DNA of 34,635 bases from positions 1 to 34,635 of the IMG/VR virus record IMGVR_UViG_3300017741_000024; one strand, given 5' to 3'. Both the position numbers and the translations under genes were made by a program. Positions 1 to 34,635 of this stretch are shown here, piece by piece. Each line of letters starts with the position of its first letter. Position 1 is the stretch's first letter. The notes beneath the pieces were generated by a model. The model was given only the letters and a program-made list of their open reading frames with translations. It was not told the origin of the DNA and ran no database searches. Source of the stretch: a virus.

Positions 1-1
1 A

Positions 2-976
2 GAATTTTCCGAAATGGCAGAACTACCTCAGATAGAAACCTTTGATGAATTGCCTACTATAGGTGAGGAGATAAGATATGACAGTCAAGAGAACTTCTCG
101 GAAGTCGCAACAGAAATCCAAATCGAAGAAAGCTTCTTTGAAGCAGGAGAAAGTTATGACAACCAGGGACCAGTTGAAGGAATTCAAGAAATCGAAAGCT
201 TCTTCGCAGAAGAGCCAATCGCTCAAAACGAAAGTCCCGCAGACTTTGAAAGCGTCGATGAACCAAGACCAGTTGATGAAGAGATTGTCGCAACAAATGA
301 AGGAGCAGAACGATCAACAATGGGAGGACCAGATGAGCAAGAAGTCAGTGGAGATGAGCAAACAATCGCTCAAGAGCAACCTGAACAGATTGATAACGAA
401 AGTGAAACTATTTCTAACGAACCTCAAACAGAAGATACAGTTGTTGCTAGTGAAGAAATAACTAATGAATCTACGGGGGTTGCTGGAGAAGATGAAATTG
501 ACAGAGAAGGAGAAGCAAGAACAAGTCGAAATGGAGATGCTGGAGATGAAACTAATGCTAGAGCAGAAGAAGATATCGAAAGCGGAAATCAAGAGGTGGA
601 AGAAAGCGGGAATGAAAGAGTTTCTCCAAGAGATAATCAAACTATTACAGTAGAAAATGTTGAGAAAAAAGTAAACGAGCTTGTAAAAAGAATAGACCAA
701 AGATTAGTAGCTACGTCTGTTATAGTAGCAAAAGCTATGCAAAGTTCTTTTTCTGTAGACAATTATGGTAAAGTAAACAAAGATATACTTAATCAACCGA
801 ATATAGATGGAGGTGATTACTTTGAAACAAGACAATATATTGATGTTAGAAATTTATATGCTGAGAATCAGAATGTTTATGGTGACCCTGTTGCACAGTA
901 CCAAAAGAATGTTCAGGATAAAGTAGACGAAAGAATTAGAGCAGAAGAACACTTAAGGAGGATTCGTGGATATTAA
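2..976 (+). CDS. Acidic Glu-rich phage protein of unknown function, probably 5'-truncated
   Basis: The reading frame is open to the left edge of the window. The first ATG is at 14 but has no Shine-Dalgarno sequence in the 13 bases before it, so the gene probably starts upstream. Counting from the ATG, roughly residues 1-210 are a low-complexity Glu/Gln/Asp/Ser-rich segment. The last 105 residues are different: predicted helical (EKKVNELVKRIDQRL), then a mixed-charge C-terminus with Tyr/Asn-rich stretches that looks like a folded domain. I do not recognise a family. It is the first gene of the rightward late block and overlaps the next gene by 11 bases. The acidic half is overlaid in the +1 frame by a long basic ORF (see 78-461), and its codon choice changes at about 650, from ATC/ATT and GTC/GTT to the ATA/GTA preferred elsewhere in this genome. 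Confidence 0.75.
   Translation, partial: EFSEMAELPQIETFDELPTIGEEIRYDSQENFSEVATEIQIEESFFEAGESYDNQGPVEGIQEIESFFAEEPIAQNESPADFESVDEPRPVDEEIVATNEGAERSTMGGPDEQEVSGDEQTIAQEQPEQIDNESETISNEPQTEDTVVASEEITNESTGVAGEDEIDREGEARTSRNGDAGDETNARAEEDIESGNQEVEESGNERVSPRDNQTITVENVEKKVNELVKRIDQRLVATSVIVAKAMQSSFSVDNYGKVNKDILNQPNIDGGDYFETRQYIDVRNLYAENQNVYGDPVAQYQKNVQDKVDERIRAEEHLRRIRGY
78..461 (+). CDS. Possible nested +1-frame gene: Lys-rich 127-residue protein
   Basis: This ORF lies entirely inside the acidic first gene, one frame over. Two of its ATGs have good ribosome sites: ATG at 78 follows AGGTGAGGAG (61-70) with 7 bases between, and ATG at 156 follows AGGAG (145-149) with 6 bases between. The product would be strongly basic, rich in Lys, Ser and Gln (it begins MTVKRTSRKSQQKSKSKK). 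In the overlap the host frame has nine Ile codons before the nested stop, none of them ATA, and eight Val codons, none of them GTA; either would often make a stop in this frame. A Glu-rich frame naturally gives Lys-rich +1 translations, so this could be a shadow of a biased sequence. No known family was recognised. A further open stretch in the same frame runs 465-653. Confidence 0.3.
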   Translation: MTVKRTSRKSQQKSKSKKASLKQEKVMTTRDQLKEFKKSKASSQKSQSLKTKVPQTLKASMNQDQLMKRLSQQMKEQNDQQWEDQMSKKSVEMSKQSLKSNLNRLITKVKLFLTNLKQKIQLLLVKK

Positions 977-1190
977 AACCATAGCGACTGGCATAGGACT
1001 AGTCATAACCATAGCAGGACTTTTTGTTTACCAAGGGCAATTAATTACAAGGGTTGATGTTCTTGAAGCTCAAAAGGCAGTAAACATAAAACCACTAGAA
1101 CAAGACATAGCAATTAACAAAGCTGAAATAGCTGTACTCAAAGCAAAAGTAGATGAGATAAAAGCTAGATCAGACAACCCGTTGAGGTAA
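966..1190 (+). CDS. Small membrane protein with coiled coil (spanin- or holin-accessory-like)
   Basis: It starts with GTG, preceded by AAGGAG (955-960) with 5 bases between, inside the end of the upstream gene. The 74-residue product has one hydrophobic segment near the N-terminus (about residues 8-24, ending at LFVYQGQ). A heptad-like helical region follows from about residue 28 to 68 (RVDVLEAQKAV, INKAEIAVLKAKVDEIKA), so it is probably an inner-membrane protein with a periplasmic or cytoplasmic coiled coil. Its position immediately before a holin-like gene suggests a role in lysis, for example an i-spanin-like protein, but no outer-membrane partner or endolysin is seen next to it. The lysis role is inference from topology and position only. 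Confidence 0.7.
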   Translation: MDIKTIATGIGLVITIAGLFVYQGQLITRVDVLEAQKAVNIKPLEQDIAINKAEIAVLKAKVDEIKARSDNPLR

Positions 1191-1194
1191 CGAT

Positions 1195-1632
1195 ATGTTT
1201 GGAATGCCAATGGAATTATTGAGTATGCTCGCAAGTACGGTACTTGGGGGAATTATGTCTATTCAAGCACAGAAAGGTCAAGCTCAAGCAGAGCGTGAGA
1301 AAATGTTAATGCAACGTGCAGAATTTGCAGCTCAACAAACAGACAAAGCAAGAGAAGTATCTGACCCACATACCAAGCACACTAGACGTTGGATAGCATT
1401 GATGTGCGTATTTAGCATTATTGTAGTGCCAATCGTTGCACCAATCTTTACTGATGTTAATGTTGCTTATCAGATAATGACTGAAGCAGATAGTGGTTGG
1501 TGGATATTTGGTGAGGTATATGAGACATCATACTTTGAAGCAGGCAACACAGTTTATATAACTAACCTACAATCACACACTATATTTTCTATCATTGGAT
1601 TATATTTTGGTGGTTCATTAACGAGGAAATAA
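1195..1632 (+). CDS. Holin-like membrane protein with three hydrophobic segments
   Basis: The 145-residue product has hydrophobic segments at about residues 7-22, 66-85 (ALMCVFSIIVVPIVAPIF) and 126-142 (HTIFSIIGLYFGGSL). A charged Gln/Lys/Glu-rich stretch lies between the first two, and a basic tail (SLTRK) ends it. This layout resembles the three-helix holins of gene-transfer agents and marine phages, which let endolysin out by permeabilising the inner membrane. GAGG at 1183-1186 serves as ribosome site and the gene starts 4 bases after the preceding stop. It sits in the late block among virion genes, as holins of T7-like phages often do. An alternative is a membrane-inserted virion protein. 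No endolysin gene is recognisable beside it. Confidence 0.6.
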   Translation: MFGMPMELLSMLASTVLGGIMSIQAQKGQAQAEREKMLMQRAEFAAQQTDKAREVSDPHTKHTRRWIALMCVFSIIVVPIVAPIFTDVNVAYQIMTEADSGWWIFGEVYETSYFEAGNTVYITNLQSHTIFSIIGLYFGGSLTRK

Positions 1633-1633
1633 T

Positions 1634-1795
1634 ATGGCAAAGTTATGTGCAAAAGGTAAAGCAGCAGCTAAAAGAAAATTTAAAAAGTATCCATCAGCTT
1701 ATGCAAACATGTACGCATCAGGCGTATGCTCAGGCAGAATAAAACCTGGAGGTAAAAAAAGTGGCACAAAAAGGGCTAAAAAAGTGGGTAGGTGA
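1634..1795 (+). CDS. Small basic Cys-containing phage protein (53 residues)
   Basis: This short gene starts with ATG just after the holin-like stop; GAGGAAAT precedes it. The translation begins MAKLCAKGKAAAKRKFKKYP and continues SAYANMYASGVCSGRIKPGG, then a Lys/Gly/Arg-rich tail ending KKVGR. The pattern of a Cys near the N-terminus, KRKFKxYPSAYAN and a second Cys in GVCSGR is a recurring small protein in marine phages, in my recollection, with no known role. The product is strongly basic and may bind nucleic acid or associate with the virion. Its 3' end overlaps the next gene by 35 bases in a different frame, and its final Gly-Gly-Lys codons contain the next gene's ribosome site. Confidence 0.75.
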   Translation: MAKLCAKGKAAAKRKFKKYPSAYANMYASGVCSGRIKPGGKKSGTKRAKKVGR

Positions 1796-2003
1796 GAAGT
1801 GGGTAGACATAGCTAACCCAAGATCTGATGGCTCATTTCCTCCATGCGGTAGAAGTAAAGGAGAGAAAAGAGGTAAGTATCCTAAGTGTGTGCCTTCTGC
1901 TAAAGCAAGAAGTATGTCTGCTGGTAAGAAACGTGCAGCAGTTAAACGTAAACAATCTAAAGATAATTCATCTAAGGGTAAGCCTGGGTACGCAAGAACA
2001 TAA
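1761..2003 (+). CDS. Small basic protein, DUF5872-like
   Basis: It starts with GTG, with a strong GGAGGT at 1748-1753 and 7 bases between. The 80-residue product begins MAQKGLKKWVGEKWVDI, followed by PCGRSKGEKRGKYPKCVP and a Lys/Ser-rich tail. The W-x5-W-V-D-I, CGRSK and YPKCVP motifs match the small DUF5872-type proteins found in phages and some bacteria; the assignment is from memory of those motifs. The two Cys residues could bind metal, possibly with those of the preceding 53-residue protein. It is translationally linked on both sides: it overlaps the upstream gene by 35 bases, and its TAA shares one base with the ATG of the nozzle-like gene (TAATG). Confidence 0.75.
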   Translation: MAQKGLKKWVGEKWVDIANPRSDGSFPPCGRSKGEKRGKYPKCVPSAKARSMSAGKKRAAVKRKQSKDNSSKGKPGYART

Positions 2004-4390
2004 TGGCATCAATTAAAATAACACAGTTTAAAGGTGAGGCTCCGAGAGTATCATCAGAGTTACTAACAGATACAGCTGCTCAATTAGCTTATAATGTAAA
2101 GCTATATTCTGGAGATCTTATACCATATAGAGTTCCAAAAATTTCAGATAACATATCAAGAACAGGAACTATAGAAACTATATATCCTTTAAAAAATCCA
2201 GATACAGATGCTAATGTTTGGCTTAGTTGGACTACTGACGTTGATATAGTTACGCCAACAGATGCTTCTGATGAAGAGCAAAGATATTATTATACGGGTG
2301 ATGTTAAACCTAAAGTATCTACTTATGCTTTATCTACAACAGGTTCAGCTCCATATCCAGCTAATGGCGGATGCTATGATTTAGGATTAGATGCACCAGC
2401 TACGACAGTTACAGCTACAGCAACATCTTTTTCTGTAGTGAGTTCTACGCACTATGAAAGAGATTCTGGTAACACAGCTACTTTTTATGGGTCTGGCAAT
2501 CACAACTTAAGTTCAGGAAATATAGTAACTGTAAGAGATTTTGGTACTTCAGACGAAGCAAAATCTTTTAACGCTACAAATGTACAAGTAACTGTGATTA
2601 ATGCTACAGATTTTCAATACTTTAGTTCGGGAGATACAGTATCAAAAACAGCTAACACTACTGGTAGAGCTGATATGGCTGGCAATACACAGATAAGAAC
2701 TTATATATACACACACATTACGCCTTGGGGCGAAGAATCTGTGCCGTCATCTGTGTCTAATGAAATATTTATTAAAGAGGGACAAACAGTTACTATATCT
2801 AACATACCAACAGCTAAACCAAGTGGAGATAACTTTGTACGAGGTATAAATTTATATCGTAGTGTTACATCAGCAGAAGCTTCAGATTTCTTTCTACTTG
2901 ATACTTTATGGTTTCCAACAACCACAGCTAACCTATCACGTGTCGGGTCTACTAATATAGCTACAATTACATTAGCTCTCCCTCATAATATGGTAGTAGG
3001 AAATAGGTTTAAACTATCAGGAACTACAACTGATAGCGGAAACTTTAATGTAACTGGTGGGATAGTACTTAGTGTTGTTGATAGATTAACATTTACTTAT
3101 AGTAATACAGGTGGAGATATATCATCTACAGCAGATGCTAATGGAACTTTGTTTCACGATGTTGCTGAACTAGTTGATGATACAGCTAGATATTGGGGAG
3201 ATGGAAATGCTTTTAATTTTACAGATGATTTTTTAATATCAAATCTAGTTACAATACTAGAATCTACAGACTATGATAAACCAAAATCTACTATGAAAGG
3301 TTTAATACCGATTAATAGTAATATGTTGGCGGGTTTCTTTGATAACCAAGTATGTTTCTCATTCCCTGATAAACCACATGCTTGGCCTATAAAGCACAGA
3401 ATAACTGTTGATGATACTATAGTAGGGTTACAATCTACAGGAGCTTTTACTTTAGTACTTACAGAAAAATATCCTTATGTTATAACAGGAAATAATCCTG
3501 AAACATTAGAGCTTAAAAAAATAAATGTTGAGTATCCGTGTATTGCTAAAAAATCTATAGTAAATATGGGTTATGGAATTGCTTGGGCTACTAATGGTGG
3601 TTTAGCTCTATATGATAATTCTGGTCTTACTTCTTTAATTACAAAGGGTATTCATGACTGGGATACATGGTCTGAAACCATAGATCCAACTACTATTATA
3701 GGTCAGTATTATAATGATAAATATTTTGGGTCACATTCTTTAGGTCTTTTTATTTTTGAAAGAGAAAAAGAAGGGGGTTACTTTACAACTAGTCAGTATA
3801 ATTTTAATGCATCTTACTTAGATAGTTTGTCTGATATTCTATATTATATTGATAACACTGTTGGAGATATAAAAGAGTGGGATAGAGAAGGGCAGATTTT
3901 TGCTCCTTTAGAATGGAAATCTAAAACTATAGTTACAAAAAACTATATGAATATGGGTGCTGCTAGAGTTATAGCAGATTATACAGATATAACTAACGAG
4001 AATGTAAACGAAACAGCATATAATAATACTGTTCCTACGTTTAATGCAGCAGTGTGGGCAGCAAGTCAACAATTAGGTTGTTTAAATGGACCTACAGATT
4101 ACACAGATAGTAGTAGCAACAGGGTAGAGAATATAGGAACTCTTAACGCTTTCCCTGTAAACGGAGATAGTCAGACACAAACCCTAAAAGTTTTATCAGG
4201 AGTATTACCTGTTACGTTTAAGTTATTTATAGACAAGGAAATAGTGTTCCAAGGAACTGTACAATCAAGTGATATATTTAGATTACCTTCTGGATATAGG
4301 TCTGATACATTTGAAGTCGCAGTATCAGGATCAGCTAGAATTAGAGCAATACATTTAGGTGAAACACCTAAGGGATTAAGTACAGCATAA
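2003..4390 (+). CDS. Tail nozzle-like structural protein (T7 gp12 position and length)
   Basis: This is a 795-residue protein, close to the length of T7 gp12, the nozzle or tail tubular protein B. Its N-terminus (ITQFKGEAPRVSSELL, then AAQLAYNVKLYSGDLIPYR) has the same style as nozzle proteins, which open with a segment about the number of strings and 'contributed' residues before a beta-propeller. The stretch YIYTHITPWGEESVPS and the RYYYTGD region recur in structural proteins of marine phages. The composition is Thr/Ser/Asn-rich and beta-rich, with no signal peptide. Residues 159-221 and 319-381 look like two copies of one beta domain (see findings). It starts on a TAATG overlap and ends on another. 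The gp12 equivalence is inferred from order and length, since direct similarity cannot be tested here; a generic tail or stabilisation protein is the alternative. Confidence 0.65.
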   Translation: MASIKITQFKGEAPRVSSELLTDTAAQLAYNVKLYSGDLIPYRVPKISDNISRTGTIETIYPLKNPDTDANVWLSWTTDVDIVTPTDASDEEQRYYYTGDVKPKVSTYALSTTGSAPYPANGGCYDLGLDAPATTVTATATSFSVVSSTHYERDSGNTATFYGSGNHNLSSGNIVTVRDFGTSDEAKSFNATNVQVTVINATDFQYFSSGDTVSKTANTTGRADMAGNTQIRTYIYTHITPWGEESVPSSVSNEIFIKEGQTVTISNIPTAKPSGDNFVRGINLYRSVTSAEASDFFLLDTLWFPTTTANLSRVGSTNIATITLALPHNMVVGNRFKLSGTTTDSGNFNVTGGIVLSVVDRLTFTYSNTGGDISSTADANGTLFHDVAELVDDTARYWGDGNAFNFTDDFLISNLVTILESTDYDKPKSTMKGLIPINSNMLAGFFDNQVCFSFPDKPHAWPIKHRITVDDTIVGLQSTGAFTLVLTEKYPYVITGNNPETLELKKINVEYPCIAKKSIVNMGYGIAWATNGGLALYDNSGLTSLITKGIHDWDTWSETIDPTTIIGQYYNDKYFGSHSLGLFIFEREKEGGYFTTSQYNFNASYLDSLSDILYYIDNTVGDIKEWDREGQIFAPLEWKSKTIVTKNYMNMGAARVIADYTDITNENVNETAYNNTVPTFNAAVWAASQQLGCLNGPTDYTDSSSNRVENIGTLNAFPVNGDSQTQTLKVLSGVLPVTFKLFIDKEIVFQGTVQSSDIFRLPSGYRSDTFEVAVSGSARIRAIHLGETPKGLSTA

Positions 4391-4737
4391 TGGCTAGATT
4401 TACATCAATACCACCTATACAAACTGAAGGTCTTACAGATTATCAAAGTCTGTTGGTAGCAAGCATGAAAGAAAATGTAGAACTTTTAGCAGGTATAAGA
4501 GGTGAAGAAGATGGACAGAGTAAAGCCGTTACAAAAGGTGACATATCTGTAAACTCTCTAGGCTTACAAAACATGCGTCAAGTATCGGCAAAAGGGTCGG
4601 GCTTTACGATAAGTGGTCAAGACGTTGTTAGCTTAGAAGATTATGCTAAACTATTGACAGATGTACAAACATTAGCAGATGACTTAGCTTTTACAAGAGC
4701 TGTGTTAAATGCTTTAATATTACAGATAAAAGGATAA
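4390..4737 (+). CDS. Small virion-type protein of unknown function
   Basis: The 115-residue product starts with ATG overlapping the preceding TAA by one base. It opens MARFTSIPPIQTEGLTDYQS, followed by a helical stretch (LLVASMKENVELLAGI), a Gly/Ser-rich middle and a long C-terminal helix (residues about 80-114, DYAKLLTDVQTLADDLAFTR). This looks like a small oligomerising structural protein, perhaps a tail-fibre adaptor or a trimeric helical bundle. No family was recognised. Placement between the nozzle-like gene and the ejection-protein set supports a virion role. Confidence 0.7.
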   Translation: MARFTSIPPIQTEGLTDYQSLLVASMKENVELLAGIRGEEDGQSKAVTKGDISVNSLGLQNMRQVSAKGSGFTISGQDVVSLEDYAKLLTDVQTLADDLAFTRAVLNALILQIKG

Positions 4738-4746
4738 AATATAGTT

Positions 4747-5532
4747 ATGAACGATAAAGATTTTATGATGCAAAACGAAACTCAATTAGGACTTGAAGTT
4801 CCTTCAAGTAACTCTTTAGATTTACCTTCTGACATACAGCAAATGATGGGCATGTCCCCTCAAGATGGTATTGTAACGTACCAAGAAGGCGGTATGGTTC
4901 AACCAGCTGGTGTACAAATGCAACAGCAAGGACCAAGAGATGGTCGAACTATTGATATGGAAATTGACCAGTCGATGAAACAGAATCCTGAAGTTGTTGC
5001 TAGAATTAAAGCGGCAATAGAAGCTGGTATAAGATCAGGTGAACTTAACATGGAAGAGCTAAGTATGGCAGTTGAGTTGGCTAAAGCAGTTTTAGATAAT
5101 CCGTCTATGTATCCACAAATTAGACAGTTTGCTATACAAAAAGGTCTAGCTACAGAACAAGACTTACCTGTAGAGTATGATGAAGGTTTAATTATAGCTT
5201 TGATTTCAGCAGGTAAAGCAATGAATGCTGACGTACAGTTTACTGACCAACCAGTACAAGATATGAAAGATGGTGGTTTATTAGAAGTACCATCTGATAA
5301 TACAGGGCTATCCAAGCTACCTGAAGATGTAAGAAATAACATGGGGTATATGCAAGATGGCGGTGTATTGAAAGGACCATCACATAGCGACGGTGGTATA
5401 CCAGTTAAAGTAGCTGGTGTTGACAATGCTGAGATGGAAGGTGGCGAGTACGTTATACCTAAGAAAGTTGTTTTAGCTAAAGGCACAGAATTTTTTGATA
5501 AAATGTTAGCTAACTATGAGGATAAAGCATAG
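4747..5532 (+). CDS. Gly/Asp-rich virion-associated protein with C-terminal EGGEYVIP motif
   Basis: The 261-residue product has a disordered N-terminus rich in Met, Gln and Pro (including YQEGGMVQPAGVQMQQQ). A helical middle follows (about residues 80-160), with short DGG segments at about 176, 205 and 216. The C-terminal module reads GGIPVKVAG, EMEGGEYVIPKKVV and FFDKML; this GGxPV...EGGEYVIPKK module is common at the ends of structural proteins in marine phages, in my recollection, though its role is not established. The gene precedes the GNAT-like gene, whose GTG start overlaps this gene's TAG by one base. A virion or scaffold role is inference from context. Confidence 0.7.
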   Translation: MNDKDFMMQNETQLGLEVPSSNSLDLPSDIQQMMGMSPQDGIVTYQEGGMVQPAGVQMQQQGPRDGRTIDMEIDQSMKQNPEVVARIKAAIEAGIRSGELNMEELSMAVELAKAVLDNPSMYPQIRQFAIQKGLATEQDLPVEYDEGLIIALISAGKAMNADVQFTDQPVQDMKDGGLLEVPSDNTGLSKLPEDVRNNMGYMQDGGVLKGPSHSDGGIPVKVAGVDNAEMEGGEYVIPKKVVLAKGTEFFDKMLANYEDKA

Positions 5533-6002
5533 TGTTAACTGAAATAAAAAAAGAAGAGCTTAAGTATGAGCCCCAATTACTATCATCGAAAGAGTTATTA
5601 GATAAATACTGGGGTCAATGCACACCACTATTTCAAAAATGTATTGATAAGCAAATGGATGGAGAGCTAGGTGTAGAAGATATTTACTCCAAAACTTTAA
5701 AAGGCCAGATGTTTGTTATTGCAGTTAAGAATGATAGCACTGAAATACCTGACGTAAAGTTAGCTTTAGCATTAGAACTAGTATATTATCCAAAGTATAC
5801 AGCTATGAATGTAGTGGCTTTAGGCGGTAAAGATTTAAAAAATATGATAGACATGTTTTGGAAACATGTTTGCGGTTGGGCAAAAATTTGTGGGATAAAA
5901 AAGATGGAGTGTTCTGTACATCCAGCAATGCAAAAAGTTTTAGAAGGCGTTGGGTTTGAACAAAAGTATATCCAACTAAGACAAGATTTAACGGAGAATT
6001 AG
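5532..6002 (+). CDS. GNAT-fold protein, T7 gp13-like
   Basis: This 156-residue protein starts with GTG on a TAGTG overlap. The core looks like a GNAT acyltransferase: strand at about 59-66 (QMFVIAVK), strand 77-87 (LALALELVYYP), strand plus turn 91-101 (AMNVVALGGKD), a helix, then IKKMECSVHPAMQKVLEG and a final strand (GFEQKYIQL). T7 gp13, encoded just before the internal core proteins, has the same fold, and short GNAT-like proteins precede the ejection genes in many podoviruses. The usual Q/RxxGxG/A acetyl-CoA loop is not clear; GGKDLKN may occupy that place, so the protein could be structural rather than enzymatic. Order and size favour the gp13 role. Confidence 0.65.
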   Translation: MLTEIKKEELKYEPQLLSSKELLDKYWGQCTPLFQKCIDKQMDGELGVEDIYSKTLKGQMFVIAVKNDSTEIPDVKLALALELVYYPKYTAMNVVALGGKDLKNMIDMFWKHVCGWAKICGIKKMECSVHPAMQKVLEGVGFEQKYIQLRQDLTEN

Positions 6003-7259
6003 ATGTCTACAGAATTAAACCCCTTAGCAATTTCAGTTAAGAATTACAACCAACATACTATACACCCATTACATCCAACAATGCACGGCGGCGGTGGAGG
6101 TCTAGGTTCTATTATTTCAGTAGTAGCAGCGGTAGCAATACCTGTTTTTGCTGGTCCAATTGCTGCGTCACTAGGTGTATCATCTGCTATAGCATCTGCA
6201 ACAGGACTTGCGGCTGGCGGTATAGCAGCAGGAGCTCTTGGCGGTGCTGTTGTTGGTGCTGGATTAGGTGCTATAACAGCAGTAGTTGCAGGACAACCAA
6301 TATCTAGAGGTGCATTATCGGGTGCAATAGGTGGTGCTATAGGCGGAGGACTAGATGCATATGCTTCTTCTCAACCTATTATCGGTGCGGATGGAGCACC
6401 ACAACTTGTAGATGGAACTACGACACAAGCGGGTGTAAACCTTACAGATCCTACAGCTGTAGCACAATCAGCTACTACACCATACGCAACTGTACCACAA
6501 TCACCACAAAGTATAGCTCTTGCAGCTCAAGATGCAGCTTTTATAGAGCCTACAGTTCTTGGTAAATTAAAAAATATAGGGTTAGCTTCTGTAGAGAGAA
6601 TAGCTGATGACCCTGAAGCAGTAGCAAACTTAACTTTAAAAGCCGCTGGTAGACTTGTTGGTGCAGCTTTTGTACCAGATTCAGCTACAGCTGGGCTGAC
6701 TCCAGAGGAAGAAAATACTGTTAATAACATAGAAAAAGAATTAGAAGTACTAAGAGCGAGAGATACACAAGCATTTAATGAGAAAATTAGAATAGCTGGT
6801 GACTTCTTAATACAAGCAAAAAGCCTTGACCCAGAGTATTTTGCTAATCAATTTGCTAATACAGCAAAAATAGCAGCAGCTAGGTCAGGTCTAAAAACTA
6901 GAGAACAAAAATCATTTAATGCTCCGTTCTTAGAAGAGAGCCTTGCAGACACAAATAGAATGAGCTTAACTCAGTTTGGTGCAGGTGCTAAAGCATATGA
7001 TGCTGGTCTTAGACAAGGTCAGTCATTACAGAATAACGCTTTAACCCAAGCATCTAATATATACGAGGGTATAGGCAGCTCTGGACAAACAACACCATAT
7101 CTACAAGGACAGCTTGGATTAGGTGAAATATATGCATCAGGTAGAGTAGCTGGTGATAAAGCAAGATCAAATATAGTATCGGATATAGCTGGTTTAAATA
7201 CTGGTCTAAAATTTGTAGATGAAGAAGATGAGAATAAGACTAAAGGAGCGATAGGATAA
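6003..7259 (+). CDS. Gly/Ala-rich internal virion (ejection) protein, T7 gp14-like
   Basis: The 418-residue product has a short polar leader with a GGGGG run at about 29-33. A long Gly/Ala/Val/Ile-rich hydrophobic tract follows (about 34-125) with repeated GGAIGG/AAGG steps that could form membrane helices. The rest (about 180-410) is mainly helical and polar, with NNIEKELEVLRARDTQAFNE. In T7, gp14 is the first ejection protein and inserts into the outer membrane to make the DNA channel; the hydrophobic tract and gene position fit that role. The start is directly after the preceding TAG and its stop overlaps the next ATG (ATAATGG). Assignment is by position and composition, not by recognised sequence motif. 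Confidence 0.6.
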   Translation: MSTELNPLAISVKNYNQHTIHPLHPTMHGGGGGLGSIISVVAAVAIPVFAGPIAASLGVSSAIASATGLAAGGIAAGALGGAVVGAGLGAITAVVAGQPISRGALSGAIGGAIGGGLDAYASSQPIIGADGAPQLVDGTTTQAGVNLTDPTAVAQSATTPYATVPQSPQSIALAAQDAAFIEPTVLGKLKNIGLASVERIADDPEAVANLTLKAAGRLVGAAFVPDSATAGLTPEEENTVNNIEKELEVLRARDTQAFNEKIRIAGDFLIQAKSLDPEYFANQFANTAKIAAARSGLKTREQKSFNAPFLEESLADTNRMSLTQFGAGAKAYDAGLRQGQSLQNNALTQASNIYEGIGSSGQTTPYLQGQLGLGEIYASGRVAGDKARSNIVSDIAGLNTGLKFVDEEDENKTKGAIG

Positions 7260-8830
7260 TGGCAAGAGGTGTTTTAGGTGCAGCTTATAGTGTAGATAAA
7301 AATGCCTATAATAAAGGAGTTGCAGATGAATTAAACCTACAAGCTTTGCAAAGAGCTAACACTGCAAGACGAATGATAACGTCTAATAATAACTATGGAG
7401 TTACTCAACCTGATGCATATCAAAATCCTTTTGATAGTCCTATTCAAGAACAAGGTAGAGTTATGCCAGACCCAAGGGCTGGTGGTCAGTATATGACTGT
7501 TCCTGGAAGCGAACAAGACAAAATGCTAGCAGACCAGGACAAAATGAATTTTCCAGACTCACCACCTAAAGTGGTATTGCCAAGAGCTTCAGTTATAAGA
7601 CAAGCTACAAGGCAAAAACAAGATGTGGGTTTAGGTTCACCTAGACCTGAGACAGGAGGTATGATTTTTGGACTAGGCCCTAGATTTACGGGAGACCCTA
7701 AGATGGTAGATGAAGCTGTCTTATCTAGAGATATAGCAGGAAACATTGCATTCCAAACATTTCAACCTGGAGACTCTATACCTGGTCTATTTACAGGTAC
7801 AACTACATCACCAACAATAAAATCAGATGATGAGCCAGAAGCAAAAGGTATCTTATTCGGAGCTGGCCCTAAATTTAAAACTCAAACAGAAGAAACGACT
7901 GAAGAAGTTATAGTTAATAACACAGGTAAAAAAGTAACACTAGATAAGACAAAGCTTTCAGAGTTACTTGAGTCATCTAATGATTCCGAACCACGTGATG
8001 CCGAGATAAAAGATATAACGAGTATGGGTGTAATAATTAGAATGAGGGAGGATCAAGTTAATAAGCCTTCTAAAGGTTTGGGTCAAGTAGCACGTGACAT
8101 GATAGAAGATAGAAAATTTATTACTAATAAAATAATGAGAAACCAAAGACTTGCTGAGGTATATAGAAGAGTTGGAGATGCTACAAATTACCAAGCGGCT
8201 TTAACTGCATCAGATTCGCTACGACAAGAGTTAAGAGAATACGATAATGCAATAACCTTAGCTATAGGTAAAGATGCTTTAGCTGATTTAAATTATAGTA
8301 ATAATGCATCTCGTGTATCTCAAGTTTTATCTAGGATTTTAAACAGAAACATTGAGATTGTTCCTAATTCATATGACAACAAATTTACCATGCTTGTAGA
8401 TGGCCAAGTAAGAGAACAAGGATTATCAAAAGCACAGATGTCAGATAGGGTTAATAGCCTAACAGATTCTGGATACAGACAACAAAAAATTAAAACAAGA
8501 ATGGAACAAGCAAAAATGTTATTCCAGGGTAATATAGATAAAGATAAAGAGCTGACTGTTCTTTTAGGTAATATAAAACTTGAAACACTAAAAGGTAAAG
8601 TACAAGCAATGATAGAAAGAATTAAAGCTGACAATACATTAAATATAAAAGCCTTTAATGACGGGACAGCAATACTACAAACAGGGCCTGGCCAGTTTAT
8701 GTTCTTTAACCCATACTCACCTGATCCGTTAAATGAGGGAGGGACTATGCCTATGTTTAAAAGCTTATCAATGCCTTATACAAATACACAAGCAAATCCC
8801 TATAAACAAGGTTTTAAAAAACCAGAATAA
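7259..8830 (+). CDS. Internal virion (ejection) protein, T7 gp15-like position
   Basis: The 523-residue product starts with ATG overlapping the preceding stop by one base. The first 210 residues are Gly/Pro/Asp/Gln-rich and probably flexible. They contain two similar motifs, GGMIFGLGPRF at 133-143 and KGILFGAGPKF at 196-206. The remainder (about 240-500) is predicted helical and charged, with runs such as MIEDRKFITNKIMRNQRLAE and GKVQAMIERIKADNTL. No enzymatic motif is seen. It lies between the gp14-like and the giant gp16-position genes, so it is likely a middle ejection protein of the internal core, which in T7 (gp15) forms part of the periplasmic tunnel. Half of the T7 protein's length is missing, so equivalence is by position only. 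Confidence 0.55.
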   Translation: MARGVLGAAYSVDKNAYNKGVADELNLQALQRANTARRMITSNNNYGVTQPDAYQNPFDSPIQEQGRVMPDPRAGGQYMTVPGSEQDKMLADQDKMNFPDSPPKVVLPRASVIRQATRQKQDVGLGSPRPETGGMIFGLGPRFTGDPKMVDEAVLSRDIAGNIAFQTFQPGDSIPGLFTGTTTSPTIKSDDEPEAKGILFGAGPKFKTQTEETTEEVIVNNTGKKVTLDKTKLSELLESSNDSEPRDAEIKDITSMGVIIRMREDQVNKPSKGLGQVARDMIEDRKFITNKIMRNQRLAEVYRRVGDATNYQAALTASDSLRQELREYDNAITLAIGKDALADLNYSNNASRVSQVLSRILNRNIEIVPNSYDNKFTMLVDGQVREQGLSKAQMSDRVNSLTDSGYRQQKIKTRMEQAKMLFQGNIDKDKELTVLLGNIKLETLKGKVQAMIERIKADNTLNIKAFNDGTAILQTGPGQFMFFNPYSPDPLNEGGTMPMFKSLSMPYTNTQANPYKQGFKKPE

Positions 8831-8841
8831 CGGAGCTATAA

Positions 8842-11800
8842 GTGGTAGAAAAAGTAGGTCTACAGACAACAGGAGACTTTGGATTTACTTCTACTGATTC
8901 TAACACCCCACTAACAAATGATTTTGGCTTTAGCGAGCCTCTTGATAATACAGGTATGCAAGGTCTAACAGCTTTTGATGCTGCCTACTCGGACTCAATA
9001 GCTGAATTAGACGCTGTGGAAAAAGGGTTTGACGCTCCTGTAGGCCCTCAAGTATTATACAGTCCCTCTACGCAAAAAATGTTTGTCAACGGTTCAACGT
9101 TTAATGTTGACGATTACCAATCAGCTGTAGAATCAGAACGATTTTTAGATATGCCCCCTGCTAGGCCACCGAAAGATGTAGCAGATTGGCAAACTGTAAG
9201 CCCCGAATCATTTACTAAGTATATACAAAAAACAGTAAACCCTAACCGTGGTACTTTGATTGGTAGAAATCTTGAGATAGGTGGTAGTAATCTAAAGATG
9301 TTAGCTGGTAGAGCAGCACAGTTTTATGGTGCTGAAGAAACAGGACAAGAGCTTGTTAGTGAAGCATTAGAGGAACTACGTGATAACCAACCATTTCAAA
9401 GAGAGTTTACAGAAATAGAATTTGGCAGCGAAAGTGGTAATGGTGCGATAGATTGGTTTGTAGCAAACTTTGCACAGCAAGGACCCAATTTACTTGAAAC
9501 AGTAGTAGTAGCTGGTCTAGGATATGTATCTGGTGGTGGGGCTTTAAATCCATTGTCAGGTGTAGGTAATGCAGTCCTTTCTGTAATGGGTAAAGAAGGA
9601 TATAAAAAAGGATTGCGGATAGCTGCAGAAAAATATGCTAAGGGCGAAGCCTTAACTAGAGGTGAAAGAAAATTATTACGTGAGGCAACAGGTATAACAG
9701 CTGCTGTGGTAGCTAGAAATCCAAAAGGTTTATATGGTAATACAGCTGGTGAAATACTAAATAGAAAACAGTTTTTAAAATCGCAAGTTGGTAAACAAAA
9801 ATTAACAGCAAAAACTATTGGTGAAAAAGCAAGGCTAAGAGATAAACTTGCAGGTGCTACAGGTGCTGTTACGCTGTCTGCACAAACTATGGGTATAGGA
9901 GATATCTATGGTGAGACTATAGAACAAGGAGATCCAAGTAGATTAAAAGCTTTTGCTGGTTCTCTACCGTATGCAGCAGCTGAACTGCTACCAGAGTTTA
10001 TTTTAGCTAAAAAAATATTTGGTGTTAACCCCAAAAAAATAAAAAGCACTATTGATAAACAAGGCAATCCGCTACTTGCACCAGAAAAAAACGTATTGGT
10101 AGGAGCTACAGATACAGCAGGTAGAGTAGGGTCAGGGTTTCTTGTAGGTGGTACATTAGAAGGGGCTACAGAATTAGGTCAAGAAAGTATACTGCTTGGT
10201 TTAACAGGACAAATGAGTGATGCCGAAACAACTAAAAGGTTGATTAATTCTTTTGCAGCTGGGTTTGCAATAGGTGGTCCAATAGGTGGAGCCGCTAACA
10301 TTATAAAAAATAAAGAGCCTACAGATATTTTAGGTAGTAGTGACCCTCAACCAACTACTACTAAAGATAAAATACCAGAAGATCCAAGTAAGTCTAACCC
10401 ATTAAATTTTTCAGGTCGTGGTGGGCAGCCTATAACACCAGAACCTATAGCTCGTTCTAGAGATTTAAGGAGGCAGTCTATAGTATCGACTCCAGCTCCT
10501 CAAGTTGCAGCTGCTATACCAGCAGGACAACAATTCTTAATGGACCAAGGGCAACAAATAAATGATAAAAAAGCTGACGTTAAACAGCAAGATTTCTTCC
10601 AAGAGCAAGCATTAAAAAGACAAGAAACATTAAAAACAAAAAATGATACTAGAAAAAGAAATGCAAAAACACGTGAAGATAAACTTGCAGAAGATCTAAA
10701 TATAAAAAAAGCTACTACTGAAGATTTAGAAAAAAGACTTAGTAAAGAAAATAAACTACAAGACCAAGATAAAGAGAATATAGACTCTCTAGATGACACG
10801 TTAGATAACACTACAGGTTACTCTATAGGACAGACTATCGAGTACTATGAACCCGATGGCACAGTAAATACAGCTGAGATTAAAGCTATAAATAAAAATG
10901 GAAATATCTTTAAAGTTGTAAAAAAAGGTAAGAAGACCCAAGAGTTATTAGACGCAGACGATATAAATACAAATTCTAATGCTCCTGATTATCTTTTAAG
11001 AACTCCTGACCTTAACATACAAGGTACAAAAGCTAATGATTATAATTTAAACCAAACAAAACTTATTTTAAAAAACCTTAGAGAAAGATATAAAGAATTA
11101 CTTCCTAAAGGTGACAAACTTGTATTAAAAGATTTACAACGAGATATAACAGCCTTTAGAAATAGGCTTAGAATATTAGAGGAAGTAAATACAAGGAGAA
11201 TGAATTTACAAGAACAAAAAAAAGCTGAGCAGAATACCCCTAATATACTCGATGACACTTCTGTTCAGCCCAATGAAGATCCTACAAACCCATTAGCACT
11301 TAGACAGCAAAGAATAAAAGAATCTAAGATAGCAGCTAAAGATGTAAACGATGGTAGGTATAAATTAAAAGGCAATAGAATTGTAGGCATTATGAGTGTT
11401 GAAGAACTAGTTACACAAAGAAACAGACTAGTTGCTAAATCAAAAAAAGACAAACGAGATAATCGTGACTTAGAAGCTGTTAACAATGCTATTAGTGCTG
11501 CAGAAAAAAGAGCAAGAGATGCTGCTGTCCCAGGAGCTGCTGTTGCAGGAGCAGTTGTAGCAACAGACACAAGTAAAACTACTGCTCAAGCTTTAGAAGA
11601 TAAATTACAACAGGAGAATGTCAATGCCAATCAAGAGCAAAGCCCAGCTGAAGTGGCTGCAAGAGAACCGACCACAGATAGCGGAGGAGTTGCTGAGAGA
11701 AACCAGCAAGAACCAGAGGCTCAAGCTACCGCAGAAAGTCAAGAAGACCAAGGACAAGTTGAAGATGGAGGAACGACTACGAGCTCGAACCAGGCGATCG

Positions 11801-14800
11801 AAATTGACAACCAAGCTAGCAAAGAACAAATTCTTGAACCAGCCAATAGGTCGGAGCAAAATAACGTAGTAGCCTACAACAAAATTAAAAACGATTCTTT
11901 TGGTTATGGACCAACGTTTGAAGAGCTACCATCAGAATTACAACAGGATGTTTTAGGTTTTAGTGAAGTTAACCCACAAAATGTTGAAGATACTTTTGCT
12001 TTATACAATGAGTATATTGAAAATAATAATCTATACGCAGACCAATTTACTAATTATGTAAATGTATTTGAAGAAGCTGAAACTTCTTCAGAAAAGATAC
12101 CAGCTATACAGAATTTAATTAGATTAGCATATGGAGCCCAAGGTACTGAAACAAGTGGAGCAGTCTATAAACGTGCTATTGATTATTTAGATAATGCTTT
12201 AGACCAGACTAATATAAAAGATGTAACTGATATAGATAGAACAAATATAAGAAATGTATTTACAGAATTTATAAATTTAAATGTTAAAAAATCCGCATCA
12301 ACTTCTAGAACAACTGACGGTGTAAGTATGAATGTGCCAAACCCTTGGTATAAATTTGCTATAAGTAATAACTTAATGGAAGTAGACCCCATGACAGGGA
12401 TTTTAGATCAGAAAGATATAACGTTAGAGATTACAAGATTGCCTACTAATGTAAGAATTAAACAACCTGAAGTATCTGGCGACATAATAAAAAACAAAGC
12501 AAGTAAAAAAGAAGACGTAGCTCCAGAATCTTTAAGCTATAACCAAGCATTAGAAGAACTTGATACATTTATTGATGATTCTATACAAAGACTTCAGTTA
12601 ATAAACAGCAAAACTAATAGTAAAAAAACACAGAGGGTAGAAAAACTTTGGGCTGCAGTTAGGGAAACAAATCCTGATGTAGTAACTAGAGTTAATGAAG
12701 GTGGGAAACCTAGAGGTATACCAATTAAAAACTATTTTACTAATGGCAAATTAAATTTAAAACAAGACGGTAAGGGTAGCTTTGTAGTCACAACCGAAAC
12801 AGATGCTCAAAGACGAGAGAAACAAAGACTTATACAAGAAGCTAGAAATAAAAAAGAAGAGGGGCGTTATAAAAATTATGACAGTATCAATGGTGACTTC
12901 TTTGATAATGATGGCAAACCAATAACGAGTACAGTTCCGCAAGGTAAAATAAAACTTATGGTAAGCTCATTTATTAGCAGACTAAAAGTAAAACCTAATG
13001 TAACTGTAGTAAAAAATGCAGAAGATTTAAGAATTAAAAATCCTAAGCTATACAATAGGGCTGTAGCTGGTAGACCAAACGGTGACTTCGGTCAATTAAA
13101 TGCAGTAGGTTACTCTATTGGTGATCAAGTAATTATATTCTCAGACTTTGCTAAAACTGAACAGCAAGTTAGGTTTGCTCTGGCTCATGAAACTTTAGGC
13201 CACTTTGGTTTTAGGGCATTCATGCCAGAGAAACAGCTAAATAAAATTCTTAAAGAGATATATGATACGGATGGTTATGTAAGAGCGGCAGCTGACAGAA
13301 GAATAGAAAGAGGTGAAAGTAAATTTGAAGCAGTAGAAGAAGTTATAGCTGACAGTGCAGCAAGTCTTGACGCAAATATAATACTTAAACTTTGGAACGC
13401 TGTTAAGAATTTTTTAAATAAACTAGGTATGACGTTTGAAGATGACTTAGCTAGGTACTTAGTAAACCAGTCTCGTAGGAATTTGTTTAGAGGCGGGTAT
13501 GGTGTTGTAAGTATGGAAACATTAACATCAAACATGCGTCGTCTAGCTAGCGAAAGTACATATGGTAGATACCATATAGAAACTAATAGGGCTGATTTAG
13601 GTAGTAGGCTCGTTGGGTTTCTTTCTTCTACTAAAAATCAAGGAGCAAACAACGTTGCAAATACTTATGACTACTTAGTAAGAACTAAAAATAATATTAC
13701 GGGTGGACCACTTGCAGATAGATTAGGTAAAGCTCTACAAGAAGTACAAACTTTTGATAACTTATCAGATAAAAATGAAGGTGCTCAGTTAATATTTAAC
13801 TTGTTTCAAAGAGCAACCGCTACAACTAGAGAGCTACAACAAAAATATGAAAAGCTAACTGAGTTTACTTTGTCATCAGGTCTTGATAGACCACCAAGTA
13901 AATATGATTCTAATGCAACTCAAGAAGAAGTAGAACAGGCTGGCGAGTTATTAGCTTATGCTAACGCATATATAGCACAACAAACATCGGAACTTGATAT
14001 ACAAAATGCTCCTTCTTTAATATTGTTAGAAAATAATATGTTTAGAATTAACCCCGAAGCAGTAGCAGAACTAAAACAAAGAGGAATACTTTCTAAAGAA
14101 CAATTTCAAGAAGGTTTTGACATAACTTTACCTGTTACAGAAGGTACAGATACTACTGAAAACTATAGAATGGAAGAGATATCAGATAGAGTCTATGACA
14201 TTTACTTAGAACAAAGAGAAGCAATCAATACAGCAGCCATAGATCTTTTATCTGCTAATTTACAGAACATAGAAAATGAAAAAGATAGTATAGCACATAC
14301 ATTTGCAGAGCTAGTCGGCAACGAAGGCTTTAATACAGAGACTGAAAACAAAACATTAAAGAATATTATTAATAAATATATAGAATTATATCAAGAAGAC
14401 TTTACACAAGAAGGGTCTGCTATAACTTACAACGATACATCTAGGAAAAGAGCTGAAGAATTTTTAAGAGAAGTCAACCGTGCCATGCATACAGAAGAAA
14501 AATTAAACGACTGGATAGCAGGTGAGGCTGGGATAGAATTTAAAAATGAGTTTGCAGGTGATGAATTTGCAGACATTATTGAAGGTTTAAAAAAACTTAA
14601 TGTAATATTTAAAGGTAAAGATAAGTTAGCATATAAAATTACTGAGTCAATTAAAGGACTATATATACTAGACAACAAAAATGTTGGAGCAGAGTATCGT
14701 GCTAAACAAACTTTAATGGATGGTTATGTGCCGTTCAAAAGAAGTGGTAGCCATGAAGTTTTAGTTACGGCAGTAGACCAAAAGGGCAATCCTATATCGC

Positions 14801-17244
14801 TACCCGCTATATACAAAGACTCGTTACCGTACTATCAAGTTGAAGGAAGGCTTGATGCTGAAAACATGGTAGAAGAAGTTAACAAAGTATTTGGAGATAC
14901 TGAGTTTGTGATACCTGATAACGATGGTCAGGATATAACTGATGGTCAGGATATAACTGTTAGGTTTAAAGCTAGTTACGGAGATGTAAGATCTAATTCA
15001 CCTGCTGCTGTTGACGGTAATTTATCAGAGTTTTTAGGGAACTTACAAAGATTTAATGTACCTTTAGGTGTAGAAAAAAGAGAAGAAATTATAAAAGCTT
15101 TTACAGCACAAAACGATAGGATGAGAAAAAGTTTAAAGAAAAGTTTTCAACCTGGGTTTGACACTACAAAAATTATACAGAATATAGCAGAGCATTTAGA
15201 AACACAATCACACGCAGCAGCTAAAGCATACTATAGATTTAAGCTAACTAAAATTATGCAGGATTCAGATTTATTTAAAGGTAATATAAATAAATTAAAA
15301 AAACTAGAAAAAAGAATGCTAGACCAAGAGGCAAGAGCAAAAGCTGGTAACATAAACGAAGAGACATTATTAGAATCACAAAGAGAGTATGATGCTTATG
15401 CTCATATGTTTTACTACAGTGCACCAGCTGGTTTAAATTCTGTTAATCTATATTCAGGCAGGGGTACAAACCGTACAAAACAAACATCTAAAACTTTAGG
15501 TAGGTACAATGTATATCAAGCAAAAGCTCAAGAACTAGTAGCTTTCTATGATGGTGCTAAAAATATAGATGTTTCTACAGAAGACTTATTATCAGGTGCA
15601 CCAGGTTCATTGCTAAAAACAGCAACAGTTGCGTTTCAATTAGGTGGATCTGTTGCTACAGGTTTAATTAACTTAGTATCTTTAATTACTCACACCATAC
15701 CATACTTAAGTACATACAATTCTAGGAATGGATACGGAGGTGGATTTGGAATGATGCAGTCTTCAGGTTATGTATTCGATGCTATCAAAGATATGTCAGA
15801 CCTAGGCGGTTCTATATCAAGAGAAAGAAGTACAGGGTTAGCTAAATATGCTTTTGTTGAAAAAGTTAAGAACGATAAAAAGTTACAGGCTAAATATAAT
15901 TTAAAACAAGACGAAGCAGATGTTTTATTTGATGCAACTAGACAAGGTGTACTTCAAGCTGCACAATTTAATGCTCTTGTAGGTACAGCTAGAGGAGGTG
16001 TCTCTAGATATAGAGTCGGCACTTCGTTAATGAGAACATGGATGAGTGTGTTTTCTTATACAGAACAACTTAACAGACGAGCTACATTCTTAGCTGCATA
16101 TAGAATGCAAAAGAATAGATTGATGGCAGGTAGAACAGATAAGGTTTCAAATGAAATTAAAAATGAAGCCGAAGCATTTGCTATAAAAGCTGTAAATAAA
16201 TCTCAAGGTGAGTATGGAATGTTTAACAGACCTGAAATGGCTCGGGGTAATATACTTCAATACATCTTTATGTACAAACAGTTTGTTATTATTACTGTTC
16301 AACTAATGAGAAACTTAGGTCGAAAAGAACAAGCAGCTATGATGCTTCTTTTACTTTTTGCTGGTGGGTTAAAAGGATTACCATTTGGTGAAGATCTTTT
16401 AGATTTATATGATACCTTAGCTCAAATGTTTGGTTTTAAAGTAGGACCTGCAGATAAAGACATAGCAAAAGCAGCAGAGAAAGTGTTTCCAGGGTTTGGT
16501 CAGTATGCTTTAAGAGGTTTTCTAGACAGTGCAACAGGTGCAACCATATCCACACGGTTAGGGTTTGGAGATATTATCCCTGCAACAGGTGCGTTTAAAG
16601 CTGGGGCAGATCCATGGCGTGAAGCTTCAAACTTTTTAGGTCCTGTATGGTCTGCTGCTACACAAGCTACAGGTTTTGCTACAGATAGTGTTAAACTTGC
16701 AGCACAATCATTAGGATTAAAAGATGATTCAGGTATGACAATGGGAAGTCTACTTAGGTCTGCACCGCTTGGTGGTGTAAGAGGTATAACTGAAGCTGTT
16801 ATATATGGTATGGATGGAACAATTACAAACAGGTCAGGAAAACTTATAAAGAATGATGTATCAGGTTTAGAAATATTCTTTAGAGCATTAAACTTTCACC
16901 CAGCTGAGGCTACAAGACAAAATGAAATTATTCGTATGAATAAACAGACAGCTGATTATGCTAAAACATTTAAACAAAATTATATTAATAGATATGTAAA
17001 AGCAAAAACAAATAAAGATTTTAAAGAGGTAGCTAAAATCATGAGAGGAGTAAATGAATTTAATAATGATTATAGAGGTACTCCATTTGAGATAAGAAAC
17101 TTTGCACCATCTGCTGAACGTGCTTATAAGTCATCTACGCTACCCGTTGCAGCAAGGTACAAGAAGTTTGCTCCTAAAAATATAAGACCTGAGGTACAAG
17201 AGATGCTAGATATGTATGGATATACTGCAGCTGATCTTAAATAA
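8842..17244 (+). CDS. Giant 2800-residue ejection/polyvalent protein with zinc-protease motif
   Basis: It starts with GTG, preceded by CGGAG at 8831-8835 with 6 bases between. It sits last in the gp13-14-15-16-like set. Visible parts: disordered N-terminus (1-140); hydrophobic Gly-rich segments at about 204-250 and 471-487; a charged helical middle (about 560-900); an acidic Gln/Glu-rich linker (about 905-1010) with a nested +1 gene; HETLGH at 1449-1454 followed by EEVIAD at 1499-1504, a pattern of HExxGH zinc proteases common in large polyvalent proteins; long helical regions; hydrophobic stretch 2267-2290; and, at about 2400-2520, a segment (LNRRATFLAAYR, EYGMFNRPEMARG, YKQF) like the LPD38 polyvalent domain. 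T7 gp16 is half this length and begins with a transglycosylase; no such motif was noticed here. Probably an injected virion protein acting in the periplasm or host cytoplasm. Confidence 0.8.
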   Translation: MVEKVGLQTTGDFGFTSTDSNTPLTNDFGFSEPLDNTGMQGLTAFDAAYSDSIAELDAVEKGFDAPVGPQVLYSPSTQKMFVNGSTFNVDDYQSAVESERFLDMPPARPPKDVADWQTVSPESFTKYIQKTVNPNRGTLIGRNLEIGGSNLKMLAGRAAQFYGAEETGQELVSEALEELRDNQPFQREFTEIEFGSESGNGAIDWFVANFAQQGPNLLETVVVAGLGYVSGGGALNPLSGVGNAVLSVMGKEGYKKGLRIAAEKYAKGEALTRGERKLLREATGITAAVVARNPKGLYGNTAGEILNRKQFLKSQVGKQKLTAKTIGEKARLRDKLAGATGAVTLSAQTMGIGDIYGETIEQGDPSRLKAFAGSLPYAAAELLPEFILAKKIFGVNPKKIKSTIDKQGNPLLAPEKNVLVGATDTAGRVGSGFLVGGTLEGATELGQESILLGLTGQMSDAETTKRLINSFAAGFAIGGPIGGAANIIKNKEPTDILGSSDPQPTTTKDKIPEDPSKSNPLNFSGRGGQPITPEPIARSRDLRRQSIVSTPAPQVAAAIPAGQQFLMDQGQQINDKKADVKQQDFFQEQALKRQETLKTKNDTRKRNAKTREDKLAEDLNIKKATTEDLEKRLSKENKLQDQDKENIDSLDDTLDNTTGYSIGQTIEYYEPDGTVNTAEIKAINKNGNIFKVVKKGKKTQELLDADDINTNSNAPDYLLRTPDLNIQGTKANDYNLNQTKLILKNLRERYKELLPKGDKLVLKDLQRDITAFRNRLRILEEVNTRRMNLQEQKKAEQNTPNILDDTSVQPNEDPTNPLALRQQRIKESKIAAKDVNDGRYKLKGNRIVGIMSVEELVTQRNRLVAKSKKDKRDNRDLEAVNNAISAAEKRARDAAVPGAAVAGAVVATDTSKTTAQALEDKLQQENVNANQEQSPAEVAAREPTTDSGGVAERNQQEPEAQATAESQEDQGQVEDGGTTTSSNQAIEIDNQASKEQILEPANRSEQNNVVAYNKIKNDSFGYGPTFEELPSELQQDVLGFSEVNPQNVEDTFALYNEYIENNNLYADQFTNYVNVFEEAETSSEKIPAIQNLIRLAYGAQGTETSGAVYKRAIDYLDNALDQTNIKDVTDIDRTNIRNVFTEFINLNVKKSASTSRTTDGVSMNVPNPWYKFAISNNLMEVDPMTGILDQKDITLEITRLPTNVRIKQPEVSGDIIKNKASKKEDVAPESLSYNQALEELDTFIDDSIQRLQLINSKTNSKKTQRVEKLWAAVRETNPDVVTRVNEGGKPRGIPIKNYFTNGKLNLKQDGKGSFVVTTETDAQRREKQRLIQEARNKKEEGRYKNYDSINGDFFDNDGKPITSTVPQGKIKLMVSSFISRLKVKPNVTVVKNAEDLRIKNPKLYNRAVAGRPNGDFGQLNAVGYSIGDQVIIFSDFAKTEQQVRFALAHETLGHFGFRAFMPEKQLNKILKEIYDTDGYVRAAADRRIERGESKFEAVEEVIADSAASLDANIILKLWNAVKNFLNKLGMTFEDDLARYLVNQSRRNLFRGGYGVVSMETLTSNMRRLASESTYGRYHIETNRADLGSRLVGFLSSTKNQGANNVANTYDYLVRTKNNITGGPLADRLGKALQEVQTFDNLSDKNEGAQLIFNLFQRATATTRELQQKYEKLTEFTLSSGLDRPPSKYDSNATQEEVEQAGELLAYANAYIAQQTSELDIQNAPSLILLENNMFRINPEAVAELKQRGILSKEQFQEGFDITLPVTEGTDTTENYRMEEISDRVYDIYLEQREAINTAAIDLLSANLQNIENEKDSIAHTFAELVGNEGFNTETENKTLKNIINKYIELYQEDFTQEGSAITYNDTSRKRAEEFLREVNRAMHTEEKLNDWIAGEAGIEFKNEFAGDEFADIIEGLKKLNVIFKGKDKLAYKITESIKGLYILDNKNVGAEYRAKQTLMDGYVPFKRSGSHEVLVTAVDQKGNPISLPAIYKDSLPYYQVEGRLDAENMVEEVNKVFGDTEFVIPDNDGQDITDGQDITVRFKASYGDVRSNSPAAVDGNLSEFLGNLQRFNVPLGVEKREEIIKAFTAQNDRMRKSLKKSFQPGFDTTKIIQNIAEHLETQSHAAAKAYYRFKLTKIMQDSDLFKGNINKLKKLEKRMLDQEARAKAGNINEETLLESQREYDAYAHMFYYSAPAGLNSVNLYSGRGTNRTKQTSKTLGRYNVYQAKAQELVAFYDGAKNIDVSTEDLLSGAPGSLLKTATVAFQLGGSVATGLINLVSLITHTIPYLSTYNSRNGYGGGFGMMQSSGYVFDAIKDMSDLGGSISRERSTGLAKYAFVEKVKNDKKLQAKYNLKQDEADVLFDATRQGVLQAAQFNALVGTARGGVSRYRVGTSLMRTWMSVFSYTEQLNRRATFLAAYRMQKNRLMAGRTDKVSNEIKNEAEAFAIKAVNKSQGEYGMFNRPEMARGNILQYIFMYKQFVIITVQLMRNLGRKEQAAMMLLLLFAGGLKGLPFGEDLLDLYDTLAQMFGFKVGPADKDIAKAAEKVFPGFGQYALRGFLDSATGATISTRLGFGDIIPATGAFKAGADPWREASNFLGPVWSAATQATGFATDSVKLAAQSLGLKDDSGMTMGSLLRSAPLGGVRGITEAVIYGMDGTITNRSGKLIKNDVSGLEIFFRALNFHPAEATRQNEIIRMNKQTADYAKTFKQNYINRYVKAKTNKDFKEVAKIMRGVNEFNNDYRGTPFEIRNFAPSAERAYKSSTLPVAARYKKFAPKNIRPEVQEMLDMYGYTAADLK
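11624..11869 (+). CDS. Nested +1-frame small basic gene (MPIKSKAQ family-like, 81 residues)
   Basis: This gene lies wholly inside the 2800-residue ORF, one frame over. ATG at 11624 follows AGGAG (11612-11616) with 7 bases between; another in-frame ATG is at 11618. An in-frame TAG at about 11595 shows it is not a longer frame. The product begins MPIKSKAQLKWLQENRPQ, then IAEELLRET and LPQKVKK, and ends in a Lys/Arg-rich tail. Small phage proteins that open with KSKAQxxW(L/M)xxNxPxIA and then LPE(K/R)V are common as free-standing genes, by my recollection. In the overlap the host frame uses no ATA, GTA or TTA/CTA among its 7 Ile, Val and Leu codons, and GTA reappears exactly at the nested stop. 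Likely a genuine overprinted gene; expression is unproven. Function unknown, possibly nucleic-acid binding. Confidence 0.6.
   Translation: MPIKSKAQLKWLQENRPQIAEELLRETSKNQRLKLPQKVKKTKDKLKMEERLRARTRRSKLTTKLAKNKFLNQPIGRSKIT
14923..14958 (+). repeat. 18-base perfect tandem duplication inside the giant gene
   Basis: GATGGTCAGGATATAACT occurs twice without a gap (14923-14940 and 14941-14958). It keeps the frame and doubles the residues DGQDIT at about 2028-2039 of the giant protein. It is probably a recent slippage or duplication event in a surface loop. Confidence 0.9.
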
Positions 17245-17245
17245 A

Positions 17246-20095
17246 CTAATCCTTATCTAATACTTGTAGCTGACCGTATGATAAATCATCAGCTTCTACA
17301 TCTGCATTATCAAGCAAGCTCTGGAATCTAGGATGTGTTAAGTTAAATCCTACAACGTATGTCTGTGCTAATTTAACAGGAGTATCTTTACCTAGTGAAG
17401 CCTTCTCAGATTTAGGAGTTGCAACTACATTCTCATCCATAAGTTCTTGCTTAAATGTTTTATAGTCAGCACCACGTATGGATAACCACTTCCTAAAATG
17501 TGTTCTATCAATCATCATAGTTCCTTTATCAAATGGCTCAGCTGCAGATTTCCTAAACACATCAAGTCTTATTCTTATATCACCTCTTGGTATTCTAGAG
17601 AAATCAGGTTGTGCTTTCTGCCCTGTTGTATGCATGATAGTAACGGATGTATCAGCTGAATCAGCCATGTACTCTGCAACAAGATCGAATGCGTCTACTT
17701 GATTCTCTTGTACTGACCTGCGTATCGCACCTATTTGTGCTAGTACCCATTCAGTAGACTGTTCATAGTCATAATCAATAAGACCCCAATCTTTTGCTAA
17801 GCTCATAGATAAGTCAGCAAGTATAATAGATTGCTCCCAGTATCTTTCTTGACCACCAAAGTTACATCTATATTTCTTAGCAAAGTTATCTGAAGCTTCA
17901 GCTATAATAGATTGAATACCTTCTTCACCCATCTCTACTAAGTTCTTTATAAATATTTTGCCTGCATGTCCATAGTTTGTATGAATAGCTTGGTATATCT
18001 TCTTACCTACATCACTGTTCCTTGTAAATACATCAGTCTGAGGTACTGTTAATTCTAATAATCTAGCCATCTGTGCGTCAGTATCAAGACCAGAAGCTAT
18101 AAGTTTACTTTGTAAAGACTTGTTGGTAGATACCAATACGGGTGTAGCCCAAGTCTTAGCGTCCCTTTCTTCAGCATTTCTATTAAGCCTTGCCTTGTCA
18201 CGCCCTTGTGATACCCAGTAGCAGAAGTCTCCGACCTCTTTATCACTCATCATGGTTACTTCATCTATTGTAAGAGGTAGATTGCCATACGTACCAAGGC
18301 GTGAGAACAAAGCCATCTGAGTATACTTAGCTGCAAAGTGTAGCTTCTCAGGATCTCCGTATATAGACTGAGCCCAGTACTGAGCTAATGTTTTACCACC
18401 ACCTGTTGGACCATACAAAGATATCGTTAGTCCTTTGAGCCCTGTAAAATTATATAGTGGTGCTGAGAATCCTACACCTAATGCAAACATGTGTGATTTT
18501 AAATGGGCTTTCTCCATTATAGACGTGAGGTTTACCCATTGTTCTAATGAACCTTTAGTATTATATAAGTCCGCACCTTGTCTTTGTATTATAGACGCTA
18601 AGCTTATAGTCTCTTCTACTACAGAGCCGTCAGGCTTACGCTTGATTAATGTGTTACCTAGTAGGAAAGATTTATTCTTTTCTTTCCACCCCATAGTTGA
18701 GTATAGATTCGTCATTGTGCGAATCTGTCTCAGCTCATCCATGTAAGTCCTTAACATAAGTTGAAAATACTCCGTTTGTTTCTTATTGTAAAGTACAATA
18801 CCTTGATCTGCTATAGCACTAGGAAACTCTCTAGCCCCATCAGTAAGGTACGCTTGTCTTAAATTCAGTTCTTGCCACCCCATGTGTGGTCTATCCCAAT
18901 GAAATCTAACTGTTTCATAGCCTAGTGATTCATCAAGACCATAGCCTACGGGGTATATATCAAACTTACATACATCAATATCTGTGTCATCAATGGTTAC
19001 TTTGATACCATCTTTAGTTCTTTTAAATGGTTTAGGCATGGGTACAGCGTTAGCTACTTTGTCAGGAGCCTGCTTTATTATGGGAGCTTCTTGATATTGC
19101 ACACCTAGTCTAGCTGGTGAGCCTATCTTTCCCTTGTATTTACAACCCCTACAGCCTGTAGGTCTACTAGATTCAAACTTAGCACAGGTAGTGGGGCCTG
19201 ACGCAGACTCTTTCCATTGATTTAACTTCTGCTTAGTTGACCTTTCACTATACCCAGTATGCCCCTTAGACCACTCTATTGCTGTTGTTTCAGGGTCTTG
19301 GCAGAAAGCGGCTACCCCTATTAAACTGTACCATAACGGCTCATCTACCTTATCTTGATTGTCTATAGCCCACTCTATCTGTTTACATTTCTTAGCAACC
19401 ACTGAGCCGACAGCTGGTTGGTATTCATTCTTAGTGGCTAGGTTATCCAACAACGAGTTGTCATGTGTGCTGCTCTTTTGGTGATCACCCGCTACGTAGT
19501 AGTATGATAAGCGTTGCTTTAAAATCTCAGGGCTAGTTGCCTCAGACTCTACTAATACCTTAACTTCATTACCATTCTTTGGATTGTGAGTGCCCACAGG
19601 TCGTAGTACTAGTGCACTATTTGCTGTAAGTCCTGCGTCTATCTTAAATTCTTTTTGTATAGCGGCTTGTTTCATAGCCTCAGCTAATGGTTTCCACTGC
19701 TCAGGTGGTAGCTCTTCATCTAGTACCCAGTATACATGCAGTCCATTACCTGAATGTACTATCATAGGCTTGGGTAACTTCAGGTCAGATACAAATTTAC
19801 CTAGTGCTACTAGTCCTTCTTTCCATGAAGGGTATGGTTTATTACCACCGCAATCTATATCTATAGCTACTACCTTAGTAGCTCTTACGTTATCTTGTTT
19901 CCTGTTACCCTTTTGCTTAAACGCAGATATTGCGAAGTAAGTATTGTTATTAGTTTTGTCAAGTCTTTCACATACTTGTGCAAGTTCGTCCACAGACTTA
20001 AAGAATCCCTGCCTTCTACCGTCAGGATTGATGACAGTAGTTACATAAAACCCCTCAGCTGGTAAAACTTGCTGGAGAAATTCCAACATATTCAT
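17246..20095 (-). CDS. Primase-helicase: AEP-type primase plus DUF927-like helicase
   Basis: The 949-residue protein is a likely replicative primase and helicase. The N-terminal third fits an archaeo-eukaryotic primase: AIDID at 77-81 (metal-binding DxD), HSGNGLH at 114-120, KID at 151-153 and RPVGTHN at 165-171. A Cys cluster (C304, C315, C318 in TGCRGC) resembles a zinc motif between primase and helicase. From about 375 a DUF927-like region follows (GWKEKNKSFLLG), with Walker A GPTGGGKT at 562-569 and Walker B LTIDE at 608-612. T7 gp4 joins a different primase type to a RecA-fold helicase, so this is a functional substitute, not a homologue. ATGs at 20095 and 20089 are both possible. It is the last gene of the leftward block and follows a hairpin (20116-20141). 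Confidence 0.85.
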   Translation of the reverse strand: MNMLEFLQQVLPAEGFYVTTVINPDGRRQGFFKSVDELAQVCERLDKTNNNTYFAISAFKQKGNRKQDNVRATKVVAIDIDCGGNKPYPSWKEGLVALGKFVSDLKLPKPMIVHSGNGLHVYWVLDEELPPEQWKPLAEAMKQAAIQKEFKIDAGLTANSALVLRPVGTHNPKNGNEVKVLVESEATSPEILKQRLSYYYVAGDHQKSSTHDNSLLDNLATKNEYQPAVGSVVAKKCKQIEWAIDNQDKVDEPLWYSLIGVAAFCQDPETTAIEWSKGHTGYSERSTKQKLNQWKESASGPTTCAKFESSRPTGCRGCKYKGKIGSPARLGVQYQEAPIIKQAPDKVANAVPMPKPFKRTKDGIKVTIDDTDIDVCKFDIYPVGYGLDESLGYETVRFHWDRPHMGWQELNLRQAYLTDGAREFPSAIADQGIVLYNKKQTEYFQLMLRTYMDELRQIRTMTNLYSTMGWKEKNKSFLLGNTLIKRKPDGSVVEETISLASIIQRQGADLYNTKGSLEQWVNLTSIMEKAHLKSHMFALGVGFSAPLYNFTGLKGLTISLYGPTGGGKTLAQYWAQSIYGDPEKLHFAAKYTQMALFSRLGTYGNLPLTIDEVTMMSDKEVGDFCYWVSQGRDKARLNRNAEERDAKTWATPVLVSTNKSLQSKLIASGLDTDAQMARLLELTVPQTDVFTRNSDVGKKIYQAIHTNYGHAGKIFIKNLVEMGEEGIQSIIAEASDNFAKKYRCNFGGQERYWEQSIILADLSMSLAKDWGLIDYDYEQSTEWVLAQIGAIRRSVQENQVDAFDLVAEYMADSADTSVTIMHTTGQKAQPDFSRIPRGDIRIRLDVFRKSAAEPFDKGTMMIDRTHFRKWLSIRGADYKTFKQELMDENVVATPKSEKASLGKDTPVKLAQTYVVGFNLTHPRFQSLLDNADVEADDLSYGQLQVLDKD

Positions 20096-20115
20096 ATTTG
20101 CTTTACCTTTATTAC

Positions 20116-20141
20116 GGTGGCTAGACCTTTATCTAACCACC
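20116..20141 (-). promoter_or_regulatory. Intergenic hairpin upstream of the primase-helicase gene
   Basis: In the 56-base gap before the primase-helicase, GGTGGCTAGA (20116-20125) and TCTAACCACC (20132-20141) form a 10-base inverted repeat around a 6-base loop. In the leftward transcript the single mismatch becomes a G-U pair, so the RNA stem is continuous. No U-run follows, so it is not a typical intrinsic terminator. It could be an RNase processing site, an operator or a translational control element. The function is not determined. Confidence 0.55.
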
Positions 20142-20151
20142 ATTTGTTATA

Positions 20152-20433
20152 TTATTCCTTTTTCTCTAAAACCTCAAGAAGGCTCTTGAACCTATCCTTC
20201 TGCTCTATAGCTATAATCCTAGGCATTGGCCACCCATCACCCATGATTGCTAGTAGTTGCCTAAGCATATCTCTAACTCTCTCATCATTCTTCTTACGGA
20301 CAGGCTTACCTTTAACCCATCCGTAATAAGTCATGCGAGATACCTCTAAAAGCTCAGCCATGTTACTAGTAGTAAGTAACATATGTTTCCTAAGAGCTTC
20401 TACTTTCTTAAAGTCTAGAGGTAACTTAGCCAT
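20152..20433 (-). CDS. Small HTH DNA-binding protein
   Basis: The 93-residue product has a Cro/XRE-style helix-turn-helix: residues about 13-42, with the sequence LLTTSNMAELLEVSRMTYYG followed by WVKGKPVRKKN, the pattern of a repressor-type HTH with an aromatic recognition helix. After this comes a helical tail (MLRQLLAIM...GWPMPRIIAIEQKDRFKSLLEVLE). It probably binds DNA as a regulator or helps replication initiation. It lies between the single-stranded DNA-binding protein gene (3-base gap upstream) and the primase-helicase, with a hairpin after its stop. The target is unknown; autoregulation at the hairpin is a possibility without direct support. Confidence 0.7.
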   Translation of the reverse strand: MAKLPLDFKKVEALRKHMLLTTSNMAELLEVSRMTYYGWVKGKPVRKKNDERVRDMLRQLLAIMGDGWPMPRIIAIEQKDRFKSLLEVLEKKE

Positions 20434-20436
20434 TGG

Positions 20437-21171
20437 TTACTCCCCAACAAGCTTAGCTATCTCAGCAGCTAAGTCGTCGTCAGATGACACAACTGGTACA
20501 TCTTCAGGCTCTTCAACTGGTACAGGTTTAGCTTTAGGTTTAGCTTTAGCTACAGGCTTTACTGGTTTGTCTTCCTCCGCAGCAGCTGCAGGAACGTTCA
20601 CACTTATGTCAACTTGTTCCTCTGTGTCAGACTCTACTGAATCACTGGCTGCTGATACGTATCCATCTTCTTCCTCAAAGTTAAACTTGCCTGCTCCATC
20701 AGACCCCTCAACATATTGGATAACTTGTACTGCTCTAAGTCTTAGAGTAACACCTTGACCAATAGATGGTGAGCTATAGAAAGCTATAGCACCATTGACT
20801 TTAAGTTCTGAACCACCCCATATGTTATGGTTAACCATAGGGTTGTTCTTTGCGTCAAAGACAGATGGTTTGTACGCCGCTTTAGATTTAAACTTAATTA
20901 GAATGTTACCTGTTTCATTACCATCATCATCTTCTTCTTTAGAATAAGGTAACGGTGCACTCTTAAATTTAGTTTTAGGCTTAGCCTCTTTCAAAGCTTT
21001 TATCCCTGCTAGTAATTCAGCATTGATAAGATCAACTATAGGCTTAGCCTCCTCTTCAGGTACAGCAAGAGTAACTTTATATACTCCTTCTGCGTCAAAT
21101 TGAGTGTCGGGTTTACTTATGTAAGGGTAATTTGCGACACCCACTGGGGTTGTAAATGTTTTATTAGCCAT
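20437..21171 (-). CDS. Single-stranded DNA-binding protein (DUF2815/T7 gp2.5-like)
   Basis: The 244-residue protein opens MANKTFTTPVGVANYPYISK with FDAEGVYKVTLAVPEEEA, as in DUF2815-type phage ssDNA-binding proteins. The body (about 1-165) looks like an OB-fold, with DFDAKNNPMV-like and NGAIAFYSSPSIGQGVTLRL segments. A disordered acidic stretch (about 165-205, EEEDGYVSAASD), a Lys/Pro/Ala linker and a final acidic tail (SSDDDLAAEIAKLVGE) follow. Acidic C-terminal tails are how T7 gp2.5 and bacterial SSB contact polymerase and helicase, so this one likely does too. It stands between a Cys-motif gene and an HTH gene within the replication cluster. Confidence 0.75.
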   Translation of the reverse strand: MANKTFTTPVGVANYPYISKPDTQFDAEGVYKVTLAVPEEEAKPIVDLINAELLAGIKALKEAKPKTKFKSAPLPYSKEEDDDGNETGNILIKFKSKAAYKPSVFDAKNNPMVNHNIWGGSELKVNGAIAFYSSPSIGQGVTLRLRAVQVIQYVEGSDGAGKFNFEEEDGYVSAASDSVESDTEEQVDISVNVPAAAAEEDKPVKPVAKAKPKAKPVPVEEPEDVPVVSSDDDLAAEIAKLVGE

Positions 21172-21849
21172 TTATTTTTCCTCAATATTAGTTATATAAC
21201 CTACCTCAACAGAGAAACCGAAGTCCTCTGCGGTAGCTGATTGTCCACTAAGCGTTGCAAGTTCTCCTGTAACATACTTTACTTCGTCAGTACCTGTATA
21301 TGTATCAACATATTTCTGAGTATCCTCAGGTAAGAACCCACCAAACTTAAAAGTAAGTCTTGGGTAGTTAACGTTCTCATCAAAAGATAGTATCGTCCTA
21401 CATATTTCAGGAACAATACCTCTCATAGATAATGTTTTATGATACGCATTCAAGTTCTTTAATGACGAAGGTGTTATATGTAACAGACACACACCTCGCC
21501 TTGGTTTGTCCACAAGGATAACGGCTACTCTTTTTATATCAGAGCAATCTTTAACCTTGAATCCTGATGGTGTTATCCTAGAACCCCATGCATTACGTGG
21601 ACATAATACACAGATATCGTTCTGAGGTGACACACTATTCTTATTAGGTGTCTTACCATCAAGAGAAAAACAATCAGGTGATGTCGAATCTCTATCATCT
21701 GACCATTCACTTTCATACCACATCTTAGACACGTCAGGGTTTGCACCCACGAACACCACCTCTAAACTTGTATCAGATAGAGTGTCGCATTCACCGTCCG
21801 TGATCACGCTGAAAGTAGAATTTTTTATAGAAAGCTTAGACCTGTTCAT
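21172..21849 (-). CDS. Replication-region protein with four-Cys motif, function unknown
   Basis: The 225-residue product has four cysteines spaced as a possible metal site: C60, C80, C83 and C102 (within DICVLCPRNAWGS and KDCSDIKRVAV). A C-terminal half that looks like a compact beta-rich domain follows (LLHITPSSLKNLNAYHK, GFLPEDTQKYVD). It overlaps the upstream gene (21849) by one base and ends directly before the ssDNA-binding gene. Proteins of this design recur next to ssDNA-binding proteins in marine phages, in my recollection. A role in recombination or replication is plausible from neighbourhood, but no enzymatic motif is seen. Not assigned to a named family. Confidence 0.7.
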   Translation of the reverse strand: MNRSKLSIKNSTFSVITDGECDTLSDTSLEVVFVGANPDVSKMWYESEWSDDRDSTSPDCFSLDGKTPNKNSVSPQNDICVLCPRNAWGSRITPSGFKVKDCSDIKRVAVILVDKPRRGVCLLHITPSSLKNLNAYHKTLSMRGIVPEICRTILSFDENVNYPRLTFKFGGFLPEDTQKYVDTYTGTDEVKYVTGELATLSGQSATAEDFGFSVEVGYITNIEEK

Positions 21850-22250
21850 TAGTCTTCCACTTTATTAGCTGGTTTCCTTACATTAATATCTATTCGTGTA
21901 CCATAATTTACTCCTGATGGCACAACTTTCTCTTCTTCAATATATCCTTTTACTGCTCGCTTACTAACTCGTTTCTCTAGTAAATCATAAGCCTCATTAT
22001 CTTTTATAAACTCAAGCACTGCGTCCCAATCAGCTACCTGTGCGTAGTCACTAGTAGTTAAGAATGCTGTACCTTTAGCTGTCTTAAACGAATCAACTCC
22101 CTCTTCGTCAGCTCTGTTTTTAATCCAAGCCTCAAGCTTAATCATTTGCTCTTTGATACCCATAACTTTTTCCTTAGCCTCAGACTCAATAGATTCTTTC
22201 TGACTTCTTAGTTTAAGGTATGCCTCTATAACTTTATTTACAGTCAACAT
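21849..22250 (-). CDS. Small helical protein, Gam-like in outline, function unknown
   Basis: I prefer the ATG at 22250 (product MLTVNKVIEAYLK..., 133 residues) because AGAGGA lies 6 bases upstream; an upstream ATG at 22265 would add five residues. The first 60 residues are a probable coiled coil (LKLRSQKESIESEAKEKV, then MGIKEQMIKLEAWIKN). A compact domain follows (KGTAFLTTSDYAQVADWDAV, FIKDNEAYDLLEKRV, PSGVNYGTRIDI). Coiled coil plus small domain recalls host-nuclease inhibitors such as Gam, but this is only a resemblance of outline. The gene stands between the SNF2-like helicase and the Cys-motif protein; the helicase stop is 1 base upstream of the preferred start. Confidence 0.7.
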   Translation of the reverse strand: MLTVNKVIEAYLKLRSQKESIESEAKEKVMGIKEQMIKLEAWIKNRADEEGVDSFKTAKGTAFLTTSDYAQVADWDAVLEFIKDNEAYDLLEKRVSKRAVKGYIEEEKVVPSGVNYGTRIDINVRKPANKVED

Positions 22251-22251
22251 A

Positions 22252-23802
22252 TTATTTCCTCTCATTTTTAATAAGGTCTAGTAATAAACCTTGTAGTTTT
22301 TGTTTACATTTAAGACGTTCATACATTTTATATTCAAGTTCGGTCGCCTCTATATGTATAATGTTTGACACGTGTTTCTTCCCTATCCTCTCTATCCTTC
22401 CATTCGCCTGAATGTATTGCTCATTACTAGTCACTGGTCCATACCATATGATTGTGCTAGCCGCTGTCAACGTAAGCCCATGTGCCATAGTGGCAGGGTG
22501 GGCAATAAGGACACGAGGGTCTTTAGCATTTTGAAAGTCATAGAATATCTTGTTTCTTTTTGTAGCTGATACTTCTCCATTGACTACCGCAACGCTCCAT
22601 TGTTTAGAGAGAATCCTCTCCAACATTCTTAACGTACCTGTTAGTGGTACAAATACTATTACCTTACCGTCAACTTGTTCTAATACTTCTTTAACAACAT
22701 TGACTCGTGGTGTGCAATCTACTTCTATATGATCACCATCATCACCGTATACAACACCGCAACTTATCTGTACAAGTTTCTGTAGTTTAACTGCCTCGTT
22801 AACAGCAGTTATAGTTCCTTCTTCTTCTAGTTCTGTAACAAAATGTTTGAGCATTTTATTGTGATGTTTCTTCTGCTCTGTTGTAAGTTCAACCTTACGT
22901 GTTTGGAATACAGTTTCAGGTAGGTCAAAGCACTCATCTCTTGTGTACCTGACAGCAGGATGTAGTACATGTTTAACTGTGTCTATTGATTCAGGTCGTG
23001 GTATCCACTTCCATTGACTTATCTTCATCATCACTGACTCTTTAAAAGCTGTATAAGTTTTAGAATTATACGGACTATCAACAAGTCTAGCTAAAGCCCA
23101 TGCGTCTGTTGGGTCATTAGGTGTAGGTGTACCAGTCATTAACCAAAGTTTAATCTTGTCATGCTTAGCTATATATTTACGAAGTATCTTAAACCTGTTG
23201 GTAGATGGGTTACGTAAGACAGCCGCCTCATCAACTATGATTAAATCAAACATACCCATAGACTCTTCCGTTATAATAGGAAAGCCATCATGATTTATGA
23301 TATAAAAATCTGCGTCTGTTTTAAGTAACTGCTTTCTTCTAGCACTAGTACCATGTAAAGTAACTGCTTGTCTATGTGGAAAGCTTTTAAATATACTATC
23401 ACCCCATACCCTTTCAAGAGTAGACAGTGGTGATATAACTAAAACCTTACGAATCTCACCTATGTCCATCAGGTAGTCACATGCCCATAAAGCTGATTGA
23501 GTTTTACCTGTTCCAATTTCATTAAGCACCAACGCCTTGTCATGTATAGTTAAAAATGCTGATGTCATTTTCTGATGGTGGTATGGTGTAAAGTCTCCAA
23601 CCCAATCGTAGTAATATAAGATAGGACTTGGTGCCCTGATACCTACCTTCTTCAAAATTTGAACCGACTTAACGGTATGAGGTGTGACAACAAGTTCTCG
23701 GTTGTTATGCTTTAGTCTCCTGGACTCTGGTACTGTGTGTAGTATTTGATTTGGGTGCTCAGGGTTTAGTGCTAGTGCCTTCGCTTGTTTTACTACTATC
23801 AT
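22252..23802 (-). CDS. SNF2-like SF2 helicase/translocase
   Basis: A 516-residue product if it starts at the ATG at 23802, which has GAGAG 8 bases upstream; a TTG two codons earlier (23808) is also open. It carries the helicase set: motif I EIGTGKT (95-101), motif II DEAA (191-194), motif III MTGTP (222-226) and motif VI QANGRIERIG (465-474). A single SNF2 fold without extra nuclease or chromatin domains suggests an ATP-driven DNA translocase used in replication, recombination or defence evasion, as seen in many phages of this type. It overlaps the upstream nuclease gene by 44 bases. Neighbouring VRR-NUC and Cas4-like nucleases make a joint recombination role plausible. Confidence 0.85.
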   Translation of the reverse strand: MIVVKQAKALALNPEHPNQILHTVPESRRLKHNNRELVVTPHTVKSVQILKKVGIRAPSPILYYYDWVGDFTPYHHQKMTSAFLTIHDKALVLNEIGTGKTQSALWACDYLMDIGEIRKVLVISPLSTLERVWGDSIFKSFPHRQAVTLHGTSARRKQLLKTDADFYIINHDGFPIITEESMGMFDLIIVDEAAVLRNPSTNRFKILRKYIAKHDKIKLWLMTGTPTPNDPTDAWALARLVDSPYNSKTYTAFKESVMMKISQWKWIPRPESIDTVKHVLHPAVRYTRDECFDLPETVFQTRKVELTTEQKKHHNKMLKHFVTELEEEGTITAVNEAVKLQKLVQISCGVVYGDDGDHIEVDCTPRVNVVKEVLEQVDGKVIVFVPLTGTLRMLERILSKQWSVAVVNGEVSATKRNKIFYDFQNAKDPRVLIAHPATMAHGLTLTAASTIIWYGPVTSNEQYIQANGRIERIGKKHVSNIIHIEATELEYKMYERLKCKQKLQGLLLDLIKNERK

Positions 23803-24100
23803 ATTCAATACTCTCTATATAATCTTTCACTTCATTAATGGTATCGTCATCATAAACTACAAAACATTTACCATTAGCTCTTTCAATATCTTCCATACAC
23901 CTAACCTGTAAAGCTGTAGGTTTCCTAGTTCTATCTGCTTTACATTCAATACCTATGAATCTACCATTTGCTACAGCGATTCGATCAGGTATCCCTGACT
24001 TACCATATATGCCTGATTGTGGACTATAAAACCACACATCTAAAGACTTTAACATGGTGTCAAGTTTCTTTTTAATTTTACCCTCAGGTGTATTAGCCAT
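23759..24100 (-). CDS. VRR-NUC nuclease
   Basis: The 113-residue product is a stand-alone VRR-NUC domain of the PD-(D/E)xK superfamily. Catalytic residues are visible: D39 in GKSGIPDR, E52 and K54 in FIGIECKAD, and Q65 (TALQ). Such single-domain enzymes nick or cut branched DNA, and phage versions act as Holliday-junction resolvase-like nucleases or repair partners of helicases. Its 3' end overlaps the SNF2-like helicase gene, suggesting coordinated expression. No Shine-Dalgarno sequence is seen before its ATG; the preceding 29 bases hold a promoter-like pair (TTGACA at 24121-24126 and TATAAT at 24101-24106 on this strand), so leaderless or local transcription is conceivable. Confidence 0.85.
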   Translation of the reverse strand: MANTPEGKIKKKLDTMLKSLDVWFYSPQSGIYGKSGIPDRIAVANGRFIGIECKADRTRKPTALQVRCMEDIERANGKCFVVYDDDTINEVKDYIESIEYDSSKTSEGTSTKP

Positions 24101-24126
24101 ATTATATAGATTTACATATATGTCAA
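24101..24126 (-). promoter_or_regulatory. Promoter-like TTGACA/TATAAT pair with short spacer
   Basis: In leftward orientation TTGACA (24121-24126) and TATAAT (24101-24106) are exact consensus boxes, but only 14 bases separate them; 16-18 is the norm. They fill one of the few gaps in this block, directly before the VRR-NUC ATG, which lacks a ribosome site. It may be chance in AT-rich DNA. Confidence 0.25.
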
Positions 24127-24129
24127 GTA

Positions 24130-24795
24130 TTAAGTTCTAGCATACTCGCACATTTTATTTGCTGGGCAATACCTACATAAACCACTAGGTCTTGCTGGAA
24201 AGTTGTTGGACTTATATGACTGGTTGATTCTCTCTATCCTTGATAGTAACTCCCCCCACATAAGCTTGGTGTCTATTAATCTAAATGTTTCTGAGTCTGT
24301 CTTGCCCTCCTTTAACCATATGAAACTGGTCTTCACTTCTTCTATCTGTGGGTAGTGTACAAAAACCTGAAGGGCAAACAGTTCTAGTTGTGTAAAGTCA
24401 GGTCTCCTTTTACCTGTCTTCCAATCCATAACTATAGCTACCTTATCTTTTATAACTAACACATCAAGGATGGATCTGAGCCATGCGTCGTTGTCGTACC
24501 AACCTGTTGGTGTAAGGTTTGCATTTAAGCACAGTTTCTGCTCGAGGTATAACTCTGAATTTTTAGTAAGTGATTCGATTGTTGTGCAAACTTGTTCGTG
24601 TTTGACCGACTCTTCAGGCAGCTGCGTACCAATCTTTAGTCTGTCTTCTAATTGTTTGTGTACTCTCTCGCCATAGATAGTAGCGTCACTACCTTTATCT
24701 TCAACCTCTTTGTTTATACGCTGATGTAGGTACCTCTTTGGGCATTGTTCGTACATCTTAATAGATGAATAGCTATGTGATAGTTGTTCAGTCAT
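24130..24795 (-). CDS. Cas4/AddB-like PD-(D/E)xK nuclease with Fe-S cysteines
   Basis: The 221-residue product is a RecB-family nuclease. H46 (GERVHKQLE), D111, D124 with K126 (MDWKTGK) and Q136 (QLELFALQ) match the catalytic set. C18 in YEQCPKRY and the C-terminal C207-x2-C210-x5-C216 (LCRYCPANKMCEY) match the iron-sulfur cluster cysteines of Cas4 and AddB. These enzymes degrade single-stranded or double-stranded ends with 5'-to-3' or 3'-to-5' polarity. With the ssDNA-binding protein and the helicase it likely forms the phage's recombination or end-processing set. It starts on a TAATG overlap with the upstream gene, probably by translational coupling. No CRISPR genes or arrays are nearby, so Cas4-type adaptation is not implied. 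Confidence 0.8.
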   Translation of the reverse strand: MTEQLSHSYSSIKMYEQCPKRYLHQRINKEVEDKGSDATIYGERVHKQLEDRLKIGTQLPEESVKHEQVCTTIESLTKNSELYLEQKLCLNANLTPTGWYDNDAWLRSILDVLVIKDKVAIVMDWKTGKRRPDFTQLELFALQVFVHYPQIEEVKTSFIWLKEGKTDSETFRLIDTKLMWGELLSRIERINQSYKSNNFPARPSGLCRYCPANKMCEYART

Positions 24796-25043
24796 TACCT
24801 AGTTCTGTTTATTATATCAGTCTTTAGCATTTCAAGTTGCCCCACTTCTTTTACGATATCATCTATAGTAGTTGAGTATCTAGCATAATCGCCATTCATT
24901 TTTAATAATACTATACACCCCTCTACATTTTTGCATTTGTTTACATTTTCACTTGCGTGTTTTAAAAGTTTAAGCACTTCATCTTTCCTAAGTTCACTCT
25001 CTGATTTTATTTCTTTACCATCTGTTCCTATTATGTCTGTCAT
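24795..25043 (-). CDS. Small protein of unknown function
   Basis: The likely start is the ATG at 25043, because it overlaps the polymerase stop as ATGA and GGAG lies upstream; a longer frame (to 25106) would extend deep into the polymerase gene. The 82-residue product (MTDIIGTDGKEIKSESELRK...) is mostly helical and charged, with a small hydrophobic core (CIVLLKMNGDYARYSTTIDD) and two Cys residues. No family was recognised. It is embedded between polymerase and nuclease genes in a translationally coupled chain, so a role in replication is possible. Confidence 0.65.
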   Translation of the reverse strand: MTDIIGTDGKEIKSESELRKDEVLKLLKHASENVNKCKNVEGCIVLLKMNGDYARYSTTIDDIVKEVGQLEMLKTDIINRTR

Positions 25044-26902
25044 TTTGCGTCTCCATAGTTGTAGCCAATACCACTTTCGCATGCCACGGGTAAGTCCCCT
25101 GCCCATATAGGTGGTGTCGACATTGTTGTCTCAACATGTTCTCGTACTTGCGATACCTTTTTAGCATCAACCAGTAAAATTAGCTCATCATGTACCTGAA
25201 ATAAAACTCTGTACTGTTTACCTAACTCAACCATTTGCTCTGATATAACTATCCTAGCTAAAGCCTGTACGATATTCTCTGTTACTTTCCCCCCATAGAT
25301 TTTAGTCCACTCCTTGTCCTCGATCTTACCTGTAGTCTTTAACTTCCTGTAAGTTCTTGCGTTGGATATGTACTCAAACCCATCTCTACTTCTTCGTAAC
25401 ATAGGGTATCTGATACGAAGATTGTTTGGTAATACAATCCCTTTGGAATCATACTCCAACATGTCATCACATATAGAGTCTTCTCTACCATGAAGTATTC
25501 CTCTCAGTGCATAGTCACATACACCCCAAAAGGAAACTATCCTGTGGTTTTTCTGTCTATATAAGTTAACAATTCTTTGTGCCTCATTGATGTCAATGTC
25601 TACTGACATACCACCTTGCCCTAGAGCTAAGGTATTTCTAAACTTCTCTGCACCCATACCATAACCTAGTCCTAGTATGCATGTCTTACCTACAAACCTC
25701 TCAAGCTTGTCTTTCTTAGTTACTTTTCTACCATATACTTCACTGGCAAACTCGCTATATACATCTCTACCTTGTCTGAAAGCCTCGACCAAATCTTTTT
25801 GCCCACTTATATATGCAACCATGCGTGCCTCAATCTGTGATGAGTCGCATGCTATTAACATTTTATCCTGTGGTACTGTCAATGCTTTGCGTATGACTCC
25901 ATTCCTAGGCAAGTTCTGTAAGTTAAGTTTATCTCCACCACTAAACCTACCTGTGTGTGCTCCATAATAATTAAGCATGATAGGTAACTTACCTCTTTGC
26001 TTTACATTAATTAAGTTCTCTGTTCTTGTCTCTTCTATAGTTGACTTAACACCTAGCCTTGCTGATACGAGTTGTTGTACGATTGGCTTAGGGTGTTCCA
26101 TCAAAGATGTAAATTGTTTGTCGGTCTTGGCGAAGGCAAAAGTTTTCTCGCCTGTTCTTATAGATACTTTCGTCGGTGGTGCGACCCCAACTTTTTTCAA
26201 AATTTCGGCGAACATATTATTAGACATCAAAACCTTTTTGACCTGCGATCCAGAAGTCTTAGTCGTTAACGTGTCAACAAGTTTCTGTTTGTTTGTTGTT
26301 ATCGTCGATAGGTGATCCGTGAGTAGTGCCTCATCTATCTCAAGCTCAGGCTCAGTATACATTCTAATTGTTTGGTCTATAACCTTGAGCTCTGATTGTG
26401 GAAACCCTTTAGCTAAAACCTTAAACAGTTTATATGTAAGCTCAACATCGTTAATACAGTAGCCAGCATAAGACTTCAGTTCCTCCGAAGTAAAGTCTTC
26501 CAACCTTTTACCTAGTGCATTAAGTACTTCAGTTCCTTTCTGTCCTATCTTGTAACAAGATGACAGTGCATTCAATGAACAACCTATTGTCATACTGTGC
26601 TTGGGTCTAGCCATAGACATAGTGTCAAACCAAAACTTAGGCTTTATATTATAGTGCCACGATAGTATGGCACCATCGAAAGCCGAATGGTGTGCTAGTA
26701 GATACTTGTCTGATAGCATGAGTGAGTCGAGAAAACTACCGACATCATCTCCACTATACCATTCAGTTTTGTTGTTGTTTACTTTGACTGCTACGCCTAT
26801 GACCTGAAACCTTTTGTCTCTTATATAAGATTCAGTTGTCATTTTAGATAGAGAGTAGTCCCTATCATAATAGGTTTCAAAATCTATGGTTACTATATCC
26901 AT
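25040..26902 (-). CDS. Family A DNA polymerase with 3'-5' exonuclease domain
   Basis: I chose the ATG at 26902 (MDIVTIDFETYY..., 620 residues), which has AGAGG close upstream; an ATG at 26947 is open but would overlap the previous gene. Exonuclease motifs: I, D7 and E9 in IDFET; II, D76 in AHHSAFD; III, Y148 and D152 in YCIND. Polymerase motifs: A, DSSQIEAR with D353; B, R402 to Y414 in RFVGKTCILGLGYG; C, HDE at 571-573. In motif B the residue equivalent to E. coli Pol I Phe762 is Leu410 (see findings). There is no 5'-nuclease domain, as usual for phage polymerases. It is the replicative DNA polymerase and its stop overlaps the next gene's start. Confidence 0.95.
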   Translation of the reverse strand: MDIVTIDFETYYDRDYSLSKMTTESYIRDKRFQVIGVAVKVNNNKTEWYSGDDVGSFLDSLMLSDKYLLAHHSAFDGAILSWHYNIKPKFWFDTMSMARPKHSMTIGCSLNALSSCYKIGQKGTEVLNALGKRLEDFTSEELKSYAGYCINDVELTYKLFKVLAKGFPQSELKVIDQTIRMYTEPELEIDEALLTDHLSTITTNKQKLVDTLTTKTSGSQVKKVLMSNNMFAEILKKVGVAPPTKVSIRTGEKTFAFAKTDKQFTSLMEHPKPIVQQLVSARLGVKSTIEETRTENLINVKQRGKLPIMLNYYGAHTGRFSGGDKLNLQNLPRNGVIRKALTVPQDKMLIACDSSQIEARMVAYISGQKDLVEAFRQGRDVYSEFASEVYGRKVTKKDKLERFVGKTCILGLGYGMGAEKFRNTLALGQGGMSVDIDINEAQRIVNLYRQKNHRIVSFWGVCDYALRGILHGREDSICDDMLEYDSKGIVLPNNLRIRYPMLRRSRDGFEYISNARTYRKLKTTGKIEDKEWTKIYGGKVTENIVQALARIVISEQMVELGKQYRVLFQVHDELILLVDAKKVSQVREHVETTMSTPPIWAGDLPVACESGIGYNYGDAK

Positions 26903-26909
26903 GCTACCT

Positions 26910-27275
26910 CTAATCTTTTTTGTACTCTTTTGTAAATTCAAACCCACCGATTTCGTCCCAGTTTTGAAACTCTCCGTCTTCTTCCATAAAGTCTCCGATT
27001 AACTGTCCCTCTTTCATCTTGTCCCACCAACGATTAGAAAGTTTAGAGTCTTCATATTTCTTTATAAAAGACTTAACGTCTATCTTATTAAGAACAGACT
27101 TTATTTCTTCCCAATTATCTATGTATTGAGTCGGAATCCAATCGCCTTGACAATCTAAAGCGTAGTCTCTCGGACTATATTTTCCGTCCATACAAACGTC
27201 TAATATTGATTCTTTTGAAAAGTCGTCTAACATCCACTCAGCGAAACCATTAGTTAAATATATTGTTGTACTCAT
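26910..27275 (-). CDS. Acidic protein of unknown function
   Basis: The 121-residue product (MSTTIYLTNGFAEWMLDDFS...) starts after GAGG with 5 bases between. It is rich in Asp, Glu and Trp (WIPTQYIDNWEEIKSVL, RWWDKMKEGQ), with a probably folded single domain. I recognise no family. Small acidic phage proteins at this position are often host-takeover or anti-defence factors, but nothing in the sequence shows it. It lies 7 bases ahead of the polymerase start and 1 base behind the DUF3310 gene. Confidence 0.6.
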   Translation of the reverse strand: MSTTIYLTNGFAEWMLDDFSKESILDVCMDGKYSPRDYALDCQGDWIPTQYIDNWEEIKSVLNKIDVKSFIKKYEDSKLSNRWWDKMKEGQLIGDFMEEDGEFQNWDEIGGFEFTKEYKKD

Positions 27276-27276
27276 T

Positions 27277-27507
27277 TTATCCTCTCTCTGCTTTGTTAAT
27301 TAATATGTCTAAGTATTGTTTAGCTTTCCTCAAGTCCTCTATCTGTCCTTGTTTAGTTGGGTGTTTGTGTTGCCACCTACAGACATACTTGATTACGTTT
27401 GATTCGCAATATGGTATATCGTTCTCAACAATAAATGTTATTGGCTCTATCTTATACCTTGCATAGTGTTCAGGTTTCTCTACCTTGTCATTGCTTTTAA
27501 CTATCAT
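27277..27507 (-). CDS. DUF3310 protein, T7 gp1.7-like nucleotide kinase family
   Basis: The 76-residue product shows the DUF3310 signature: VEKPEHYARYKIEPITFI, then CESNVIKYVCRWQHK and IEDLRKAKQYLDILI. T7 gene 1.7, in this family, is a nucleotide kinase acting on dTMP and dGMP, so this protein likely helps deoxynucleotide supply near the polymerase. It lacks extra domains and is shorter than T7 gp1.7. The ATG follows GAGGAG closely. The gene sits among very small genes upstream of the polymerase. Activity is inferred from family only. Confidence 0.75.
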   Translation of the reverse strand: MIVKSNDKVEKPEHYARYKIEPITFIVENDIPYCESNVIKYVCRWQHKHPTKQGQIEDLRKAKQYLDILINKAERG

Positions 27508-27690
27508 TTACTCCTCTCTTTCTATTACTATATGTAAATCTACACCATCTTCTTCTGCTGTATCTTCATCGTTATATATTACTACACCCATATCAGCTGT
27601 AGCCTCCATAATACTTTCTAGTAGTTCATCTGCCGAACAAGAAAGTTTATCTTTAACCTTAACCCAACCTGTTTTTTTGTATTTAGCCAT
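27508..27690 (-). CDS. Small protein of unknown function (60 residues)
   Basis: MAKYKKTGWVKVKDKLSCSA opens the product; a short helix and an acidic C-terminus (YNDEDTAEEDGVDLHI) follow. GGGGG lies 6 bases upstream of the ATG, and the stop meets the next gene's ATG. No family was recognised. Its good ribosome site and tight spacing support a real gene. Confidence 0.6.
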   Translation of the reverse strand: MAKYKKTGWVKVKDKLSCSADELLESIMEATADMGVVIYNDEDTAEEDGVDLHIVIEREE

Positions 27691-27700
27691 TGATTACCCC

Positions 27701-28168
27701 CTAATGTGCTTTGCTTTCATTCAAAGTTAATTCTGTAATACCTTTACCACAATGTAAAGAATGTTCATTAGCTATTCCTACTGCCTCAGTAGATGTAGCA
27801 CCCATTGATAATGCACCTAATGAAAAGTCTTTACCATCTCCGAATGCACATGGTGTAAACCCATGGACTACTGGGTGTGGTGTACCCTCATACAGCATCA
27901 GCCCCTCGTTCTTACTCACAACAACAAGTTGTGCTGTGTACGACATTCGATTAGATCGAGACGATATAGGGAACTCATCTTTCTTAGCCCCATCAGTAAA
28001 CCATTCTCGTAAAAGAATTATATCTTGAAGTACACCAACGCCTGATACTATATATGGTTTGTTATCTTTAACCACATACCATGCTTTATCTGTTTCCCAT
28101 TTCTGTGAGCCATCGTTAGCTTGTCTATCAGTAGCTAATGTCTGCCCATCCCATACTACTATTGTCAT
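27701..28168 (-). CDS. Proteasome beta/HslV-like Ntn hydrolase
   Basis: The 155-residue product has the outline of a proteasome-type Ntn hydrolase. It begins MTIVVWDGQTLATDRQA: after Met removal, Thr2 would be the N-terminal nucleophile, with D14 and K28 as candidate partners. VSGVGVLQD and the C-terminal block GDGKDFSLGALSMGATSTEA with HCGKGI match the G(S/D)GxDxALGA...AV..A pattern of HslV, Anbu and phage relatives. No dedicated unfoldase such as HslU is encoded nearby, though a MoxR-type AAA+ ATPase is about 5 kb upstream. It may degrade host proteins or process phage proteins. AAGGAG precedes the ATG and the start overlaps the stop of the zinc-ribbon gene (ATGA). Confidence 0.75.
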   Translation of the reverse strand: MTIVVWDGQTLATDRQANDGSQKWETDKAWYVVKDNKPYIVSGVGVLQDIILLREWFTDGAKKDEFPISSRSNRMSYTAQLVVVSKNEGLMLYEGTPHPVVHGFTPCAFGDGKDFSLGALSMGATSTEAVGIANEHSLHCGKGITELTLNESKAH

Positions 28169-28383
28169 TTGTCTTTCTCCTTATCTTCTTTGGCATAGTC
28201 ATGTCCATGCCCTTGATACTCTTCTATTATATCCCCTGTATCTGCGTTCTCTCTGTATACATCATAGTAACCACAATCATCACAGCCCATAATGTGTCCT
28301 ACCTCATCATCACTAAATGTTTCTTGGTACGCATTGTATGAGCCACATTCTGTGCAACACCATTCACCTGTCATACTACTCAT
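28165..28383 (-). CDS. Zinc-ribbon protein
   Basis: The 72-residue product has two CxxC pairs, C10-TE-C13 (after an extra C9) and C34-DD-C37, about 20 residues apart, in the style of a small rubredoxin or zinc-ribbon domain (WCCTECGSYN, GCDDCGYYD). A highly charged tail (HGHDYAKEDKEKDK) follows. Such proteins bind zinc and often contact nucleic acid or polymerase. AAGGAG is 7 bases before the ATG at 28383, inside the preceding short gene. Function unknown; transcription control is one possibility. Confidence 0.65.
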   Translation of the reverse strand: MSSMTGEWCCTECGSYNAYQETFSDDEVGHIMGCDDCGYYDVYRENADTGDIIEEYQGHGHDYAKEDKEKDK

Positions 28384-28546
28384 TATCTCTCTCCTTTTTT
28401 ATTGCCATACATAGCTGTTCTATATGGCTACCTCTTATGTCTAAGTCGATACCATAATCATCTATGGCACTTATAAACTCACTTGTTGTCCACTCATCTA
28501 ATATCATAGTTCCTATTTTGTTTAGCTCTTCACTCTCTACACTCAT
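28376..28546 (-). CDS. Short protein of unknown function (56 residues)
   Basis: An ATG at 28546 with GGAG 8 bases upstream starts an open frame of 56 residues (MSVESEELNKIGTMILDEWT...AIKKERDNE), ending TAG at 28376. Its start overlaps the stop of the gene before it as ATGA, and its end overlaps the zinc-ribbon start by 8 bases and supplies that gene's AAGGAG. Without it there would be a 160-base gap in an otherwise gap-free run. No family was recognised. The product is acidic and helical. Confidence 0.6.
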   Translation of the reverse strand: MSVESEELNKIGTMILDEWTTSEFISAIDDYGIDLDIRGSHIEQLCMAIKKERDNE

Positions 28547-28728
28547 ACTTTCTTCTCCATTTTTATTATTGTTTCATACAAACGATTAGGCTCTATGCTT
28601 TCACCTTTTGATATGCTATCTGTTAAGATTACTTTAACTGTGTCTATCAGTACTCTTCTTCTGATAGCGATTTGAAGTATGTTTGATTTGCACATATCCT
28701 CTTCTGCTATCATGTTATACGCTGTCAT
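28543..28728 (-). CDS. Small helical protein of unknown function
   Basis: The 61-residue product (MTAYNMIAEEDMCKSNILQI...IIKMEKKV) is likely all-helical. GGAGGT lies 6 bases before its ATG, inside the stop region of the gene before it. No family was recognised. Strong ribosome site and overlaps (4 bases each side) argue that it is translated. Confidence 0.6.
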   Translation of the reverse strand: MTAYNMIAEEDMCKSNILQIAIRRRVLIDTVKVILTDSISKGESIEPNRLYETIIKMEKKV

Positions 28729-28910
28729 AGTATTACCTCCCTAACTGATGTAAATGTAGCCCACGAACAGTTACTTATGTTGTGCCTTTCACTTACCCAA
28801 TCTTCTTCTGTACCTAGTATCAACTGTACTTTCCAATAGAGAGTTACCTCTCCATTAGTACAATCACACACTGCTATGTTTACTTTGTCCACATCTTTTT
28901 CACTACTCAT
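28725..28910 (-). CDS. Small protein of unknown function (61 residues)
   Basis: Starts after AAGGAG with 7 bases between; the start overlaps the preceding gene by 8 bases and its stop overlaps the next by 4. The sequence (VNIAVCDCTNGEVTLYWKVQ, GTEEDWVSERHNISNCSW) suggests a small beta-rich domain with three Cys residues, possibly metal-binding (CDC and C48). No family was recognised. Confidence 0.55.
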   Translation of the reverse strand: MSSEKDVDKVNIAVCDCTNGEVTLYWKVQLILGTEEDWVSERHNISNCSWATFTSVREVIL

Positions 28911-29982
28911 TGTCTTTCTCCTTTGTTTTAAATAGGTTTAATATTTCATCTAGTGTATGGTCTTTCTCTCTTATATCCGAATTTAGATGAACTCTTGTTG
29001 GGCTACTGTGCTTATACCCAAGGGTTTTAAATACTCCTAGGTATTGTTTAAATGCAAATCCATAGTCTTGAAAGAAACCATCTACGGTATTGGGATTCAC
29101 TGCTCGCCTACGCCAGTTGTGTGAAACAGCGAAGTGAAATGCATACATGCCTAGTAACTCCTCAGGTATATCATCTTTAGCCATACATGTTGTCACGTAC
29201 TTGACTATATCTTTCCTGTTCCAAGGTATTCCATACCAGTTGAAAACCTTAGTAAGTTCTGACATTTTCTCATCATCTATTTCACTCATAAGTTTATCTA
29301 GCATACCAATACTTATCATAGATTTGAGTACTCGTTTGTGATTAGTCAGCATGGCTCTCCATTCTTTTCGTTTCTCAGGGTACTCTTCGGACTTGCTCAT
29401 AGGTTTAGCATTGATAAACTCGTTTGTGTTTAAGTCGTACTGCAATCCTTTGTACACATAAGGGGCTTTTCCATAGAAAGATTTACCCATATGAGCCTCC
29501 AAATCCCAATTGTCTGTATCTCTACCCTCAACATTTATCTTATGTATTGCTAGCTGTTTCTTATGTGTGTATAAATCCCAACCAAAGTAAACTCTATAGT
29601 CTCTCGTTCCTTGCCTGTGAAAAGATACAGGAAAGAATCTAGGCATAGAGCTTACAAGTGTTTGACCACCTGTTCTACTAGACTCTTGGTGAAATGTAAC
29701 TATGTTATTTTTAGATACACTCCATGCTCGATACTCACTTTCACCATAATACGATAGTGCTAGATATATATCTCCATTGTCATCTTCTTTGAGTCTACCC
29801 CATGAACTAATAGGCTTACCTTTTTGTCTGTTTCTACATGTATCTAAGATCCCATTTAGACTGTTCCAGTCCATACTGGGATACTTACATTCATTGTTAG
29901 TGTAATAATCATTAGCATTCTTAAAGTTAGTGCTCATTATTTTCTTATCATCATCAAAATATGTACTTCCAAATATACTCAT
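28903..29982 (-). CDS. Protein of unknown function (359 residues)
   Basis: The product (MSIFGSTYFDDDKKIMSTNF...) reads as a soluble, globular protein, with a beta-rich first half (GDIYLALSYYGESEYRAWSV, RDYRVYFGWDLYTHKKQLAI) and a helical second half (MLTNHKRVLKSMISIGMLDK, DDIPEELLGMYAFHFAVSHN). A stretch of Tyr/Trp/Arg-rich strands could bind nucleic acid or carbohydrate, but no motif was recognised. It follows the 245-residue gene by 3 bases and overlaps the next by 8. Function unknown; its place in the early leftward block suggests a host-interaction or replication support role. Confidence 0.7.
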   Translation of the reverse strand: MSIFGSTYFDDDKKIMSTNFKNANDYYTNNECKYPSMDWNSLNGILDTCRNRQKGKPISSWGRLKEDDNGDIYLALSYYGESEYRAWSVSKNNIVTFHQESSRTGGQTLVSSMPRFFPVSFHRQGTRDYRVYFGWDLYTHKKQLAIHKINVEGRDTDNWDLEAHMGKSFYGKAPYVYKGLQYDLNTNEFINAKPMSKSEEYPEKRKEWRAMLTNHKRVLKSMISIGMLDKLMSEIDDEKMSELTKVFNWYGIPWNRKDIVKYVTTCMAKDDIPEELLGMYAFHFAVSHNWRRRAVNPNTVDGFFQDYGFAFKQYLGVFKTLGYKHSSPTRVHLNSDIREKDHTLDEILNLFKTKEKDNE

Positions 29983-29985
29983 TGC

Positions 29986-30723
29986 TTACTCCATTAGTTT
30001 GTTAATTGTTGTTGTTGCTGTCAGAGAATCAAAGTCTATGTCTTTAGTCTTATCATCTAGCTGTTCAGGTGTAGGTCTTTCATACACTTCTTTGTGTCTT
30101 GTCTTAGTAGTTTCAGGTACAAGTTCCCATAAGCCATCCCACTTCTTAAGCATTGGTGCTAGTGTCTTGTGTGATTCTAGCAATGCTCTGACATTATCCA
30201 TGTACACTTTTCTCTCATTGAGTAGTTCTTTGAAAGGCTTTACCCACTCAGCATACTCTTTGCGTAGCCAAGCAAACTTACTGTCATCTATGTCTATCTT
30301 GTAATCATATCCACCACCTATGAGCCCTGAGTTTTCTCCTTTAGCAGGTCTGACTTGACTGGCTATATCCCACTTCAAATGATTGTAGAAATAATCATTG
30401 TCTTCTACATCATATGAGTAATCACCAAGTTGCTCTTCTCGTGTTACTGTTAGACTATCTACTATAGCCTGATTTACTTCTGAACTATCTCTTGATTGCC
30501 AACCCTCCATAGATACACCTACTGTATTTTGAAACCAGTCTGATGGTACTTGATTTAGTTTATTCTTCAGCTCTTGTGGTACAAGAGTGTCATAGATTCT
30601 CTGTCCCCAACTCTCAGGTCTAGGGTTATCTTCTTTTAGTTTTCTTATCCTCTTAGCATACACATCTCTAGCGTTTTTAAGAATTTCTGATTTAAGACTC
30701 TCACTTAGTCTAACTGTTGCCAT
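29986..30723 (-). CDS. Protein of unknown function, possibly Nmad5-like
   Basis: The 245-residue product starts MATVRLSESLKSEILKNARD. The first part is helical and the C-terminal region has MDNVRALLESHKTLAPMLKK and WDGLWELVPETTKTRH before a disordered tail. The opening RLS.xLKxxIxxNA and the L.ESxxTxxxxL.xW...xxP pattern recall the Nmad5 domain, which is found in DNA-modification contexts of phages. This is a memory-based resemblance and weak. If right, it may tie to modified nucleotides in this genome, but no modification enzyme is otherwise visible. Unknown function is the safer reading. Confidence 0.6.
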   Translation of the reverse strand: MATVRLSESLKSEILKNARDVYAKRIRKLKEDNPRPESWGQRIYDTLVPQELKNKLNQVPSDWFQNTVGVSMEGWQSRDSSEVNQAIVDSLTVTREEQLGDYSYDVEDNDYFYNHLKWDIASQVRPAKGENSGLIGGGYDYKIDIDDSKFAWLRKEYAEWVKPFKELLNERKVYMDNVRALLESHKTLAPMLKKWDGLWELVPETTKTRHKEVYERPTPEQLDDKTKDIDFDSLTATTTINKLME

Positions 30724-30743
30724 AATTTACTCCTTGGTTATAG

Positions 30744-31880
30744 TTATCTTTCATCATGCATTTTGACTACCTCGCCAAAAGGCACATCTTGTTTCTCTCT
30801 AGCTGTTGACACCCACAATACAGGACACGCTGGCTCTGTACCGAAGTCATTACAATAGAGGTCTGTAAGAAACACACACGCCACAGGGCATATGTCATTC
30901 TTATCCATGTACTCAAACACAGGACTGAATGCTGTACCACCACCACCATGTGGCTTGATGATAGGCTCATCACTTCCTTTGTCGAATCTGTCATAGTGGC
31001 ACACGCTACTGTCGAAGTAGATTACATGTACACTTGTTGGTGATTGGTCTTGCCATACAGTAGTTATCTCACTAGCAAACTGGTCTAGTTCATCTTGACC
31101 AATAGAGCCTGAGCAATCTACAGCAAACACTAGCTCACCCATTGCCTCACCTGATACACTAGGCAAGTACAATCCTTGTGGTAGAAATCTTCTGTTTGCT
31201 CTAGCATATGTTCTCTCATCAGTTCTAGCCTTGACAACAAATCTATGTAAGACTTCTCGCCAATCCACAATAGGTTTAAGCATAGCACCAACTATTCTTT
31301 CCAAACCAGCTGTCATCTTACCCATCATCTTAGTAGCCTGAGCTGATTGTGATACTTTAACTTTCCACTCAGCTTGTTTCCTTGCTTTGTCTGATTCGCT
31401 AACACCACCATCACCACACTCATCTAGTGGCATACCCTCACCACCTTGCCCTTGTTCTTCTTTAGGCACATCAGGTAGGATATTGTAGATACCCTCAGTA
31501 GTACCACCACCTTTCTCATGTAGCTGTCTGTCATGCAGACCACCACACTTAGGCATTTTACCTACACCATCTTCGATCAATAGCTGATTGATTACATAAT
31601 CACCAGCCATGTTCCACTTGTATGGGTCTCTCTTACCTCTGCGAAAGCAATGCTCAAACATAGGGTGTAGACACTCATGTGCTAGTACAAACTTAAGCTC
31701 ATCATCATCCATTTCATCTACCCACTTGGGGTTGAATCTAATGTCTTCACCATTGGTACATGCTGTCGGTACATTCTCATCCCATATAACTGGTAAACCG
31801 AAAGCAATACTACCTATGAATGGATAGGTGAGTATCAGTTGTGACTTAGCTTTACTTAGCCGTTTATCTTTATTCATCAT
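30744..31880 (-). CDS. VWA protein with HExxH metallopeptidase-like domain (DUF2201-like)
   Basis: The 378-residue product has an N-terminal metallopeptidase-like domain: HECLH at 68-72 (VLAHECLHPMFEH), with GD at 93-94 as a possible third ligand site. A Gly/Glu/Asp-rich linker spans about 130-165 (EEQGQGGEGMPLDECGDGG). A C-terminal von Willebrand A domain has a MIDAS site DCSGS at 255-259 and a GGGGTAF loop near 315. This matches the DUF2201 (VWA-like) architecture that pairs with MoxR-type AAA+ ATPases. Such pairs work as chaperones inserting cofactors or remodelling protein complexes. Here the ATPase is three genes upstream with a DUF3150-like partner between. The start has two adjacent ATGs (31880 and 31877) and overlaps the preceding stop. 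Confidence 0.8.
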   Translation of the reverse strand: MMNKDKRLSKAKSQLILTYPFIGSIAFGLPVIWDENVPTACTNGEDIRFNPKWVDEMDDDELKFVLAHECLHPMFEHCFRRGKRDPYKWNMAGDYVINQLLIEDGVGKMPKCGGLHDRQLHEKGGGTTEGIYNILPDVPKEEQGQGGEGMPLDECGDGGVSESDKARKQAEWKVKVSQSAQATKMMGKMTAGLERIVGAMLKPIVDWREVLHRFVVKARTDERTYARANRRFLPQGLYLPSVSGEAMGELVFAVDCSGSIGQDELDQFASEITTVWQDQSPTSVHVIYFDSSVCHYDRFDKGSDEPIIKPHGGGGTAFSPVFEYMDKNDICPVACVFLTDLYCNDFGTEPACPVLWVSTAREKQDVPFGEVVKMHDER

Positions 31881-32731
31881 TTGTTTCCCATAAATGCACC
31901 CATCTTGTTCATGATATCCTTAGCCTCACTTGACTTACGTTGCCTTAAGTCTAAGTCTAATCGCAAACTTTCAGGGTTGTTGTTTGCTAGTGTGTCCTCA
32001 ACTTGTTGACGTATGTCCTCTAAGTTTTGGTCATTAGTTACATTAAGTCTTTTCAATACATCACATATGTCTTTGATGTTATCAATCATAGTGTCTCTAA
32101 ACACACCCTTAGTGTCCGACAATTTCTCAGCCATGTGCTTTACCTTGTCGTACAATCTCTTCCATGCCTCTTGCATAGCAACTTGAGTAGACTGTTGTAC
32201 TCTTACCTCAACTTGTTGCTGTATCTCTGCAAGTTCCTGTTCATCAATACCAACTCTGAAGTCATCAGATGGTACTGGTAGCACAGTCATTTCCATACTG
32301 AACTTACTGCTTATGTCATTCACACTTGGGTAATCATTGGCATTATACAAATCCCCTAGATACCTTTGTGCATTCAACTGCAACTGTGGATACGCTAGTA
32401 TAAACTTGTCCACTAGCTCAACCCATTCAGACTTGTACTGCCTAAACTTACTCATGAAGTTTAGATAGTTAGCTGATGGTAGTATCATTGTCCCATCAAT
32501 ACCCCATGGTAGTGTGTTGTCATAATACTCTTGCCTAATCAATGTGGTTTTCTTCTTCACATTGTCTAGGTATTCATTCATTGGTAGTAGCGACTTGTTG
32601 TATCTACCAGCATGGTTGCCTGTGTTGTTAGCAAGGGCTACTTGGTCAGTAGCTTTCCTGTCTAGCTTACGAGCTGTCCACTGTGATACATTAAGTTGTA
32701 CTAGCAATGCACTTTCATTTAACTTTGCCAT
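31877..32731 (-). CDS. DUF3150-like protein of the MoxR/VWA module
   Basis: The 284-residue product begins MAKLNESALLVQLNVSQWTA, a form seen in DUF3150 proteins, as I recall. The protein has long coiled or helical segments (IDEQELAEIQQQVEVRVQQS; NLEDIRQQVEDTLANN) and a central segment with a DxF/YPS pattern, without enzymatic motifs. DUF3150 genes lie next to AAA+ ATPase and VWA genes in phages and plasmids, as here, so it is probably a structural partner of that complex. Its start shares one base with the stop of the upstream MGYRS-family gene, and its stop overlaps the VWA gene's start. Confidence 0.65.
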   Translation of the reverse strand: MAKLNESALLVQLNVSQWTARKLDRKATDQVALANNTGNHAGRYNKSLLPMNEYLDNVKKKTTLIRQEYYDNTLPWGIDGTMILPSANYLNFMSKFRQYKSEWVELVDKFILAYPQLQLNAQRYLGDLYNANDYPSVNDISSKFSMEMTVLPVPSDDFRVGIDEQELAEIQQQVEVRVQQSTQVAMQEAWKRLYDKVKHMAEKLSDTKGVFRDTMIDNIKDICDVLKRLNVTNDQNLEDIRQQVEDTLANNNPESLRLDLDLRQRKSSEAKDIMNKMGAFMGNK

Positions 32732-33228
32732 TACTTCTCTCCTATTGTTTTAAGTTTTTTAAATTCATCATGTGGTATATCAATTTCTATTAGCGATACT
32801 GGGTAAAACAAACTCTGCAACGTATCAATATTGTCTTCACCACCATCATTGTTATAATCAGTATGCTCAATATCATCTGTTTCTTCACCACATCTTACTA
32901 TCCTACCTACTGCTGACTCATCAAACTCACACGCACCTGAAACAAAGCGTGTCACAAACTGTATGTCTTCAAAGTTTTCATACCACTTGACATCATCAAA
33001 CATATGAAACGCTATGTGAACAGCAGTACTGTGCCACCCTATACCTGTAACACCATCACCACTTGCCTCTCCAGATGTAGTATATATCTTAGCCTTAGAA
33101 AGAAACTCATCTAGTGCCACTCTAGTATCAGACGGATAGTCTTTGAGCTTATGCAATGTCATGTACTCAGTAAGTTTATCTAAAGAATTAAACCCTACAG
33201 CACACAAGACTGAGCTACGATATCCCAT
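32731..33228 (-). CDS. MGYRS-family phage protein, function unknown
   Basis: The 165-residue product opens MGYRSSVLCAVGFNSLDKLT, the N-terminal signature of a small phage protein family (MGYRSxV). The middle reads TGIGWHSTAVHIAFHMFDDV, and the C-terminal half is strongly acidic (EETDDIEHTDYNNDGGEDNI). A GWHS...H...H pattern could bind metal but is not diagnostic. It is inserted between the MoxR-like and DUF3150-like genes with one-base overlaps on both sides, so it may belong to that module. Function not known. Confidence 0.65.
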   Translation of the reverse strand: MGYRSSVLCAVGFNSLDKLTEYMTLHKLKDYPSDTRVALDEFLSKAKIYTTSGEASGDGVTGIGWHSTAVHIAFHMFDDVKWYENFEDIQFVTRFVSGACEFDESAVGRIVRCGEETDDIEHTDYNNDGGEDNIDTLQSLFYPVSLIEIDIPHDEFKKLKTIGEK

Positions 33229-34241
33229 TAGTACAGATACTCTTTGTTATCTTGGCACCATTGGACAAACTCTTTACCTTGTAGCTTGGTACCGAACTTG
33301 TTCACAGCAATCTTCATTGTCAGTATGGAAAACTCTGCCTTACCAACGGTATCACTAGATAGTCTGCGACAATACTTGATAACATTGTCTATATTCCTAT
33401 CAGCCCTATCAGCGATAGCACCACATAAGGCATACAATGTACTTGCCTCTTCAGGTATTGGTGCTGTGTTAGGACTATCAATGACCTTATCAGGATCAGG
33501 TATAGACTTGCATATCTTCAAGTATGCAACAAACTCTGCACCTGCACCCTCACCAATAGCACCCATGATTGCTTGTTGCTCTGCTATCTCATTGGGTATA
33601 ACCCCTAGAATATCAGACACACCATCAACCCATGACCGTGGTGTAGGATTCTGTTCCCTCTGTGGGTCAAAGTCATGCAACAGGTCAGGTCTAAAGTTTA
33701 GAAAGGACATCACCATGTGTGATACATCATTCCTAGTAGCCCACTTAATCCAGTCATCAAGCGTTGTCTCAAGGTCAACTACAGTCTCACGGTTACGAAG
33801 ATGTGATAGCACCCTGTTAGCACCAGCTCTATCTTTCTGCCTGTTGCCTGTAGATATCACATGCCAACCATCTTTAAGGTCAACACCATGCAATGTCCTT
33901 GCTTGACATACGTTAGCTAAGACCTTTTGAATCTCAGCATTAGCTTGGTTTCTATCATCAAAGCATAAGATACCCTCATCAGGTATATCTGTTCTGCCCT
34001 TAGCTGGAAACCAGTCAGGTAGCTTGTACTCTAGTGTGCTACCGTCAGCCTTAGGATATGGTACACCAAAGTCTTCTACCAACATGGTCGGTAGATGTAG
34101 CTCTGTGTATCCAACACCCAACTCTTTAGCAACATCTCTCACTATGGTGGTCTTACCACCACCTGGACTACCCTCAATACACAATGTTCTCTTTATCGGA
34201 AACAATGCCTTGATAGTAGTTATCAGTTCACTTGCTCTCAT
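33228..34241 (-). CDS. MoxR-type AAA+ ATPase
   Basis: The 337-residue product carries the AAA+ set: Walker A GSPGGGKT at 24-31, Walker B ILCFDD at 91-96 (second acid is Asp instead of Glu), sensor-1 STGNR at 130-134 and a LRNRE region near 148-152 that could supply the arginine finger. Later segments (PRSWVDGVSDIL) are typical of the lid of MoxR ATPases. MoxR proteins work with VWA proteins as chaperones, and the VWA gene is downstream. It is the first gene after the hairpin-rich leader; AGGAG lies 7 bases upstream of its ATG, directly after the first hairpin. Its leading place suggests it is the first function made from this block. Confidence 0.85.
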   Translation of the reverse strand: MRASELITTIKALFPIKRTLCIEGSPGGGKTTIVRDVAKELGVGYTELHLPTMLVEDFGVPYPKADGSTLEYKLPDWFPAKGRTDIPDEGILCFDDRNQANAEIQKVLANVCQARTLHGVDLKDGWHVISTGNRQKDRAGANRVLSHLRNRETVVDLETTLDDWIKWATRNDVSHMVMSFLNFRPDLLHDFDPQREQNPTPRSWVDGVSDILGVIPNEIAEQQAIMGAIGEGAGAEFVAYLKICKSIPDPDKVIDSPNTAPIPEEASTLYALCGAIADRADRNIDNVIKYCRRLSSDTVGKAEFSILTMKIAVNKFGTKLQGKEFVQWCQDNKEYLY

Positions 34242-34263
34242 AGTTTTACTCCTATGTGTTGGT

Positions 34264-34291
34264 GAGCCTATGTCATCTCGTACATAGGCTC
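34264..34291 (-). repeat. Perfect 10-base hairpin 22 bases before the MoxR-like ATG
   Basis: GAGCCTATGT (34264-34273) pairs perfectly with ACATAGGCTC (34282-34291) around an 8-base loop. In the leftward transcript it stands just upstream of the ribosome site AGGAG. It may control translation or stabilise the mRNA 5' end. No U-run follows, so terminator function is unlikely. Confidence 0.7.
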
Positions 34292-34294
34292 TTG

Positions 34295-34313
34295 TACTAG
34301 CCCCATGCTAGTA
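34295..34313 (-). repeat. 7-base hairpin in the leader
   Basis: TACTAGC (34295-34301) pairs with GCTAGTA (34307-34313) around a 5-base loop. It follows the first hairpin within 4 bases and belongs to a run of consecutive hairpins. Confidence 0.6.
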
Positions 34314-34322
34314 ATTCATTAA

Positions 34323-34360
34323 GGGTAGATAGGACTTAGCCATTAGAAACCTACCTACCC
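34323..34360 (-). repeat. 11-base inverted repeat with one mismatch in the leader
   Basis: GGGTAGATAGG (34323-34333) pairs with CCTACCTACCC (34350-34360), with one mismatch, around a 16-base loop. Confidence 0.6.
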
Positions 34361-34362
34361 TA

Positions 34363-34392
34363 CATAGATGTATACGCTAGCTTACATCTATG
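34363..34392 (-). repeat. Perfect 10-base hairpin in the leader
   Basis: CATAGATGTA (34363-34372) pairs perfectly with TACATCTATG (34383-34392) around a 10-base loop. It begins 2 bases after the previous inverted repeat. Confidence 0.7.
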
Positions 34393-34442
34393 CTCCCAAT
34401 AAGCTTGTGTACTCCTACTCATTGAGAAATATTCATTAAGGC

Positions 34443-34474
34443 GAGGATTTGGTACGCATTTGCTTTTAGTCCTC
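34443..34474 (-). repeat. 7-base inverted repeat with one wobble in the leader
   Basis: GAGGATT (34443-34449) pairs with AGTCCTC (34468-34474), one G-T pair, around an 18-base loop. It is flanked on both sides by copies of CATTAAG. Confidence 0.4.
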
Positions 34475-34505
34475 ATTAAGTATTCATGTCTAGAACAAAC
34501 CACAA

Positions 34506-34545
34506 TACACCTCATGTGTAGGAACATAGCCATATAAACCTACAC
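34506..34545 (-). repeat. Two mutually exclusive hairpins in the leader
   Basis: TACAC (34506-34510) can pair with GTGTA (34516-34520), while GTGTAGG (34516-34522) can instead pair with CCTACAC (34539-34545). The shared segment allows only one stem at a time, as in attenuators. Both lie within a 32-codon leftward open frame (34588 to 34490). Confidence 0.45.
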
Positions 34546-34635
34546 AATAAAACATGGTAACACTAACCTTACGATCATGCTTATCCATGCTTACCACCTT
34601 TGTTATTAATTCCTTTTAAGTCTTCTTTATTACTC

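Follow-up and report, generated by a model that had tools for sequence, protein, structure and literature searches.

Does the giant virion-type gene of this virus contain a second gene, and if so, which of the two reading frames came first? The locus lies in the window, the whole stretch of 34,635 nucleotides analysed here (positions 1 to 34,635 of IMG/VR record IMGVR_UViG_3300017741_000024). Judged by sequence comparison, the small open reading frame at 11624-11869 is very probably a genuine, separately initiated gene of an old small family, nested in the +1 frame of the giant protein's linker. The linker frame would be the younger of the two, and the slot would serve as a cassette site.

The giant gene (8842-17244, plus strand) starts with GTG and encodes 2800 amino acids. 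In alignment A2 it comprises a conserved N-terminal part (8842-10353, about residues 1-504), a hypervariable middle that holds the slot (10354-12879), and a conserved C-terminal half (12880-17244, about residues 1347-2800), all on the plus strand. The protein is conserved on both sides of the slot, and between distant relatives the sequence next to the nested gene can for the most part not be aligned. The homologous C-terminal region places the host gene with the PLxRFG/DarB-like giants (phrog_11358, E 3.3e-49; F116-type phages, E down to about 2e-20). These giants, among them those of F116, Parlo, and ZX1 and P1 DarB, are of the internal virion or antirestriction type, and the host protein resembles them over no more than its last 19%, at about 24% identity. 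A table in PMC10695390 gives P1 a separate gene, ulx, with the role of enhancing DarB incorporation. Upstream of the giant gene, the window gene at 2003-4390 matches the "internal virion protein" phrog_511.

The layout described by the sequence-only reading is found as claimed at 11612-11869. It consists of a Shine-Dalgarno sequence AGGAG (11612-11616, plus strand), 7 bases, ATG at 11624, 81 codons, and TAG (11867-11869), and the product begins MPIKSKAQLKWLQENRPQIAEELLRETSKNQRLKLPQKVKK. With its own start and stop, wholly inside another gene and in the +1 frame relative to it, this is a nested embedded same-strand gene. A second in-frame ATG lies at 11618, one base past the Shine-Dalgarno sequence; the likely start is 11624, since the relatives begin at the residue encoded there. 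The nested frame is the sole plus-strand ORF of at least 60 amino acids inside the giant gene, and its stop-to-stop lengths across that gene run 90, 45, 36 and fewer codons. A GC-rich island (11520-11879, plus strand) coincides with the slot, with 44-53% in 120-base windows versus about 24-38% around it. When the giant protein was fixed and its codons were redrawn from the gene's own usage, the nested frame was open in 0.1% of 1000 trials; the row used was L027, whose nested product is identical to that of the window. The claimed avoidance of NTA among isoleucine, valine, and leucine codons is real (1 of 8 in the overlap versus 344 of 543 over the whole giant gene), but the effect is small and mostly restates the absence of nested stops.

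An IMG/VR scan with the nested product found contigs at 100, 80, 48, and 45% identity. All of these matches are nested +1 in a giant ORF (one of 2264 codons, the rest of about 2700-3300), and most have a GGAGG-type site ahead of the product. A search that made no use of the nested gene, run with the giant C-terminal region, yielded about 100 loci. The nested-protein profile matched nearly all loci in which the giant middle is covered, and each match lies in the +1 frame within the giant ORF; the loci scanned gave no homologue in a different frame or beyond the giant. Once identical sequences are discarded, 51 distinct nested copies remain (47 of the SKAQ family to which the window product belongs and 4 of a second, phrog_2423-like family), and these share descent and are not 51 independent trials. 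The GC content of the giant host genes ranges from 34 to 63% across loci. A start codon, ATG or GTG, occupies the conserved position in all 51 copies, and the preceding stop in the nested frame is often just 1-5 codons upstream. At least 6 bases matching TAAGGAGGT precede 35 of the 51 nested starts, versus 24 of 7607 background starts (the remaining ATG or GTG codons of that frame in those genes); relatives carry AGGAGGTACACAAG-ATG and similar arrangements. No distinct related copy found has a closed nested frame. The expectation that such an arrangement is unlikely by chance is borne out by dozens of contigs as well as by the redraws.

Substitutions in the overlap fall at giant codon positions 1, 2, and 3 in the proportion 438:322:233 (21 disjoint pairs), versus 2397:1673:4443 in the giant C-terminus of the same pairs (chi-square 294). 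The single pair L016/L017 gives 27:6:5 in the overlap. Giant position 1 is nested position 3, which indicates that the overlap evolves as coding sequence of the nested frame. The constraint anticipated over the overlap is thus strong and lies on the nested frame, with changes piling up at its third positions. Nested amino acid identity equals or exceeds giant-frame identity in all 21 pairs. With the nested protein fixed and codons drawn at random, the median number of trials that leave the giant frame open is 0 of 1000. Both frames are maintained by selection, although on the linker residues themselves selection is weak. The phrog_2423-like copies behave differently, as their +1 frame is open in 79-81% of synonymous shuffles (L094-L096); the case for these copies as genes rests on homology, the Shine-Dalgarno sequence, and the allelic series described below. 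In GC-rich giants, a +1 frame that stays open is no rarity on its own, with a fraction of up to 0.81 for these copies.

The nested family has the N-terminal motif MPxKSxAQxxWLxxNxPxxA...LPxxV. Its resemblance to stand-alone small phage proteins, proposed from the letters alone, holds: free-standing relatives lie just after TerL (L021), between TerL and portal (L023), and beside a lysozyme gene (L022), and others occur in MAG contigs (L141, L148, L150, L154, and L157). The free-standing copies start at the same residue as the nested ones and are found in contigs assigned to many phyla. The profile search suggested earlier fails for the window product itself and succeeds for its nested relatives. 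The window product (P0001) has no match to phrog_1375 at E <= 10, no usable match alone in Pfam or PHROGs, and nothing significant by tblastn in INPHARED phages. The phrog_1375 profile is of outside origin; searched against 29 whole records, it picks up the nested gene in 14 of them at E <= 0.01 (best 3.8e-7). The free-standing L022 matches this profile at 6.6e-7. The window protein is likely to be related to phrog_1375 by way of these nested proteins, a kinship that stops short of a claim of formal membership. A nested gene born de novo is one that has no homologues outside the overlap, and this gene has them. Because the small protein has free-standing relatives and the giant frame at the slot is a dispensable disordered linker, the small frame is probably the older. 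From this distribution, the small-protein frame is most likely ancestral and the linker frame newer.

The occupant of the slot varies. Five loci (L094-L097 and L109) hold an unrelated small protein, MPLKKGSSNKVVSANV..., a relative of phrog_2423; hhalign gives a probability of 1.1% for the comparison of the SKAQ and phrog_2423-like families. The second family is also free-standing, directly after the portal gene in phage DSL-LC04. Near-identical flanks connect an allelic series of phrog_2423-like (L094, L095, and L096), SKAQ (L102), and empty (L099) slots. The SKAQ protein of L102 has a GTG start, and the C-terminal segment of its giant is 92% identical to that of L094; in L099 the same segment is 98% identical to L094. 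In L099, GGAG has become GAAG, the start codon is lost, and the giant frame runs on. The slot is covered without any occupant in L099, L110, L120, L124, and L116, and such empty slots indicate that the small gene is dispensable in some phages. Some +1 and +2 ORFs in L110 and L112 came from a loose Shine-Dalgarno filter and look like noise. A tree of the giant C-terminus requires at least 8 changes of slot state. SKAQ lies on both sides of the deepest fork, the phrog_2423-like state needs 2-3 changes, and the empty state 5.

The SKAQ protein is also nested +1 in giants that have no detectable similarity to that of the window. These are L139 (1759 aa), L143 (3388 aa), and L145, L147, and L149, all contigs from GTDB assemblies, and the copies nested in them have no clear Shine-Dalgarno sequence. 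In a profile comparison of A2 with L143 only the nested segment aligns, and its probability of only 3.5% makes this an illustration. In L142 (2935-8171), the SKAQ gene is un-nested and follows the open frame of a 1687-aa gene by 5 bases. The 1687-aa gene is related to the L139 giant, and the tandem L142 and the nested L139 look like two states of the same gene pair.

A third family, of about 129 aa and with the motif M[YFH]QVPxxxWNxI..., is nested +1 in DarB-like/PLxRFG giants of the cultured phages Serratia phage Parlo, Klebsiella ZX1, Pseudomonas phage Skulduggery, 45A6, D274, and 1.232.O. The copies lie in the low-complexity linker of these giants, in L133 (Parlo, 6623-7006) and in L134, L135, L136, L137, and L138. 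With two near-identical Vibrio phages set aside, the identities are 27-64%. In every pair outside that Vibrio pair the giant-frame identity is the lower, and in the closer pairs substitutions are shifted to giant position 1. The family has no PHROG match, and the phage records list no separate feature for it. No SKAQ or phrog_2423-like copy was found in the giants of F116, Y7, Mel-JY34, and Parlo. A 98-aa +1 ORF with a Shine-Dalgarno sequence lies inside the DarB-like giant of Pseudoalteromonas phage vB_PalP_Y7 (L131, 3848-4141); it has a protein-like composition and no homologues in the phage collection.

The explanation that best fits these comparisons is that an old small phage gene occupies a hypervariable linker, disordered in character, within the giant protein. 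The linker reading through it would be a younger, loosely constrained frame. The slot would work as a cassette site, in which the occupant may be replaced by a phrog_2423-like gene or lost while the giant frame stays open. The small gene would be translated from its own Shine-Dalgarno sequence on the late virion mRNA, so that the two proteins would be produced at the same time. Three or more unrelated small families and several giant families that show no detectable homology to one another, including those of cultured phages, bear on a broader reading, which appears reasonably probable: linkers of giant virion genes may be general docking slots, where small late genes that already exist are taken up intact in the +1 frame, acquire a Shine-Dalgarno sequence, and can later be swapped or deleted, with the giant frame kept open.

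The alternative that survives best concerns the origin of the arrangement and is compatible with the cassette-site explanation. Here an N-terminal giant gene, the small gene, and a C-terminal giant gene were neighbours, and the loss of the first stop produced a read-through fusion. The tandem pair of L142 agrees with this, as do the two consecutive large genes of F116 and the giant of L050, which is split in the middle region into genes of 862 aa and 1888 aa (188-2776 and 5894-11560) with several unrelated genes between them. L050, however, sits among intact giants in the tree, so the split looks derived and was rejected as proof of a fusion origin, and the genes between its halves contain neither small family. 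Swap and loss are accounted for equally well by insertion into a linker that was already there, and a fusion origin is possible but on the unlikely side.

In classical overprinting, the small protein was born de novo in the giant gene and later escaped to a free-standing state. In favour of this, the occurrence of SKAQ on both sides of the deepest fork makes it old in the giant gene. The same family is nonetheless nested in giants without detectable homology and free-standing in many phyla, and an unrelated family can occupy the same place. In L099, moreover, the giant frame over the slot is missing and the flanks are unharmed. This course of events is improbable. The overprinting proposed from the sequence alone stands as to the nested gene itself and fails as to direction, which is probably the reverse, with the linker frame as the newcomer.

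Less probable still is a programmed +1 frameshift in the giant gene, which would yield a truncated giant with the small protein as its tail and the Shine-Dalgarno sequence as stimulator. SD-like sites can stimulate frameshifting, as in prfB, and a strong one is conserved here in coding sequence just before the frame change. Against it, all 51 copies keep a start codon, and the nested-frame stop ahead of it often lies only 1-5 codons upstream. The giant frame has no stop codon at the site, L099 lost the Shine-Dalgarno sequence and the start together, and free-standing members begin at the same residue. That an acidic low-complexity linker leaves the +1 frame open by chance, with a coincidental motif, is hardly credible and is refuted by the comparative data. 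The stretch is indeed low-complexity and GC-richer, and open +1 frames are common under shuffling in some GC-rich relatives, but conservation extends to about 45% identity and beyond, the Shine-Dalgarno sequence is conserved, the codon-position pattern is reversed, free-standing homologues exist, and P = 0.001 for the window itself.

The nested product of the window has a net charge of +18 and is predicted to be helical, and all nested products are basic (+7 to +23). Its AlphaFold model has a mean pLDDT of 83.5 and four helices, with a confident helical N-terminal portion of 60 residues followed by a basic helical tail. Foldseek found no match in the PDB; among viral structures, the best matches are uncharacterised phage proteins of 44 aa that stand alone. 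Each of the two slot families also has members that form separate genes next to terminase or portal genes. Tentatively, the product could be a small basic helical late accessory of virion assembly or DNA delivery, one that helps the giant internal protein to assemble or be loaded, or that binds packaged or ejected DNA. It may be a cis-produced partner of the giant protein.

Embedding in the +1 frame is already known in phage genes. Rz1 is the textbook embedded gene, lying +1 in a variable part of a larger protein, and separated versions exist (PMC6139136; PMC5295617). The Rz/Rz1 spanins of lambda and T7 resemble the slot gene in that a larger gene encloses the whole of a small one, read in the +1 frame. 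They differ in that they act in lysis, Rz1 is a lipoprotein partner of its hosting protein, and the nesting is at the end of a small gene. In the cited passages no exchange with unrelated genes was found, whereas the slot described here has a giant virion gene as host and a changing occupant. According to a review (PMC8227390), the +1 frame accounts for the majority of internal overlaps born de novo, and disorder eases the conflict between frames. Gene E in D of phiX174 is likewise an internal overlap (PMC8227390). In that overprinting model the nested gene is new, whereas at this locus the nested family also has kin in other settings and it is the linker frame that can be spared. The small families phrog_1375 and phrog_2423, of unassigned function, resemble the two slot occupants, with free-standing kin near TerL or portal; they are known solely as ordinary genes, and nesting is not marked in PHROGs. 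No report of this nested gene, or of an exchangeable slot in giant virion genes, was found in the part of the literature covered, and such a slot is apparently undescribed.

Genes that lie wholly within another on the same strand are rejected by standard gene callers, and annotation of a widespread group of uncultured phages can easily overlook a conserved gene like this one. The filled, refilled, and empty alleles of one slot form a natural experiment in which the constraint imposed by the nested gene can be told apart from that of its host. The arrangement also suggests that nested genes can come about through the capture of genes already in existence, and not through de novo birth alone. 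Docking slots, if true, would be the reverse of de novo overprinting, in that the long gene adapts to the small one. The cultured phages with a similar DarB-like arrangement (Parlo, ZX1, and Skulduggery) allow bench testing.

Other small frames occur elsewhere in the window. Lys-rich ORFs at 78-461 and 465-653 lie in other frames of an acidic, repetitive 324-aa ORF (2-976), and are possibly only a by-product of its Glu-rich codons. Just before the phrog_511 gene, two mutually overlapping genes, 1634-1795 (phrog_27331) and 1761-2003 (phrog_23735), encode small basic proteins. In L127 and L128, similar small basic genes are grouped with a phrog_2423 relative.
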